Origin: Hyphomicrobiales bacterium
GTDB lineage: Bacteria > Pseudomonadota > Alphaproteobacteria > Rhizobiales > Rhizobiaceae
NCBI GenBank assembly: GCA_900466575.1
Contig: UBMP01000004.1
Coordinates: forward strand, 124,001-188,000
DNA length: 64,000 nucleotides
Direction: 5' to 3'
The notes beneath the pieces are model-generated. The model ran no database searches and was not told the origin of the DNA. It saw only the letters and a list, made by a program, of their open reading frames with translations. Made by a program: the position numbers and the translations under genes. Shown one piece after another: positions 1 to 64,000 of the stretch (positions are counted from its first letter, which is position 1; each line of letters starts with the position of its first letter).

Positions 1-2
1 TC

Positions 3-2057
3 GAAGTCGCCGCCATCCTCACCGACATGCATCTCGACGAGTCGACCATCGCGGTCGCGCTCCTCCACGACACGATTGAGGACACGACCGCGACGCGCGC
101 GGAGATCGACGAACTCTTCGGCAAGGATATCGGCCGTCTCGTCGAGGGGCTGACCAAGATCAAGAAGCTTGAACTCGTCTCGCAGAAGGCCAAGCAGGCT
201 GAAAACTTGCGCAAGCTGCTTCTGGCGATTTCGGACGATCTGCGCGTTCTCCTGGTCAAGCTTGCCGACCGTCTGCATAATATGCGCACGCTCGACGTCA
301 TGCGCGACGACAAGCGCCGCCGCATCTCCGAAGAGACGATGGAAATCTATGCGCCGCTCGCAGGCCGCATGGGTATGCAGGGCGTGCGCGACGAACTTGA
401 GGAACTCGCCTTCCGCCATCTCAACCCGGAAGCCTGGGACACGGTGACGAAGCGCCTGGCAGGCCTTTCCGCCAGCAATGAAGGCCTGATCGAGAACATC
501 GAGCGGGAACTGACCGAACTGCTGACCCAGAACGGGCTGACCAAGGCCGTCGTCAAGGGTAGGCAGAAGAAGCCCTATTCGGTCTTTCGCAAGATGCAGT
601 CGAAGTCGCTCTCCTTTGAACAGCTCTCCGACGTCTATGGTTTCCGTATCCTCGTCGAGGATATTCCGTCCTGCTATCGAGCGCTCGGCATTGTCCACAC
701 GCGCTGGCGCGTCGTGCCGGGCCGCTTCAAGGACTATATCTCGACGCCGAAGCAGAACGATTACCGGTCGATCCACACGACGATCGTCGGCCCGTCGCGT
801 CAGCGTATCGAACTGCAGATTCGCACGCTGCGCATGAATGAAATCGCCGAATACGGCATCGCCGCGCATTCTATCTACAAGGACGGCCAGAGCGGACAGG
901 CTGAGGACACGCTCGCGCGCGAATCCAACGCCTATTCCTGGCTCCGCCAGACCATCGAGGCGCTGTCGGAAGGCGATAACCCGGAAGAGTTTCTGGAACA
1001 TACGAAGCTCGAACTCTTCCAGGACCAGGTCTTCTGTTTCACGCCCAAGGGCAAGCTGATCGCTCTGCCGCGCGGTGCAACCCCCATCGACTTCGCCTAT
1101 GCCGTCCACACCAATGTGGGCGACACCTGTGTCGGCGCCAAGATCAACGGTCGAATCATGCCGGTCGTGACGCGGCTCGCCAATGGCGACGAGGTTGAAA
1201 TCATCCGCTCCGGCGTGCAGGTGCCGCCGGCCGCCTGGGAAGAGATTGTCGTTACCGGCAAGGCGCGCTCCGCCATTCGCCGTGCGACACGCCTTGCCAT
1301 CCGCAAGCAATATGCCGGCCTCGGCTATCGGATTCTGGAACGCACCTTCGACCGTGCCGGCAAGGTTTTCTCCCGCGACGTGCTGAAGGCCTCGCTCTTC
1401 CGCCTCGGCCACAAGGAGGCGGAGGACGCGATTGCCGCCGTCGGGCGAGGGGAGCTCTCGTCGCTCGACGTGCTCCGCGCCGTCTATCCGGACTATCAGG
1501 ACGAGCGCGTCACGGTGAAGCAGAACTCCGACGACGGTTGGTTTGCGATGAACTCGGCCTCGGGCATGATTTTCAAGGTGCCGGGTCAGCAGAAGACGCC
1601 GTCCGGCGAAATCTTGCCGTTCCGGGGGCTTTCCAACGATATCCAGGTGCATTTCGCCACCGGTGGCGCCGTGCCGGGCGATCGCATCGTCGGCATTCTT
1701 GATGGCGAGAAGAGCCTCGCCATCTACCCGATCCAATCGCCCGGTCTCCAGCAGTTCGAGGACGAGCCTGAGCGCTGGATCGACGTGCGCTGGGATCTCG
1801 ATCTCGCCAACAAGTCGCGTTTCAACGCTCGCGTCATGATCAGCGCCATCAACGAGCCGGGAACGCTGGCGACGATTGCCCAAAATATTGCCACGACCGA
1901 CGTCAACATTGCCACGCTGACCATGACCCGCGTTGCTGCCGACTTCACCGAGATGCAGCTGGAGCTCGAGGTTTGGGATCTGCGTCAGCTCAACCAGCTG
2001 ATTACGCAGCTTAAAGAGCTGCAGTGCGTTGCAACAGTGAAGCGTCTTTTCGAATAG
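3..2057 (+). CDS. rsh: RelA/SpoT-type (p)ppGpp synthetase/hydrolase (5' end outside window)
   Basis: This is the bifunctional alarmone enzyme of the stringent response, which makes and degrades (p)ppGpp in the cytoplasm. The reading frame is open from base 3, giving 684 visible codons; family members of about 740 residues imply that roughly 60 N-terminal residues lie outside the window. The HD hydrolase domain shows HDTIEDT (bases 66-86) and DRLHNMRT (about 267-290), so hydrolysis should be intact. The synthetase domain follows with YGFRILVED and DYRSIHTTI (about 640-790), then a TGS domain (DQVFCFTPKG, about 1024) and a C-terminal ACT domain (about 1800-2045). Alphaproteobacteria usually carry this one long RSH protein. 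The identification is secure; only the true start cannot be seen. Confidence 0.97.
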   Translation, partial: EVAAILTDMHLDESTIAVALLHDTIEDTTATRAEIDELFGKDIGRLVEGLTKIKKLELVSQKAKQAENLRKLLLAISDDLRVLLVKLADRLHNMRTLDVMRDDKRRRISEETMEIYAPLAGRMGMQGVRDELEELAFRHLNPEAWDTVTKRLAGLSASNEGLIENIERELTELLTQNGLTKAVVKGRQKKPYSVFRKMQSKSLSFEQLSDVYGFRILVEDIPSCYRALGIVHTRWRVVPGRFKDYISTPKQNDYRSIHTTIVGPSRQRIELQIRTLRMNEIAEYGIAAHSIYKDGQSGQAEDTLARESNAYSWLRQTIEALSEGDNPEEFLEHTKLELFQDQVFCFTPKGKLIALPRGATPIDFAYAVHTNVGDTCVGAKINGRIMPVVTRLANGDEVEIIRSGVQVPPAAWEEIVVTGKARSAIRRATRLAIRKQYAGLGYRILERTFDRAGKVFSRDVLKASLFRLGHKEAEDAIAAVGRGELSSLDVLRAVYPDYQDERVTVKQNSDDGWFAMNSASGMIFKVPGQQKTPSGEILPFRGLSNDIQVHFATGGAVPGDRIVGILDGEKSLAIYPIQSPGLQQFEDEPERWIDVRWDLDLANKSRFNARVMISAINEPGTLATIAQNIATTDVNIATLTMTRVAADFTEMQLELEVWDLRQLNQLITQLKELQCVATVKRLFE

Positions 2058-2205
2058 CGCCCATCAACAAATTGAAAACAAAAGGTTAAAGTTGTGGCAT
2101 GCGTCTCGCGCATGGCTGCCAAGGCAAGCTTGCGCTTGTTGATGTTGCGATGCAGCATTATCTTCATGCTCGTAAACAGATGTTGATCAAGAAGGACTTG
2201 AAAAG

Positions 2206-2361
2206 ATGTTCGGCTCGCTGAAAAAAGTGGCTCGTGCGCTCCGCATTCCCACGGAGCAGGAACGCGAAATGGCTTACCTCAATGGCGCGAAGGATCGTTA
2301 TGATCTCGAGTTTCGTATGCGCCAGATCGATCGTGGCGAATTCCGCCGTGGTCAGTTCTGA
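2206..2361 (+). CDS. DUF3563-family microprotein (51 aa)
   Basis: This is a 51-codon gene. It begins MFGSLKKVARALRIP and continues with the conserved core YDLEFRMRQIDRGEFRR, which I recognise as the DUF3563 family of small basic proteins found in rhizobia and relatives. An AAGGA lies upstream of the ATG (GAAGGACTTGAAAAG-ATG). A strong rho-independent terminator follows about 80 bases downstream, so the gene is probably a single short transcription unit between rsh and the DUF2062 gene. The function is unknown. The basic amphipathic N-terminus and the Asp/Arg-rich tail give no catalytic motif, and the assignment is to a family, not to a role. Confidence 0.8.
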   Translation: MFGSLKKVARALRIPTEQEREMAYLNGAKDRYDLEFRMRQIDRGEFRRGQF

Positions 2362-2439
2362 GGTTTAAACGGCCTTAAGATTCGCCTCGGTTGCGCTCAT
2401 CGCGCAGGAGGCTGGAAGATCGGGAAAGACGAAGAAGCA

Positions 2440-2465
2440 GGGTGCGGGTTCCGCGCCCTTTTTTT
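2440..2465 (+). terminator. Rho-independent terminator after the DUF3563 gene
   Basis: GGGTGCG (2440-2446) pairs with CGCGCCC (2452-2458) with one G-U pair around the loop GGTTC, and seven T residues follow directly (2459-2465). This is a textbook intrinsic terminator on the plus strand. Confidence 0.85.
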
Positions 2466-2479
2466 CGCGGAGCGATCTT

Positions 2480-2496
2480 CTTAGAATTATTCTGAA
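2480..2496. promoter_or_regulatory. Candidate Irr-binding ICE-like palindrome
   Basis: The palindrome CTTAGAA-TTA-TTCTGAA matches the rhizobial iron-control element (TTTAGAA-N3-TTCTAAA) at 12 of 14 arm positions. It lies 183 bases upstream of the DUF2062 start and just beyond a terminator, where a regulatory site is plausible. There is no recognised iron gene next to it, so binding by Irr is an inference from the motif alone. Confidence 0.35.
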
Positions 2497-2678
2497 ATGC
2501 CCATTGCGGATGAGCGTCGGATGCGCAACATAGCGCCGGCTCGGGAGGGGCGCGAGGCCAGTGGATGTCTCGGTCGGGCAGTCGCGCGACCGGCAGGCAC
2601 GAGGCAGCCTCTGCCTCGCCCTGAGGCATATTGCCTTTTCCATTGTGCTTGAAAACACCAAGTCCTATATGCGGTCCC

Positions 2679-3215
2679 ATGAAACACAAGACCTCCGACC
2701 TGTCATTTGAACCCTCCGAAAGTCTGCCGCGCAAGCGCATGACCTTCGGCCGCGCGATCCGCTACCAGCTCCTCAAGTTCGTCCGTATCCGCGCCACGCC
2801 GAACGCTATCGGCATTGGTGTGGCGACGGGAATATTTGCGGCCTTCCTGCCGCTGGTCGGGGTTCACATGGCGCTGTCGGCGGCGCTCGCCTGGATGTTC
2901 GGCGGCAATATGATCGCCGCCGTCGCCACGACGGTTCTGGTCGGCAATCCCATCACCTATCCTTTCATCTGGGCGGCCGCTTGGGAGGCGGGGCAGATGA
3001 TTCTCGGTTCCAATGCGAAGTCGATGGGAACGATTCATCTGCATGAAATGGTTCACAAGCTGTCATTCGGCGAACTCTGGGCTCCGATCCTCAAGCCGCT
3101 GCTGATTGGCTCCATTCCGCTGGGCGTCATCGGTGGTGCCGTCGGCTATTTTGTCATGGTGCAGGCGGTCACGATTTTCCGCGCGAGACGACAGGCGCGT
3201 CTCAGCGCACGCTGA
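2679..3215 (+). CDS. DUF2062 domain membrane protein
   Basis: The 178-residue product has a short polar N-terminus, a basic segment ([15 protein letters not shown]) and then the DUF2062 core with hydrophobic segments around residues 45-95 and near the C-terminus (about 140-165). The motif [11 protein letters not shown] in the middle is typical of this family, which is often found in rhizobial chromosomes near lipid or envelope genes; its function is unknown. The ATG at 2679 was chosen over an upstream in-frame ATG at 2631 because the extra 16 residues look non-conserved. No Shine-Dalgarno is visible, but a TATATG hexamer sits at 2667-2672, seven bases before the ATG, so the mRNA may be leaderless. 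acpS follows after 25 bases. Confidence 0.8.
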
Positions 3216-3240
3216 CGATACGACAGACGAGGCAAGGCGC

Positions 3241-3657
3241 ATGATCATCGGCATTGGCAGCGACCTCATCGACATCCGCCGCGTCGAGAAATCCATCGAG
3301 CGTTTCGGGGACCGCTTCACGCATCGCTGCTTCACCGAGGTGGAGCGTGCGAAGTCCGACCGCCGGAAGGAGCGTGCCGCCTCCTACGCCAAGCGGTTCG
3401 CCGCCAAGGAGGCCTGCTCCAAGGCGCTCGGCACAGGCTTGGCTCAGGGCGTTTTCTGGCGCGACATGGGCGTCGTCAATCTGCCGAGCGGAAAGCCGAC
3501 GATGGCGCTCACCAACGGCGCCGCCGAACGGCTGGCGGCCATGACGCCGGCAGGCCATTATGCGGTCGTTCATCTGACCATCACGGACGATTTTCCCCTG
3601 GCTCAAGCATTTGTAATCCTGGAAGCCCTTCCTTTGCCGCAATCCTCGGAAACGTGA
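3241..3657 (+). CDS. acpS: Holo-[acyl-carrier-protein] synthase
   Basis: The enzyme transfers 4'-phosphopantetheine from CoA to the conserved serine of apo-acyl carrier protein. The protein is 138 residues, a normal length. It opens [16 protein letters not shown] with the metal-binding Asp8 and carries [10 protein letters not shown] with Glu57 and Lys61, the second half of the Mg-CoA site. The start at 3241 is fixed by the highly conserved N-terminus; an upstream in-frame ATG at 3106 would run through the end of the DUF2062 gene. Gene order acpS-lepB-rnc-era is a conserved alphaproteobacterial essential-gene cluster. Confidence 0.97.
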
Positions 3658-3801
3658 GGCGTCTGACCGCCGCAAACGCCTTGCTTTCAAGACGCTTGCC
3701 GCCCGGTTCAGAAGCGGTTAGACAATCCCGATGCGCAGCGACGCCTTAAAACGCGATCGCGCGGCCGCAACGGCATCGCCAGAGAAAGGCGCTACAAGGA
3801 A

Positions 3802-4551
3802 ATGAGCAACGTGTCTGAGAAAGTGAAACCCGAGAACTCCTTCTGGGAAACGGTCAAGGTCGTCATCCAGGCGTTGATCCTTGCCGGCCTCATTCGCACG
3901 GTGCTCGTTCAGCCGTTCACCATTCCGTCTGGCTCGATGATGCCGACCCTGCTCGTGGGCGACTATATCTTCGTGAACAAGTTTGCCTACGGCTATTCGA
4001 AATATTCGCTGCCCTTCTCGCCGGACCTCTTCAGTGGCCGCATTTTCGGATCCGATCCCAAGCGTGGCGACGTGGTCGTCTTCCGTTTCCCGCCGAACCC
4101 TTCGGTCGACTACATCAAGCGCTGCGTCGGCCTCCCCGGCGACCGTATCCAGATGAAGAACGGTGTGCTCTACGTCAACGACCAGCCCGTCCCGAAGGTC
4201 GCTGATGGCTCGTTCAATTCCGATTATTCGAAGGATCCCGGCCAGAACATCCCGGTCTTCCGCGAAACGCTTTCCAACGGTGTAACCTATGACACGCTGG
4301 ACGAAAGCCCGGATACGCTCGGCGACAACACGCGCGAGTTCATCGTGCCCCCGGGTCACTATTTCATGATGGGCGACAACCGCGACAATTCCGCCGACAG
4401 CCGCTTCGACGTGGGCTACGTGCCTGCAGAGAACCTTGTCGGCAAGGCCTCGATGATCTTCTTCTCGCTCGGCAATGACACGGCCTTCTCCGAAATCTGG
4501 AAATGGCCGACGAACATGCGCTGGAACCGCCTGTTCAAGGGCGTCGATTGA
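3802..4551 (+). CDS. lepB: Signal peptidase I
   Basis: This inner-membrane serine protease removes signal peptides from exported proteins. The product is 249 residues. A single N-terminal membrane segment (about residues 18-37) precedes the box PSGSMMPTL with nucleophile Ser45, and the box DYIKRCVGLPGD supplies the general base Lys106. The C-terminal GDNRDNSADSR box is also present. AAGGA lies only one base before the ATG at 3802, so initiation at the in-frame GTG at 3811 (a better-spaced start) is possible. The stop codon overlaps the ATG of rnc (TGATG), which implies translational coupling. Confidence 0.97.
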   Translation: MSNVSEKVKPENSFWETVKVVIQALILAGLIRTVLVQPFTIPSGSMMPTLLVGDYIFVNKFAYGYSKYSLPFSPDLFSGRIFGSDPKRGDVVVFRFPPNPSVDYIKRCVGLPGDRIQMKNGVLYVNDQPVPKVADGSFNSDYSKDPGQNIPVFRETLSNGVTYDTLDESPDTLGDNTREFIVPPGHYFMMGDNRDNSADSRFDVGYVPAENLVGKASMIFFSLGNDTAFSEIWKWPTNMRWNRLFKGVD

Positions 4552-5240
4552 TGTCTCTGAGGCCGGAGGAACGCGCCGCGCTCGAAAAGGTGATCGGCCA
4601 CGAATTCCGTGCCAAGGAACGGCTCGATCGCGCGGTGACGCATTCCAGTTCGCGCACCTCCAAGGGCACCAATTACGAGCGCCTTGAATTCCTTGGCGAC
4701 CGCGTGCTCGGCCTTTGCGTTGCCGAACTTCTCTTTACCAGCTTCACCGATGCGGACGAAGGTGAACTCTCCGTCCGCCTCAACCAATTGGTTTCCGCCG
4801 CCACCTGTGCCGAAGTCGCAGACAGCCTGGAACTCCATAAATACATCCGCACCGGCGCCGACGTGAAGAAGGTGACCGGCAACCGCATGCTGAACGTGCG
4901 CGCGGACGTGGTCGAGAGCCTCATTGCCGCGCTTTATCTTGATGGCGGTCTGGAGGCCGCGCGCCGCTTCGTGCTTGCCAACTGGACCGAACGTGCCACC
5001 AAGGCCGGAGCCGCCAAGCGTGACGCCAAGACCGAACTTCAGGAATGGGCGCATGCCCGCTTCCAGGTGACGCCGGTCTACAAGATCGTCGACCGTTCCG
5101 GCCCGGACCACGAGCCGCGCTTCACTGTCGTGGTCGAGGTCAAGGGCACGCAGCCCGAAACGGGTGTCGAACGCTCAAAGCGTCTGGCGGAGCAGGTTGC
5201 CGCAACGAAACTTCTGGAACGCGAAGGCGTCTGGAAGTAA
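4551..5240 (+). CDS. rnc: Ribonuclease III
   Basis: This double-strand-specific endoribonuclease processes rRNA precursors and structured mRNAs. It has 229 residues. The family signature ERLEFLGD lies at residues 43-50 with the acidic metal ligands, ALYLDGG marks the second acidic site (about 124-130), and a double-stranded RNA-binding domain occupies about residues 155-228. The ATG at 4551 overlaps the lepB stop by one base, whereas the longer frame start at 4503 lies inside lepB. It is followed by era after a 35-base gap, the usual partner in bacteria. Confidence 0.97.
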   Translation: MSLRPEERAALEKVIGHEFRAKERLDRAVTHSSSRTSKGTNYERLEFLGDRVLGLCVAELLFTSFTDADEGELSVRLNQLVSAATCAEVADSLELHKYIRTGADVKKVTGNRMLNVRADVVESLIAALYLDGGLEAARRFVLANWTERATKAGAAKRDAKTELQEWAHARFQVTPVYKIVDRSGPDHEPRFTVVVEVKGTQPETGVERSKRLAEQVAATKLLEREGVWK

Positions 5241-5275
5241 AACTTTCTCGAATTCATTGAACTGGACAAATTGTG

Positions 5276-6196
5276 ATGACTGACCTTGAGGCGGGCGCCC
5301 CCGCCGAAACCCATTCCGGCTTCGTGGCGTTGATCGGTGCGACCAATGCGGGCAAGTCCACGCTGGTGAACCGCCTTGTCGGTGCCAAGGTGTCGATCGT
5401 CAGTCACAAGGTGCAGACGACGCGCGCCATCGTGCGCGGCATCGCCATCCACGATCATGCCCAGATCGTCTTCATGGACACGCCCGGCATCTTCAAGCCA
5501 CGCCGCCGGCTCGACCGCGCCATGGTCACGACGGCGTGGGGCGGGGCGAAGGATGCCGACTATATCCTCCTCATTGTCGACAGCGAACGCGGCTTGAAGG
5601 GCGATGTCGAGACCATTCTCGAAGGCCTCAAGGAGGTCAAGCAGCCGAAGCTGCTGGCGCTCAACAAGATCGACCGCGTCAAGCATGAAGACCTGCTGAA
5701 GCTTGCCGCCGACGCCAATGAGAAGATTGCCTTCGAGCGCACCTTCATGATCTCCGCCACCACCGGCTCCGGCTGCGACGACCTGCTCGACTATCTGGCG
5801 AAGGAGCTTCCGGCAGGGCCGTGGTATTATCCGGAAGACCAGATTTCCGACCTGCCGATGCGGCAGCTCGCGGCCGAAATCACCCGCGAAAAGCTCTTCC
5901 TGCGCCTCCACCAGGAGCTTCCCTATTCCTCGCATGTCGAGACGGAAAAGTGGGAAGAGCGCAAGGATGGTTCGGTCCGCATTGAACAGGTGATCTTCGT
6001 CGAGCGCGACAGCCAGAAGAAGATCGCGCTGGGCAAGGGCGGTGATGCCATCAAGGCCATCTCCACCGCCGCCCGCAAGGAGATCTCAGCCATCCTCGAA
6101 CAGCCGGTTCACCTCTTCCTCTTCGTCAAGGTACGCGAGAACTGGTCCGATGACCCGGAACGCTATCGCGAGATGGGGCTGGACTTTTCGAAGTAA
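5276..6196 (+). CDS. era: GTPase Era
   Basis: This essential GTPase binds the 3' end of 16S rRNA and acts in 30S subunit maturation at the membrane. The 306-residue protein has G1 GATNAGKST (residues 21-29), G3 DTPG (68-71) and G4 NKID (about 129-132), followed by the C-terminal KH domain containing the GxxG-like turn in IALGKGGDAIKAIS. A GTG immediately upstream (5273) is also in frame; the ATG at 5276 was preferred. In most rhizobia recO follows directly, but here recO is more than 10 kb away and the next gene converges on era. Confidence 0.97.
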   Translation: MTDLEAGAPAETHSGFVALIGATNAGKSTLVNRLVGAKVSIVSHKVQTTRAIVRGIAIHDHAQIVFMDTPGIFKPRRRLDRAMVTTAWGGAKDADYILLIVDSERGLKGDVETILEGLKEVKQPKLLALNKIDRVKHEDLLKLAADANEKIAFERTFMISATTGSGCDDLLDYLAKELPAGPWYYPEDQISDLPMRQLAAEITREKLFLRLHQELPYSSHVETEKWEERKDGSVRIEQVIFVERDSQKKIALGKGGDAIKAISTAARKEISAILEQPVHLFLFVKVRENWSDDPERYREMGLDFSK

Positions 6197-6213
6197 CATG
6201 CCTGTAGCGGGCA

Positions 6214-6681
6214 TCAAGCTCCGTGACACGCCTTGAACTTCTTCCCCGATCCGCAAGGGCAGGGGTCGTTGCGCCCGACGCGGCCGGCCTTGGACTTGTC
6301 TTCCCGATCCCAGTAATACCAGCGCCCATTGATCTTGCGGAACAACGAGATTTCGCTCGCAGACGCCTCCTGGCCGTTCTGCCGGACGCGGAAGGTGAAG
6401 CTCACCTTGCCGGTCTCGTCTCCTTCCAAGCCCGCCTCGCGTCCGGTGATCGTCAGGCCCAGCCATTCGGTGCCGAGGCCGGAGCGTTCCGCTTCACGCC
6501 GGTCGAAGACCTTCGCTGCCGGCCCGGCGCAGGTCTCCTCGATATAGGCGATCTTGCCGGTGGCATAGGCCGTGTAGCGTGACCGCATCAACGCCTCAGC
6601 GGTCGGTGTCGGGGCGCCGCCGAGAAGAGGGCCGCAGCAGGCGAGGATGAGTTTGCCGGAGCCGCAGGGGCAGGGGATCAT
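6214..6681 (-). CDS. YchJ-family protein with two SEC-C zinc motifs
   Basis: The 155-residue protein starts with [14 protein letters not shown] and ends with [16 protein letters not shown], two SEC-C-type zinc-binding motifs (CxC...CC/CH). Between them is the YchJ-like (NTF2-like fold) core with [13 protein letters not shown] and GRWYYWD. The family is widespread but its biochemical role is not established. Its ATG overlaps the stop codon of the upstream LysR gene by the sequence ATGA, and GAAGGA precedes it by six bases, so the two are translationally coupled. It converges on era with only 17 bases between. Confidence 0.88.
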
Positions 6682-7601
6682 GCTTTTTCCTTCGTCATGG
6701 CTTGAGGCGGTTGGCGGCTTTCGGCGATCAGCCAGGCGGCCAGCTTGTCGACATGCGGCTCGCGCGAGGCCGGCTGTACCAGCCAGTATCCCCGGTCTGG
6801 CCGAATCTGGGCCGGCCCCGCCACAGTCAGCAGGCCGGCCTTGAGCAGATCGTCTACCAGACCCGCCCAGCCGAGCGCCAGCCCCTCGTCACCCAGCGCC
6901 GCCTGCAGCACAAGATGGTAGGCATTGAAGCTGAGATCGCCGGAATCGGGCTGTCGCACAACGCCCGCGCCTTTGAGGAAGCCTTGCCAGGAGAACCAGC
7001 GCTCGTCATCGTCGCCTTCCAGATGAATCAGCCTCTGCCGCGCAAGATCGGAAGCCGTCGCAAATGGCCCCGCCTTGTTGAGATAGCCCGGCGAGCAGAC
7101 CGCCCGCACGCTTTCCTCGATCAGCTGCACTGCCCCCGCGCCGAATGTGTCGCGCTGGCCGAACAGGATATAGAGATCGGCTTCCCCGGTATCGGCGATC
7201 TTTATGCTCTGTGAGGCGAGAATATGCACCTCGACGTCGGGCTCCAGCCGGCGAAAAGCCGAGATGCGCGGCATCAGCCAATAGGAGGCAAAGCCGAAAT
7301 CGGTATGGATGCGCACGGAGGCCTGTCGTCCGCGCTTGCGGATCTGGCGCACCGCCTCGTCAATTCCCGAAAGCGCCTCGGCCACAGCGCCATGCAGAAG
7401 CAGGCCCTCCCGCGTCAGAGCCGCCCCGCGATGCAGACGCTCCACCAGCGGTGCGCCGACGCTTTCCTCGATACGGCGCAGCTGGTAGCTGACTGCCGGC
7501 TGCGACAGGCGCAGTTCCTCGGCGACGCGCGTCAGGTTCTTATGTCGCCCGATCGCATCGAAGAGGCGGAGCCAGCCGAGATCAAGCGGTCGTTCTGCCA
7601 T
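6678..7601 (-). CDS. LysR-type regulator of choline-sulfate utilization
   Basis: This 307-residue LysR regulator has an N-terminal winged helix-turn-helix (residues about 7-65, [23 protein letters not shown]) and a substrate-binding effector domain. It is divergent from choX and betC, a layout that matches the family named choline sulfate-utilization transcription factor (TIGR03418). It probably senses choline sulfate or choline and controls the choX-betC promoter across the 141-base gap. The substrate has not been shown by the sequence; the inference rests on context and on overall similarity. Its stop overlaps the start of the YchJ-like gene. Confidence 0.85.
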
Positions 7602-7679
7602 AAGCCTGCTTTATCTCACCAATAAAAACAAAGGGGCTGCAAATCCTGCACAATATCAAGTTCCATGGGCTCCGGGACC

Positions 7680-7694
7680 GGAACTGCTTGTTCC
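7680..7694. promoter_or_regulatory. Candidate LysR operator between regulator and choX
   Basis: The palindrome GGAAC-TGCTT-GTTCC sits in the 141-base divergent promoter region, 49 bases before choX and 79 bases from the regulator start. A second GGAACC lies further downstream at about 7724. LysR regulators usually bind such T-N11-A-like dyads. Binding is inferred. Confidence 0.35.
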
Positions 7695-7742
7695 GCCGAG
7701 GATAACATAGAACGGCACAGGCCGGAACCATAGGGGAATTTT

Positions 7743-8684
7743 ATGATCAGCAAACAGTTCGCAGGGGCTGCCCTGGCAGGTCTTCTTCTCGCTGGCACAG
7801 CCGTGGCCGCCGATGCGCCGAGCTGCAAGACGGTGCGCATGTTCGATCCCGGCTGGACCGACATCTCCTCCACCAACGCCATCGCGACAGTCCTTCTCGA
7901 TGCGCTCGGCTATAAGACGGATATCAAGACGCTCTCCGTTCCGATCGGTTACAAGGCCATCGAGAACAAGGAGATTGACGTCTTCCTGGGCAACTGGATG
8001 CCGGCGCAGCAGAAATTCATCGACCAGTTGAACGCCGCCAAGGCCGCGGAAAAGCTGAAGGAAAACCTCCCCGATGCCAAGTTCACGCTCGCCGTGCCCT
8101 CCTATGTGGCCGATGCAGGGGTGAAGGACTTCAAGGACCTCGCGGCCCATGCCGACAAGTTCGAGAAGAAGATCTACGGCATCGAGGCCGGCGCGCCGGC
8201 CAATCAGAGCTTGCAGAAGATGATCAAGGCCGGCGATTTCGGCCTGAAGGACTGGCAGGTGATCGAATCGGGCGAGCAGGGCATGCTGTCGCAGGTTGCC
8301 CGCGCCGAAAAACGCCAGGGCTGGATCGTCTTCCTCGGCTGGGCGCCGCATCCGATGAACACCAAGCTGAAGCTGACCTATCTGTCCGGCGGTGACGCCT
8401 ATTTCGGCCCGAACTACGGCGGAGCGACTGTCAATACGCTAGCCCGCACCGGCTGGGCCGATGCCTGCCCCAATGCGGCGACGCTCTTCAAGCAGCTGAG
8501 CTTCACGCTCGACATCGAGAACGCGATGATGGGACAGATCACGGATGACGGCAAAACGCCGACGGATGCCGCCAAGTCCTACCTGAAGGCCCACGCCTCT
8601 CTCATCCAGCCCTGGCTCTCAGGCGTCACGACGCTGGATGGCAAGCCGGGACTGCCCGCCGTCAAGTCCGCTCTCGGACTTTGA
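7743..8684 (+). CDS. choX: Periplasmic choline-binding protein of an ABC transporter
   Basis: This is the substrate-binding subunit of a choline ABC importer. The 313-residue precursor has a signal peptide (hydrophobic residues 8-20, AxA cleavage near residue 22). The mature part belongs to the OpuAC-type family and retains Trp residues expected to form the aromatic cage for a quaternary amine (Trp38 in DPGWTD and Trp85 in GNWMPAQQ). GGGGA precedes the ATG by five bases. No permease or ATPase gene (choW, choV) is nearby, so those partners must be encoded elsewhere or be shared. It lies upstream of choline sulfatase, which releases choline from choline-O-sulfate. Confidence 0.93.
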   Translation: MISKQFAGAALAGLLLAGTAVAADAPSCKTVRMFDPGWTDISSTNAIATVLLDALGYKTDIKTLSVPIGYKAIENKEIDVFLGNWMPAQQKFIDQLNAAKAAEKLKENLPDAKFTLAVPSYVADAGVKDFKDLAAHADKFEKKIYGIEAGAPANQSLQKMIKAGDFGLKDWQVIESGEQGMLSQVARAEKRQGWIVFLGWAPHPMNTKLKLTYLSGGDAYFGPNYGGATVNTLARTGWADACPNAATLFKQLSFTLDIENAMMGQITDDGKTPTDAAKSYLKAHASLIQPWLSGVTTLDGKPGLPAVKSALGL

Positions 8685-8702
8685 TCATCACGATGACCTT
8701 TT

Positions 8703-8722
8703 GCGCCCGCGTCAGCGGGCGC
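8703..8722 (+). terminator. Perfect hairpin between choX and betC (possible partial terminator)
   Basis: GCGCCCGC (8703-8710) and GCGGGCGC (8715-8722) form a perfect 8-bp stem with a GTCA loop, followed by TTTCTC. The T tract is short, so it could act as a partial terminator or as a 3' stabiliser that raises choX mRNA over betC mRNA. Confidence 0.5.
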
Positions 8723-8752
8723 TTTCTCATGCGATAGCAAGACTTCAAAACG

Positions 8753-10279
8753 ATGGCGCAAGACGACATGACACGGCCCAACATTCTCATCCTCATGGTC
8801 GACCAGCTGAATGGCACCTTCTTTCCCGATGGCCCTGCCGGTTTCCTGAAGACGCCGAATCTCGCGGCGCTTGCCGCGCGTTCGGCGCGCTTCGCCAATT
8901 GTTATACGGCAAGCCCACTCTGCGCCCCGGCGCGCGCCTCCTTCATGTCGGGCTGCCTGCCGTCTCGCACGCGGGTCTATGACAACGCCGCCGAATTTGC
9001 GTCCGACATTCCGACCTATGCCCATCATCTGCGCCGCGCCGGCTACCGGGTCATCCTGTCCGGCAAAATGCATTTTGTCGGCCCCGACCAATTGCACGGG
9101 TTCGAGGAGCGCCTGACGACGGACATCTACCCGGCTGATTTCGGCTGGACGCCGGACTATACCAAGCCCGGCGAGCGGGTTGACTGGTGGTATCACAATC
9201 TGGGCTCGGTGACCGGGGCAGGGGTCGCAGAGATCACCAACCAGCTCGAATATGATGACGAGGTCGCTTACAATGCGGGTGCCAAGCTCTATGACCTGTC
9301 GCGCGGCCATGACGACCGACCGTGGTGCCTGACGGTCAGCTTCACGCATCCTCATGACCCTTACGTTGCCCGCCGCCGCTTCTGGGATCTTTATGAAAAT
9401 GTGCCGGAACTCGATCCGGCCGTCGGGCCGATCGCCTATGACGATCTTGATCCACATTCGCAGCGCCTCTGGCAGGCCTCGGACTCGGCCAATTTCGACA
9501 TCACGCCGGACATGGTGCGCCGCTCGCGGCAGGCCTATTTCGCCAATATCTCCTACATAGACGAGAAGATCGGCGAGCTGCTCGACATTCTGAAGCGCAC
9601 CCGCATGGACGAGAACACGATCATCGTCTTCACATCCGATCATGGCGACATGCTCGGCGAACGCGGCACCTGGTTCAAGATGAGCTTTCTCGAAGGTGCC
9701 TGCCGCGTGCCGCTCATGCTGGCTGCCCCCGGTTTGGATGCGGGCCTCAACGAGACGCCGGTTTCCACGCTTGATGTTCTCCCGACGCTGCTCGAGTTTG
9801 CCGGCCTTCCGGCCAGTGTCGCCGCGCCGTGGTTCGATGGTGAAAGTCTGGTTCCGGTCGCAGCCGGGGCTCCGCGCGGTCCCGTCCCGATGGAATATGC
9901 CGCGGAAGGGACCATCACGCCCATGGTGGCCCTTCGCGAAGGCGCCTGGAAATATATCCATTGCCCCGCCGACCCGCCGATGCTGTTCGACCTTGCAAGC
10001 GATCCGCGCGAGCTCGACAACAAGGCCGGCAACCCCACTTCAGTCGAGATTGAGCAGCGATTGAAGTCGCAGATCGAGACGCGCTGGGACCTTGACGCCT
10101 TCGATGCGGCTGTCCGCGAAAGTCAGGCCCGCCGCCTCGTGGTCTACGAAGCGCTCAGAAACGGAGCCTACTATCCTTGGGACTACCAGCCACTGCAACG
10201 CGCCTCTGAACGCTACATGCGCAACCACATGGACCTGAACGTGCTGGAAGAAAATCAGCGCTTTCCACGCGGCGAGTGA
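8753..10279 (+). CDS. betC: Choline sulfatase
   Basis: The enzyme hydrolyses choline-O-sulfate to choline and sulfate, feeding glycine-betaine synthesis and sulfur supply. The 508-residue sulfatase has the cytosolic-type signature PLCAPARAS with Cys57 as the residue converted to formylglycine, the metal site MVDQLNG near the N-terminus and TSDHGDMLGERG (residues about 296-307). The closing region NHMDLNVLEE is typical of BetC. An alternative ATG at 8768 would remove five residues. It follows choX by 68 bases containing a hairpin. There is no signal peptide, consistent with a cytoplasmic enzyme. Confidence 0.95.
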   Translation: MAQDDMTRPNILILMVDQLNGTFFPDGPAGFLKTPNLAALAARSARFANCYTASPLCAPARASFMSGCLPSRTRVYDNAAEFASDIPTYAHHLRRAGYRVILSGKMHFVGPDQLHGFEERLTTDIYPADFGWTPDYTKPGERVDWWYHNLGSVTGAGVAEITNQLEYDDEVAYNAGAKLYDLSRGHDDRPWCLTVSFTHPHDPYVARRRFWDLYENVPELDPAVGPIAYDDLDPHSQRLWQASDSANFDITPDMVRRSRQAYFANISYIDEKIGELLDILKRTRMDENTIIVFTSDHGDMLGERGTWFKMSFLEGACRVPLMLAAPGLDAGLNETPVSTLDVLPTLLEFAGLPASVAAPWFDGESLVPVAAGAPRGPVPMEYAAEGTITPMVALREGAWKYIHCPADPPMLFDLASDPRELDNKAGNPTSVEIEQRLKSQIETRWDLDAFDAAVRESQARRLVVYEALRNGAYYPWDYQPLQRASERYMRNHMDLNVLEENQRFPRGE

Positions 10280-10387
10280 ACGGCTCAAGCGCAGCTCGCA
10301 GGCTGTCGTCCCGCAGGGAGAATCGCGGCCTTCCCTTGACTCGCGGAACCGTTCGCCTGAGGCTTGTCCGCGACGGGGGAGCTGGGT

Positions 10388-10693
10388 ATGGCAACTGCCG
10401 ACGATTTCGAACGCATAGCGATGTCATTGCCGGGTACCGAGGCGCGTCTGCATTTCGACCGGAAAGCCTACCGCGTGCGCCGTATCTATGCCACGCTCGC
10501 ACCTGATCGGCTCAGCGCGAACCTGATGTACGGACCGAGTGACCAGACGCACTTCTGCGCGGCGAGGCCGGACGCCTTCGCGCCTGTTGCGAACAAATGG
10601 GGAGAGAAGGGTGCGACGACCGTCGTGCTGGCTGCGGTCGGCGAGCACGAGTTACGGGAGGCGCTGGAGCGCGCGTGGGAACTGCATCAATAG
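10388..10693 (+). CDS. MmcQ/YjbR family protein
   Basis: The 101-residue protein has the compact alpha/beta double-wing fold sequence of the MmcQ/YjbR family (DDFERIAMSLPGTEARLHFDR at the start, KWGEKGATTVVL in the middle, LREALERAWEL at the end). Family members resemble DNA-binding folds, but a function is not established. GGGGGA precedes the ATG by seven bases, which favours 10388 over an upstream in-frame TTG at 10364. It sits alone between betC and a convergent envelope gene. Confidence 0.82.
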   Translation: MATADDFERIAMSLPGTEARLHFDRKAYRVRRIYATLAPDRLSANLMYGPSDQTHFCAARPDAFAPVANKWGEKGATTVVLAAVGEHELREALERAWELHQ

Positions 10694-10737
10694 ACAGATT
10701 ACTTGATAATCTGATGTTCAGATAAACGAGAGACGAC

Positions 10738-10763
10738 GACGGCGGCACTCCTCTGCCGCCGTC
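10738..10763. terminator. Strong hairpin between convergent genes
   Basis: GACGGCGGCA (10738-10747) and TGCCGCCGTC (10754-10763) form a perfect 10-bp stem with a CTCCTC loop between the MmcQ-family gene and the convergent glycine-zipper gene. There is no clear T tract on either side, so it may block exonucleases or read-through in both directions. Confidence 0.45.
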
Positions 10764-10781
10764 GCGGGGTCGACAAAGGCA

Positions 10782-11183
10782 TCAGTTAGCGACGCCAACG
10801 ACCACATAAGTCTGCGGATCGACGATCACACGTTCCTTGTTCACGATCGCATAGGAATATTCCGGGCTGTCCGGAACCGGCGACAGTACGACTTCACGCG
10901 GCAGCTTGGTACCAACGCGAACCTCGTCGTGGATGATCACCGGCTCGGCGGTCGGAATGGGGCGCTCGCGCACATAGGTCACGACTTCGCGCGGGGGCGG
11001 GTTGAGGGCCGTGCCGGCAATGGCGCCGACCACGCCGCCAACGGCAGCGCCCACGGGGCCGCCAACGACTGCACCAGTCACGGCGCCGCCGGCAGCACCT
11101 GTAACCGTGCTGTCAGTGGCTAGAGCAGGCGTGGCCACAAGAGGAGCCACGAGCGTGCAAAAGATCAACAGGGACTTTTTCAT
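10782..11183 (-). CDS. Exported glycine-zipper / DUF1236-like protein
   Basis: The 133-residue precursor has a signal peptide (MKKSLLIFCTLVAPLVATPALA) with cleavage near residue 22. A glycine-zipper stretch follows (residues about 28-58, repeated GxxxG/AxxxG as in GAVVGGPVGAAVGG). The C-terminal half (residues 68-133) is rich in Pro and charged residues and ends YAIVNKERVIVDPQTYVVVGV, which resembles the DUF1236 repeat seen in many rhizobial envelope proteins. A role in the outer membrane or periplasm is likely, but no activity can be assigned. Confidence 0.75.
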   Translation of the reverse strand: MKKSLLIFCTLVAPLVATPALATDSTVTGAAGGAVTGAVVGGPVGAAVGGVVGAIAGTALNPPPREVVTYVRERPIPTAEPVIIHDEVRVGTKLPREVVLSPVPDSPEYSYAIVNKERVIVDPQTYVVVGVAN

Positions 11184-11362
11184 CGGTCTATCCTTCCGGG
11201 TTGTTTCCGATACGGCTAAAGAACGTCCGGCGTTGGCTCTTGTTCCGCTGCATGAAGATGCTCGTCTGTGAATAGGGGGAATTGGGATTGGCTTTTTGCC
11301 CGCCCAAACCCTAAATCGTCGCCTCGTACCCGCCCATGCCTGAATGCCTTTTGGAGTCCATG

Positions 11363-13687
11363 ATGTCGCAAGCCGAAGCCCAGGTTGCCGCCCGTATCGC
11401 CCTTGTCATCGCCGCCGAGATCAATGCCCGGCCGGATCAGGTGAAGGCCGCCGTCGGCCTGCTGGATGAGGGTGCTACTGTCCCCTTCATAGCCCGCTAC
11501 CGCAAGGAAGTGACGGGTGGTCTTGATGATACGCAATTGCGCACGCTCGCCGAACGTCTGACGTATCTGCGGGAGATGGAAGCCCGCCGCGCTTCGATTG
11601 CCGACTCGATCACCTCGCAAGGCAAGATGACCGATGCGCTCGCCGCCTCTCTCGCCAAGGCAACCACCAAGGCGGAGCTTGAAGACATCTATCTCCCCTA
11701 CAAGCCGAAGCGCCGGACCAAGGCCGAGATCGCCCGCGAACGTGGTCTCCAGCCGCTGGCAGACGACATCTGGGCCGACCGTCGCGCGGATCCGCAAACA
11801 CTCGCTACCGGCTATATCAAGGATGATGTGCCGGACGTGAAGGCGGCCCTCGAAGGTGCCCGCGACATCGTCGCCGAAACGATGAGCGAAAACGCCGCTC
11901 TCGTCGGCCGTCTGCGCAATCATATGAAAGAGAAATCCTTTCTCCGCGCTCGCGTCGTCACCGGCAAGGAGGAGGCGGGCGCCAAGTTCTCGGATTACTT
12001 TGCCCATGACGAGCGCTGGTCCAATGTGCCCTCCCACCGGGCGCTTGCCATGCTGCGCGGCTGGAACGAGGAAGTGCTCACACTCTCCATCGATGTCGAT
12101 GCCGACGACACGTCGCCGGTCAAGCCTGCGCAGCGCATGATCGCCGCAGAATTCGGCATCGGTTCGAGTGGGCCGGCTGATCAATGGCTGATGGAAGTCG
12201 CCGGATGGTGCTGGCGCGTCAAGCTCTCCTCTTCGCTGTCGCTCGACCTGATGCGCGACCTGCGCGAACGCGCCGAGGAAGAGGCGATCCGCGTCTTTGC
12301 ACGCAATCTCAAGGACCTGCTGCTTGCGGCCCCCGCAGGCGGCAAGGCGACGCTCGGGCTCGACCCCGGCATCCGCACCGGTGTCAAGGTCGCCGCCGTC
12401 GATGCAACCGGCAAGCTCCTGGAGACCGCGACCGTCTACCCCTTCCAGCCGCGCAACGACATTTCCGGCGCCATGGCGACGCTTTCCGGCCTGATCCGCA
12501 AGCACAAGATCGAACTGATCGCCATCGGCAACGGCACGGCGAGCCGGGAGACGGAAAAGCTGGCAGCCGAGGTCATCAACACCCTCCAGGGCGCCAAGCC
12601 GCAGAAGGTCGTCGTCTCCGAAGCTGGCGCCTCGGTCTATTCGGCCTCCGAGACGGCGGCGAAGGAATTTCCAGGCCTCGACGTGTCGCTGCGCGGCGCG
12701 GTCTCCATCGCCCGCCGCCTTCAGGACCCGCTGGCCGAACTCGTGAAGATCGAGCCCAAGTCCATCGGCGTTGGCCAGTACCAGCACGATGTCGATCAGT
12801 CGCGGCTCGCCCGCTCGCTGGATGCGGTCGTGGAAGATGCGGTGAATGCCGTCGGCGTCGATCTCAACACCGCCTCGGTGCCGCTGCTTTCCCGCGTCTC
12901 CGGCCTGGGCCCCTCGATCGCCGAAGCCATCGTCGTCCACCGCAATGAGGTCGGCGCCTTCAGGAGCCGCAAGGAGCTGCTCGAGGTCGCGCGCCTCGGC
13001 CAGCGCACGTTCGAGCAATGCGCCGGCTTCCTGCGCATCCCGGGCGGCGATGAGCCGCTGGATGCCTCCTCTGTTCACCCGGAAGCCTATGGCGTCGCCA
13101 AGAAGATCGTCGCCGCCTGCGGCCGCGACGTCCGTTCGCTAATGGGGGATAGCGCCGCCTTGAAGAAGCTGGACCCGAAGCTCTTTGTCGATGAGCGCTT
13201 CGGCCTGCCCACCGTCAAAGACATCCTCGCCGAGCTGGAGAAACCCGGCCGCGACCCGCGCCCCGAATTCAAGACCGCCACCTTCGCCGAGGGCGTGGAA
13301 GAGATGACGGACCTCAAGGTCGGCATGCTGCTCGAAGGCACGGTGACCAACGTCGCCGCCTTCGGCGCCTTCGTCGATATCGGCGTCCACCAGGACGGCC
13401 TCGTGCATGTCTCGCAACTGGCGGACCGTTTCGTGAAGGACCCCAACGAAGTCGTGAAGGTCGGTGATGTCGTCAAGGTGCGGGTGACGGAGGTCGACGT
13501 GAAGCGAAAGCGCATCGGGCTCACCATGCGCAAGGATGGCGGCGGCGAGCGCGACCAGCGTCCGGTACAACGAGACGATCGCAACGCTCGTCCCGGCAAT
13601 CGCCCGATGAGCGCCGCGCCAAAGTCCGACAATCAGGGGCAGGGGGCGCTGGCCGCCAAGCTGGCGGAGGCCATGCGCCGCAAGTGA
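11363..13687 (+). CDS. tex: Tex-family S1 RNA-binding transcription accessory protein
   Basis: This 774-residue protein has the complete Tex layout: helical N-terminal domain, YqgF-like domain ([16 protein letters not shown], about residues 332-347), helix-hairpin-helix segments ([16 protein letters not shown]) and a C-terminal S1 domain (about 645-715, [18 protein letters not shown]). Tex binds nucleic acid and is linked to transcription and stress or toxin gene expression; the exact mechanism is not agreed. TTGGAG is spaced six bases from the ATG at 11363, better than from the adjacent in-frame ATG at 11360; the start at 11336 lies before the ribosome binding site. The C-terminal tail is basic and disordered. 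Confidence 0.95.
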
Positions 13688-13817
13688 CCGGAATCAGAAA
13701 CGCGTCGCAGTCCCCCAAAAGCCTGCGGCGCGCTCCCAAAGTCATTCTCAAATTTCGCGGCGTCGTCCCCCGCGCTCTATGACGTGCTCAAATGTCTTTT
13801 TATGCAATATTTTGGGA

Positions 13818-14159
13818 TCAATCCCAGCTGAAACCCTTGTTTTCCATGTAGATATTCTTGGGATGCTGGCACCAGTCGACTTTGAAGTCATCCGCGCCAT
13901 AATTGTCCCAGCTCACGCGAAATGGCACGACGCAATCGCCCTTGTTGCTGAACCAGTCCATGTCGATGCCTTCCCCCGGACGAACTCGCAGTCCGTCCTT
14001 CAGCCAATTATCGCTCCACTGACCGTCCTGATAAGTATAGAAGCCGTTGATCGTATAACCTTGAGCCTTGTTGTGCAGGCGAAAAGCATAGTTGCTGGCA
14101 TGCGCCATATTCGATACGGCTGCCAAAACGGCAACCACAAGGCAGAATATCTTTTTCAT
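13818..14159 (-). CDS. Small secreted hypothetical protein
   Basis: The 113-residue precursor has a signal peptide (residues 1-21, ending MAHAS). The mature part is aromatic-rich with two spaced cysteines (GDCVVPFR and DWCQHP), which could form a disulfide in the periplasm, and repeated Trp/Asp/Asn residues (GQWSDNWLKDG, MDWFSNKGD). GGAG is seven bases from the ATG. I do not recognise a named family. It lies downstream of an unassigned regulator on the same strand with a 116-base gap, and a transcriptional link is possible but not shown. Confidence 0.65.
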   Translation of the reverse strand: MKKIFCLVVAVLAAVSNMAHASNYAFRLHNKAQGYTINGFYTYQDGQWSDNWLKDGLRVRPGEGIDMDWFSNKGDCVVPFRVSWDNYGADDFKVDWCQHPKNIYMENKGFSWD

Positions 14160-14275
14160 GTCCCAAGCTCCGGATGCGGCTCAAGCGTCCAGACTCCAAC
14201 CGCCCACGCCCATGTTTCTGCCACAAGACCGGTGAGCGGTGTTGGATCATTTTTGGGACGATGTGCGAAAAAGTT

Positions 14276-15124
14276 TCAGGCAGGAACGGCTGCCGTCAGC
14301 GCAGCAAAGGCTTCCTCGATCAGACCTAGCTTGTCGGCCTGATAGGACACATATTCGTGGATGAAGCCGGGAGAGAGCCAGAGCAGGCTCGCGCCGCGCT
14401 TGCCTGTCCAGCCCATGCTCCCTTCGCGTTCTGCGGTCGCCATCTTTCGGGACAGATGAGTCTTGGTAACGCGCAACGCCGAGGCGATCTCATCAAGCGA
14501 CGCAATTCCCGTGACGATACGCTCGTCCTGCGGTGAGAAGTCGTTGATCGTGGCGATCATCTTGTCCATGACCAGCCCGCCATCGTTCATCCACGTAAAC
14601 AGCGAGAATGTCCCGTCGGGATTGACGGAACGCTGCGACTGAAGGATGCGGTCGACGATGCCGGGATGAAGCTTCGCCAGCATTCCTGGCGTTTCGGCGA
14701 ATGTTGCCGCCCGGCTGCCATTGTCGAAGGCGTCCAGTGTCCTGAGATGGATGGCGACCCAGACCCCAAGCAGACCGACTGTCTCCTCGGCCAGCCGCAG
14801 CGGACGCGAACGCTTGTCCTCCCGCGCGACGATGGGTCGAATGACGCCGTATTTCTCCATCTCCCGGACGAAGTCGTGCGCCGTATTGCGGCTGGCGATG
14901 CGGCAGGCGAGCACGGCTTCGAGGAAGCGGCTCAGATGCAGTGTCCCCTCCCTGTTGCGGAACATCATGGCCGCGGCGAGCTGGGCCAGAAGGTAGCGTT
15001 GCTGGGTGCCGAAAATGCCGGCCACCCGCGGCGAACTTCTTTCGACGATCAGAAACGACTCTGCTTGTTGGCGAAGAATCTGCAACACCTGCGGATGTGC
15101 TGCGATAGCCTCCGTGCTCAGCAT
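14276..15124 (-). CDS. Unassigned winged-helix-type regulator (282 aa)
   Basis: The 282-residue protein has two segments that look like helix-turn-helix units: one at about residues 65-100 (FLEAVLACRIASRNTAHDFVREMEKYGVIRP, like the recognition and wing region of MarR/GntR folds) and a second near residues 205-240 (ASLDEIASALRVTKTHLSRKMATAEREG). No signal peptide or membrane segment is present. I do not recognise the family and cannot say what it controls. The ribosome binding site is weak. It is transcribed divergently from sthA across 225 bases, so either sthA or the small secreted gene downstream could be a target. Confidence 0.6.
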   Translation of the reverse strand: MLSTEAIAAHPQVLQILRQQAESFLIVERSSPRVAGIFGTQQRYLLAQLAAAMMFRNREGTLHLSRFLEAVLACRIASRNTAHDFVREMEKYGVIRPIVAREDKRSRPLRLAEETVGLLGVWVAIHLRTLDAFDNGSRAATFAETPGMLAKLHPGIVDRILQSQRSVNPDGTFSLFTWMNDGGLVMDKMIATINDFSPQDERIVTGIASLDEIASALRVTKTHLSRKMATAEREGSMGWTGKRGASLLWLSPGFIHEYVSYQADKLGLIEEAFAALTAAVPA

Positions 15125-15349
15125 GATACGCCACCGGAGGGTGTGGGCCTTAAACGCTTGTAAATCATGACACTAGGTGGGCCTGGAGTAGGAATCTGGA
15201 CATATATTCTCTGCCCTATCTGAGCCTTTTGATCAAGTGGATAGAAATTTGTCATTTCGATCTGCCAGACTGTTGAAACTTCGGCGAACTCATGCTGCAT
15301 TGCACCATGGTCGCGAGTCCCGATCGCCGGGGTGCCCAGGGGTAAATGC

Positions 15350-16780
15350 ATGTACCAATACGATCTCATCGTCGTCGGCAGCGGACCCGCGGGTCGCCGG
15401 GCCGCCATTCAGGCTGCCAAGCTTGAGAAGAGGGTGCTCGTCATCGAGAAGGGAACCCGCGTCGGCGGCGTCTCGGTCCACACCGGCACGATCCCCTCCA
15501 AGACCATGCGCGAGACGGCACTCAATCTGAGCGGCTGGCGCGAGCGCGGCTTTTATGGCCGGTCCTATCGCGTCAAGCAGGAGATCAGCGCGGATGATCT
15601 GCGCCGCCGTCTGCTGATCACGCTGGATCACGAGGTCGACGTCCTCGAACACCAGTTCGCCCGTAACCGCGTTCAGCAGATGCGCGGCAAGGCAAGCTTT
15701 GTCGACCGCAACACGCTGGAGGTCGTCAAGGACGATGGCGAGCAGCTGCGCGTCACCACAGCCTCCGTGCTCCTCGCTGTCGGCACGCGCCCCTTCCGCC
15801 CGGATTACATCCCCTTCGACCATGACCGCATCATCGACAGCGATGAAATTCTCGAGATCAAGCAGGTTCCGCGCTCCATGATCGTGATCGGCGCGGGCGT
15901 CATCGGCGTCGAATATGCGACGATCTTTTCGGCGCTCGATACCAACGTCACGCTCATCGAACCGCGCGACACGATGCTCGATTTCATCGACAAGGAAATC
16001 CTGCAGGATTTCACCTACCAGCTGCGCGACCGCAACATGAAGCTCCTCTTCGGTCAGCCGGTGGACAAGATCGAGAAGGACGATGGCGGGAAGTGTCGCG
16101 TGACGCTCAAGACCGGGCGCACGCTGACCGCCGACATGGTGCTCTTCGCCGCCGGCCGCATGGGCGCGACCGACACGCTCAACCTGCCCGCCATCGGTAT
16201 CGAGCCCGACAACCGAGGCCGCATCAAGGTCGATCAGGAGACGTTCCAGACTGCGGTGCCCGGTATCTATGCCGCCGGCGATGTCGTCGGCTTCCCCTCG
16301 CTTGCCTCGACCTCGATGGAACAGGGCCGCATCGCTGCACGCCATGCCGTCGGCGCTCCCGCCAACGAACCGCCCCACTATTTCCCCTATGGCATCTACG
16401 CCGTGCCGGAGATTTCCACCTGCGGTCTGACGGAAGAGGAAGTCCAGCAGCGAGGCATTCCCTACGAATGCGGCATCGCCCATTTCCGCGAGACCTCGCG
16501 CGGCCATATCATGGGCCTCGACACCGGCATGCTGAAGATGATCTTCTCGCTCAAGACCCGCCGCCTGCTCGGCGCGCATATTGTCGGCGAGGGCGCAACC
16601 GAGCTCATCCATATCGGCCAGGCCGTGCTGAACCTCAAAGGCACGGTCGAATATTTCGTCGAAAACACATTCAATTATCCGACGCTCGCCGAAGCCTACA
16701 AGATTGCCGGCCTCGATGCCTGGAACCGCATGGGCGAGCTGAAGAAGGACGCGGAAGTCGTCCCGCAGCCGGTGGGGTGA
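15350..16780 (+). CDS. sthA: Soluble (Si-specific) NAD(P)+ transhydrogenase
   Basis: This flavoprotein equilibrates NADPH and NADH in the cytoplasm. The 476-residue protein has the FAD motif VVGSGPAGRRAA (residues 8-19), the NAD(P) motif VIGAGVIGVEYA, and the dimerisation domain ending PTLAEAYKIA. At the position of the redox disulfide of dihydrolipoamide dehydrogenases it reads VHTGTIPSKT, without either cysteine, which is the diagnostic feature of the transhydrogenase. AGGGG is positioned seven bases before the ATG at 15350; an upstream in-frame ATG at 15332 is less likely. It is followed by recO after 36 bases. Confidence 0.95.
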   Translation: MYQYDLIVVGSGPAGRRAAIQAAKLEKRVLVIEKGTRVGGVSVHTGTIPSKTMRETALNLSGWRERGFYGRSYRVKQEISADDLRRRLLITLDHEVDVLEHQFARNRVQQMRGKASFVDRNTLEVVKDDGEQLRVTTASVLLAVGTRPFRPDYIPFDHDRIIDSDEILEIKQVPRSMIVIGAGVIGVEYATIFSALDTNVTLIEPRDTMLDFIDKEILQDFTYQLRDRNMKLLFGQPVDKIEKDDGGKCRVTLKTGRTLTADMVLFAAGRMGATDTLNLPAIGIEPDNRGRIKVDQETFQTAVPGIYAAGDVVGFPSLASTSMEQGRIAARHAVGAPANEPPHYFPYGIYAVPEISTCGLTEEEVQQRGIPYECGIAHFRETSRGHIMGLDTGMLKMIFSLKTRRLLGAHIVGEGATELIHIGQAVLNLKGTVEYFVENTFNYPTLAEAYKIAGLDAWNRMGELKKDAEVVPQPVG

Positions 16781-16804
16781 CTTTCCCCCCGCCGTCCACC
16801 TCGC

Positions 16805-16810
16805 TATAAC
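16805..16810 (+). promoter_or_regulatory. Candidate -10 element placing the transcript start at the recO ATG
   Basis: TATAAC ends six bases before the recO ATG and no Shine-Dalgarno sequence is present. If used, transcription would begin at or next to the start codon. The -35 region (TTTCCC at 16782-16787) is poor. Confidence 0.3.
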
Positions 16811-16816
16811 CGCCCC

Positions 16817-17572
16817 ATGCAGTGGACCGACGAAGCCGTTATCCTGGGAACCCGCAAGCACGGAGAGAACTCCGTGATTGCGGAGGTGATGACGCGCGCG
16901 CGCGGGCGGCACATGGGGATCGTGCGCTCCGGGCGCTCGAAGGCGATGCAGCCTGTTCTGCAGCCGGGCAATCTGGTTGAGGTGACGTGGCGGGCCCGTC
17001 TTGAGGAGCATCTGGGCGAGTTCCGGCTGGAGCCAGTCAGGAGCCGCGCCGCGGCGCTGATGGAAAGCGCGGTGTCGATCTATGGCGTGCAGGCCATGGC
17101 AGCACTCTTGCGCCTGTTGCCTGAGCGCGATCCTCATCCACATCTCTTCGACGCTCTGAACGTCATCCTCGATCACTTCGACGATCCGCTGGATGCCTGC
17201 GAACTCTACATCCGCTTCGAGCTGGCCGTTCTCAACGACCTTGGCTTCGGCCTGGATCTTGCGGAATGCGCGGCCACGGGCGTGCGGACCGATCTCGCCT
17301 ATGTCTCACCGAAATCCGGACGCGCGGTGAGCCGCAGCGCCGGCGAGCCCTATGCGGAGCGCATGCTGCGGCTTCCGGGCTTTCTCAGCGAGGAGAGCCG
17401 AAAGGCCGCCAGCGCCGACGGTGTTGTCGATGCCTTCCGGTTGACCGCCTATTTTCTCGAACGCCATGTCTACGAGCCGCGCGGCCTCAAGATGACCGAG
17501 GCACGCGACGGTTTGCGTGAGGCTGCCCTCAAAGCGTTACGCCGCGCCACGGAAAAGGAAATCCCCGCATGA
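16817..17572 (+). CDS. recO: DNA repair protein RecO
   Basis: This recombination mediator loads RecA onto SSB-coated DNA in the RecFOR pathway. The 251-residue product begins with the OB-fold domain ([19 protein letters not shown]) and continues with a helical domain; the region equivalent to the zinc finger keeps only one cysteine (CAATG), and [11 protein letters not shown] looks like the usual alphaproteobacterial form. The last codons overlap the start of the next gene (ATGA). In this window it is separated from era by about 10.6 kb of other genes instead of following it. Confidence 0.95.
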
Positions 17573-18060
17573 CCGAGACCGATCGCGCCTTCGCCCCTGT
17601 GCCACTTGCCGAAGCGGCAAAGCTGAACGGTCTTGGGATCCTGCAGAAGATTCTCTCCGGCGAATTTCCTGCAGCGCCCATTGCCAGGGTCCTCAACTTC
17701 CGGCTCTCGGCGGTGGAGGAGGGGCGTGTCGAATTCCGTGGCGAGCCATCGGCCGATCACCTCAACCCCATGGGCGCAGTGCATGGAGGCTGGACAGCCA
17801 CCATTCTCGATTCCGCACTCGGATGCGTCGTCATGTCCATGCTGAAACCCGGCGAAGCTTACACAACGGCCGAATTCAAGGTGAATATTGTCCGCCCCTT
17901 GACCGCCGGCATGGGCGAAGTCGCGTGCGAGGCGCGCATTCTGCATCGCGGCCGCACGCTTGCAACAGCGGAAGGCTATCTCCGTGACAGTAAAGGCAAA
18001 TTGCTTGCCCATGGGACGGAGACCTGTGCCATCTTTCCAATCGAGAACTTGATACGATAA
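17569..18060 (+). CDS. PaaI-type hotdog-fold thioesterase
   Basis: The 163-residue protein belongs to the PaaI/YbgC-like acyl-CoA thioesterase family: [22 protein letters not shown] (split by the catalytic loop N-P-M-G-x-V-H-G-G, residues about 66-74) and [10 protein letters not shown] are diagnostic. It would hydrolyse an aryl- or acyl-CoA thioester, but the natural substrate cannot be told. The start overlaps the recO stop by four bases, so translation is coupled. A DUF2339 gene follows after 60 bases with its own strong ribosome binding site. Confidence 0.88.
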
Positions 18061-18120
18061 GAAGAGGGTACGCCACCTGTACCGGCTGGCCGCAACGGAC
18101 AGGTTGTCCGGAGGAATTCG

Positions 18121-20967
18121 ATGTACGAAGCGATTGCGCTCATTTTCGCGGTGATTTCCATTATCCTGCTCCGGCGGGCCGAAACTCGCATTTCCCGGCT
18201 GGAAGACCGGGTGGACGAGCTTGAGGCCCGACCAATGGTCGCCGCTGTCGCATCCGTGGCGGCAGACGCACCGGGGGCGGTGGAAACGCACGAAATGGCC
18301 AGCGCGGCGCCAGCGGTCGATGTCGAGCCGACGGAGATGCAGGAGACCGCCCAGCCGGTCGAGATGGCCGTGCATGTCTCGAAGGATATGCTGCCCGAAC
18401 CTCCTTTGCCCGAGTCTGCCGCGGCCAACGTAGAGCCGCCCAAGCCGCAACAGAGCCTGGAAAGCATGATCGGCGCGCGCTGGCCCGTCTGGGTCGGGGG
18501 GCTGGCGCTGGCGCTCGGCGGCATCTTCATGGTGAAATATTCGATCGAACAGGGCCTTGTGAGCCCGGCTGTCCGACTGACCATGGCAAGCCTGTTCGGC
18601 TTGGTTCTTCTGGCGCTGGGCGAATGGGTGCGCCGCCGCCAGAGCCCGCTCGATCTGCCGGCGCTGAAACATGCGCTGGTGCCCGGTGCGTTGACAGCGG
18701 CCGGCTCCGTCACGCTCTTCGGTGCCATCTATGCGGCGTATGGATTCTATGACTATCTCGGCCCGACGTCGGCCTTCCTCCTCCTCGCCCTTGTGGCGTT
18801 GGTGACGGTCGCGCTTTCGCTGGCCCATGGACAGGCGCTGGCAGGGCTCGGCCTGCTGGCGGCCATGGTGACGCCCGCCCTGATCCAGACCGACAACCCG
18901 AATATCTGGGGCCTCTTTACCTATCTCACGATTGCGTGGTTTGCCACCATGGCCGCGTCGCGCATCCGCCTCTGGAACGTGGTGGCCGCACTGGCCAATC
19001 TGGCGATGCTGATCTGGTATCTGGCCTTCATGGCGACCGTTCCGCTTTACGGTGTGTGGGCGATGGTGCTTTCCGTTGCCTTCATGATGGCCGGGATCGC
19101 CTTCCTTTGGCCCGCAGGTGATGGCGAGCCGGAAGAGGCGGTCGAGGCGGTTACGGAGCCGTCCGCCCATCTGGAGGACGGGACGGCGGTAGAAACATCG
19201 GCCTTCCGCGTCTGGCGCATCCAGGCGCTGCCACGCGTACCGCATCGCTGGGTCCGCATCATGGGCGTGTTGGCGGGGCTTGCCGCCGGCGCGGGGCTTA
19301 TGGTCTTTGGTGGTCTCGACGGCATTTCGACTGTCGAAATGATCCAGTTCGGCGTGCTCTGCACAGCCATTGCCGCCGTGGGCGCATGGCGCTCCTCCGG
19401 CGTCCTCTTCGCACTCGGCGGTGTTGTCGCGGCACTGATCGGCAGCCTCAATGCGGCCACCGGCGATGCCTTCAGCGGCTTGGGCCTGCTGGCCAGCGGC
19501 GAGATGCCGCCGGTCGCTGTCCTCGGTGACAGCCTTGTCGGCCCGCTGCTTGGTCTCGGCCTTGCCTTCGCCGCGCTGGGAGTTCTGGCGCTGTACCGCC
19601 ATGGCCTCAAAGCGACGGCCTATGCGGTGATCTGGTCCTATCTCATGTGGATCGTGCCCTTGACGCTCGCCATGCTGAGCTTCCTCGAATTCGGGAATTT
19701 CACCTTCGACCTGAAGCATGGCGGTACCGGCATTGGCTATGCAGCACTCTTCCTGGCGCTCGCCGTCTGGGTCGAAAAGCGCCTGAACGGCGCGCGCTGG
19801 CGTGATGCCGTGATCGGCGGCCTCGTGACCGGCTCCTTTATGGGCATCGTGCTGGCGCTGCACACCTTGGCCCATTCCGTCGTCACGACGATCCTCGTGG
19901 CCGTCGCGGGTTTTGCCTATCTCTATGCGTCGCGCCTCAAGCCCTGGCCGGCGCTGACCTGGATGATGGGCCTCGCTGGCGTGGTCGTGCTGGCTCGCAT
20001 CGCCTGGCAGCCAAGCCTTGTCGGCGACATGACACTCTCAAAGACGCCGTTCCTGAACCAGTTGCTCCCCGGGTATGGTATCCCGGCAGTGCTCGCCGGT
20101 CTCGGCGCCTATCTGATCAAGGACGGACCGTCGATCCGGGCGCGCAATTTCCTGCAGGCGATGGCCAGCCTTCTCGGCCTGATGACGGTGGCGATCCTCA
20201 CCCGTCATGCGCTGAACGGAGGCACGCTTGCCGGCAATGATCCGACGCTCGGCGAACAGTCGATCTATACGCTGATCGCGGTCGGTGGTTCTGCTGTGCT
20301 GATGACGCTCGACATGAAGAGCCCGTCGCCGGTCTTCCGCTGGGGCTCGATGATCGTCGGAACGATCTCGCTTCTCTCTGCGCTCTTTGCGCATCTGATC
20401 ACGCTGAACCCCTACGTCACCGGCGAACTCACGGGCGAATGGCCCTTCTTCAACCTCCTGCTGCTCGGCTACCTCCTGCCGGCGCTCGGCTATTTCGGGC
20501 TCGCATACTATGCGCGCGGCAAGCGGCCGGTGCCTTACGTGTATGGCCTTGCCGCCGGCGGGGCGGTCATGGCCTTTGCCTGGGTAACGCTCTCCGTCCG
20601 TCGCTTCTGGCAGGGACCAGGGCTTGCCGACTGGAAGGGCTTCGACCAGGCGGAAATGTATGCCTACTCCGTCGTCTGGCTGATCCTCGGCGTCGGACTG
20701 CTGGTGGCGGGTTCGCGCTTTCACGCCAAAAGCCTGCGCCTTGCCTCCGCTGTTCTGGTCTTCGCTTCGGTGCTGAAGGTCTTCCTTATCGACATGTCGA
20801 ACCTGGAAGGCATCTTCCGCGCGGCCTCCTTCATCGGCCTTGGCGCGGTGCTGATCGGCATCGGGCTCTTCTATCAGAAGGTGCTGCGGACCATCGAAAA
20901 GCCGGCTGCCGAAAGCGCTTCTGAAAACGGGTTGTCAGACGAGGCACCGGGCGATACCTCTTCCTGA
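18121..20967 (+). CDS. DUF2339 multi-pass membrane protein (948 aa)
   Basis: A very large integral membrane protein. A short N-terminal hydrophobic segment (residues about 4-18) is followed by a coiled coil (LRRAETRISRLEDRVDELE), an acidic Ala/Pro-rich linker to about residue 110, and then a long series of membrane helices (more than 20 hydrophobic segments) to about residue 925. The signature MIGARWPVWVGGLALALGG marks the DUF2339 family. The family is widespread in Gram-negative bacteria, with no proven function; envelope or cell-surface roles have been suggested on weak grounds. GGAGGA precedes the ATG by seven bases. No gene nearby offers a functional clue. Confidence 0.9.
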   Translation: MYEAIALIFAVISIILLRRAETRISRLEDRVDELEARPMVAAVASVAADAPGAVETHEMASAAPAVDVEPTEMQETAQPVEMAVHVSKDMLPEPPLPESAAANVEPPKPQQSLESMIGARWPVWVGGLALALGGIFMVKYSIEQGLVSPAVRLTMASLFGLVLLALGEWVRRRQSPLDLPALKHALVPGALTAAGSVTLFGAIYAAYGFYDYLGPTSAFLLLALVALVTVALSLAHGQALAGLGLLAAMVTPALIQTDNPNIWGLFTYLTIAWFATMAASRIRLWNVVAALANLAMLIWYLAFMATVPLYGVWAMVLSVAFMMAGIAFLWPAGDGEPEEAVEAVTEPSAHLEDGTAVETSAFRVWRIQALPRVPHRWVRIMGVLAGLAAGAGLMVFGGLDGISTVEMIQFGVLCTAIAAVGAWRSSGVLFALGGVVAALIGSLNAATGDAFSGLGLLASGEMPPVAVLGDSLVGPLLGLGLAFAALGVLALYRHGLKATAYAVIWSYLMWIVPLTLAMLSFLEFGNFTFDLKHGGTGIGYAALFLALAVWVEKRLNGARWRDAVIGGLVTGSFMGIVLALHTLAHSVVTTILVAVAGFAYLYASRLKPWPALTWMMGLAGVVVLARIAWQPSLVGDMTLSKTPFLNQLLPGYGIPAVLAGLGAYLIKDGPSIRARNFLQAMASLLGLMTVAILTRHALNGGTLAGNDPTLGEQSIYTLIAVGGSAVLMTLDMKSPSPVFRWGSMIVGTISLLSALFAHLITLNPYVTGELTGEWPFFNLLLLGYLLPALGYFGLAYYARGKRPVPYVYGLAAGGAVMAFAWVTLSVRRFWQGPGLADWKGFDQAEMYAYSVVWLILGVGLLVAGSRFHAKSLRLASAVLVFASVLKVFLIDMSNLEGIFRAASFIGLGAVLIGIGLFYQKVLRTIEKPAAESASENGLSDEAPGDTSS

Positions 20968-20985
20968 CACCCATCAGGAGCCTTC

Positions 20986-21636
20986 ATGTCCAACCTCGCC
21001 GATGCCTTCAAGCCGCATGAGAGCCTTGCGGCTCAACTGATTCCCCACGCTTGCGAATCCGACGACGGCTCGCATGACATTGCCCATATCCTGCGCGTCT
21101 TCCGGAATGCCATGCGCATTCATGCGGAAGAGGGTGGGAACGGCGCGGTGCTGGCCGCTGCCGTGCTGCTGCATGACTGCGTATCGGTCGAGAAGAACTC
21201 GCCGCTGCGCGCCCAGGCCTCCCGGCTTGCTGCGGAAAAGGCATCGGGCATTCTCGCCGGTCTTGGTTGGCGGGCCGGTGACATCGCCGCCGTGGCGCAT
21301 GCGGTCCTCACGCATTCCTTCTCCGCCGGCATTCCCCCGGAGACCATCGAGGCAAAAATCCTGCAGGATGCCGACCGGCTGGATGCCATCGGCGCCATCG
21401 GCGTGGCGCGCTGCTTCTATATCGGTGGGCGGATGAATTCCGGCCTTCATGATGTCACCGATCCACGCGCCGAAACGCGCGATCTGGACGACAAGCGTTT
21501 CGCGATCGACCATTTCCCGGTCAAGCTCTTCAAGCTGGCCGACGGCTTCCAGACGGCGACGGGCCGCCGCATGGCCACCGAGCGCCACGAACGCCTTGTC
21601 GCCTTCTATAATGACTTCCTCGAGGAGATCGCCTGA
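20986..21636 (+). CDS. HD-domain phosphohydrolase
   Basis: The 216-residue protein has a complete HD metal-binding set: DIAHILRVFRNA, LLHDCVSVEKNSP (His-Asp pair near residue 64) and the later Asp in DADRLDAIGAIG (about residue 130). This is the YedJ-like group of small metal-dependent phosphohydrolases. The substrate is unknown. CAGGAG precedes the ATG by six bases. The stop overlaps the ATG of the MOSC gene (TGATG), indicating co-translation. Confidence 0.87.
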   Translation: MSNLADAFKPHESLAAQLIPHACESDDGSHDIAHILRVFRNAMRIHAEEGGNGAVLAAAVLLHDCVSVEKNSPLRAQASRLAAEKASGILAGLGWRAGDIAAVAHAVLTHSFSAGIPPETIEAKILQDADRLDAIGAIGVARCFYIGGRMNSGLHDVTDPRAETRDLDDKRFAIDHFPVKLFKLADGFQTATGRRMATERHERLVAFYNDFLEEIA

Positions 21637-22478
21637 TGCGTATCGAAAGCATGCATATCTATCCGGTAAAGAGCATGCGCGGCATTCCCGTCGAGCGCAC
21701 CATCCTGACCGCCTCCGGCCTGCTGGGCGACCGCCGTTTCATGGTCGTCGATCCGGACGGCCACTTTATCACCCAGCGTGAATGCGCCGCCCTCGCGCAG
21801 ATCCAGGCGCTGCCCCAGGCGGGGTACTTGCTCCTTCGCAGGGGTGAGGAGGAGGCGAGGGTCGCCATCCCGACTGAGCCGCGCATGAAGGTCGCCGTCT
21901 GGCGCTCCATCGTCGATGCGGCCGTCGCGGCAGAGAGCGTCAACGAAATCCTCTCACGCTGGATCGGCCGCGACGCCAGGCTCGTCTTTGCGGATGCGAT
22001 GGCCGTGCGCGTCGCCAACCCCGAATGGGCGGGCGACGACGTGCCGATGGGATTTGCCGATGGCTATCCGGTTCTGGTGACCACGACGGGCTCGCTGGCC
22101 GCGTTGAATCGGTATCTTCGCGAACAAGGCCAGATGATTGTGGGCATGGAGCGTTTCCGTCCCAACATCGTGATCGATTGCGATGAGGAATGGGCCGAGG
22201 ATGGCTGGGCGGCCATCGAGATCGGCGGGGTGCGGCTCGATCTGGTGAAGCCCTGCGAGCGCTGCGTGATTACGACGCAGGACCAGATGACGGGAGAACA
22301 GGGCAAGGGCGACCCGTTGCCGGCCGTGCGACATCTGCATTTTTCCACCGACCGCCGTGCGCCCGGACCGATCTTCGGCTGGAATGCGGTTCCGCGCGGA
22401 CAGGTTGAACTGCGTTCGGGCGATCCAGTCAGGGTCGTCGAGAGCCGGAAGGAAATATGGCCGTTCAAGGTGCGGTGA
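21636..22478 (+). CDS. MOSC-domain protein (YcbX-like)
   Basis: The 280-residue protein has an N-terminal MOSC_N beta-barrel domain (YPVKSMRGIPVE, GDRRFMVVD) and a C-terminal MOSC domain with the sulfur-carrying cysteine region KPCERCVITTQD (residues about 207-218). YcbX-type MOSC proteins bind molybdenum cofactor and reduce N-hydroxylated compounds. A 2Fe-2S domain is absent, so an external electron donor would be needed. Coupled translation with the upstream HD gene is shown by the overlap. Confidence 0.88.
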   Translation: MRIESMHIYPVKSMRGIPVERTILTASGLLGDRRFMVVDPDGHFITQRECAALAQIQALPQAGYLLLRRGEEEARVAIPTEPRMKVAVWRSIVDAAVAAESVNEILSRWIGRDARLVFADAMAVRVANPEWAGDDVPMGFADGYPVLVTTTGSLAALNRYLREQGQMIVGMERFRPNIVIDCDEEWAEDGWAAIEIGGVRLDLVKPCERCVITTQDQMTGEQGKGDPLPAVRHLHFSTDRRAPGPIFGWNAVPRGQVELRSGDPVRVVESRKEIWPFKVR

Positions 22479-23002
22479 ATCGACTTCGCGTCTGCGGACC
22501 TCTGGCCGGAGCCCGCAAACCGCTCGCGCCTGCGAGACGAGGCCTGAATCCGCTGTGCGCCGCAATAAAGAAGTATGGCGTTTTGGAGATTCAGATTTCC
22601 TCAATTATGGCATCGGGAACGTTTTTTGTCTTGAAACCGTAATATCCGCAGATGGAAAAAATTTAATTCTAAATTTGGCGAGGGACCCGTTGACGAATGC
22701 AGGGCTCGCTCCTACCTTCTGCCCACGCAAATCGGAGTGGTTCGGACGAGCCCTCAGCGACTTGCGTGCTGTGCCTCAATAGGCCAGCTGAGCCGTTCGG
22801 AGGAATGTATGGTGTTTGACAACAACGTTCGTGATGTTCTCTCCTGGCGTGTATCCCGCGTGACGATGATCTCTGGCGCGAGGTGTCGCCAGCTTTGCAG
22901 CCAGCTTTGCCGAATGTGACCCGGGTCGCCCCGGATCGTCAGCAATTCAATTCGCAAATGATGTCTTGAGATCAAGCAGCTTACTGCTGCGGGAGAATAC
23001 CT
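22479..23002. other. Gene-poor 524-base interval
   Basis: This interval has no long coding frame. It contains an unusually AT-rich stretch (about 22610-22680, with runs of A and T) inside otherwise GC-rich DNA, and one short frame with a good ribosome binding site at 22809. No terminator, repeat or RNA gene could be recognised with confidence. The AT-rich part could hold promoters for the genes to the right or be a remnant of acquired DNA. Confidence 0.4.
22809..22919 (+). CDS. Possible short ORF (36 aa)
   Basis: A 36-codon frame starts at an ATG four bases after GGAGGA (22799-22804). It encodes MVFDNNVRDVLSWRVSRV and ends with a Cys/Arg-rich tail. I do not recognise it, and the codon content gives little support. 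The strong ribosome binding site is the main argument for translation. Confidence 0.25.
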   Translation: MVFDNNVRDVLSWRVSRVTMISGARCRQLCSQLCRM

Positions 23003-23191
23003 ATGAACAAGCAGGTCATTGAACACGCCGGTATTCCGGTGGGAATCGTGATTCCAGATGGTGACGCGATGAAGTTCATCGCCGTCAAATTCCCGGTGAT
23101 CGATCTGGATGGGGCCCGTTATCGCGACGCCGAAGAGGCGCGCCGGGCCATCCGCCGCCACATTGAGAAGAGCCCGCCCGCTTACATGTAA
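23003..23191 (+). CDS. Small conserved-looking hypothetical protein (62 aa)
   Basis: The 62-residue product reads as a compact alpha/beta protein: two beta-strand segments (IPVGIVIPDG, FIAVKFPVIDLDG) followed by an amphipathic helix (DAEEARRAIRRHIEK). GGGAGA is seven bases before the ATG and a strong intrinsic terminator follows 40 bases after the stop, so it is a complete short transcription unit. No family is recognised and there is no signal peptide or catalytic motif. Confidence 0.6.
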   Translation: MNKQVIEHAGIPVGIVIPDGDAMKFIAVKFPVIDLDGARYRDAEEARRAIRRHIEKSPPAYM

Positions 23192-23231
23192 GCGGAAGGC
23201 ATTTCGATCTCGTCACGCACAATCGACAAAG

Positions 23232-23260
23232 GCCGATCGCCCGAAAGGGCGGTCGGCTTT
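23232..23260 (+). terminator. Rho-independent terminator after the 62-aa gene
   Basis: GCCGATCGCCC (23232-23242) pairs with GGGCGGTCGGC (23247-23257) with one G-U pair around a GAAA tetraloop and is followed by TTTCGCATTT. AAAG lies just before the stem, so it may work in both directions. Confidence 0.8.
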
Positions 23261-23286
23261 CGCATTTGCATCTGGATGCGCGGCGA

Positions 23287-23315
23287 TTGGCAATTTTTGA
23301 CAATGGTTGTACAGT
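23287..23315 (+). promoter_or_regulatory. Candidate sigma-70-type promoter for the ParD/ParE locus
   Basis: TTGGCA (23287-23292) and TACAGT (23310-23315) are separated by exactly 17 bases, 31 bases upstream of the antitoxin ATG. A TGTACA palindrome overlaps the -10, as expected if the antitoxin represses its own promoter. Confidence 0.35.
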
Positions 23316-23345
23316 GATCGGGAACAACACACGCGAGGCCACGCC

Positions 23346-23609
23346 ATGCCCACGATGAATGTATCGCTCACGCCCGAATTCGTTCGCTTCATCGAAGGGG
23401 AAGTCGAAAGCGGTGCATACGCCTCCGCCAGCGAAGTGGTCCGCGATGCGCTGCGGCTGTTGCAGACGGGGCGGGAGGAGCGGGCGCTCCGTCTGGAGCA
23501 ATTGAGGACGGCCGTCGAGTCTGGCCTTGGGCAGATGGAGCGGGGGGAACTTTCGACCCGCTCGCTCGATGACATTTTCGATTCCGTTGCTGCCGAGGTT
23601 GGCCGGTGA
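23346..23609 (+). CDS. ParD-like ribbon-helix-helix antitoxin
   Basis: The 87-residue protein has the ribbon-helix-helix start of ParD antitoxins (MNVSLTPEFVRFIEGEVESG, ASASEVVRDALRLLQ) and a C-terminal acidic/helical toxin-binding tail. GAGG is seven bases before the ATG, which selects 23346 over an upstream in-frame TTG. The stop overlaps the toxin start by four bases, the usual coupling in type II systems. The toxin reading frame is broken, so this antitoxin may be without its partner. Confidence 0.85.
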   Translation: MPTMNVSLTPEFVRFIEGEVESGAYASASEVVRDALRLLQTGREERALRLEQLRTAVESGLGQMERGELSTRSLDDIFDSVAAEVGR

Positions 23610-23954
23610 CAATCCGCTTTACCCGCGATGCGGATGCGGACCTTATTGAGATTCTACGCTATACCCGCGACGAATTTGGCCTTTCACAGGCGGCCACCTA
23701 CAAGGCCATCATGAGCCGTGCTTTCGATATGATTGAAAGCGATCCAATGCGCGCCGGCAGTCGCCTCCCAGAGCAATTCGGCCCACAGGTGAGACAGTTT
23801 CACCTTGGCAGTGCCGCCGGTCGCAAAAGGTCGTGCAGCGCACATCGTCATCTATCATGTTGGGGAAAACAGCGTGCGAGGTCTCACGGTCACGGTTCTC
23901 CGCATCCTCCACGAACGCATGGACCCCGACCTTCATCTTGGAAGCAAGCCGTAA
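23606..23954 (+). pseudogene. ParE/RelE-family toxin, frameshifted
   Basis: The frame starting at 23606 encodes a clear ParE-like N-terminus (MTIRFTRDADADLIEILRYT, then FDMIESDPMRAGSRLPE and VRQFHLGSAAG) but then changes into Arg/His/Pro-rich sequence. The usual C-terminus, AAHIVIYHVG...LTVTVLRILHERMDPDLHL, continues in the +1 frame from about 23830 to a stop at 23952-23954. The whole span is 349 bases, one more than a multiple of three, so a single-base insertion (or two-base loss) between about 23805 and 23835 explains it. This may be a natural inactivation or a sequencing error; the C-terminal part is otherwise intact. Confidence 0.75.
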
Positions 23955-23957
23955 GCG

Positions 23958-24473
23958 CTATTCCCCGAAGCTCAGCACAAAAGGCTTCTCACCGACGAAC
24001 TCCGCCCCGCGCCCAATGGCTCGCACAGCGTCCACGAGCCTTCCCTCGCGCTTGAGCAGACCGTCGGCGATCTCGATCAGCCGCGAATTGGGTGTGGCTT
24101 GCGGCGATGCCGCCCGCAGGTCGCGAGCGAGCGCGGCGTCGTCGAGATCCGGCCTGACGGAGAGTGCTGCAATCAGCGCGGCCGCCGGGGAGCGGGACAC
24201 GCCATACCAGCAATGCACGAGCAGCGGCGCCGACTGATCCCAGCCACGCGCGAAGTCGATGATGGCGGCCACATGCTCTTCTTGCGGATGAACGAGCCCG
24301 CGCGCCGGATTGGCCACATCGTTGACGCCCAGCTTCAGGTGGCGCGCCGCGTCGATCACCCCGGGGCGGTGGAAATGCTGGTTCTCGGCCAGCAGCGAGA
24401 TCATTTCCCGCGCCTTCATCTTCACGGCAACTTCGGCGATGCGGGAGAGGGGGGAAACGGCAATAATTGGCAT
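23958..24473 (-). CDS. Dual-specificity/tyrosine-type protein phosphatase
   Basis: The 171-residue protein has the P-loop HCWYGVSRSPAA (H-C-x5-R-S) of cysteine phosphatases at about residues 90-101, and a general-acid region upstream. It belongs to the small family of rhizobial DSP-like proteins, and substrates are unknown. The ATG at 24473 has GAGG spaced six bases upstream; a GTG at 24485 overlapping the upstream stop is the alternative. The HD nucleotidase gene lies directly upstream on the same strand, so the two are probably co-transcribed. Confidence 0.82.
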   Translation of the reverse strand: MPIIAVSPLSRIAEVAVKMKAREMISLLAENQHFHRPGVIDAARHLKLGVNDVANPARGLVHPQEEHVAAIIDFARGWDQSAPLLVHCWYGVSRSPAAALIAALSVRPDLDDAALARDLRAASPQATPNSRLIEIADGLLKREGRLVDAVRAIGRGAEFVGEKPFVLSFGE

Positions 24474-24481
24474 GGTCTGCC

Positions 24482-25087
24482 TCACGCGCCACGCATGGCG
24501 CAGATGGCTTCGAAACGTGCGGCAAACAGGGCCTGCGCCTCCATGGCCGGCAGCGGATCAAGGATCAGCATCTCTGCGGTAATGTCGCGCGGCTGGCCGA
24601 AAAACTTTCGCGCCTCGTCCGAGGTGAATCCGGCCAGGGTTGTTGCCTCGAAATAGGCGGACACCGTGTCGGCTTTCTTGATCGCCGCTTTCAGGGCCTT
24701 TGGCGTTTCCGCCGGAAGGCCGAAGGCGACGTGGATCGCACCTTCAAGTCGCTTCTCAACCGCCTTGTAGCCGCCGCCGACCACGGCCTTGAAGGGCGAG
24801 ATCATGTCGCCGATCACATATTCCGGCGCGTCATGCAGCAGCGCGGTCAGGAGTTCGTCGGCGCTGGCGGTCTTGTTCTGCCGGTGGAAGATGGCCTCGA
24901 CGCAGAGCGAATGCTGCGCCACCGAAAAGGCATGCGCGCCGCGCGTCTGGCCGTTCCACCGCGCCATGCGGGCGAGCCCGTGGGCAATGTCAACGAGTTC
25001 GACGTCGAGCGGTGACGGGTCCAGCAGATCGAGCCTGCGGCCGGAAAGCATGCGCTGCCAGGCACGGACTTCCTTCTTCACCGCCAA
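24482..25087 (-). CDS. YfbR-like HD-domain nucleotidase
   Basis: The 201-residue protein carries the HD motif set of 5'-deoxynucleotidases: HAFSVAQHS (first His), LLHDAPEYVIGD (HD pair, about residues 85-96) and KKADTVSAYF (distal Asp). E. coli YfbR removes phosphate from deoxynucleoside monophosphates; the same activity is likely here but not certain, as the sequence is longer at the N-terminus (LSGRRLDLLDPSP). It is separated from ygfZ by three bases and precedes the phosphatase gene. Confidence 0.82.
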   Translation of the reverse strand: MAVKKEVRAWQRMLSGRRLDLLDPSPLDVELVDIAHGLARMARWNGQTRGAHAFSVAQHSLCVEAIFHRQNKTASADELLTALLHDAPEYVIGDMISPFKAVVGGGYKAVEKRLEGAIHVAFGLPAETPKALKAAIKKADTVSAYFEATTLAGFTSDEARKFFGQPRDITAEMLILDPLPAMEAQALFAARFEAICAMRGA

Positions 25088-25090
25088 GGC

Positions 25091-25921
25091 TCAGTCCTCG
25101 CTCTCGGCGTTGAGGAACTCGAGGCCGGACCATGCGGGAAGCGCAACCGTCACCGGCACCTCGCCGGCCACGATGGGTGTTCCGGAGGCAAGGGCGGTGC
25201 CGGCGCGATCGATGCGGATGATGGCAAGTCCGGTCTGGCCGGCAACCGTGCCCAGTTCACCGATGACCTTGCCGCCGGTCCGGATTTCGGTGCCGGAAGC
25301 AGGAAGGTCTGTCTCGGCGGAAACCGTCACCAGCCGGCGCCGGGCGGTCGAGCGGTGCTGCATGCGCGACACCACTTCCTGGCCGACATAGCAGCCCTTC
25401 TTGAAGGACACACCGCCGGATTTGTCGAAAAGGATGTCGTGCGGGAAGGCGTCCTGCAGGGTAAAATCGGCACCGGCTTCCGGAACCCCGGCTTCCGCGC
25501 GCAAGGCATCGTAGCCTTCCGCCGAGCCGCTGCCGCCGGGCAGGCGATAAAGATCAATGCCGGCCTTGGCGAAGCGCAGATCCGCTGCGGCGCCATGCGG
25601 CCGAGCCTCGCCCCAGACCACCGTCGCGCCTTTCTCGTCACGCTTGGCGATGTCGACCTTGGCGCGCAGCTTGTACATCGTCAGGCGCTTGATCAGCGCG
25701 TCGAGAACCTCGGCATCCGTCTCGATGAGAAAACCGTCGTCCATCCTCGAGATCATGAAGAAGAACATGATCTTGCCCTGCGGTGTCAGCAAGGCGCCGG
25801 GCGCGGCAGCGCCCGTTTCCAGCGTGTCGAGATCGGTCGTTATCAGTCCTTGCAGAAAGTCGGACGCATCCGGTCCGGAGACCGTGAACCAGCCCCGCAA
25901 CGCAAGGAAAGCACGGGCCAT
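25091..25921 (-). CDS. ygfZ: Folate-binding protein YgfZ (iron-sulfur cluster maintenance)
   Basis: The 276-residue protein is related to the GcvT aminomethyltransferase fold and has the diagnostic motif KKGCYVGQEVVSRM (residues about 188-201), which includes the essential cysteine. YgfZ uses tetrahydrofolate in the assembly or repair of certain iron-sulfur proteins. The ATG at 25921 was chosen over an in-frame TTG two codons upstream that overlaps the preceding gene's stop. It is in a minus-strand run with the HD nucleotidase and phosphatase genes. Confidence 0.92.
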   Translation of the reverse strand: MARAFLALRGWFTVSGPDASDFLQGLITTDLDTLETGAAAPGALLTPQGKIMFFFMISRMDDGFLIETDAEVLDALIKRLTMYKLRAKVDIAKRDEKGATVVWGEARPHGAAADLRFAKAGIDLYRLPGGSGSAEGYDALRAEAGVPEAGADFTLQDAFPHDILFDKSGGVSFKKGCYVGQEVVSRMQHRSTARRRLVTVSAETDLPASGTEIRTGGKVIGELGTVAGQTGLAIIRIDRAGTALASGTPIVAGEVPVTVALPAWSGLEFLNAESED

Positions 25922-25923
25922 GA

Positions 25924-26616
25924 TCAATTGCCCGAGATGAACTGCTTCAGCTTGCCGTCAGCCGCGATGCCGACGCGGTAGAAATTGTAGCTGCCATATT
26001 CCTGCATGTCGGCGAAGTCACCGGCAGTGACGAGGCGCATGAGGTCGACCTTCTCGGCCGGCGACAGTGTCTTGACATCCTTTTGGGTGAAATAGGGCCA
26101 GACATACATGTCGTTTGCCGTGCCGGCCCCCACATGGGCATAGCCCGTCGAGAGCACGTCGAGCATGATGGAGAGTACTTCCAGTCCGTCGGCATCGCCG
26201 GACATGTCCTTAAGCGCCGATTCCGGATTGGCATTGGTGTTGTCGGGTCCGAGATCGGCCTGGCCGGCCTTCAGCAATGCCGCAATCTTCGTGACGTCGC
26301 CGGCGGTGGCCGCGTCGATGATTTCCTGGCGCGTTTTCTGAACGGCGGGGGGTGCCTTGGTGAAGTCGAAGGAAATTTCGACCGGACCCTTCGCCTTCGT
26401 GGCATCGGCGCCGGCGGCGGGCTTGCTGTCGGTCGCGGCCGGCGACGTTGCGGCGGGCGCCGTCGCTGCCGGTGCGCTTGCGGCGGGCGGTGTCTGCTGC
26501 AGATCGCTCAGCGCGTAGGCGGGCGCGCCAAGCGCCAGCCATGCCGGCACGAGCGCCGCGGCGAGAGAGGACTTGATGAAGCTGGAACGACGTGTGCGAC
26601 CGGATGCGATCTGCAT
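25924..26616 (-). CDS. Exported hypothetical protein (230 aa)
   Basis: The precursor has an N-terminal Arg-rich stretch and a hydrophobic signal region (about residues 16-36, ending APAYALS). An Ala/Pro/Thr-rich linker (about 40-75) leads to a folded C-terminal domain of about 150 residues with YVWPYFTQKDVKTLSPAEK. I recognise this last part as a conserved domain of periplasmic proteins in rhizobia without known function. AGGA is seven bases before the ATG. It ends two bases before the ygfZ ATG, so the two are likely in one transcript. Confidence 0.65.
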   Translation of the reverse strand: MQIASGRTRRSSFIKSSLAAALVPAWLALGAPAYALSDLQQTPPAASAPAATAPAATSPAATDSKPAAGADATKAKGPVEISFDFTKAPPAVQKTRQEIIDAATAGDVTKIAALLKAGQADLGPDNTNANPESALKDMSGDADGLEVLSIMLDVLSTGYAHVGAGTANDMYVWPYFTQKDVKTLSPAEKVDLMRLVTAGDFADMQEYGSYNFYRVGIAADGKLKQFISGN

Positions 26617-26689
26617 GGGTATGTCCTATCTGATGCTTAGCCTCATGGGAGCGTGAGGCCTTGAATTGTATCGCCGGATTATGGCTGCG

Positions 26690-26947
26690 CTATTGCAGCG
26701 TGCGCTCGGGCGAGAATTCGCCGGCAAGCATGCGCTCGCGCAAATTCTCCAGCATGGCTTCTGCGCCGGCTTCGCCATGGATGCGGACCGTCTCGCGCAT
26801 TGCCAGAGCAATCGCGGCATCGGCGATGATTTCCGGCTCGATGCCGTCTGCCATGCCATCAGCCCAGGCCTCGTTCTGATACTCGAGCGCTGCCTGCATT
26901 TTTTCATGGACGATCATGTCGTCAAGTTCGGAAAGGCTTTGTTCCAT
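26690..26947 (-). CDS. Small helical hypothetical protein (85 aa)
   Basis: The 85-residue product is mostly helical and acidic (MEQSLSELDDMIVHEKMQAALEY, then ADAAIALAMRETVRIHGEAG). It has no membrane segment, signal peptide or known motif. AGGGA sits seven bases before the ATG, and the frame does not overlap neighbours. A competing frame at 26626-26907 on the same strand is Arg/Ser-rich and looks like a shadow. Confidence 0.55.
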   Translation of the reverse strand: MEQSLSELDDMIVHEKMQAALEYQNEAWADGMADGIEPEIIADAAIALAMRETVRIHGEAGAEAMLENLRERMLAGEFSPERTLQ

Positions 26948-27053
26948 TTCGCAGTCCCTGGCGGAAGGGTTTATTCCTTACCGCTCTCTTAACAACATTA
27001 GCAGCCTTTTTCCTATACGACACGGCTTGCCACGAAAAGGGGTGAATAATTCG

Positions 27054-27488
27054 TTAATTTCCATAGCGCGTGGTGATTTCCGTCGCGAGTGTTGCTCCTT
27101 CGTTACGGTAGCGCTCCGCAGTCGCCCGCAATTGTGCACTGCAGGTTGTCTGGATGGCTGAGTAGGTGCGGTATCCGCGATTATAGGCGGCGGTCAGCTT
27201 TTCGCGTCGTGCGGGCTCTTCTTTGGCGTCGCTGTCGAGCAGCTGGCCCATCATGGCCTTCCATTGCGGCTCGCTGTCACCTTCGCAGAGATTGCGGATG
27301 AAATCGAGGCTGCCGAGAATTTCCGCGAGCTGCACCAGCTTGTCGTCGTAAGGCGCAGGCTTGAACGTTGCGGCTGGCGCTGTCTCCTGCTTTTCGGTCT
27401 TGATTTGCTGGATAGATCCGGCCGCGAGCAAAGAATGCGGCGCTGACACAGCAACGAGAACAACAACAAAAGACAAGATGCGCTTCAT
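27054..27488 (-). CDS. TIGR02301-family secreted protein
   Basis: The 144-residue precursor has a signal peptide (residues 1-22) and the conserved pattern LAEILGSLDFIRNLC ... REKLTAAYNRGYRTYS ... YRNEGATLATEITTRYG, which fits the TIGR02301 family of alphaproteobacterial periplasmic proteins. Two conserved Cys residues could form a disulfide. Function is unknown. The ribosome binding site is weak (GATGTCCTC before the ATG). Confidence 0.78.
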   Translation of the reverse strand: MKRILSFVVVLVAVSAPHSLLAAGSIQQIKTEKQETAPAATFKPAPYDDKLVQLAEILGSLDFIRNLCEGDSEPQWKAMMGQLLDSDAKEEPARREKLTAAYNRGYRTYSAIQTTCSAQLRATAERYRNEGATLATEITTRYGN

Positions 27489-27526
27489 GAGGACATCTAC
27501 AACGCCGAATCAGGCGCCTTTGCAAG

Positions 27527-27952
27527 TTAAATCTCGGCCGTTGTTGCGCGCCGCCGCCAGACTTCCAGCCGGGCGATGCAATCAGCCACACTGTCCGGCA
27601 CCGCAATCGTCGCAAGCTCTCCCGCTGAATACCAGCCGGCCTCCAATGCATCATCGAGCGCCTTGATCTCGCTCCGCTCCTGGCAGTCGACCAGAAAGAC
27701 CGACAGGAAATATCCCCCGCCGGCCTTGCCCGGCAATTCGTAGGTGGCAAAGAGACGCGGGTTGTCGGCTTTCAGCCCGGTTTCCTCCTCCAGCTCTCGC
27801 AAGGCGGTCTCGGCGGGCGTTTCGCCGGGCTCGGCCCGTCCGCCGGGAAAGGCGAAGAGGTCCTGCGCCGGCGGATTGGCGCGACGGACGAGAAGGTAGC
27901 GGTCCTCGTCGATGACGATTGCGGAGGAGGCGGGTTTCAATTGCTGGCTCAT
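27527..27952 (-). CDS. NUDIX hydrolase
   Basis: The 141-residue protein carries a complete Nudix box (GGRAEPGETPAETALRELEEE, residues about 37-57), so it should hydrolyse a nucleoside diphosphate linked to another group. The substrate cannot be read from the sequence. The ATG at 27952 has AGGAGG only one base upstream, which is closer than usual; a GTG seven codons further upstream (27973) is the alternative, in which case AGGAGG lies inside the gene. It is divergent from yedK by 42 bases. Confidence 0.85.
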   Translation of the reverse strand: MSQQLKPASSAIVIDEDRYLLVRRANPPAQDLFAFPGGRAEPGETPAETALRELEEETGLKADNPRLFATYELPGKAGGGYFLSVFLVDCQERSEIKALDDALEAGWYSAGELATIAVPDSVADCIARLEVWRRRATTAEI

Positions 27953-27994
27953 GCCTCCTATATTGGAGGCCACGAAGGCAGGGATGCAAGTGCG

Positions 27995-28780
27995 ATGTGC
28001 GGACGATATGCGCTAACGGTGACGGCGGACGAGGTGCTGGAATTCTTCTCCATCGCGCTGATCGAGGACTTTCCGGCCCGCTTCAACATCGCGCCCACCC
28101 AGCCGATCCTGATCGTCATCGAAGGGGAAACAGGTGCGCCCGGCTCGAACATGCCCAGGCGCAAGGCCATGCTCGCCCGCTGGGGCTTCATGCCCGGATG
28201 GGTCAAGGACCCGCGCGAATTCCCGCTTCTGGTCAATGCGCGCTCGGAAACCGCGATCGAGAAGGCCTCATTCCGCGCTGCCATGCGACACCGTCGCATC
28301 CTCATCCCGGCCTCGGGTTTCTATGAATGGCACCGCCCCGAGAAAGGCTCGAAGCAGAAATCGCAAGCCTACTGGGTGCGCCCGAAGCACGGGAAAATCG
28401 TCGCCTTTGCGGGCCTGTTGGAGACATGGGCCTCGGCCGATGGTTCGGAAGTCGACACGGCTTGTATCCTGACGGCCCCCGCCAACCCGTCCTTCGCGCC
28501 GATCCACGACCGGATGCCCGTCGTCATCCCGCCGGAGGAGTTTTCCCGCTGGCTCGACTGCAAGACCCGCGAACCGCGCGACGTCCAAGACCTGATGGTG
28601 AGCCCGCCGGAAGATCTTTTCGAGGCGATCCCTGTTTCTGATCGCGTCAACAAGGTCGCCAACGCAGGCCCCGACATTCAGGATCGCGTTGAGTTGGGGC
28701 CCGACGTTGTTCAGCCCAGGCCCCAAAAAACCAAGGCCGCCAGACGCGTGAGCGACGGCGGCCAGATGGATCTGTTTTAA
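27995..28780 (+). CDS. yedK: SRAP-family DNA-protein crosslink sensor (YedK/HMCES-like)
   Basis: SRAP proteins form a thiazolidine crosslink with abasic sites in single-stranded DNA to protect them. The 261-residue protein starts MCGRYAL, so Cys2 becomes the N-terminal nucleophile after methionine removal. The other catalytic residues are visible: Asn31 in NIAPTQ, Glu111 in GFYEWH and His171 in IHDRMPV. The C-terminal 40 residues are a polar tail. The start at 27995 is fixed by the MCGRY motif, not by the longer upstream frame. Confidence 0.95.
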   Translation: MCGRYALTVTADEVLEFFSIALIEDFPARFNIAPTQPILIVIEGETGAPGSNMPRRKAMLARWGFMPGWVKDPREFPLLVNARSETAIEKASFRAAMRHRRILIPASGFYEWHRPEKGSKQKSQAYWVRPKHGKIVAFAGLLETWASADGSEVDTACILTAPANPSFAPIHDRMPVVIPPEEFSRWLDCKTREPRDVQDLMVSPPEDLFEAIPVSDRVNKVANAGPDIQDRVELGPDVVQPRPQKTKAARRVSDGGQMDLF

Positions 28781-28819
28781 AAGTCTGATCGTCCCCCGGC
28801 TTCAGCCGCGAGGCGAAAA

Positions 28820-28975
28820 TCAGGCGACCTTGTCGGCCGTCTTGGCGGGCTCAACGCCCTTCTTCTTCGGGTCGTTTGCGCACATAAGTGCGGCAGCCAG
28901 AACGGCCTTCAGGCCGACCGGCTTGTATTGATCGACCAGATTGATGTTGATGTTGCTCGCGGCCTTGTCAGCCAT
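28820..28975 (-). CDS. Short hypothetical protein (51 aa)
   Basis: A 51-codon frame encodes MADKAASNININLVDQYK, a middle helix PVGLKAVLAAALMCAN and a Lys-rich end DPKKKGVEPAKTADKVA. AAGGA is seven bases before the ATG. The hydrophobic helix is too short for a membrane span by itself. I believe it is a conserved rhizobial microprotein of unknown function, but cannot name a family. It is divergent from the cysS leader region. Confidence 0.6.
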   Translation of the reverse strand: MADKAASNININLVDQYKPVGLKAVLAAALMCANDPKKKGVEPAKTADKVA

Positions 28976-29306
28976 GGTTGTTTCCTTTGCCCCATTTGGA
29001 CGTCGTTATTATGGTGCGCGCCCTCTCGCTGCAAATTGCGGCGGAAAGACGACACATATTCTACGTCAGTTTTGACTTAAGTAAACTGATCGAAATCAAA
29101 CCTACATTTCGATCCCGGCGGCAGCTTGACGGAATGATGGCGAGCGGCAATAAAAGGCGCCATGAAAACGGATCGCTGCATCATTTGCGGAAAGATTATC
29201 GACTAGCGCCTCGCTGGTCCGGCCGTTTTCGTCTCTCGACAAAAAAGAGTTCAAAACGCCCGGCCAGCCGGGTGGATATGCAATTTTTGCCTTTCGGGAG
29301 AAGGAC
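28976..29306 (+). promoter_or_regulatory. 331-base upstream region of cysS
   Basis: This stretch contains no long gene. It holds a candidate 14-codon reading frame with two Cys codons (29162-29206) and, between that and cysS, pairable segments: GCTGG and CCGG (29212-29222) can pair with CCGGCCAGC (about 29257-29266), while CCCGG-CCAG-CCGGG can form a competing hairpin. This is compatible with attenuation but a T-run terminator is not clear. Confidence 0.4.
29162..29206 (+). CDS. Candidate leader peptide with Cys codons upstream of cysS
   Basis: The frame encodes [20 protein letters not shown] precedes the ATG by about five bases. Two of 14 codons are UGC (Cys), and the gene downstream (cysS at 29307) makes Cys-tRNA. 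This suggests control by translation speed at Cys codons, as in amino-acid leader peptides. Translation and function are inferences from position, codon content and ribosome binding site. Confidence 0.4.
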
Positions 29307-30761
29307 ATGGCGGATACGCCGACCTTGAAATTCTACAATACGCTCGCCCGCGAAAAGCAGGTTTTCGAGCCCATCGACGCCGAAAACGTGCGGCTCTATG
29401 TCTGCGGCCCGACCGTTTATGATTACGCCCATATAGGCAATGCGCGGCCGGCGATCGTCTTCGACGTTCTCTTCCGGCTGCTGCGCCATGTTTATGGGGA
29501 AAATCATGTCACCTATGTCCGCAACATCACCGATGTGGACGACAAGATCAACGCGCGCGCGCTTCGCGACTTCCCGGACCTCAAATTGAACCAGGCGATT
29601 CGCCGCGTGACGGAGAAAACCGAGACGCAATATGTCGCCGATGTCGCCACGCTCGGCTGCCTCAACCCGACGGTCCAGCCGCGTGCCACGGAAAACATCG
29701 ACGGCATGATCGCCATCGCGCAATCGCTGATCGACCGAGGCCACGCTTATGTCGCTACAGGGCATGAGGGCAGGGAAGTTCTCTTCTCCGTGCCCTCCAT
29801 GGATCATTATGGCGAGCTTTCCAAGCGCAAGCTGGAAGACCAGCAGGCCGGCGCGCGCATCGCCGTCGAGGCGCACAAGAAGAGCCCCGCCGATTTCGTC
29901 CTCTGGAAGGAAAGCGCTGCCGACCAGCCGGGCTGGGACGCCAGCTTCACCGTCGATGGCGAGCAGATCGCGATCTACGGCCGCCCCGGCTGGCATATCG
30001 AATGCTCCGCCATGTCCGACCGCTTCCTGTGGGAGGAGATCAAGGACAAGCTGTCGCCCAAGGCCAAGGCACGCCCGCACCAGTTCGACATCCACGGCGG
30101 CGGCCTCGACCTCATCTTCCCCCATCATGAAAACGAAATCGCCCAATCCTGCTGCGCCTTCGACACCGGCGTCATGGCCAATATCTGGATGCACAACGGC
30201 TTCCTGCAGGTCGAGGGCAAGAAGATGTCCAAGTCCGAGGGCAATTTCGTCACGATCAACGAGCTGCTGGAGACGGAAAAATTCGGCGGCCGGAAATGGC
30301 CGGGCGAAGTGCTGCGTCTAGCCATGCTGATGACGCATTATCGCGAGCCGATCGATTTCAGCGTGAAGCGGCTGGAGGAGGCGGAAGCCCTTCTCCGAAA
30401 GTGGCCGGCCGGGCTGGAGCCGCAGGGTGTGGCTCAGCCGTCCGTTCTCGATGCGCTTGCAGATGACCTCAATACGGTCGCCGCCGTGCAGGCGCTCCAC
30501 GCGTTGGCTACTGCCGGTGCGCCGGAATTCGCTGCGAGCGCCGCTCTTCTCGGCGTTTTGCCGAAAAAGGTCAGCGTCTCGGACGCCCTTGCCGAAAGCG
30601 TGGAAGCCCTCGTGCAACTGCGCCTCGAAATGCTGAAGGCCAAGAACTTCACTGAGGCCGACCGCCTGCGCGATCAACTGGCGTCTCAAGGCATTCAGCT
30701 AAAGGATTCGAAAGATTCGACAACCGGGGAGCGGGTGACGACATGGGAAGTGAAGCGCTAG
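29307..30761 (+). CDS. cysS: Cysteinyl-tRNA synthetase
   Basis: The class I synthetase that charges tRNA-Cys. The 484-residue protein has the zinc ligand region [10 protein letters not shown], the HIGH-like motif HIGN (residues 42-45), the second zinc region [12 protein letters not shown] and [10 protein letters not shown], and KMSKS (306-310). The length and C-terminal domain are normal. GGGAGAAGGA lies just before the ATG. Its 3' end overlaps the start of a GFA-family gene by 19 bases, so the two are in one operon. Confidence 0.98.
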
Positions 30762-31213
30762 ATTACCATTCCGGCGGCTGCCAATGCGGCGCGGTCCGTT
30801 TCCGCGCCGGCCATCTCGGGCGTCCGTCGATCTGTCATTGCCGCATGTGCCAGAAGGCGTTCGGGTCGTTCTTCGGGGCCTTCGTGACCGCCGATCAGGC
30901 GCATCTCACATGGACGCGCGGTCAGCCGACATGGTTCCGCTCGTCCAAACAGGTGCATCGCGGCTTCTGCGAGAAATGCGGCACACCGCTGGTCTATCGT
31001 CACCCGGAAGGCATCGAACTCGCCATCGGCGCTTTCGACCATCCGGAGCTGTTCGAGCCGCAGGTTCAGGTCAATCATTCCAAACGCCTGCCGTGGATCG
31101 ACCGGCTCTTCGACAAGCCGCCCTATGAAAGCCCCGGAATGACCGAATTCTTCGCCAGTATAGAAAGCTGGCAGCATCCGGATCATGACACGGAGAAATG
31201 GCCCGAGGATTGA
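30743..31213 (+). CDS. GFA-family zinc protein 1
   Basis: The 156-residue protein belongs to the glutathione-dependent formaldehyde-activating enzyme (GFA/CENP-V) family. The zinc sites are complete: [10 protein letters not shown] (CxC), [10 protein letters not shown] (CxxCxxC type) and FCEKCGTPL (CxxC). The founder member converts formaldehyde and glutathione to S-hydroxymethylglutathione, but most paralogs have no proven activity. It overlaps the cysS 3' end and is followed by a membrane microprotein and two more GFA genes. Confidence 0.9.
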
Positions 31214-31223
31214 AGGGAGAACG

Positions 31224-31355
31224 ATGATGACCGAACAGAAACCCGGATCGGACGGCAAGCTGCCGAAATGGTTCGTCTATGGCCTGGTGGCCAAGATGGT
31301 TTTCCTCGCAGCGGTCGTCATCTTCGTTTTGTGGTGGGCTGGGATTTTCAGGTGA
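31224..31355 (+). CDS. Membrane microprotein between GFA genes (43 aa)
   Basis: A 43-codon frame encodes a polar start MMTEQKPGSDGKLPKW and one membrane helix (about residues 17-41, FVYGLVAKMVFLAAVVIFVL then WWAGIF). AAGGGAG is spaced seven bases from the second ATG (31227). The stop is 28 bases before the next GFA start and the preceding GFA stop is 10 bases upstream, so it is inside the operon. The role is unknown; a small membrane anchor or partner is possible. Confidence 0.7.
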   Translation: MMTEQKPGSDGKLPKWFVYGLVAKMVFLAAVVIFVLWWAGIFR

Positions 31356-31382
31356 GTGCCGTTTGGCGGGAGTGCAAACATC

Positions 31383-31858
31383 ATGTCTGAGACCATCTAC
31401 ACCGGCGGATGCCAATGCGGCGCGATCCGCTTTCGCGCCGAGGGCGACCTGAAGGATGCCTCGATCTGCCATTGCCGCATGTGCCAGAAGGCGTTCGGCA
31501 GTTTCTACGCGCCGCTTGCCTCCGTGCGCGGGCTGAATTTCAGTTGGACGCGCGGCGCACCGAAACATTTCCAGTCGTCCAACCTCGTGCGCCGGGGCTT
31601 CTGCGAGGCGTGCGGGACGCCGCTGACCTATGAGGCCCCCGACGGAATGGCGATCGCCATGGGGGCGTTCGACGAGCCGGAGCGCATCGTGCCGACGCTG
31701 CAATACGGCACGGAAGGAAAGATTTCCTACGTCGATCATCTGGCCGAACTGCCGGGGCATCCGACGGAGGAAGACGTTGCGGCACTGCCCTTCCTCGCCG
31801 AGCTGAAATCTTTCCAGCATCCTGATCACGATACGGATCGTTGGCCGGAGGCGCAGTC

Positions 31859-31862
<4 letters not shown>
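31383..31862 (+). CDS. GFA-family zinc protein 2
   Basis: The 159-residue paralog retains all zinc-binding cysteines ([29 protein letters not shown]) and is closest in sequence to the first copy (shared SFxAPL/FGAF region, TRG and HPDHDT near the end). An upstream in-frame GTG at 31356 is less likely than the ATG. Its stop overlaps the ATG of the third copy by four bases. Substrate unknown. Confidence 0.9.
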
Positions 31863-33296
<1,434 letters not shown>

Positions 33297-33297
<1 letters not shown>

Positions 33298-33321
33298 GGA
33301 GCCCCGAAATTCGGGACAATG
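33297..33321 (+). promoter_or_regulatory. Shine-Dalgarno, hairpin and start codon of cimA
   Basis: AGGAG (33297-33301) lies 17 bases before the ATG, too far for normal initiation, but CCCGA-AAT-TCGGG (33303-33315) lies between and could fold so that the effective spacing becomes about four bases. It overlaps the pip stop. If the hairpin is absent, the ATG at 33319 would be poorly served. Confidence 0.4.
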
Positions 33322-34941
33322 ACCATGGCAAAAGAACGCATCTACCTCTTCGACACGACCCTTCGCGACGGGCAGCAGACGCCCGGCGTGGACTTTTCCG
33401 TCGAGGACAAGATTGCGATTGCCAACATGCTGGATGCCTTCGGCATCGACTATGTCGAGGGCGGCTATCCGGGCGCGAACCCGACCGACACGGCCTTTTT
33501 TCAGAAGAAGCGCACCGGCCGCGCCGGCTTCGTCGCCTTCGGCATGACCAAGCGCGCCGGCGTTTCCGTGTCCAACGATCCGGGCCTCAACGAACTCCTG
33601 CGCGCCAAGTCCGACCATATCTGTTTCGTCGCCAAGAGCTGGGACTATCACGTCAAAGTCGCGCTCGGCTGCACGAATGAGGAGAACCTCGAAAGCATCG
33701 ATCTCTCGGTGAAGGCCGCAATCGAAGCTGGCAAGGGCGCGATGATCGATTGCGAGCACTTCTTCGATGGCTACAAGGCAAACCCTGCTTACGCGCTCGC
33801 CTGCGCCAAAACCGCTTATGACGCCGGCGCGCGCTGGATCGTGCTCTGCGACACCAATGGCGGCACGCAGCCGTCCGAAATCCGCGAGATCGTCGCCGCT
33901 GTGATCGCGGCCGGTGTTCCCGGCGACCGGCTCGGCATTCATGCGCATAACGACACCGGGCAGGCGGTTGCCAATTCGCTGGCCGCCGTCGAGGCCGGCG
34001 TGCGCCAGATCCAGGGCACGCTGAACGGCATCGGCGAGCGCTGCGGCAACGCCAATCTCGTCACCATCATCCCGACGCTGGTGCTGAAGCCCGCCTATAA
34101 CGCGCGCTTCGAAACAGGCATCGACCGCGAGGCGCTGCAGGGTCTCACCAAACTCAGCCACGATTTCGACGAGCTCTTGAACCGTTCCCCGGAAACGCAG
34201 GCCCCTTATGTCGGTTCCTCGGCCTTCGCCACCAAGGCTGGCATCCACGCTTCCGCACTGCTGAAAGACCCGCGCACCTATGAACATGTCGAGCCGGAAA
34301 CGGTCGGCAATCTGCGCAAGGTCATGGTCTCCGATCAGGGCGGAAAGTCGAATTTCATCAACGCGCTGAAGCGCCGAGGGATCGAGGTCGGCAAGGACGA
34401 TCCGCGCCTCGACACGCTGATCACCATCGTTAAGGAGCGCGAGGCGACCGGCTATGCCTACGAGGGCGCGGATGCGAGCTTCGAACTGCTCGCCCGCCGC
34501 ACGCTCGGCTCCGTGCCGGAGTTCTTTCAGGTCGACAGCTTCCGCGTCATGGTCGAGCGCCGCTTCGACGCCAACGGCAACCTCAAGACCGTCTCGGAAG
34601 CCGTGGTGAAGACGGTGATCGATGGCGAGACGGTCATGTCGGTCGCCGAAGGCCACGGCCCGGTCAACGCGCTCGATATCGCCATCCGCAAGGATCTCGG
34701 CCGCTACCAGCCCGAAATCGCCGATCTCGAACTGGTGGACTACAAGGTCCGTATCCTCAACGGCGGCACCGAAGCCATCACCCGCGTGCTCATCGAGTCC
34801 TCAGACGACACGGGAGCAAGATGGTGGACGGTCGGCGTGTCCGACAACATCATTGATGCATCGTTCCAGGCGCTGATGGACAGTATCGTCTATAAGCTGA
34901 TGAAGAACCGGGATATGGCTGGCAAGGTGGCGGCGGAGTGA
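33319..34941 (+). CDS. cimA: Citramalate synthase
   Basis: The enzyme condenses pyruvate and acetyl-CoA to (R)-citramalate, a threonine-independent entry to isoleucine synthesis. The 540-residue protein has the HMGL-like TIM barrel with RDGQQTPG at the start, HAHNDTGQA and LNGIGERCGNANL, and the LeuA-type C-terminal regulatory domain. It belongs to the long CimA branch (TIGR00977) and not to 2-isopropylmalate synthase. The next in-frame ATG is at 33325. It is the last gene of the cysS-GFA-pip run; a palindromic repeat follows. Confidence 0.93.
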   Translation: MTMAKERIYLFDTTLRDGQQTPGVDFSVEDKIAIANMLDAFGIDYVEGGYPGANPTDTAFFQKKRTGRAGFVAFGMTKRAGVSVSNDPGLNELLRAKSDHICFVAKSWDYHVKVALGCTNEENLESIDLSVKAAIEAGKGAMIDCEHFFDGYKANPAYALACAKTAYDAGARWIVLCDTNGGTQPSEIREIVAAVIAAGVPGDRLGIHAHNDTGQAVANSLAAVEAGVRQIQGTLNGIGERCGNANLVTIIPTLVLKPAYNARFETGIDREALQGLTKLSHDFDELLNRSPETQAPYVGSSAFATKAGIHASALLKDPRTYEHVEPETVGNLRKVMVSDQGGKSNFINALKRRGIEVGKDDPRLDTLITIVKEREATGYAYEGADASFELLARRTLGSVPEFFQVDSFRVMVERRFDANGNLKTVSEAVVKTVIDGETVMSVAEGHGPVNALDIAIRKDLGRYQPEIADLELVDYKVRILNGGTEAITRVLIESSDDTGARWWTVGVSDNIIDASFQALMDSIVYKLMKNRDMAGKVAAE

Positions 34942-34947
34942 GAAGCT

Positions 34948-35004
34948 CACCTTCTTCCCTTGGCGAGAAGGTGGCTCGAATGGCCCGATGAGTGGTTGCC
35001 CCTA
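34948..35004. repeat. Degenerate rhizobial palindromic intergenic element
   Basis: CACCTTCT (34948-34955) and AGAAGGTG (34966-34973) pair perfectly around a 10-base loop and are followed by GGCTCGAATGGCC and GATGAGTGGTTGCCC. The order of segments resembles the common rhizobial intergenic element with ACCTTCTCCCC...GGGGAGAAGGTGG followed by GGCxxGAAxxGCCGGATGAGGGG. The copy is decayed. It could still stop transcription after cimA. Confidence 0.55.
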
Positions 35005-35523
35005 CTGGCGCTGCATCGTCGGATCACTCAAACCCCACGGAAGGCTATCGCCGTGCGACTTCAGGTCCTTCACATATTCTCCAACCTGATCCGGCGCAAA
35101 CCATTGCACACTTGCCAGATAGCGACCGTAATCCAATGGGATCTGGAGTTCGAAAGGCTGCTTCGGCCAATAGATGTCGAGAACCGGCCTCTTGCTCTTT
35201 CCGACCATCTTAAAGGTGGATCTCGTGGTCGATATTGGCGCGCGTTCCTGTTCTGCCTTGCCTGCGCGACAAGTGTCTTGAACGATTTCGGTCCCTTCAA
35301 CATAGACGTCGGTCATTGTGCGCCCGAGCGCTGCCACGCCTCCTGTTAGCAGCCCTCCCGCCAGGGGAAGGAGGAGAACATAGGGGCTGGTCCCCTTTGG
35401 GGCTCGGAGAAGCAGGGCAAGCAGTATCATGAGCCCGAACAGCGGACCGATCCAGAAATTGGCAAGCGCTATGGTGACGCAGGAATCGCCGGCGCGCTCG
35501 CTGGCATAAAGGATGGTATGCAT
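35002..35523 (-). CDS. Unrecognised membrane protein (173 aa)
   Basis: The 173-residue product has two predicted membrane helices in the first 70 residues (ALANFWIGPLFGLMILLALL and VLLLPLAGGLLTGGVAALG) and a soluble C-terminal part of about 100 residues with Lys/Asp-rich segments and YWPKQPFELQIPLDYGRYL. No family is recognised. A transcript would converge on the cimA terminator region. The neighbouring gene on the plus strand is also an unknown two-helix membrane protein. Confidence 0.55.
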   Translation of the reverse strand: MHTILYASERAGDSCVTIALANFWIGPLFGLMILLALLLRAPKGTSPYVLLLPLAGGLLTGGVAALGRTMTDVYVEGTEIVQDTCRAGKAEQERAPISTTRSTFKMVGKSKRPVLDIYWPKQPFELQIPLDYGRYLASVQWFAPDQVGEYVKDLKSHGDSLPWGLSDPTMQRQ

Positions 35524-35670
35524 TGTGTTTCTGCCCGATGCGAGATCTTGAGCTTAACTGTATGCGCCTGATCCGGCGTAACAAATCCCTCTTCTCTACC
35601 ATTACGGGAATTTAATTTTATTCGGTCCGGAAACCCGCGTAGCGTTGCAACATGGCAGCCGCGGAGGGCC

Positions 35671-36330
35671 TTGGCCTTGGACACGATCAACGACGATCAA
35701 TCGGTCATTTGGGTTCCCGGCAGCCGGACACTTACCAAGACAACGGACATTCCACCCGTCGCTGTTAATCTGCCTGCCGTTTACGGAGTGTCGGATTCCG
35801 GCAGGGCGCGATGGATGATGAGGCTACCTGCCAACATCATGCTCATTTTAATTTTCGTTTTGGGTGTGCCGAATTGGCCGTCTATGCTCACGTCGGACAA
35901 ACTGGGGCCTATTGGCGGTCCATTCCTGATCATTGGGTTTATCGTCTTCTTTTGCGGCACGATCGTCTCTGCCTATTCCCTGTTGTGGAATATGCATTGC
36001 GCCAAGATTCATCCCTCTGACGTGCTGACGATCACACGACAGGGCATTCTCGATATGCGGGTCTCCGACAGTGTTGTCGAATGGTGCGATATTACACGGA
36101 CGCCAGTGATCCAGGCCAACGGTGGGGGAACTTCGGTCGCACTTTACATGCGTCCTGAATTCGACGGCGTTTTGAAGGGACCGCAGGCACTCCGTCGAAT
36201 TATCATTCCGCGGGCGAAAACAACCCTCATCACGATTGAAGTCACCTCGCTTTCCGGCGACAGACACGCCCTCGTGGAGGTGATCCTGCTCTTAGCAAAG
36301 CAGGCGAACCAGCAACTTAAGACCGCTTAA
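35671..36330 (+). CDS. Unrecognised two-helix membrane protein (219 aa)
   Basis: The 219-residue product has a polar N-terminus (about 50 residues), two membrane helices (about residues 53-70 and 83-107, GFIVFFCGTIVSAYSLLW) and a cytoplasmic or periplasmic C-terminal domain of about 100 residues. The start is a TTG at 35671 or 35677 near GGAGG; the upstream ATG at 35652 is in another frame. It is convergent with the sugar dehydrogenase by seven bases and divergent from the previous gene. Function unknown. Confidence 0.55.
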   Translation: MALDTINDDQSVIWVPGSRTLTKTTDIPPVAVNLPAVYGVSDSGRARWMMRLPANIMLILIFVLGVPNWPSMLTSDKLGPIGGPFLIIGFIVFFCGTIVSAYSLLWNMHCAKIHPSDVLTITRQGILDMRVSDSVVEWCDITRTPVIQANGGGTSVALYMRPEFDGVLKGPQALRRIIIPRAKTTLITIEVTSLSGDRHALVEVILLLAKQANQQLKTA

Positions 36331-36337
36331 GTTCGCC

Positions 36338-37582
36338 TTACTTCGGAACCGCCCAATAAAGCCCTCCGGCCTCGTCATCCGCGATCATCCAGAGCGACCC
36401 GTCCGGCGCTTCCTCGATATCCCGCAGCCTGAACCCCACATCCCAACGCTCCTTCGGCACGGCTCCACCCTTGCCGTCGAAGGCTATGCGCGACAGCGTC
36501 ATGCTGCCGAGTCCGCCGGCGAGGCCGGAGCCGGTCCAGTCCTTGAAGAGGTTGCCGCGGTAGAAGATGAGATCGCTCGGTGCGATGACGGGCGTCCAGT
36601 AGATGACGGGCTTTGTGAGGTCCTGCCGTGTGTCTGGACTCGGGATCGGCACGCCGTTGTAATTGGTAGAATAGGAGACCAGCGGCCAGCCGTAGTTCTT
36701 GCCCGGTTCAATGAGGTTCAGCTCGTCGCCGCCGCGCGGGCCGTGTTCCAGCCCCCAGAGCTTGCCGTCGGGCGAGAAGGCGAGGCCATAGGGGTTGCGG
36801 TGGCCGAGCGTCCAGATTTCGGTGGGGTAGGGGTTCTTGTCCTCGAAGGTGTAGCGACTGATAACGGGCGCCTTCTTTGCGGCCTCTGTGTCGCGCGGCG
36901 GGGCAATGAGCGGAACGGTCTTGGCGCCTTCCTTGTCTGCGAAAGGATTGCCGGGCGCGGCCTTGCCGTCGAGCGTCAGGCGCAGCACCTTGCCGAGCGC
37001 CAGATCCATATCCTGCGCCGGCGTCATGCGCTGCCGGTCGCCGACCGCCAGAAACAGGTATTTCCCGTCCGGCGCAAAGGCGACTGCACCGCCAAATTGC
37101 CCGCCATGGCCCTTCGGCATCTCGCGCCAGACGACATTGAGGTCTTTCAGCACGGGCGTATCGCTCTCGGAAAGCGTGGCATGCGCCAGCGCGAGACCTG
37201 AGCCGCCGTCGCCGGGTTCGGCATAGGTGAGATAGACGCCACGATCGGTGTCGAAGCTCGGTGCAAGATAGACGCCGAGCAAGCCGCCCTGTCCCTCATA
37301 TTCCACTTTGGGGACACCGCCGACCTGCAGCTTCTGGCCTTTCTGCGTCACGATCCAGAGTTTGCCCGGCTTTTCCGTCACCAACATCCGCCCATCTGGC
37401 AGGAAGGCGATTTTCCAGGGGTAGTCGAACTGCGTGATCTTCGTCAGCTTGAACGGCAGGTCGGTGCTTTCCTTGACCTTCGCGCCATTGACCTGCGCGA
37501 ATGCGGGTGAGGCGGTCATTGCGGCGGCCGTGGCGGAGAGCGCCGCAAGCGTGATCACTCCGGCGGTCAGGGTCGTCTTCAT
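36338..37582 (-). CDS. PQQ-dependent aldose sugar dehydrogenase, periplasmic
   Basis: The 414-residue precursor has a signal peptide (residues 1-30, ending SPAFAQ) and a six-bladed beta-propeller of the glucose/sorbosone dehydrogenase family. The motifs PWKIAFLPDGRMLVTE, GHGGQFGGAVAFAPDG, GHRNPYGLAFSPDG and EHGPRGGDELN match the family. It probably oxidises a sugar with PQQ in the periplasm; substrate and cofactor are inferred from family. AGGAGG is five bases before the ATG at 37582, so the longer frame to 37804 is not used. Confidence 0.9.
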   Translation of the reverse strand: MKTTLTAGVITLAALSATAAAMTASPAFAQVNGAKVKESTDLPFKLTKITQFDYPWKIAFLPDGRMLVTEKPGKLWIVTQKGQKLQVGGVPKVEYEGQGGLLGVYLAPSFDTDRGVYLTYAEPGDGGSGLALAHATLSESDTPVLKDLNVVWREMPKGHGGQFGGAVAFAPDGKYLFLAVGDRQRMTPAQDMDLALGKVLRLTLDGKAAPGNPFADKEGAKTVPLIAPPRDTEAAKKAPVISRYTFEDKNPYPTEIWTLGHRNPYGLAFSPDGKLWGLEHGPRGGDELNLIEPGKNYGWPLVSYSTNYNGVPIPSPDTRQDLTKPVIYWTPVIAPSDLIFYRGNLFKDWTGSGLAGGLGSMTLSRIAFDGKGGAVPKERWDVGFRLRDIEEAPDGSLWMIADDEAGGLYWAVPK

Positions 37583-37746
37583 ACCATCCTCCTGTGTTTT
37601 GTCAAAAGGGCATATGGGGCCGTCCGATGTCGGTTTCCACCCTGCCGAGACCAAAGGGTCGCATGACACTTCACCAGAATGAATTGGTCGATTGCGATCC
37701 ATCGGCCTAGAAAAAGTAAACCCCCACTTAAATTCGAGCACTTCGC

Positions 37747-38673
37747 ATGTCTTCCTCACCCGCCTCCGGTGTCCAGTCCGGCGACAGCCCCAAGGGCTTT
37801 GCATTTGCCCTGGCAGCCTATTTCCTGTGGGGTTTCCTGCCGCTTTTCATGAAGGCGATTGCTCATATTCCGGCACCCGAGATCATCGCGCATCGCATCA
37901 TCTGGTCGATTCCGGTGGCGGGTGTCGTGCTGATTGCAACGGGCCGCGCGGCTGACCTGAAGGTCGCGTTGAAATCGCCACGCACCCTCATGATGGCAGC
38001 GCTGACGGCTTCCATCATCACGATCAACTGGGGCATCTATGTCTGGTCGATTGCGGCGGGCCGAGCGCTGGAATCCGCGCTCGGTTATTATATCAACCCG
38101 CTTTTCTCGGTCTTTCTCGGCGCAGTCCTGCTGCGCGAAAAGCTCTCGCCTTCGCAATGGGTCGCCATCGGTCTTGCTGTGTGCGCCGTTGCGATCCTGA
38201 CGCTCGAGGCTGGCGGACTGCCCTGGGTGTCGCTGAGCCTTGCGGTGTCCTGGGGCTTTTATGCCTTCTTCCGCAAGACGCTTCCTGTGGGCCCCAACCA
38301 GGGCTTCCTGCTCGAGGTCATGCTGCTGTCCGTTCCCGCCATCGCCTATATCGGCTACCTGGAAACCAGCGGGCAGGGGCATTTTGGCGACACCGGTTAT
38401 GTCGATGTCCTCTGGTTGCTGGCATGCGGCCTGATCACCGCCGTGCCGCTCATCCTCTACGCCAACGGCGCGAAACTCCTGCGGCTGACAACGATCGGCA
38501 TCATGCAATATATTGCGCCGACGATGATCTTCGTCATCGCCGTCTTCGTCTTCAAGGAGCCTTTCGGCCTGTCACAGCTTGTCGCTTTCGCCTTCATCTG
38601 GGCGGCCCTCCTCGTCTTCACGTGGCCGATGATCCGGGCACTCGCCGCACGTCAGTCGGCGAAGCAGGCCTGA
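37747..38673 (+). CDS. rarD: RarD-type DMT superfamily transporter
   Basis: The 308-residue protein is a ten-helix EamA/DMT transporter of the RarD branch, recognised by AYFLWGFLPLFMKAIAHIP, ALGYYINPLFSVFLGAVLL and IMQYIAPTMIFVIAVFVF. RarD was named from chloramphenicol-related phenotypes but the substrate is not settled. Four bases separate it from a second EamA gene on the same strand, so they probably form one transcript. Confidence 0.88.
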   Translation: MSSSPASGVQSGDSPKGFAFALAAYFLWGFLPLFMKAIAHIPAPEIIAHRIIWSIPVAGVVLIATGRAADLKVALKSPRTLMMAALTASIITINWGIYVWSIAAGRALESALGYYINPLFSVFLGAVLLREKLSPSQWVAIGLAVCAVAILTLEAGGLPWVSLSLAVSWGFYAFFRKTLPVGPNQGFLLEVMLLSVPAIAYIGYLETSGQGHFGDTGYVDVLWLLACGLITAVPLILYANGAKLLRLTTIGIMQYIAPTMIFVIAVFVFKEPFGLSQLVAFAFIWAALLVFTWPMIRALAARQSAKQA

Positions 38674-38677
38674 GCCG

Positions 38678-39571
38678 ATGCCGATCCATGAAGTGGCCGC
38701 ACTTGTCGGCGCGTTCCTCTGGGCCGTCACCGGCATCATCGCCACCGTGCCCGTCAACCATCTGGGTGCATACACTTTCTCGCGCTACCGCATGACAGCG
38801 GTGCTTGCCATGTTGACCGTCTACCTGACGGTCACCGGCAAATGGCACTGGCTGGAAGCCTGGCAGGTCGCGCCCGTGCTGCTCTCGGGGCTCGCCGGAA
38901 TCTTCATCGGCGACGTCGTGCTCTTTGCCACGCTCGCCCGCATGGGGCCGCGCCGCACGTCGATCCTCTTCGCCATGCATGCGCCGCTGTCGATCCTGCT
39001 TGGTTGGCTCTTCCTCGGTGAAACGCTGACGCCGCTGGGCCTCTCAGGCGCCGGTGTCGCCTTTGCAGGTGTGCTTCTGGCCATCGTTTTCGGCAAGCGC
39101 CGCTCGCAGCTTCATCAATGGGAAAGCGTCAAGGGCCCGCTCTGGCAGGGCGTTGCGCTGGGCCTTTTGGCGGCTGTGGGTCAGGCGGCTGGCTCCATCC
39201 TCGCCCGCCCGGTGATGGAAACCGGCATCGATCCTTTCCTCATCTCCTTCTACCGCGTCGGCATTTCGATCATCGCGTTCAACCTCTTCCGGCTTGCGCC
39301 GCTGGAGATGGTCGTGCCGAAAGGCCCGCTGACGCCGAGGATCGCCGCCTACACCGCGTTTGTCGGCTTCGTCGGCATGATGCTCGGCATGACGCTGATC
39401 CTCTACGCGCTCGCCGGCGGCAAGGTCGGCATCGTCTCTACGCTTGCGGCCACCGCACCCGCGTTGCAGCTCCCGCTGATCTGGTTGCGGACTAAGGAAG
39501 CGCCGGCGCCCGGCGCCTGGATGGGAGCCTTCCTGGTCGTGATCGGCAGCGCGCTGATCTTCATGCGGTGA
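38678..39571 (+). CDS. EamA-family transporter
   Basis: The 297-residue membrane protein has two EamA repeats (VGAFLWAVTGIIATVPVNHL in the first, AVGQAAGSILARPVM in the second) and ten predicted helices. It is likely a small-metabolite exporter, but the substrate cannot be read from the sequence. It follows rarD by four bases; the 3' end overlaps the convergent 119-residue gene by 11 bases. Confidence 0.85.
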   Translation: MPIHEVAALVGAFLWAVTGIIATVPVNHLGAYTFSRYRMTAVLAMLTVYLTVTGKWHWLEAWQVAPVLLSGLAGIFIGDVVLFATLARMGPRRTSILFAMHAPLSILLGWLFLGETLTPLGLSGAGVAFAGVLLAIVFGKRRSQLHQWESVKGPLWQGVALGLLAAVGQAAGSILARPVMETGIDPFLISFYRVGISIIAFNLFRLAPLEMVVPKGPLTPRIAAYTAFVGFVGMMLGMTLILYALAGGKVGIVSTLAATAPALQLPLIWLRTKEAPAPGAWMGAFLVVIGSALIFMR

Positions 39572-39920
39572 CGCCGGGGACATCCTTAAGCGCAAACCAG
39601 ACCGGAATGCCGCGTTCCCGCGCCAGCCGAACATCATTGTCCGCTCCCGTCGATGCGCCGGGAAGACGCAGCACGCCTTCGCATAGTTGCAGCAGCCGAT
39701 GCGCCGTCGGGTGGAAGATCTCCTCGTAAAGCGCATCGCCGATCGTTGCGCCGCCGGCCGCATGCCAGATGGGTAGGGCGACCCATTCCCCGATCATCGG
39801 AATGTGCCCGGCCATGAAGAGCGCGTAGGACGGCGCCTCCAGCCGCTTCAGGTTTTCCGCCATTTTCTGCGGATCGTCTCCGGTTCCGGATCGGTAGGGG
39901 CCGGCAATCAGGATCAACAT
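39561..39920 (-). CDS. Small nucleoside-deoxyribosyltransferase-like protein
   Basis: The 119-residue protein begins LILIAGPYRSGTGDDPQKMAEN and ends RLPGASTGADNDVRLARERGIPVWF. This looks like the Rossmann-type fold of the nucleoside 2-deoxyribosyltransferase superfamily (DUF4406-like), where a GPY/GPM start and a GAxxE/D-type late motif are typical. It is shorter than catalytic members, so activity is uncertain. GAGGAG is six bases before the ATG. It is divergent from the DeoR regulator with a shared operator, so that regulator probably controls it. Confidence 0.55.
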   Translation of the reverse strand: MLILIAGPYRSGTGDDPQKMAENLKRLEAPSYALFMAGHIPMIGEWVALPIWHAAGGATIGDALYEEIFHPTAHRLLQLCEGVLRLPGASTGADNDVRLARERGIPVWFALKDVPGVTA

Positions 39921-39939
39921 GTCTTACTCCTCGGTCTCG

Positions 39940-40007
39940 TTTCACGAATAATCCAGAAATGAATTGAAATTTCTCGTTTTCAGGATTAAATAGGATAAAT
40001 CGTGAAA
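39940..40007. promoter_or_regulatory. Inverted-repeat operator in the DeoR divergent promoter
   Basis: TTTCACGAATAATCC (39940-39954) and GGATAAATCGTGAAA (39993-40007) are inverted copies that match at 13 of 15 positions with 38 bases between. A third half-site, TTCGTGAA, lies at 40010-40017. The pair brackets the divergent promoter region, where an autoregulating DeoR repressor would bind two sites and could form a loop. Confidence 0.55.
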
Positions 40008-40028
40008 ATTCGTGAAGAGTCAAGAGCC

Positions 40029-40805
40029 ATGCTGACGAGTGAAAGAAAAGGCCTCATCCTCGAAACCCTTCGCCGCGACGGGCGGCTGGTTGCCAAGACC
40101 TTCGCGTTGGAACTCGCTCTCTCAGAAGATACGATCCGCAAGGACTTGCGGGACATGGCTGCGGAGGGGCTTTTGGCGCGCGTTCACGGTGGTGCGCTGC
40201 CGCTTTCCAGCCCGTTGCCGGATTTCGCGGCGAGGACGGGTCTGGCACATTCTGAAAAGAAGGCGCTGGGGCGCGCAGCCGCCTCGCTGGTGCAACCGGG
40301 CAGCACCGTCTTTTTCGACGGCGGCACCACGAATGCGGAACTCATCCGCGCACTGCCGGAAACGATCGCGTTCACGGCGATCACGCATAGCCCCACGATT
40401 GCCGCCGAGTTCGAGCGGCTGAAAAACGTCGAGGTGAACCTGATTGGCGGCCGGCTCTACCGCCATTCCATGGTGGCGGTCGGGACTGAAGCGGCGATCG
40501 CAATCGGCATGATCCGGCCTGATCTGTTTTTCATGGGCGCGACGGCCGCCAATGTCGCCGCCGGCTTTTCCACGGGCGATGCGGAAGAGGCTTCCATCAA
40601 GCGCCTGATCGCGCGCCAATCACGCGATGTCTGGATACTTCTGACCGTCGAGAAGGTCGGACTGCAGTCGCCAGTCACAATCATGCCGCTCGCGGAGGCG
40701 ACAGGCGTCGTGCTCGCGGCACCCGCAGGAGAAAGCGAGCTTGCCATGTTTGAGCAGGCCGGAATTTCGGTTCGAAAGGCCGAAGCCGTTACAGCTTCTC
40801 GATGA
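40029..40805 (+). CDS. DeoR/GlpR-family transcriptional regulator
   Basis: The 258-residue repressor has the N-terminal DeoR HTH (MLTSERKGLILETLRRDGRL, then SEDTIRKDLRDMAAEG) and the linker RVHGGALPL, followed by the DeoRC sugar-phosphate sensing domain with GGTTNAELIRALP. The ligand is unknown; family members sense phosphorylated sugars. The ATG at 40029 gives the usual family start, but the in-frame GTG at 40002 has AGGA at a good distance and overlaps the operator. The 3' end overlaps the convergent LOG gene by 17 bases. Confidence 0.88.
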   Translation: MLTSERKGLILETLRRDGRLVAKTFALELALSEDTIRKDLRDMAAEGLLARVHGGALPLSSPLPDFAARTGLAHSEKKALGRAAASLVQPGSTVFFDGGTTNAELIRALPETIAFTAITHSPTIAAEFERLKNVEVNLIGGRLYRHSMVAVGTEAAIAIGMIRPDLFFMGATAANVAAGFSTGDAEEASIKRLIARQSRDVWILLTVEKVGLQSPVTIMPLAEATGVVLAAPAGESELAMFEQAGISVRKAEAVTASR

Positions 40806-41400
40806 TCGCCTGATCCGCGCCATTGGCCCGGCCCGCGGCCAGGATCGCCGGCACGATGTCTTCCGCGCTGTCGATCACCAGGGGCTGCACAAGATGGCTG
40901 GTGTGGACGAAGCCCTGGCCTCGCATATGGTCGAGGAGCGACAGCATCGGGTCCCAGAAACCGTTGATATTGGCGAACACCATCGGCTTGCGGTGGCGGC
41001 CGAGCTGCGCCCAGGTCATGATCTCGACGATCTCTTCCAATGTCCCGATACCACCGGGAAGCGTGACGAACGCGTCAGCCTCCTCGAACATGCGGTGCTT
41101 GCGCTGGTGCATGTCGGCGGTGACAATGACTTCGGTCAGGGCCGTCAGTTCGTGCTTGGACGCTTCCTTATCCATGAGGAATTCGGGAATGATTCCAAGG
41201 ACCTTGCCGCCATGCGACATAACGCCGGAGGCAACTGCGCCCATGATGCCGCGCATGCCGCCGCCATAGACCAGGCGGAGGCCGTTTTGGGCAATGGCTT
41301 TGCCCAGCGCGCGGCCGGCTTCCATATGGGAGGGATCGCGCCCCGGCTGCGAGCCGCAATAGACGCAGATGTTTCGAATCTCAGATTTGTTTTCGGTCAT
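40789..41400 (-). CDS. LOG-family cytokinin riboside 5'-monophosphate phosphoribohydrolase-like protein
   Basis: The 203-residue protein has the family motifs GGGMRGIMGAV and PGGIGTLEE (residues about 109-117), typical of the TIGR00730 Rossmann group that releases free bases from nucleoside 5'-monophosphates. It was often misnamed lysine decarboxylase. In plant-associated bacteria this activity can make cytokinin, but a housekeeping nucleotide role is equally possible. The ATG at 41400 is preferred over the long upstream frame to 41616. Confidence 0.88.
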   Translation of the reverse strand: MTENKSEIRNICVYCGSQPGRDPSHMEAGRALGKAIAQNGLRLVYGGGMRGIMGAVASGVMSHGGKVLGIIPEFLMDKEASKHELTALTEVIVTADMHQRKHRMFEEADAFVTLPGGIGTLEEIVEIMTWAQLGRHRKPMVFANINGFWDPMLSLLDHMRGQGFVHTSHLVQPLVIDSAEDIVPAILAAGRANGADQAIIEKL

Positions 41401-41564
41401 GATCCGACCATGGCCTTTCGTCGAGACCCCCGTCAAGAACGAGCCCGCCCCGTTAACCGGATTTCGTTGAAATACCTTGTGAAACCATGGAGAAGAGTTT
41501 AGCTCTTGTCGCATGGGGATATGCTGCCCGCAACGTCGGAGCAGGCGCTCGTTTGGAGACAGAA

Positions 41565-43682
41565 ATGCAGAACAATCGCGCCATCTGGCTCGCGATCCTG
41601 GTGCTTGTGATTGCATCGGCCGTCATGATCTTTTTCGTGCTGCCGCAAATCAACGGCAAGAACGTCGCCGGCGACACGGCGAAGACTGTGACCGATACTG
41701 CGAAATCCGCTGCTGACAGCGTTGCCGACACGACCCCCAAGGCGACCGGCGCTGCGTCCGGTGCGGAACTCCTGCAGAAGATGAATCGGCTGAAGGCCGA
41801 TGCCGGCGCCGCCTCGGAAAGCCTGCGCGCCCTCTATGCCAATGGCAAGGTTCCCACGGACGCCGAACTGGCCGATGCCAAGGCAAAGCTCCAGGCTGCT
41901 CTTCAGGCCATCGCCGACTTCAAGGCGCCGGAAGGCGCTGATGCGACGGTTGGCGGTCTGGTGACCGGCCTGTCAGCCAGCGCGACTAAAGCGCTTTCAG
42001 CGCTGAAATCGATGCCGGATGATGCCGGCAAGGCGGCAGATGCCGCTTCGCAGATCGCCGCCCTCTTCAGCGACAAGACGGCGCGCAATGCTACGCCACC
42101 CGCGGCGACGGCGGCTCCGGCGGCCGATGCGGCGCTGCCGACGTTTGACGTCCTGCGCGTCGAGAAGGACGGTTCTACCGTGATTGCCGGCGGTGCGTCG
42201 CCGAAGACCAAGGTCGAGGTTATGGATGGCGATAAAGTCATCGGCTCGGCAACAGCCGGGGACAGCGGCGACTTCGCCATCGCACTCGACAAGCCGCTTG
42301 AGCCCGGCGACCATTCGCTGGTTCTGAAGGCAACGGGCACGGACGGCAAGGCCGCCACATCGGCCGAAGTCGCGACGGTCTCGGTTCCGAATGGCAAGGA
42401 CGGCAAACTGCTCGCCATGGTCACCAAGCCGGGCGAAGCGAGCCGGATACTCACCAAGCCGGAAGGCGACAAACAGGTTGCCCAGGCCAGCCCGGCCGAT
42501 GGCACCCAGCCTGCAGGCGGTAACGGGCCTGCAACGGACCTGCCGCCGCTGCCCGACGCCTCGAAGACCCTCGCCACCAGCGCGCCGGCTGTTCCTGCCG
42601 CCCCGCAGACTGCGCCCGCCGCCGCTGATGCGTCGCAGAAGCCCGCCGAGGCTGCCGCCATCCGCATTGACGCGGTCGAGATCGAAGGGGACAAGATCTT
42701 CGTCGCTGGCAGCACCCGCCCGCAGACGACGGTTCAGGTCTTCGCCGATGACAAGCTGATCGAGACGACGAAGTCGTCCGATAGCGGACATTTCGAAGCC
42801 GAGAACACGATGCCGCTTTCCACCGGCAACCATATCATCCGTGCCGACCTGATGGACCAGACGGGTTCGAAGGTTGTAGTCCGCGCTTCCGTTCCCTTCA
42901 ATCGGCCGGCTGGCGATCAGGTCTCCGTTGTCGCGGATACTGCCAAGCCTGCCGGCGCCACGACGGTAAATTCGACCTCCCAGCCTGTTGTTGCCCAACT
43001 CGAACAGCTTCGCGAAGAGGCTGCCAAGGCGCTCGTGCTGTTGAAGGGCCTGTTTGCCGACGGAAAGACGCCGGCGAAGGATCAACTGGCTGCGGCGCGG
43101 TCGGCGACCCAGATCACCCTCAAGGCGCTGTCCGACTTCAAGCCTGCCGCCGATGCCGGTGCAGATGTTGCAGCCCTTGCCGCGAAGGTCGGCAAGTCGG
43201 CTGGCGACGCCCTGAAGCTGCTGCAGGCGGCCGGCGACGACCCGAAGGCTGTCGGCGCTGCGATTGCTTCCATCGAGGCAGCCGCACGTGATGCCATGCC
43301 GGATGTCGCCAAGCCGGCGGCCCCCGCCGCTCCGGCTGCCGAAACCAGCGCGGCCGCAGCACCGGCCACGGATACGCAGCAGGCGGCGAACGCGTCTCCC
43401 GCGTCGACGGAAGCCGGCAATGCGCCGAAGTCGATCGAGCAGGCCCCGTTGAAGGAAAGCAAGGACAGCGTCATCATCCGAAAGGGCGATACTCTCTGGC
43501 AGATTTCGCGCCGCGTGTATGGCCGCGGCGTGCGCTACACGACCATCTACCTTGCCAATCAGGACCTGATCGACAATCCGAATCGCATCGCCCCAGGCCA
43601 GGTCTTCGGCGTGCCGGGCAAGGTCTCGCAGTCCGACGAGGACGCAGAGAAGGCCAATCGCGAGCTTCGGAAGAAGCACTGA
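41565..43682 (+). CDS. LysM envelope protein with mirrored repeats (705 aa)
   Basis: An N-terminal membrane helix (residues 7-28) anchors a long extracytoplasmic region. A helical segment A (about 69-168, with ALYANGKVPTDAELADAK) is followed by an Ig-like segment B (about 192-275), an Ala/Pro linker, a second Ig-like segment B' (about 368-445) and a second helical segment A' (about 476-575, with GLFADGKTPAKDQLAAAR). A LysM domain (about 636-683, VIIRKGDTLWQISRRVYGRG) and a charged tail end it. The LysM should bind peptidoglycan. GGAG is six bases from the ATG; the frame start at 41487 is rejected. A strong terminator follows. Confidence 0.85.
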   Translation: MQNNRAIWLAILVLVIASAVMIFFVLPQINGKNVAGDTAKTVTDTAKSAADSVADTTPKATGAASGAELLQKMNRLKADAGAASESLRALYANGKVPTDAELADAKAKLQAALQAIADFKAPEGADATVGGLVTGLSASATKALSALKSMPDDAGKAADAASQIAALFSDKTARNATPPAATAAPAADAALPTFDVLRVEKDGSTVIAGGASPKTKVEVMDGDKVIGSATAGDSGDFAIALDKPLEPGDHSLVLKATGTDGKAATSAEVATVSVPNGKDGKLLAMVTKPGEASRILTKPEGDKQVAQASPADGTQPAGGNGPATDLPPLPDASKTLATSAPAVPAAPQTAPAAADASQKPAEAAAIRIDAVEIEGDKIFVAGSTRPQTTVQVFADDKLIETTKSSDSGHFEAENTMPLSTGNHIIRADLMDQTGSKVVVRASVPFNRPAGDQVSVVADTAKPAGATTVNSTSQPVVAQLEQLREEAAKALVLLKGLFADGKTPAKDQLAAARSATQITLKALSDFKPAADAGADVAALAAKVGKSAGDALKLLQAAGDDPKAVGAAIASIEAAARDAMPDVAKPAAPAAPAAETSAAAAPATDTQQAANASPASTEAGNAPKSIEQAPLKESKDSVIIRKGDTLWQISRRVYGRGVRYTTIYLANQDLIDNPNRIAPGQVFGVPGKVSQSDEDAEKANRELRKKH

Positions 43683-43728
43683 ATTTATCGATGCCTGCGG
43701 GATTGCAGGCGGCGACAGCAAGCCTTAT

Positions 43729-43770
43729 GTGAAAAGCGCGGCTCCCGGGGATGGGAGCCGCGCTTTTCAC
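43729..43770. terminator. 18-bp perfect hairpin terminator
   Basis: GTGAAAAGCGCGGCTCCC (43729-43746) and GGGAGCCGCGCTTTTCAC (43753-43770) are perfectly complementary with a GGGGAT loop. The AAAA and TTTT are inside the stem, so it can terminate in both directions. It separates the LysM gene from the ABC transporter, and it excludes the frame start at 43729 for that gene. Confidence 0.85.
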
Positions 43771-43806
43771 TTGAGCAGCAAAAAAATCCACAGGGCAGGG
43801 CGCTTC

Positions 43807-45693
43807 ATGGCAGGCGAACAGAAAACCGTTTCGGCGGATGACAGCAATCCGCTGACGACGATCCGCAACCTATGGCCCTATATGTGGCCGTCCGAGCGCC
43901 CGGACCTGAAGATGCGCGTCGTGTGGGCGACGGTGTATCTCATCGTCTCCAAGGCGGTGCTGATCATGGTGCCGTATCTTTTCAAATGGACGACGGATGC
44001 GCTGAACGGCAAGAGCTCGGCGCCGAATTTCCTGCCGCAGATCCTGGTGGGTGCCGTCATGCTGGTGCTTGCCTATAATCTCTTCCGTCTCGTGCAGGCC
44101 GGTCTCAACCAGCTTCGCGACGCGCTTTTTGCCAGCGTCGGCCAATATGCTGTGCGCAAGCTCGCCTATCGCACCTTTGTCCACATGCATGAACTGTCGC
44201 TGCGCTTCCATCTGGAACGTCGAACGGGCGGCCTCTCCCGGATCATCGAACGTGGCACGAAGGGTATCGAAACCATCGTTCGGTTCACCATTCTCAATTC
44301 GATCCCGACGCTCATCGAGTTCCTGCTGACGGCGATCATCTTCTGGTGGGGCTACGGCTTCTCCTATCTCTTCGTGACGGCCATGACGGTCTGGCTCTAC
44401 ATCTGGTTCACGGTGCGGGCCAGCGACTGGCGCATCAACATCCGCCGCACGATGAATAATTCGGACACCGAGGCCAACACGAAGGCCATCGACTCGCTCC
44501 TCAACTTCGAGACTGTGAAGTATTTCGGCAATGAGGAGATGGAAGCCAAGCGTTTCGATGCGTCCATGGAACGCTATGAAAAGGCCGCTACCCAAGTCTG
44601 GACCTCGCTCGGCTGGCTGAACTTCGGCCAGGCTGTCATCTTCGGCGTCGGCACGGCAGTCATGATGGTCATGTCAGCGATCTCGGTGAAGAATGGCACG
44701 CACACGCTAGGCGATTTCGTCTTTATCAATGCCATGCTGATGCAGCTTTCCGTCCCGCTGAACTTCATCGGCTTCGTCTACCGCGAAATCCGGCAGGGGC
44801 TTACCGATATCGAGCAGATGTTCGAACTGCTGGATGTGAAGGCGGAAGTGGTCGACAAGCCGGGTGCCATAGACCTGAAGATCGAGCGCGGCGAGATCGA
44901 GTTCGACAACGTCCACTTCGCCTATGACCCGCAGCGGCCTATCCTGAAGGGTATTTCCTTCAAGGTGCCGGCCGGAAAGACGATTGCCGTCGTCGGGCCA
45001 TCGGGCGCGGGCAAGTCGACGATCTCGCGGCTTCTTTATCGCTTCTACGACGTGCAGGACGGCTCGGTGAAGATCGATGGTCAGAATGTGCGCGACGTCA
45101 CCCAGAAATCGCTGCGCGCCGGCATCGGCATGGTGCCGCAGGATACGGTCCTCTTCAACGACACGATCGCCTATAACATCCGCTATGGCCGACCCTCGGC
45201 CAGCGAAGCCGAGGTCGAACAGGCGGCGGAAATCGCGCAGGTCGGCAACTTCATCCGCTCGCTGCCGGAAGGCTTCAAGACCATGGTCGGCGAGCGCGGG
45301 CTGAAGCTCTCGGGTGGGGAAAAGCAGCGCGTGGCCATTGCCCGCACCATCCTCAAAAGCCCGCCCATCCTCATGCTGGACGAGGCAACCTCGGCGCTTG
45401 ACACCGGCACGGAGCAGGAAATCCAGGCAGCGCTGGATGAGGTTTCCAAGAACCGGACCACGCTCATCATCGCACATCGCCTCTCGACAGTCATAAACGC
45501 GGACGAGATCATCGTCTTGAAGGATGGCATGATCGCCGAGCGCGGTACGCATGCGCAGCTTCTGGAGCACAAGGGTCTGTACGAGCGAATGTGGAACCGC
45601 CAGCGCGAAGCGGTGCAGGCGGAAGCCAAGCTGAAGGAAGTGCGTGAAAGCGACGATCTTGGCATCGTCATTCGGAAGGAACCGGCGCGCTGA
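43807..45693 (+). CDS. Atm1-type ABC exporter (heavy-metal/glutathione branch)
   Basis: The 628-residue half-transporter has six membrane helices (about residues 40-330) fused to an ATPase domain with Walker A GPSGAGKST (about 399-407), signature LSGGEKQRV and Walker B ILMLDEATS. The sequence SLLNFETVKYFGNEEMEAKRF is typical of the mitochondrial Atm1-related branch. Alphaproteobacterial Atm1-like proteins export glutathione-metal or sulfur compounds. The ATG at 43807 lies after the terminator hairpin and was chosen for that reason. Confidence 0.93.
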   Translation: MAGEQKTVSADDSNPLTTIRNLWPYMWPSERPDLKMRVVWATVYLIVSKAVLIMVPYLFKWTTDALNGKSSAPNFLPQILVGAVMLVLAYNLFRLVQAGLNQLRDALFASVGQYAVRKLAYRTFVHMHELSLRFHLERRTGGLSRIIERGTKGIETIVRFTILNSIPTLIEFLLTAIIFWWGYGFSYLFVTAMTVWLYIWFTVRASDWRINIRRTMNNSDTEANTKAIDSLLNFETVKYFGNEEMEAKRFDASMERYEKAATQVWTSLGWLNFGQAVIFGVGTAVMMVMSAISVKNGTHTLGDFVFINAMLMQLSVPLNFIGFVYREIRQGLTDIEQMFELLDVKAEVVDKPGAIDLKIERGEIEFDNVHFAYDPQRPILKGISFKVPAGKTIAVVGPSGAGKSTISRLLYRFYDVQDGSVKIDGQNVRDVTQKSLRAGIGMVPQDTVLFNDTIAYNIRYGRPSASEAEVEQAAEIAQVGNFIRSLPEGFKTMVGERGLKLSGGEKQRVAIARTILKSPPILMLDEATSALDTGTEQEIQAALDEVSKNRTTLIIAHRLSTVINADEIIVLKDGMIAERGTHAQLLEHKGLYERMWNRQREAVQAEAKLKEVRESDDLGIVIRKEPAR

Positions 45694-45713
45694 CGGCGCG
45701 CCCGGCCCTTGCG

Positions 45714-45890
45714 TCAAAGCGTGGTGAAAGCGACCGCCAAGCCGGCGACGACGAGCACGCAGAGCATGGCGATCATGACAATTGTCCCGGTCGTCGATGA
45801 GGTGGGCGGGACCATGGACTCCAGGTCCTGATCCAGCTTTGCGTCCTGGGCCATGCGGCGGATTTCCAGATTTTCCTCCTGGCGGTTCAT
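45714..45890 (-). CDS. Small single-helix membrane protein (58 aa)
   Basis: The frame encodes a charged start (MNRQEENLEIRRMAQDAKLD) and one membrane helix near the C-terminus (about residues 36-57). AAGGAGG is five bases before the ATG, a near-perfect ribosome binding site. It is not in a recognised family. It is convergent with the ABC exporter gene and ends 20 bases after its stop. The direction and strong ribosome binding site argue for a real microprotein. Confidence 0.65.
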   Translation of the reverse strand: MNRQEENLEIRRMAQDAKLDQDLESMVPPTSSTTGTIVMIAMLCVLVVAGLAVAFTTL

Positions 45891-46046
45891 GCGAGCCTCC
45901 TTGGTCGAAGTCTGTGATGTGTGGCATCCTGTCGCGAACGACTTAGCCTCACGCTTTCAACGCCTATATTGCCCCACAGGTTCCGAAAGCGGGGCATAGA
46001 GCACCGGCGGACCCCGCTGACGGTTGCCCTTTGGCCCTGTTGGGGC

Positions 46047-46103
46047 TAGAGCAATTCCCAGCCGAAAGTGGGAACCGGTTTCGCGTCCTGGATTGCGGAA
46101 ACG
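46047..46103. repeat. Candidate rhizobial intergenic repeat upstream of psd
   Basis: The segment TAGAGCAATTCCCAGCCGAA, continuing AGTGGGAACCGGTTTCGCGT and CCTGGATTGCGG, resembles a short dispersed element common in rhizobial intergenic DNA (AGAGCAATTCCAGGAAAAGTG...CCGGAATTGCG). GCAATTCC and GGATTGC are near-complementary ends and can fold. No second copy was found inside this window, so the identification rests on recall. Confidence 0.45.
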
Positions 46104-46142
46104 CTTGTCACTCTCGCGACAAAGAGACAGAGGTTGAGACCC

Positions 46143-46841
46143 ATGGATTTGTTCGAAACGATCCGCAGAACGATCGTCCCGGTGCACAAGGAAGGCTATC
46201 CCTTCGTCATCGCCTTCTTCGTGGCCTCGCTGATCCTCGGCTGGATCTGGCAGCCGCTGTTCTGGGTCGGCCTCGTACTGACGCTCTGGTGCGCCTATTT
46301 CTTCCGCGATCCGGAGCGTGTCACGCCGCAGGATGAGGATCTGGTCATCTCGCCGGCCGATGGCCGCGTCTCCTCCATTGGCATGTATTCTCCGCCGGCG
46401 GAACTCGGCCTCGGTACCGAGCCGCGCCTGCGCATCACCGTCTTCATGAATGTCTTCAACTGCCATGTGAACCGCGCCCCGATGCGCGGACGCATCCGCG
46501 AAGTCGTTTATCGCGAGGGTCAGTTCCTCAATGCCGAACTCGACAAGGCCAGCGAAGACAACGAGCGCAACAGCCTGATCATCGACACGAAGCATGGCGA
46601 TCTCGGCGTCGTGCAGATCGCCGGCCTCGTTGCCCGCCGCATTCTCTGCTGGTCGAAGCCGAGCGAGAGCCTGGAAGCCGGCGAGCGCTTCGGCCTCATC
46701 CGCTTCGGCTCCCGTCTTGATGTCTTCCTGCCGGAAGGTGCGGTCGCCCGCGTCTCGCTCGGCCAGACGGCGATTGCCGGTGAAACGGTCCTGGCCGAAT
46801 TCGGCTCGGATCGGGGCCCCGTTGTCAGCCGCCGGACTTAA
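46143..46841 (+). CDS. psd: Phosphatidylserine decarboxylase proenzyme
   Basis: The enzyme makes phosphatidylethanolamine from phosphatidylserine at the inner membrane. The 232-residue protein is the short bacterial Psd type. A membrane segment covers residues 21-47, and the self-cleavage site is RFGS at residues 187-190, where Ser190 becomes the pyruvoyl group after cleavage at Gly-Ser. The ATG at 46143 excludes the upstream extension. pssA follows after 10 bases, giving the two-step pathway in one operon. Confidence 0.95.
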
Positions 46842-46851
46842 GGACGAAGCG

Positions 46852-47705
46852 ATGGCGGACCATGCGCCGGACGTGAACACACCCAAGAAGTCGGATGCGG
46901 CCCGCGGGCCGCGGCTGAAGGAAATACCGCTGCGCCTGATGGTGCCGAACCTGATCACGGTTCTCGCCATCTGCGCCGGCCTGACCGGCATCCGCTATGC
47001 CATTGAATTCCGCTATGAACTGGCGGTTCAGATGGTGCTGATCGCCGCCTTCCTCGACGGGATCGACGGTCGTATCGCCCGCATGATGAAGGCAACGTCG
47101 AAATTCGGCGCACAGATGGATTCGCTCGCCGATATCATCAATTTCGGCGTCGCACCGGCCATGGTGCTCTATATCTTCGTGCTCGATCAGGCGCGCTCCA
47201 TCGGCTGGGTAGCGGCGCTGATCTACACGATTGCCGCCGGCTTGCGACTTGCGCGCTTCAACGTCATGTCGGACAATGACATCAAGGCGCCGTGGCAGTC
47301 GTCCTATTTCGTCGGCGTGCCGGCTCCGGCGGGAGCCTTCCTGGTCCTTCTGCCGGTCTATCTGAGCTTCCTCGGGGTCGCGCCGAACAACACCATGGCG
47401 CTGTTTTCTGCCGTCTATACGCTGCTGATCGCGGCGCTGCTGATCAGCCGCGTCCCGGTCTGGTCGGGCAAGTCCGGCAGCCGCGTGCCGCGCAACTACA
47501 TGATGCCGATCATCCTCGGCGTCGTACTGCTGGTGGCAACCCTCAGCGTCTACCCCTGGCAGACCCTTTCCGCCGCGGTTTTCGCCTATCTGCTGAGCTT
47601 GCCCTTCGGCGCCCGCAAATGGCAACGCAAGTATGGCGACGGCGCTTTTTCGGCGCCGGAAGAGGGGGACATACAGCCCTATTACGCGCAGGACGATCAC
47701 AAGGA

Positions 47706-47709
<4 letters not shown>
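46852..47709 (+). CDS. pssA: CDP-diacylglycerol-serine O-phosphatidyltransferase
   Basis: The enzyme joins serine to CDP-diacylglycerol to form phosphatidylserine, the substrate of Psd. The 285-residue protein has several membrane helices and the CDP-alcohol phosphotransferase motif D-G-x2-A-R-x8-G-x3-D-x3-D (in GIDGRIARMMKATSKFG, then QMDSLAD, residues about 70-94). AAGGA is seven bases before the ATG at 46852; a much longer upstream frame overlaps psd and is rejected. Its stop is inside a hairpin shared with the convergent gene. Confidence 0.95.
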
Positions 47710-49467
<1,758 letters not shown>

Positions 49468-49470
49468 TCA

Positions 49471-50214
49471 TTAGTCCGGCATATGGTAGGTCAGGAACCG
49501 CTTTTCGCGTACGGAATAAAGCCGGCCCGTCTCATTCATGTCGGGGTAAGTCAGCGGCAGGATGGCCTTGGCGACATCGGACGGATGCGGCAGTGTATCC
49601 GGGTCCTCGCCGGGGACGGCCTGTGCACGCATGGCAGTCCGCGTCGCGCCCGGATCGACGGCGTTGACGCGCAGCGTGAAGTTCTGCTGCTCGCCGGCCC
49701 ATGTGCGCGCCAGCGCTTCCACTGCCGCCTTGGAGGCGGAGTAGGGACCCCAGAACGGGCGGCAGCGATGCGCAGCACCGGAAGACAGGATGACGGCGCG
49801 CCCGGCATCCGACTTCGTCATGAGCGGCTCGACCGACCGCATCAGACGCCACGTCGCCGTCACGTTCAGCAGCATGACCTTCTCGAACACCTTCGCCTCG
49901 ACATGGCCGATCGGAGAGATGACTCCGAGAATACCAGCATTGGCGACCAGCACGTCGAGCTTGCCCCAGCGGTCATGGATGGCCTGTCCCAGCGCGTCGA
50001 TGGCGTTCATGTCGGCGAGATCGAAGGGCACGAGTGTCGCGCCTTCCCCCGTCTCCTTCTTGATCGCATCGTCCAGCTCTTCAAGCCCGCCGGTGGTGCG
50101 TGCGCAGGCGATCACATGCGCGCCCGCCTTGGCAAGCTCGATAGCCGTGAAATAGCCGATCCCGCGCGACGCGCCCGTGACGAGGGCCACACGACCGTTC
50201 AGAATTCCCCCCAT
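49471..50214 (-). CDS. SDR-family NAD(P)-dependent oxidoreductase
   Basis: The 247-residue short-chain dehydrogenase has the cofactor motif TGASRGIG (about residues 13-20), NAG at the fourth strand (VLVANAGILG) and the catalytic Ser-Tyr-Lys set in VILSSGAAH and YSASK. Substrate unknown. It follows purF in the usual rhizobial order with 12 bases between, so it is probably co-transcribed. Confidence 0.9.
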   Translation of the reverse strand: MGGILNGRVALVTGASRGIGYFTAIELAKAGAHVIACARTTGGLEELDDAIKKETGEGATLVPFDLADMNAIDALGQAIHDRWGKLDVLVANAGILGVISPIGHVEAKVFEKVMLLNVTATWRLMRSVEPLMTKSDAGRAVILSSGAAHRCRPFWGPYSASKAAVEALARTWAGEQQNFTLRVNAVDPGATRTAMRAQAVPGEDPDTLPHPSDVAKAILPLTYPDMNETGRLYSVREKRFLTYHMPD

Positions 50215-50226
50215 GGTCGTCCGTCC

Positions 50227-51705
50227 TTACCCGTTGCTGGCCAGCAGCGACAGGCTGCGGATGTTGGAAACGCCTTCCTGGTCCATCAGGCGCGTCGGAT
50301 ATTCGCCGGTGAAGCATGCATCGCAGAACTGCGGACATTCGCCGTTGCGCTGCGGCTCGCGCACTGCGCGGTAGAGCCCGTCGATGGTGAGGAAGCCGAG
50401 CGAGTCGACCTTGATGAAATCGGCCATGTCCTCGATCGACATGCGGGACGCGAGCAGCTTTGCCTTTTCCGGCGTGTCGACCCCGTAGAAGCAGGGCGAC
50501 ATGGTCGGCGGCGAGGCAATGCGCATATGCACTTCCTTGGCGCCGGCATCACGTACCAGCTGCACGATCTTCTGCGAGGTCGTGCCGCGTACGATCGAAT
50601 CGTCGACGAGAACGACGCGCTTGCCCTCGATCATCTTGCGGTTCGGATTGTGCTTCAGCTTCACGCCCATGTGGCGGATCGACTGCGACGGCTGGATGAA
50701 GGTCCGGCCGACATAGTGGTTGCGGATGATGCCGAGCTCGAAGGGGATGCCAGAAGCCTGGGCAAAGCCGATGGCGGCCGGCACGCCGGAATCCGGCACC
50801 GGCACGACGATATCGGCCTCGCAGGGGCTTTCCAGCGCCAGCTCTTCACCGATCTTCTTGCGCACGTCATAGACGTTGCGACCCTCGAGATTGGAATCCG
50901 GACGGGCGAAATAGACATATTCGAAAATGCAGAAGCGCGTCGGCGTCGGCGCGAACGGGAAGTGGCTTTCCACGCCCTTCTCGGTGACAACAACGACTTC
51001 GCCGGCCTTGATGTCGCGGACATAGCGTGCGCCGATGATGTCGAGCGCACAGGTCTCGGAGGCGAGGATGTAGGAGCCGTCGAGATCGCCGAGCACCAGC
51101 GGACGAATGCCGAGCGGATCACGCGCGCCAATGAGCTTCTTCTCTGACAGGCCGACCAGCGAATAAGCACCCTCCACCTGCTTCAGCGCATCGATGAAGC
51201 GGTCGAGGAAGTCCTTGCCCTCGCTCATGGCGATGAGATGCAGGAATGTCTCGGTGTCCGAGGTCGAGGAGAAGATCGCGCCGCGCTTCTGCAGCGACTT
51301 CTGCACAGTCAATGCATTCGTCAGGTTGCCGTTATGGGCAATCGCAAAGCCGCCGCCGTCATATTCGGCATAGAACGGCTGGACGTTGCGCATGCCGCCG
51401 CCGCCCGTCGTGGCGTAGCGGGTATGGCCGATGGCGCGGGAGCCGGGGAGGCGTTCCAGCACGGAAGTCTTGGTGAACGTGTCGCCGATCAGGCCGGCAT
51501 GGCGCTCCACATAGAACTGCTTGCCGTCATAGGAGACGATACCTGCCGCTTCCTGGCCGCGATGCTGAAGCGCATGCAGACCGAGCGTGCAGAGGGAGGC
51601 CGCTTCCGACTTGCCGAAAATGCCGAACACGCCGCATTCGTCGCGGAATGCATCCGCTTCCGGGCTGTCGTCGTCTGCCATGGCCTCAGGTTCAAGATGG
51701 TTCAT
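50227..51705 (-). CDS. purF: Amidophosphoribosyltransferase
   Basis: This is the first committed enzyme of purine synthesis, transferring an amino group from glutamine to PRPP. The 492-residue precursor has a 23-residue propeptide before Cys24 (DECGVFGIF), the nucleophile of the glutaminase domain, and the PRPP motif VVLVDDSIVRGTT in the phosphoribosyltransferase domain. GAGGAG is eight bases before the ATG at 51705. It is downstream of cvpA, as in many proteobacteria, with a hairpin in the intergenic space. Confidence 0.97.
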   Translation of the reverse strand: MNHLEPEAMADDDSPEADAFRDECGVFGIFGKSEAASLCTLGLHALQHRGQEAAGIVSYDGKQFYVERHAGLIGDTFTKTSVLERLPGSRAIGHTRYATTGGGGMRNVQPFYAEYDGGGFAIAHNGNLTNALTVQKSLQKRGAIFSSTSDTETFLHLIAMSEGKDFLDRFIDALKQVEGAYSLVGLSEKKLIGARDPLGIRPLVLGDLDGSYILASETCALDIIGARYVRDIKAGEVVVVTEKGVESHFPFAPTPTRFCIFEYVYFARPDSNLEGRNVYDVRKKIGEELALESPCEADIVVPVPDSGVPAAIGFAQASGIPFELGIIRNHYVGRTFIQPSQSIRHMGVKLKHNPNRKMIEGKRVVLVDDSIVRGTTSQKIVQLVRDAGAKEVHMRIASPPTMSPCFYGVDTPEKAKLLASRMSIEDMADFIKVDSLGFLTIDGLYRAVREPQRNGECPQFCDACFTGEYPTRLMDQEGVSNIRSLSLLASNG

Positions 51706-51731
51706 TGCGTTTGCTCCTCGGCAAAATCATT

Positions 51732-51754
51732 TGCGGCCCCGTTCGGGGGCCGCA
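51732..51754 (-). terminator. Hairpin between cvpA and purF (possible attenuator)
   Basis: TGCGGCCCC (51732-51740) and GGGGCCGCA (51746-51754) form a perfect 9-bp stem. On the minus strand it is followed by AATGATTTTG, an imperfect T-rich tail, before the purF ribosome binding site. It could reduce read-through from cvpA into purF. Confidence 0.5.
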
Positions 51755-51761
51755 GGTCGAT

Positions 51762-52436
51762 TTATCCGTTTGTGCCGTTTTTCCGCGGCGCCTTGGTTGT
51801 GTCAGGCGCCTTTGTTGCATCGGGCGCCTTCGCATCGGCCGGCGGCGCTGCATTGTCGGGTGCGGTGCCGTCGTCATTGGCAGCACCATCATCCGGTGCT
51901 TCCTCATTCGTCTTCTGCGGCATGACGCCCTTCAGGCGCTCCAGCAGCGTTGCGTCTATATTGTCAGGCAGCATAGCGATCAGCTTGTTGCCCAGATTGT
52001 CGATCAGCGGCTTCGACTTGGCATTATTGATCCAGTCCGGACGCTTGGTCGGCTCGACCAGCCAGTTGAAGAACATCATTGCGACAACAACGATCAACAC
52101 CCCGCGCGCGGCCCCGAAGAGGAAGCCAAGCGTACGGTCGAGTGCGCCGATGCGGCTGTCGATGATGAAATCGGCAATCTTCATCGTGATATAGGAAAGC
52201 AGGATGAGCGCGACAAGGAAGACGACACCAGCAGAACCCGCGAGGGCCACGGTCTTGGAACTCGTATATTGTTGCGCATAGGGCAGCACGAACGGATAGA
52301 GCTTGTAAGCGGCGTAAGCCGAACCCGCCCAGCTGGCGACCGAAAGCACCTCGCGCGAGAACCCACGCACCATGGCAAGGACGGCTGAAAACAGCGCCAC
52401 GCCAAGCACGATGCCGTCGAGAAGCGTAATGGGCAT
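51762..52436 (-). CDS. cvpA: CvpA-family membrane protein
   Basis: The 224-residue protein has four membrane helices in the first 130 residues (about 5-24, 28-50, 64-85 and 103-124) and a soluble, Ala/Pro/Asp-rich C-terminal tail. CvpA was linked to colicin V production and is often next to purF; its molecular role is not settled. GGAG is nine bases before the ATG. It is in the minus-strand run radA-cvpA-purF. Confidence 0.92.
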   Translation of the reverse strand: MPITLLDGIVLGVALFSAVLAMVRGFSREVLSVASWAGSAYAAYKLYPFVLPYAQQYTSSKTVALAGSAGVVFLVALILLSYITMKIADFIIDSRIGALDRTLGFLFGAARGVLIVVVAMMFFNWLVEPTKRPDWINNAKSKPLIDNLGNKLIAMLPDNIDATLLERLKGVMPQKTNEEAPDDGAANDDGTAPDNAAPPADAKAPDATKAPDTTKAPRKNGTNG

Positions 52437-52518
52437 TGAGTGTCACTCCACCTTTTAAGAATCACGGACCCATGCATAGCGCTGGACCCGTTTCCCCATG
52501 AGACCGCTTCCCGCGGCC

Positions 52519-53922
52519 TTATTCTTCGTCCTGGTTCTGCCTTGCCTTGAGCTTCGAGCCCGCAATGCGCGCCACGAGATCCGGCAGGCTTTCGATTTCC
52601 GTCCACTGGCCGCCCGCACCCTTGAGTGCGTCGCCCGAGACCGGCAGGACGGCCTTCGTAAATCCCAACTTCTCGGCTTCTTTGAGGCGCTGCGCGGCCT
52701 GCGCAACGGGTCTCACAGCGCCGGAGAGGCTGACTTCGCCGAAATAGACGCAATCGGCGGGAAGGGCAATACCGGCAAGCGATGAAACCAGTGCGGAAGC
52801 CACAGCTAGATCGGCTGCGGGCTCCGAAATGCGATATCCGCCGGCGACATTCAGGTAGACATCGTGTTGCCCGAGCCTGACGCCGCAATGCGCCTCCAGC
52901 ACGGCGAGAATCATCGACAGCCGCGCCGAATCCCAGCCGACGACTGCGCGTCGCGCCGTCCCCAGCGACGTCGGCGCGACAAGCGCCTGAATTTCTACGA
53001 GAACAGGGCGCGTCCCCTCCATCCCGGCAAAGACGGCAGCGCCCGGCGATTTTGCGTTGCGTTCGCTTAAGAAAAGCGCGGAAGGATTGGAAACCTCGCG
53101 CAAGCCCTTGTCCGACATCTCGAAGACGCCGATCTCGTCGGTCGGGCCGAAGCGGTTCTTGACGGTGCGCAGGATGCGATAGTCATGGCCGCGATCGCCT
53201 TCGAAATACAGAACCGCGTCCACCATATGCTCGACCACGCGGGGACCTGCGATCTGGCCCTCTTTCGTCACATGGCCGACGAGAACGACCGCCGCGCCGG
53301 TCTGCTTGGCAAAGCGGATCATTGCCTGCGCGCCAACGCGCACCTGCGTCACCGTGCCCGGTGCCGAATCGGCGGTGTCGGACCAGAGCGTCTGGATCGA
53401 ATCGATAATGGTGAGGTCTGGACGCTTGCCGCTGTCGGCGAGCGTGGCGAGGATATCCTCGACATTGGTTTCGGCTGCGAGCAGCACGTCTGTCTTGTCC
53501 GCCCCCAGGCGCTGGGCACGTAGCCTGATCTGTGCCACCGCCTCTTCGCCTGAGACGTAGATGACCTTCTGCCCGCGCCGCGACAGCGCCGCCGCCGCCT
53601 GCATGAGCACCGTCGACTTGCCGATCCCCGGGTCGCCGCCGACAAGCACGGCGGAGCCGCGCACGAAGCCACCGCCGGTCACGCGGTCCAGCTCCGAAAT
53701 CCCGGTCTGGATGCGCGGCGCTTCCTCGATCTCACCGGACAGAGAGGTCAGCGCCACGGCGCGGCCCTTTTTCGGCACCTTGCCAGGCCCGCCGCCGATC
53801 CCGCCGGTCTGATCTTCCTCGACGATCGTGTTCCACTCGCCGCAGCCGTCACATTTGCCGGCCCAGCGCGAGTGGACCGTACCGCAATTCTGGCAGACAA
53901 ATTGTGCGCGTGCTTTGGCCAT
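52519..53922 (-). CDS. radA: DNA repair protein RadA
   Basis: RadA is a RecA-like ATPase that helps branch migration and recombination. The 467-residue protein has an N-terminal C4 zinc finger (Cys10, Cys13, Cys24, Cys27), Walker A GGDPGIGKST (residues 95-104), the RadA-specific KNRFG motif (about 255-259) and the C-terminal Lon-protease-like domain. The gene lies 82 bases upstream of cvpA. Confidence 0.97.
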   Translation of the reverse strand: MAKARAQFVCQNCGTVHSRWAGKCDGCGEWNTIVEEDQTGGIGGGPGKVPKKGRAVALTSLSGEIEEAPRIQTGISELDRVTGGGFVRGSAVLVGGDPGIGKSTVLMQAAAALSRRGQKVIYVSGEEAVAQIRLRAQRLGADKTDVLLAAETNVEDILATLADSGKRPDLTIIDSIQTLWSDTADSAPGTVTQVRVGAQAMIRFAKQTGAAVVLVGHVTKEGQIAGPRVVEHMVDAVLYFEGDRGHDYRILRTVKNRFGPTDEIGVFEMSDKGLREVSNPSALFLSERNAKSPGAAVFAGMEGTRPVLVEIQALVAPTSLGTARRAVVGWDSARLSMILAVLEAHCGVRLGQHDVYLNVAGGYRISEPAADLAVASALVSSLAGIALPADCVYFGEVSLSGAVRPVAQAAQRLKEAEKLGFTKAVLPVSGDALKGAGGQWTEIESLPDLVARIAGSKLKARQNQDEE

Positions 53923-54098
53923 TCTCGCCCCGGAACAAAAAGAGAATCAAGCTCTCTATCTAGCGATCCCGAGCCGCTGCCGCAATCGTCGCGCGCCTTT
54001 TCCACCACGATCGATCGTGATGCGATCAGACCTGACGCGATTTCGCTGAAACGGCAGCTTACCGATTATGGAGGCGACTGAATAAGCGGCGCCAGTGT

Positions 54099-54527
54099 TT
54101 ACTTGAACTTGCCGAAGGCAGGCTTCTTGGGCTGGCGGTTGAATGTCAGAGCGGGCGCCGGTGCTTTTGCAACTTCATCGGGCAGGTCGCGCGCCTCGTA
54201 AAGATCGACCCGCTGTTTGCGCACGACGTCTGTCGGAACTCTCGGTCCGGTAAAGCGGACGCCATAAAGATCGCCGTGGTGCCAGACCTTTTCACACTCG
54301 ACCTTGAAGCCGTCGAGTTCGACGAAAAGCGTGAAATGCTTGGGCACGATCCAGCCGAGACTGAACTCGATCTTGGCGCCTGTTTCGCTCAGGTCGCGAA
54401 CCACGCAGGGTACGGCGCTGTGTTCCTGATTGAATGCCGCGTGCGCGCCCTTGAACACACGCGTCCGCCGCGGCCGCTCAATGGCGTCCTCTGACTGCGG
54501 GCTCGGCATGGTTTCGTCAGGTGTCAT
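54099..54527 (-). CDS. PilZ-domain protein
   Basis: The 142-residue protein has the PilZ c-di-GMP motif RRTRVFKG (RxxxR, about residues 18-25) and VRDLSETGAKIEF (DxSxxG, about 42-54). It probably senses cyclic di-GMP. The C-terminal tail is Lys/Pro-rich. A weak ribosome binding site precedes the ATG at 54527, and the upstream extension to 54587 lacks support. It lies between radA and alr, which are usually adjacent. The GGDEF cyclase gene is only 5.5 kb away. Confidence 0.82.
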   Translation of the reverse strand: MTPDETMPSPQSEDAIERPRRTRVFKGAHAAFNQEHSAVPCVVRDLSETGAKIEFSLGWIVPKHFTLFVELDGFKVECEKVWHHGDLYGVRFTGPRVPTDVVRKQRVDLYEARDLPDEVAKAPAPALTFNRQPKKPAFGKFK

Positions 54528-54698
54528 TTTCAATCCATTTCGTCCGGCGACAGGCAGTCGAAATTGAATGAATATCAGATGCCACAAACATATTGAGAAA
54601 CGGTTTAAAACCCGCCATTGGCGGAAATATCTTCAATAATAATCGTGACTTGCCTGATTATGAAACGCCTGCGCCGTGTCGTGGGACAGGCGAGCCGC

Positions 54699-55859
54699 CT
54701 AGCTTCCGATGTAGGCGCGCTGATAGCGGTTGCCGAGGCTGGTCAGCAACTCGTAGCCTATCGTGCCCGCAGCCCGTGCCGCGTCGTCGAGCGCGATATT
54801 GGCGCCGAACAGTTCGATATAGTCACCCGCACGGATTTCAGCTTCCGGCACATCGGTGACGTCGAAGATTGTCAGGTCCATGGTGATGCGTCCGGCAACA
54901 GGCACACGATGGCCAGCCACGAAGCCATATCCACCCGGCTGGCCCGTACCCCGCAGGGGGACGCCGGAGCCGGAGAGCGCGCGGTGGTAACCGTCGGCAT
55001 AGCCGGTCGAAACGATGGCAAGCCGGCTCTCGCGCGTCAGAACATGTGTGCCGCCATAGGAGACCGGTTCGCCCGCCTTGGCCGCGTGGATCTGCAGGAT
55101 ACGCGATTCCGCCGTCACCACAGGCTGAGCCGGGTTCCTGACGCCGTCCACCGCTTCGCCGCCATAGATCGCAATGCCGGGGCGCGTCACATCGAAATGA
55201 TATTCCGGTCCGAGATAGATGCCGGGAGAATTTGCGAGGCTTGATTCAACGCCTTCATAAGCAGTCGCAAGCGTCTGAAAGGTTTCGAGCTGTTTGCGGT
55301 TGAGGGGGTGCGACGGGTCGCTCGCGCAGGCCAGGTGGCTGAGCAGAAGGACGGGCGCAAAGCTGGCCGGCCGCGTCGGATCGTCCGCCAGCGCCAGCGC
55401 TTCTTCAACCGAAAGGCCCAATCGGTTCATGCCGGTATCGACCATCAGCGCACAGGGACGCTCGTCGCCAAAGGCAACCGCGTTTGTCCAGCAGGCGATC
55501 TGCTCCTCGGATACGAGGACCGGCACCAGATCGTGGCTGAAGAATTGGTTTTCGACGCCCGGCCAGACGCCGGCCAGCACGAAGATGCGGGCCTCGGGCG
55601 CAAATTGCCGTGCCAGCATACCCTCGTCCGGTGTGGCGACAAACATGTCGCGGCAGCCGGCATCGTAAAGGGCGGGAACGACCGCTTCGATACCAAGGCC
55701 ATAGCCGTCGCCCTTCACTGCCGCGCCCGCGCGGGCCTTGCCGGAGGCTTTTTTCAGCATGCGCCAGTTATCCGCCAGCGCGCCCAGATCGATTGTCAGG
55801 CGCGAGGGAGCCACTTCGAAAGGCGTGAAGGTCAGGTCGTCATCGAAATCGTCAGTCAT
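54699..55859 (-). CDS. alr: Alanine racemase
   Basis: The enzyme makes D-alanine for peptidoglycan. The 386-residue protein has the PLP lysine Lys49 in AAVKGDGYGLG (the usual motif reads VKADAYGLG; the Gly variant is known in rhizobia), a Tyr in VSYGGTHVL near the second base, and GYADGYHR. The ATG at 55859 is taken in place of the extension to 55895. It follows dnaB in standard order, except that two plus-strand genes lie between. Confidence 0.95.
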   Translation of the reverse strand: MTDDFDDDLTFTPFEVAPSRLTIDLGALADNWRMLKKASGKARAGAAVKGDGYGLGIEAVVPALYDAGCRDMFVATPDEGMLARQFAPEARIFVLAGVWPGVENQFFSHDLVPVLVSEEQIACWTNAVAFGDERPCALMVDTGMNRLGLSVEEALALADDPTRPASFAPVLLLSHLACASDPSHPLNRKQLETFQTLATAYEGVESSLANSPGIYLGPEYHFDVTRPGIAIYGGEAVDGVRNPAQPVVTAESRILQIHAAKAGEPVSYGGTHVLTRESRLAIVSTGYADGYHRALSGSGVPLRGTGQPGGYGFVAGHRVPVAGRITMDLTIFDVTDVPEAEIRAGDYIELFGANIALDDAARAAGTIGYELLTSLGNRYQRAYIGS

Positions 55860-56082
55860 GGCGCAAGGCTTACCGCTTCGCACTTGCGAAGGCAATCGGA
55901 CTCACCATCGCAACATGCGAACTGTTTCAGTTCCGCCCCTGTGGATGGGAGAGGGCCTCTTGCGCGGATGGAATTCCACTCGAGAGGAGCGATGGGTTGG
56001 GCCACCTCTGCAGGAATCGGGTTGCAGCCGTGTCCACACGGACACAAGGTGGAGGTCAGGAGAAAGAAACGAGAAAATCGCC

Positions 56083-56730
56083 ATGTCGCCCCATCCCAGA
56101 CGAAATCGTGTCACGCCCTTTGGCCAACTGGAGGCGGTTGCCGCGCACGGGCAATTGATGGGCAATCGGGGCGATCTCCATGATCGCCATGGCGCGATCG
56201 CACGTGACTGGAAGGTGAAGCGCTGGATCGCCTGCCGGCTCACCCATCCGCGCGGGCTGCGCGCCATCTTTGACACGCCGGGTCGCTACACGCCGCTCTT
56301 TTTCGTCGACGAGCCGACCGCGCTGGCGGCCGGTCATCGCCCCTGCGCCGAGTGCCGGAGAGCCGATTACGAGGCCTATCGCGAAGGCTGGCGGCGTGCA
56401 TTCGGCATGAGCCCCTCGGCCAACGAGATGGATATGGCCCTGCATGCGGCCCGGATCTCGCCCGAGGGCCGCAAGATCATCACCGAGGCTAGGCTCGGTG
56501 ATTTGCCGGATGGTGTCATGGTGACGGTGGCGCAATATCCGCAAACACCGCATCTCGTCTGGAACGGCAGCCTTCATCCCTGGGCGCATGATAGCTACGG
56601 CGCGCCTGCAAAGCTCGCCGCCGCGACCGTCTGTGAGGTGCTGACGCCATTGCCATCCGTCGCCGTACTGTCCGCGCTGTCCTCCTCCGAAGCGCCTCCA
56701 TGGCCTGGCTTCGCCTTGCCTCGCCTTTGA
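56083..56730 (+). CDS. Hypothetical protein with Ada-like Cys motif
   Basis: The 215-residue protein begins MSPHPRRNRVTPFG and carries FFVDEPTALAAGHRPCAECRR (about residues 75-95), which resembles the zinc-binding module of Ada N-terminal domains where a residue pattern such as AxAAGYRPCxxC occurs. Two Cys residues fit, but the full set of ligands is not clear. It lies 130 bases upstream of the PhnM-like gene on the same strand. The long frame start at 55738 is rejected because it overlaps alr. Confidence 0.6.
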   Translation: MSPHPRRNRVTPFGQLEAVAAHGQLMGNRGDLHDRHGAIARDWKVKRWIACRLTHPRGLRAIFDTPGRYTPLFFVDEPTALAAGHRPCAECRRADYEAYREGWRRAFGMSPSANEMDMALHAARISPEGRKIITEARLGDLPDGVMVTVAQYPQTPHLVWNGSLHPWAHDSYGAPAKLAAATVCEVLTPLPSVAVLSALSSSEAPPWPGFALPRL

Positions 56731-56859
56731 ATGTCCTGCAATCGGCGGAGCCTTCGTCAAACGGTCACATGATCGGCCTAGGACCAGCGCCGGACGAAAG
56801 CGGCGGAATCGCTCTATCTCACGCTTCGCCCAGATTGATGCGGCTGAAAGGGACTGTTA

Positions 56860-58086
56860 ATGGCTATGGATTCGGCAACCGTGATCGAAGGCGCGACGCT
56901 GGTTCTTGGCGACCGGTTGGTGCCTGCAAGCCTGCGCTTCGAGGGTGGTGTCATGACCGCGATCGACGGCCCGCGCGATGGCGCAACCGTCATCGATGGC
57001 CGTGGCCATGTGGTAGGCCCCGCCTTCATCGACATCCACGGAGACGCCTTCGAGCGCCAGTTGATGCCGCGCCCCGGCACGATGTTTCCGGTCGACGCTG
57101 CCCTTCTCGAAACAGACCGGCAGCTGGCGGCGAACGGCATTGCCACCACCTATCACGCGCTGACGCTCAGCTGGGAACCGGGCCTGCGCTCGGTCGAAAT
57201 GGGCCGCGCCGTCTTCGAGGCGCTGGTGCATCTTCAGTCGCGTCTCCTCGTCGAAAACCGTCTGCAACTCCGCTGGGAAAGCTTCTGTTTCGAGGCGGTC
57301 GACCTGATCCGGGACGCACTTCAAGGCCCGTTTACCCCCGCCATCGCCTTCAACGACCACACGTCCATGGCGCTACTCGATCCGTCGGTCACCATGCAGG
57401 AGCGGCCCTTCGAGTTTTCACCGGACTTTCCGGTCGCCGACCTGAACGATCCGGCATTCCTGGCCCGAATGGGCGAGCGCGCCAAGCGCGCCAAGATGTC
57501 TCTGGAGGATATGGTGGAGCGGATTGCCTCGATATGGGAACGTCGCCCGGAGGTGCCGGGCGTGATCGAGACGGTCGCGAGCCTTGGGCGGGCCGCCGGT
57601 GCGCCAATGCTCTCTCATGATGACAGCCAGATCGAGACGCGTGACTATTTTCGCGGGCAGGGCGCCCGCATCAGCGAGTTTCCGATGAACCGGCGCGTGG
57701 CGCTCGCCGCCCGTGAAGCTGGCGACGCCATTGTCTTCGGCGCGCCGAATGCCGCGCGGGGCGGCAGCCATCTCGGCAGCTCGCCGGCCGTGGCAGAGAT
57801 GGTGCGCCAAGGCCTCTGTGACGTACTGGCCTCGGACTATTATTATCCTGCGATGCTGATCGGGCTGGCGCGGTTGACCGCCGATGGCGTCGGTACGCTG
57901 CCGTCGCTCTGGCCGCTGGTCTCAGGCAATCCGGCTCGCGCACTCGGCCTTGATGACCGAGGCGAGATCGCGCCGGGCAAACGCGCCGACCTGGTGATGG
58001 TGGAATGGCCTGAACAGGCGATGCCCGCGGTGCGCCGCACGTGGGTTGCCGGCCGCACCGCCTATGACGCTACGCCGGCCGGCTGA
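56860..58086 (+). CDS. PhnM-like alpha-D-ribose 1-methylphosphonate 5-triphosphate diphosphatase
   Basis: The 408-residue amidohydrolase-family protein has the metal-site start FIDIHGDAFERQLMPRPG (about residues 56-73), LTLSWEPGLRS and HDDSQIE, DALL-type features and the C-terminal LASDYYYPAML and GEIAPGKRADLVMVEW. PhnM removes pyrophosphate from the methylphosphonate nucleotide in C-P lyase pathways. No phnGHIJKL cluster is here, so its natural reaction may differ. An in-frame ATG at 56866 is also possible. Confidence 0.82.
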   Translation: MAMDSATVIEGATLVLGDRLVPASLRFEGGVMTAIDGPRDGATVIDGRGHVVGPAFIDIHGDAFERQLMPRPGTMFPVDAALLETDRQLAANGIATTYHALTLSWEPGLRSVEMGRAVFEALVHLQSRLLVENRLQLRWESFCFEAVDLIRDALQGPFTPAIAFNDHTSMALLDPSVTMQERPFEFSPDFPVADLNDPAFLARMGERAKRAKMSLEDMVERIASIWERRPEVPGVIETVASLGRAAGAPMLSHDDSQIETRDYFRGQGARISEFPMNRRVALAAREAGDAIVFGAPNAARGGSHLGSSPAVAEMVRQGLCDVLASDYYYPAMLIGLARLTADGVGTLPSLWPLVSGNPARALGLDDRGEIAPGKRADLVMVEWPEQAMPAVRRTWVAGRTAYDATPAG

Positions 58087-58159
58087 CGAAAAGCGCAATC
58101 CCCGGCAAGGCCCGGATCGGTAAGTCCCGGAACGAGCCCGCATGGCAGTGTGCCGGTCA

Positions 58160-59665
58160 TCAATGTTCTTCGTATTGCATGAAGCTCGGGTCGGCGAGGT
58201 CGGTGAATCGGGTATATTCCGACTGGAAGGCGAGCTTCACCGTACCGGTCGGTCCGTGACGCTGCTTGGCGATGATGACATCGGCCGTGCCTTTGACCTT
58301 GTCCATCAGCGCTTCCCATTCCGGATACTTGGGGTCGCTCAGATCGCGCGGCTCCTGGTTCTTCACATAGTACTCCTCGCGGAACACGAAAAGCACCACG
58401 TCGGCGTCCTGCTCGATCGAACCGGATTCACGAAGGTCGGAGAGCTGCGGACGCTTGTCGTCGCGGCTTTCCACCTGACGGGAGAGCTGGGACAGCGCGA
58501 TGATCGGAACGTTGAGTTCCTTACCAAGCGCTTTCAGGCCCGTGGTGATTTCGGTGATTTCCTGCACGCGGTTCTCGCCCGACTTCTTCGCGCCCGTCAT
58601 GAGCTGAATATAGTCGACGACCAGAACGTCGAGCCCGCGCTGACGCTTGAGGCGACGCGCGCGTGCGGCCAGCTGGGCAATCGAGATACCACCGGTCTGG
58701 TCGATGAAGAGCGGCACCTTCTGCATCATCTGGGAGCAGGCAACGAGCTTTTCGAAATCGGCTTCGGTGATGTCGCCGCGGCGAATCTTCGACGACGAGA
58801 CTTCTGTCTGTTCGGAGATGATACGGGTCGCCAGCTGTTCGGCCGACATTTCGAGCGAGTAGAAGCCGACCACGCCGCCGTTCTTCGCCTTGAACGAGCC
58901 GTCCGGGAGAACCTCCGGTTCATAGGAAGCGGCGATATTGTAGGCGATGTTGGTGGCGAGCGACGTCTTGCCCATGCCCGGACGTCCGGCAAGCACGATC
59001 AAGTCCGAACGCTGCAAGCCGCCCATCTTGCTGTCCAGCGAGACGATGCCGGTCGAAATGCCGGATAGATGCCCGTCGCGCTCGAAAGCGGCCCCCGCCA
59101 TGTCGATGGCAAGCGCAACGGCATCGTTGAACGACTGGAAGCCGCCGTCGTAACGGCCGGTTTCGGCCAACTCGAACAAGCGGCGTTCCGTGTCCTCGAT
59201 CTGTTTCTGCGGCGGCATGTCGAGCGGCGCGTCATAGGCGACATTGACGATTTCCTCGCCGATGCCTATCAGCGAGCGGCGTAGCGCCAGATCATAGATC
59301 GCCCGGCCATAGTCCTCGGCATTGATGATGGAGACGGCCTCGACGGCCAGACGCGCTACATATTGCGCGACCGTCATGTCGCCGACGCGGTCGTCGGCGG
59401 CCAGGAACGTCTTGATCGTCACCGGGTTGGCGGTCTTGCCCATGCGGATGATATCGCCGGCAACCTCGAAGATCTTGCGATGCAGGCCTTCGTAAAAATG
59501 GGCGGGCTTCAGGAAGTCCGAGACGCGATAGAACGCGTCATTGTTCATGAGGATGGCGCCGAGCAGCGCCTGCTCGGCTTCAACGTTGTTAGGGGCCTCG
59601 CGGTATTGCGGCTCGCCCGGTTTGACCATTTCCAGCTTGCGCGCGGCTTCGTTCATCGTCGGCAT
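58160..59665 (-). CDS. dnaB: Replicative DNA helicase
   Basis: The hexameric helicase that opens the replication fork. The 501-residue protein has the N-terminal helical domain that binds DnaG (EQALLGAILMNNDAFYRVSD) and the RecA-like C-terminal domain with Walker A GRPGMGKTS and Walker B LDVLVVDYIQLM, then the loop QLSRQVESRDDKRPQLSDLR. The start at 59665 gives the usual length. Upstream lies a 330-base region with a long palindrome. Confidence 0.97.
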   Translation of the reverse strand: MPTMNEAARKLEMVKPGEPQYREAPNNVEAEQALLGAILMNNDAFYRVSDFLKPAHFYEGLHRKIFEVAGDIIRMGKTANPVTIKTFLAADDRVGDMTVAQYVARLAVEAVSIINAEDYGRAIYDLALRRSLIGIGEEIVNVAYDAPLDMPPQKQIEDTERRLFELAETGRYDGGFQSFNDAVALAIDMAGAAFERDGHLSGISTGIVSLDSKMGGLQRSDLIVLAGRPGMGKTSLATNIAYNIAASYEPEVLPDGSFKAKNGGVVGFYSLEMSAEQLATRIISEQTEVSSSKIRRGDITEADFEKLVACSQMMQKVPLFIDQTGGISIAQLAARARRLKRQRGLDVLVVDYIQLMTGAKKSGENRVQEITEITTGLKALGKELNVPIIALSQLSRQVESRDDKRPQLSDLRESGSIEQDADVVLFVFREEYYVKNQEPRDLSDPKYPEWEALMDKVKGTADVIIAKQRHGPTGTVKLAFQSEYTRFTDLADPSFMQYEEH

Positions 59666-59995
59666 CCAATATCTGTCATGCGGAATCTTTATCTCTTACG
59701 CCGTCTTCGCGGCGGAGTCGCGATTATAGTTGATTCCCACAGCGGACGTGAACACGGGTGGAAAAGCCGTGATTTGGGATTGACTGTGTCGATTCTGGCG
59801 CGATGGGAGCTTTGAAGACTTGTGCTGGAAGGCTGAATCAGTCCTGTGTCGTCGCCAGGCGTTTGCGCATCCTTGTTGCGGCCGGCGGGCCTAACAAGGA
59901 TGCGCAAACGTATAGAATCTGCGTATTTTGTCTTGCGCAAAGCAATTCCGATTTTCCGCGCCGATACGCTAGAGTGTTAATCAGTTCTCCCTACT
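59666..59995. other. 330-base divergent region between dnaB and the GGDEF gene
   Basis: This stretch has no gene that I can support. It contains the 17-bp perfect inverted repeat at 59861-59909 and a third TTGCGCAAAG motif at about 59933. Two short frames (59689-59940 minus, 59803-60012 plus) run through the palindrome but have no family resemblance. Confidence 0.45.
59861..59909. repeat. 17-bp perfect inverted repeat upstream of dnaB
   Basis: GTTTGCGCATCCTTGTT (59861-59877) and AACAAGGATGCGCAAAC (59893-59909) are perfectly complementary around a 15-base GC-rich loop that can itself pair (GGCC/GGCC). No T tract follows in either direction, so it is not an ordinary terminator. It may be a binding site, a cruciform or a mobile-palindrome remnant. 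Confidence 0.6.
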
Positions 59996-61165
59996 ATGCC
60001 TTTCGAAGTTGAACATCGGCTTTTCCGCGAAGAGGTTGACGTGCCATCGAGAGAGACGGATGAGGTCTTCAAGATCCTGGTGTCGCAGCTCGCCTACACC
60101 AAGATGCCAACATCGGTGATGGGGCTGACGATCACCGCGATCGGCCTGTTTGCCTATGACCACCTCGGGAGTATCGAACTCCTGCTGAGCGTTGTGACCG
60201 GCTGCGCGGCATCGGTGGCCAAGATCGGCCTCATGATGGCCCATCATCGCTTCAACGTGACGAAGCGGGCGAGCGTTGAACAGGCGGTTCGATGGGAGAT
60301 ACTCCATGCGCTGCTGACGTTCGTTGTCGCGGGTTCCGTTGGCTGGCTGGCGTCCTTGATCTTTCTCCATCGCGACCTGTCCCTGCAGATATTGGCGACC
60401 GGATTGCTCTTCGGATATTGCGCAGGCGTTTCGAGCAGAATTTCCGTTCGCCCTTATCTTGCGGCCACCGCGATTGCCATTGCCGCCATTCCGGCGATCA
60501 TCTGCACGGCGCTGGCCGGTGGATCTGCGCATTGGCTGCTGACGGCGCTTTTTGCCATGTTTCTCGTCGCGGCCATGCAGAGCATCTGGCATGCCTATCA
60601 CATCTCGACCAGACAGATCTGCCTGCGGCTGGAAATGGAGTATCAGGCGCGTCATGATCCGCTGACGGGGCTTCACAACCGCATCGCCCTGATCGAGGGT
60701 TTCGAGACGCGCGGACGAGACGAGGACACGCTGATCTGCATCCACTGCTTCGACCTTGACGGCTTCAAGACCGTCAACGATCGTTTCGGCCATCTGGTGG
60801 GGGATGAGCTTCTCGCAGCGATCGGCAAGCGATTGCGGGAACTGCAAGGTCCGTCCAACATTGCGGTGCGCATGGGCGGCGACGAGTTTGTCATGCTGCA
60901 GCCGGCCGTTCGCAGCCCCGCCGAAGCAGAAGCGTTTGCCGCCGAAATCCTGAACGCTCTGCGGATGCCCTACATCTTATCCGGCAAGCCGATCACAGTT
61001 GGCATCAGCCTTGGCTACACCCTCGAGCGGTCCGCGACGGCCGACCTGGACGCCATGATGCGGCTCGCCGATGCAGCCTCCTATCGTGTCAAGCGGCAGG
61101 GCGGGGGGATCGACCGGGAAGTTCCCCAGACCTTGAACTTCAGCGCGGTTTCTTCCGCGGCGTGA
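59996..61165 (+). CDS. Membrane GGDEF diguanylate cyclase
   Basis: The 389-residue protein has about five to six membrane helices (residues about 38-200) and a C-terminal GGDEF domain with ARHDPLTGLHNRIAL, FDLDGFKTVND and the active motif MGGDEF (about residues 296-301). An RxxD I-site is not present at the usual position (the sequence there reads GPSN), so product inhibition may be lost. No EAL domain follows. No strong ribosome binding site is seen before the ATG at 59996. Confidence 0.9.
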   Translation: MPFEVEHRLFREEVDVPSRETDEVFKILVSQLAYTKMPTSVMGLTITAIGLFAYDHLGSIELLLSVVTGCAASVAKIGLMMAHHRFNVTKRASVEQAVRWEILHALLTFVVAGSVGWLASLIFLHRDLSLQILATGLLFGYCAGVSSRISVRPYLAATAIAIAAIPAIICTALAGGSAHWLLTALFAMFLVAAMQSIWHAYHISTRQICLRLEMEYQARHDPLTGLHNRIALIEGFETRGRDEDTLICIHCFDLDGFKTVNDRFGHLVGDELLAAIGKRLRELQGPSNIAVRMGGDEFVMLQPAVRSPAEAEAFAAEILNALRMPYILSGKPITVGISLGYTLERSATADLDAMMRLADAASYRVKRQGGGIDREVPQTLNFSAVSSAA

Positions 61166-61193
61166 AGACCCGCCGAGTGCAACTTCGTATGAG

Positions 61194-62120
61194 TTACAGC
61201 GCCTGAACCTCAACCCGGCGGCCCCGGCCGAAGATGTAGACGGCCATGGCGACACCGAGGACCTGGAGGAGGGCGCCCAGGCCTTCCGTGACTGTCGGCA
61301 GACGCTGCTCATAGATCAGGCCGAAGGCAAGGCCGAAGACCGTCTCGGCAATGACCAGTTGTGAGGTCAGCGACAGAGGCACATGTCTGGCCGCGTAGAC
61401 CCAGCACCATGTTGCGAGCCACGAGGCGGCGAGTCCCATCGAAATCGACCATGTCCAGAAGTTGATGATGTCACCCATGGGGGCGGTCGAAAACAGGTCG
61501 AAAGAGAGGGTCGGCAACAAAACGACGGCGGAGAGCGCGGAGCCGACGCCCTGGATGCCCGTCCAATGCAGCCCGTCCGGGGCATCAGGGCGGCGCATGA
61601 TCGCTGCGTTGCCGATGCCATAGCCACACCAGACGGCAAGCGCGGCAACAGACCAAAGCGCGCCTGTCACGACCGATGAGTTTGCAATGTCGGCATGAGC
61701 AAGCGTCGTCGCGTTGGCGACCACGAGCCCGATGACAATCAGGCCGAGCGGAAGGGCGAGAGCCTTCCATGGCAGGGCCTTTTCGCGAATGTTCGCGACG
61801 ATCGGCAGGAGCACCGGCATCAGCCCGGTAATCAGCGGCGGGATAACGGCTCCGGCGTCCTTCACGGCGAAGGACACGAGCAGGAAATAGCCGGCGTAGC
61901 CGATGCTCCCGAGAAGAATGCCAAAAATCCAGAGCCGCAGCGGCAGCCCCGTTGGTCGGAAGCGCCGGTTCAGCATCAGCAGAATGCAGGTCAGCCCGAA
62001 GACGCCATAGCGCGTGGCGGCAAGATCGTAAGCCGAAAAGGGCGCGATGGCGCGCGGCGCGACAAAGGTCAGGCCCCAGAGCGCACAGGTCGTCAGGCCC
62101 GCGAGAATGCCGAGATACAT
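61194..62120 (-). CDS. EamA-family transporter
   Basis: The 308-residue DMT protein has ten predicted helices and two EamA repeats (LGILAGLTTCALWGLTFVAP and VTGALWSVAALAVWCGYGIG). The substrate is unknown. GGAG is six bases before the ATG at 62120, so the longer frame to 62165 is rejected. It is convergent with the GGDEF gene and divergent from the PACE gene. Confidence 0.87.
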   Translation of the reverse strand: MYLGILAGLTTCALWGLTFVAPRAIAPFSAYDLAATRYGVFGLTCILLMLNRRFRPTGLPLRLWIFGILLGSIGYAGYFLLVSFAVKDAGAVIPPLITGLMPVLLPIVANIREKALPWKALALPLGLIVIGLVVANATTLAHADIANSSVVTGALWSVAALAVWCGYGIGNAAIMRRPDAPDGLHWTGIQGVGSALSAVVLLPTLSFDLFSTAPMGDIINFWTWSISMGLAASWLATWCWVYAARHVPLSLTSQLVIAETVFGLAFGLIYEQRLPTVTEGLGALLQVLGVAMAVYIFGRGRRVEVQAL

Positions 62121-62301
62121 GATGGCTCCAGAAGGAGGAAAACGGCGCAACGCCCGTTGGTGCAAGGCCTCTATAATCCGCCTTGCCGGATATTGCTATT
62201 CCATTTGCGCCGCAGCGAGAAATCCGCGCCGCTCTCCTTTCTTGTGCAGGCGCGCTCATGTAGAGAGGGTCTGTCGAAAGAGAGCGGAGCAGGGTGGGTT
62301 C

Positions 62302-62721
62302 ATGAGACCGAAGGTAAGACGTGTAGTCTACGTTGCCTCCTATGAGTTCTTCGCCATCCTGTCGGTCGGCTTTGCGCTTTCGGTTCTCCTGGGCAAGCCG
62401 TTCTTCGACACGGGCAGCTTCGCCATGATGACCTCACTGATTGCGGTCGGCTGGAACTATGTCTACACAAGCGGCTTCGAATGGTGGGAAGCGCGTCAGC
62501 CCGTGAAGGGCCGCTCCCAGCGTCGCCGCGCGGCCCATGCCATCGGCTTCGAGGCCGGCCTTCTGGCTCTCTTCATTCCCTTCATGAGCTGGTGGCTCGC
62601 CATTCCGCTCGCCGAGGCGCTCGTCTACCAGATTTCCTTCGCGCTCTACTTCCTCTGCTATACCTATATCTTCAATCTTGCCTTCGACACGATCTTCGGC
62701 CTGCCGCAATCGGCACAGTGA
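62302..62721 (+). CDS. PACE-family efflux transporter (AceI-like)
   Basis: The 139-residue protein is made of two bacterial transmembrane pair (BTP) units with four membrane helices. VVYVASYEFFAILSVGF places Glu15 in the first helix, the position of the essential proton-coupling Glu in AceI. PACE proteins export chlorhexidine and short-chain diamines such as putrescine and cadaverine. The ATG at 62302 follows a GGGTGGG-rich leader. Confidence 0.88.
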   Translation: MRPKVRRVVYVASYEFFAILSVGFALSVLLGKPFFDTGSFAMMTSLIAVGWNYVYTSGFEWWEARQPVKGRSQRRRAAHAIGFEAGLLALFIPFMSWWLAIPLAEALVYQISFALYFLCYTYIFNLAFDTIFGLPQSAQ

Positions 62722-62809
62722 ACCGATAGTCTGCGCGAGATTCAGCCGAAGCCACTGTCGCATCCGCGCATCACTGCGAGGCGCCGCCTGCGGCTCATCC
62801 ATCGCATCG

Positions 62810-62823
62810 TTGATCACGATCAA
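62810..62823. promoter_or_regulatory. Perfect FNR/FixK-type box
   Basis: TTGAT-CACG-ATCAA matches the FNR/FixK consensus TTGAT-N4-ATCAA at every defined position, and the palindrome extends one base on each side (GTTGATCACGATCAAC). It is 182 bases before the aldehyde dehydrogenase ATG and 89 bases after the PACE stop. Confidence 0.6.
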
Positions 62824-63004
62824 CTATCTCTTTCGCATATCTGCGAGAATGGTGACTGCCTGCGGTGATGTCCACCGATGCGGCGCCGCCTCCGTCGCCC
62901 TCGATCCCCAAGTCGCAGACAGAAAAAGAGAATGCTTTCAAAGCTTAAGGCGGCCCTCCGAGGCGATTTGCGCCTAACGCCGCCAGAGAAGAAGGAATGT
63001 TCCC

Positions 63005-64000
63005 ATGGCCTACGCCACGACTAATCCCTATACGGGCGAACTTCTGAAGACCTTTCCCGATGCGACTGACGCGGACGTGATCACCGCCATCGATCAGGCC
63101 CATGCGGCCTTCCTCAAGTGGCGTCTTATGCCGATCGCCGCGCGGGCGAAGGTCATGCATGCGGCAGCCAATATCCTTCGCCGTGACATCGATGAATACG
63201 CCCGCTTTCTCACGCTTGAGATGGGCAAGCTCTATTCGGAAGCCAAGGCCGAAGTGACGCTCTCCGCGGATATCTTCGACTATTACTATCACAATGCCGA
63301 GCGTCTTCTGGAGCCCGAAAAGCTGCCCGTGGCGAGCCCTGACGAGGGCGAAGCCATGCTCGTCTGCGAGCCGCTGGGCGTTCTTCTGGCCATCGAGCCG
63401 TGGAACTTCCCCTATTACCAGATTGCCCGCATCATCGCCCCGCAGCTTTGCGCCGGCAACACGATGCTCTTGAAGCATGCGTCGAACGTCCCGCAATCGG
63501 CGGCGATGTTCGAACGGTTGATGACGGAAGCGGGCCTCCCGCGGGGCGCGTTCAAGAACCTCTATGCCACCCGCTCGCAGATCGAACTCATCATCAACGA
63601 CCCGCGCGTGCATGGCGTTGCGCTGACGGGATCGGAAGGGGCGGGTGCGACGGTGGCCTCCGCCGCCGGCAATGCGCTCAAGAAGTCGACCATGGAGCTC
63701 GGCGGTGCCGATGCCTTCGTCGTGCTCAACGATGCGGAGCTTGAGAAGACGGTGAAGTGGGCCGTGTTTGGCCGCCACTGGAATGGCGGTCAGGTCTGCG
63801 TGTCGTCCAAGCGCATGATCATCGAGGACGGGATTTATGATCGTTTCTTCGATCAGTACAAGCAGGGCGTTGCAGGTTTGCGCGCAGGCGACCCCTTCGA
63901 TCCCTCGACCACCCTCGCTCCGCTGTCGTCGCAAGGCGCGGCCGATGAGGTGAAGGACAAGATCCGTCAGGCAGTGGAACATGGTGCGGTCGCCCTGGAG
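63005..64000 (+). CDS. NAD(P)-dependent aldehyde dehydrogenase, succinate-semialdehyde type (3' end outside window)
   Basis: The first 332 residues are visible. The start MAYATTNPYTGELLKTFPD, IEPWNFPYYQ, the cofactor loop ALTGSEGAG, the catalytic Glu region MELGGADAFVVL and catalytic Cys265 in GGQVCVSSKR are all in place. The family is close to the NAD-dependent succinate-semialdehyde dehydrogenases (Sad-like); the exact aldehyde cannot be told. AGAAGGA lies ahead of the ATG. The frame stays open to the window end. Confidence 0.9.
   Translation, partial: MAYATTNPYTGELLKTFPDATDADVITAIDQAHAAFLKWRLMPIAARAKVMHAAANILRRDIDEYARFLTLEMGKLYSEAKAEVTLSADIFDYYYHNAERLLEPEKLPVASPDEGEAMLVCEPLGVLLAIEPWNFPYYQIARIIAPQLCAGNTMLLKHASNVPQSAAMFERLMTEAGLPRGAFKNLYATRSQIELIINDPRVHGVALTGSEGAGATVASAAGNALKKSTMELGGADAFVVLNDAELEKTVKWAVFGRHWNGGQVCVSSKRMIIEDGIYDRFFDQYKQGVAGLRAGDPFDPSTTLAPLSSQGAADEVKDKIRQAVEHGAVALE

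Follow-up and report, generated by a model that had tools for sequence, protein, structure and literature searches.

A short open reading frame (ORF) upstream of cysS, the gene for cysteinyl-tRNA synthetase, is in our judgement probably the leader of a ribosome-mediated attenuator, whose peptide would read the supply of both charged tRNA-Cys and charged tRNA-Ile. It would read the two amino acids because the gene run that it heads extends from cysteinyl-tRNA synthetase to citramalate synthase (cimA). Slightly less firmly, we favour the more general view of a leaderless two-input sensor (tRNA-Cys for cysS, tRNA-Ile for cimA) within one old alphaproteobacterial gene cluster, with codons coming and going together with the genes served. 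The support comes from conservation of the ORF and its codons, from covarying, mutually exclusive RNA stems and from Ile codons that track cimA. The case studied in detail lies in a 64,000-nt stretch of a Rhizobiaceae genome, hereafter the window.

Cysteine and isoleucine codons in the leader ORF

The leader, its predicted promoter and the first and last genes of the run are as follows.

29126-29154, + strand: predicted promoter, TTGACG (29126-29131), 17 nt, AATAAA (29149-29154); geometry kept in relatives
29162-29206, + strand: leader ORF, ATG at 29162, stop codon TAG at 29204-29206; 14 amino acids; kept across Hyphomicrobiales
29307-30761, + strand: cysS, cysteinyl-tRNA synthetase (TIGR00435, 393 bits, cut-off 340)
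33319-34941, + strand: cimA, citramalate synthase (TIGR00977, 621 bits, cut-off 450), last gene of the co-directional run headed by cysS

The preliminary description of this region had reported a 14-codon frame with two Cys codons, 100 nt before cysS. Its account of the frame is correct: the ORF runs from the ATG at 29162 to the TAG ending at 29206, codons 6 and 9 are both TGC, and 100 nt separate the stop codon from the start of cysS, placed at 29307 by TIGR00435; codons 7, 8, 12 and 13 encode Ile. The 'good ribosome binding site' ascribed to the frame has to be given up. The AAAAGG upstream of the ATG overlaps the −10 box of the predicted promoter, which is preceded at a distance of 17 nt by TTGACG in an arrangement that relatives share. 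Since the −10 box ends 7 nt upstream of the ATG, transcription is predicted to start at or next to the start codon and, judging from the sequence, the leader mRNA is probably leaderless. On the − strand, a frame of ∼50 codons (MADKAASNININLVDQ...) at 28821-28976 diverges from the leader; a promoter-like site lies at 29085-29058.

In the family to which the window belongs, 166 of 297 genomes were matched by the leader region as sole DNA query. This region had no match in a plasmid collection or among the covariance models of Rfam 15, where two chance matches with E-values up to 5 fell below the gathering score. Searches with cysS provided gene positions, along with many upstream regions, from 150 genomes of the order and 58 of the class. 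A leader detector that relies on promoter geometry and ATG position only, and is blind to amino acids, returned from relatives such peptides as MKTVICIICRKIIR, MKTSFAICGICIIG, MKTATPSRAICICGISIIS, MNGFATICGIICG and MTTAAKTIIPTIIICS. Among its matches with a score of at least 9.5 and cimA adjacent to cysS, all 111 contain Cys, and 110 of the 111 have at least two Ile within the last nine residues. Genomes with the core motif include Rhizobium leguminosarum, Ensifer adhaerens, Mesorhizobium, Shinella, Phyllobacterium and Hoeflea.

The composition of 132 leaders differs sharply from that of the adjoining cysS genes: Cys makes up 12.0% of leader residues versus 1.0% in cysS, and Ile 25.9% versus 4.8%. 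The share of ATT among Ile codons is 66% in leaders and 20% in cysS. Among the 120 leaders with Ile at codon −3, 114 use ATT there, and Ile is also found at positions −4 to −10. The leaders are 9-20 codons long. Their stop codon is TAG in 116 of 132 cases, and the conserved GCTAGC around it forms one arm of stem 1:2 described below. One leader (L099) has Ile and lacks Cys.

Mutually exclusive stems and the proposed expression platform

The RNA elements between the end of the leader and cysS are listed below.

29201-29208, + strand: segment 1, GACUAGCG, last codon plus stop; pairs with 29212-29219; stem 1:2 covaries
29212-29229, + strand: segment 2, CGCUGGUCCGGCCGUUUU, partner of segment 1 or segment 3
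29232-29239, + strand: segment 2b, UCUCUCGA, on the loop side of segment 2; complementary to the cysS Shine-Dalgarno region at 29294-29301
29253-29268, + strand: segment 3, AAAACGCCCGGCCAGC; pairs with 29213-29229; stem 2:3 covaries
29259-29272, + strand: hairpin 3:4, CCCGG-CCAG-CCGGG, alternative to stem 2:3; no U-run right after it
29294-29304, + strand: cysS Shine-Dalgarno region, UCGGGAGAAGG

The two competing stems proposed in the preliminary description can indeed form, one between 29213-29229 and 29253-29268 and the other as the local CCCGG/CCGGG hairpin at 29259-29272. The stem that had been overlooked is 1:2, in which GACUAGCG (29201-29208) pairs with CGCUGGUC (29212-29219) across the stop codon. 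In an alignment of 77 leaders (A1), stem 1:2 (GNCUAGCG with CGCUGGNC) is paired in 89.8% of cells and shows 23 double changes versus 8.6 in shuffles; an A at column 8 (last codon GAC or CAC) is always accompanied by a U at column 29. For stem 2:3 the corresponding values are 83.4% and 56 double changes versus 31. Both stems score above shuffled and slid controls and, because segment 2 is common to them, they are mutually exclusive. Comparison of the relatives' cysS upstream regions thus found the ORF present in close relatives, its Cys codons kept and its stems covarying. Attenuation of cysS through a Cys-codon leader, as suggested earlier, has strong support in this conservation and covariation; what that suggestion had missed are the Ile codons and the link to cimA.

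Stem 2:3 is stronger than stem 1:2 in 77 of 77 leaders (mean −24.0 versus −10.3 kcal/mol), and its modelled mean probability is 0.66 with all segments free and 0.91 with segment 1 hidden. A ribosome that stalls at the last Ile codons, or at Cys codons late in the leader, would in the model produce the latter state. Cys is confined to positions upstream of the last four codons in 76 of 132 leaders, which is too far away for a stalled ribosome to cover segment 1; there, a stall at Cys would have to act by letting stem 2:3 win over stem 1:2.

In the mechanism that we propose, transcription would begin at the ATG or right beside it, and translation of the leader would proceed without a Shine-Dalgarno site. 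With both tRNAs charged, the ribosome would reach the TAG stop and rest over the 5′ half of segment 2, spoiling stem 2:3, and segments 2b and 3 would be free to hide the cysS start (in Rhizobiaceae) or to form hairpin 3:4. With tRNA-Cys or tRNA-Ile in short supply, the ribosome would stall before or on segment 1; stem 1:2 would be blocked or outcompeted, stem 2:3 would form, and cysS and the genes behind it would be expressed. We infer translation of the leader, ribosome stalling, the direction of control, the expression platform and a single transcript from cysS to cimA.

As to this platform, segment 2b fits the cysS Shine-Dalgarno of its own species better than those of other species in 46 of 70 cases in Rhizobiaceae (p = 3e-5), and three control segments gave no such own-versus-swapped excess. 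This sequence comparison suggests translational control of cysS in Rhizobiaceae; an effect on cimA might be exerted via polarity or coupling. No signal of segment 2b/Shine-Dalgarno covariation was seen in families other than Rhizobiaceae, so that the platform there may differ or be transcriptional. Two further candidates were rejected. Hairpin 3:4 as a conserved terminator or sequestor has an energy no better than shuffled across relatives (its pairing with the Shine-Dalgarno is slightly above chance, p = 0.03), and a general thermodynamic switch at the cysS start, modelled with ribosome positions masked, is weak overall and gives no effect in the window's own sequence.

It is possible, if not what we expect, that the leader controls the whole operon through intrinsic or Rho-dependent termination of transcription rather than by masking the start of cysS. 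With cimA several genes downstream, its control is more readily understood at the level of transcription; the motif predicted in Rhodobacterales has a U-run terminator (PMC8632094), and some relatives (e.g. L009 and L235) have a hairpin followed by a T-rich tail. The window itself, however, has no intrinsic terminator (hairpin plus U-run) on its + strand, in agreement with the earlier remark that no clear terminator T-run is visible, hairpin 3:4 is of unremarkable stability, and the Shine-Dalgarno covariation in Rhizobiaceae points to control at translation.

Isoleucine codons and the cysS-cimA gene neighbourhood

Citramalate synthase makes an isoleucine precursor from pyruvate and is an entry to isoleucine synthesis. 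In the window, cysS is followed on the same strand by three genes, a prolyl aminopeptidase gene and cimA, and adjacency of cysS and cimA is found in most sampled Hyphomicrobiales and in many other Alphaproteobacteria. The three genes between cysS and the prolyl aminopeptidase gene (30743-32341) are similar to one another and share a GGCQCGAVR...CHCRMCQK motif; the first of them has no NCBIfam match.

In an evenly drawn sample of the order, a leader with both Ile and Cys is present in 79 of the 88 genomes in which cimA is adjacent, and in none of the 12 in which it is not; these adjacency counts exclude genomes in which cysS or cimA lies at a contig end (e.g. G029). Shuffled upstream regions contain an ORF with Cys and two or more Ile among its final nine residues in 1.9% of cases, as against the 79 of 88 real ones, and the leader is thus not a product of chance. 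Some genomes with adjacent cimA yielded no leader; among the nine such misses in the even sample, two (L064 and L088) have a slightly longer leader. With all genomes pooled the counts are 141 of 157 with adjacent cimA and 3 of 41 without, though the pooled set was partly chosen by leader similarity and the even sample therefore gives the fairer figure. The three pooled exceptions have the look of chance ORFs.

Genomes that have lost cimA, or carry it elsewhere, have a Cys-only leader or none that was detected. We had predicted beforehand that Ile-less leaders would be those of genomes without adjacent cimA, and on testing the prediction held. Genomes G021 and G022 have no cimA, and their leaders read MKTMICCCC and MNTSLANCCRC; four further species of the genus of G021, also without cimA, have MKTTICCCC (twice), MKTTICTCC and MKLTICLCC. 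In G393 and G423, from another family, cimA is elsewhere in the genome and the cysS leaders are Cys-only. By the cysS tree, Rhizobiaceae gained Cys-only leaders on at least two occasions; G393/G423 represent one further origin. No leader could be detected in most of the other cimA-less Rhizobiaceae, and since 18 of these form one group, the genome counts are not independent. A large group of cimA-less Rhizobiaceae (L186-L206) has a more divergent cysS and an upstream region with no detectable leader.

The converse arrangement was met once, elsewhere in the class: in G450 a standalone cimA (L387, L395) is preceded by an Ile-only leader, MNIINAIITKGLIISG. Upstream of cysS in the same genome (L179, L394) there is a Cys-rich frame, MTCRCCRKNTTESLA, and then a GC hairpin with a T-rich tail, which is terminator-like. 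Genome G444 (L152), without cimA, has a tandem-Cys frame (MARNTVNFETAAARRGGPRWCCA) before cysS that is reminiscent of the cysS uORF of Rhodobacterales. At L393:2640-2921 (G423), and at the same place in L392 (G393), a short ORF similar to the C-terminal part of CysS stands before the separated cimA. It may be left over from the former cysS-cimA neighbourhood or encode a small protein of its own; the idea that these genomes have a second complete cysS next to cimA was considered and rejected, this short ORF being all that is there.

We think it unlikely that the leader is a plain Cys attenuator for cysS, with Ile codons retained solely so that ATT-ATT-NGC-TAG leaves the RNA ahead of segment 1 unstructured, or for some other RNA role. 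The use of ATT and not ATC at codon −3 (114 of 120) does point to a constraint at the level of nucleotides or decoding speed, and a Cys-only cysS uORF has been predicted in Rhodobacterales (PMC8632094). The leader is also remodelled as a whole where cimA is gone: loss of the Ile codons is everywhere accompanied by a change in the RNA of the leader region, which makes codon loss and RNA change inseparable. Yet other AT-rich codons would serve an RNA role equally well, Ile extends to positions −4 to −10, and Ile content tracks cimA adjacency, persisting without Cys before a standalone cimA.

A leader peptide as a rule serves a single pathway; here the codon make-up follows the downstream genes. 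As it does so across many families and with at least three losses, evolution may be said to have carried out the codon-swap experiment. If the dual reading of Cys and Ile is true, a single tiny ORF would provide a two-input sensor, a reason would be at hand why a tRNA synthetase gene and an isoleucine gene stay together, and laboratory rhizobia would offer an easily testable regulatory element.

Relation to known leaders

In the enterobacterial leaders thrL and ilvL, one peptide reads several amino acids of one branched pathway; here, by comparison, one leader would serve a tRNA synthetase together with a gene from a pathway unrelated to it.

The motif uORFC-8-2 is a predicted cysS attenuator of Rhodobacterales only, a uORF with Cys codons for which ribosome stalling was proposed; its tandem Cys codons, usually 14 and 15, lie inside the first stem, a 3′ U-run terminator follows, and Ile and cimA are not mentioned (PMC8632094). 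The two systems have in common a Cys-codon uORF before cysS in Alphaproteobacteria. In the window, unlike in uORFC-8-2, the Cys codons (6 and 9) are scattered, combined with Ile and located upstream of the stems, with no tandem Cys in the first stem, and the Hyphomicrobiales leader differs further in having no U-run, in its exclusive stems across the stop codon and in its tie to cimA.

The preliminary description had taken a Cys-codon leader for cysS in a rhizobium to be new. For Hyphomicrobiales this stands, in that the literature searched yielded no cysS or cimA leader and no leader peptide sequences, whereas a Cys-codon uORF before cysS as such had already been predicted in Rhodobacterales (PMC8632094). 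A leader with Cys and Ile codons tied to cysS and cimA was found neither in the literature searched nor in Rfam. With Cys-only attenuation of cysS predicted before and multi-amino-acid leaders being classic, the new part, as far as the literature searched tells, appears to be the combination of Cys and Ile for cysS and cimA.

Leaderless polycysteine ORFs with contiguous Cys codons attenuate a downstream operon in mycobacteria (Canestrari 2020, doi 10.1111/mmi.14498, as cited in PMC9031893). They are likewise short leaderless Cys ORFs, and differ in their contiguous Cys only, in the operons concerned and in belonging to another phylum. In Sinorhizobium (S.) meliloti, Ribo-seq has revealed trpL, a leaderless ORF of 14 codons (PMC10117765), and our leader resembles it as a 14-codon ORF, here predicted to be leaderless, 5′ of an amino-acid gene in a rhizobium. 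Tryptophan attenuation, and action in trans by both peptide and RNA, are on the other hand particular to trpL/peTrpL (PMC10117765, PMC7298713).

That the leader encodes a functional CxxC peptide (e.g. metal- or redox-binding, or acting in trans) and is no ribosome sensor seems very improbable and was rejected: the window's CIIC resembles a CxxC motif, and a leader peptide can act in trans too, as S. meliloti peTrpL indicates (PMC7298713), but the number and spacing of Cys vary too much among leaders (CIIC, CIC, CGIC, CCCC or a single C), codon identities, stop position and exclusive stems are what stays stable, and 119 of the 119 core-motif matches retrieved from named genomes lie upstream of cysS.
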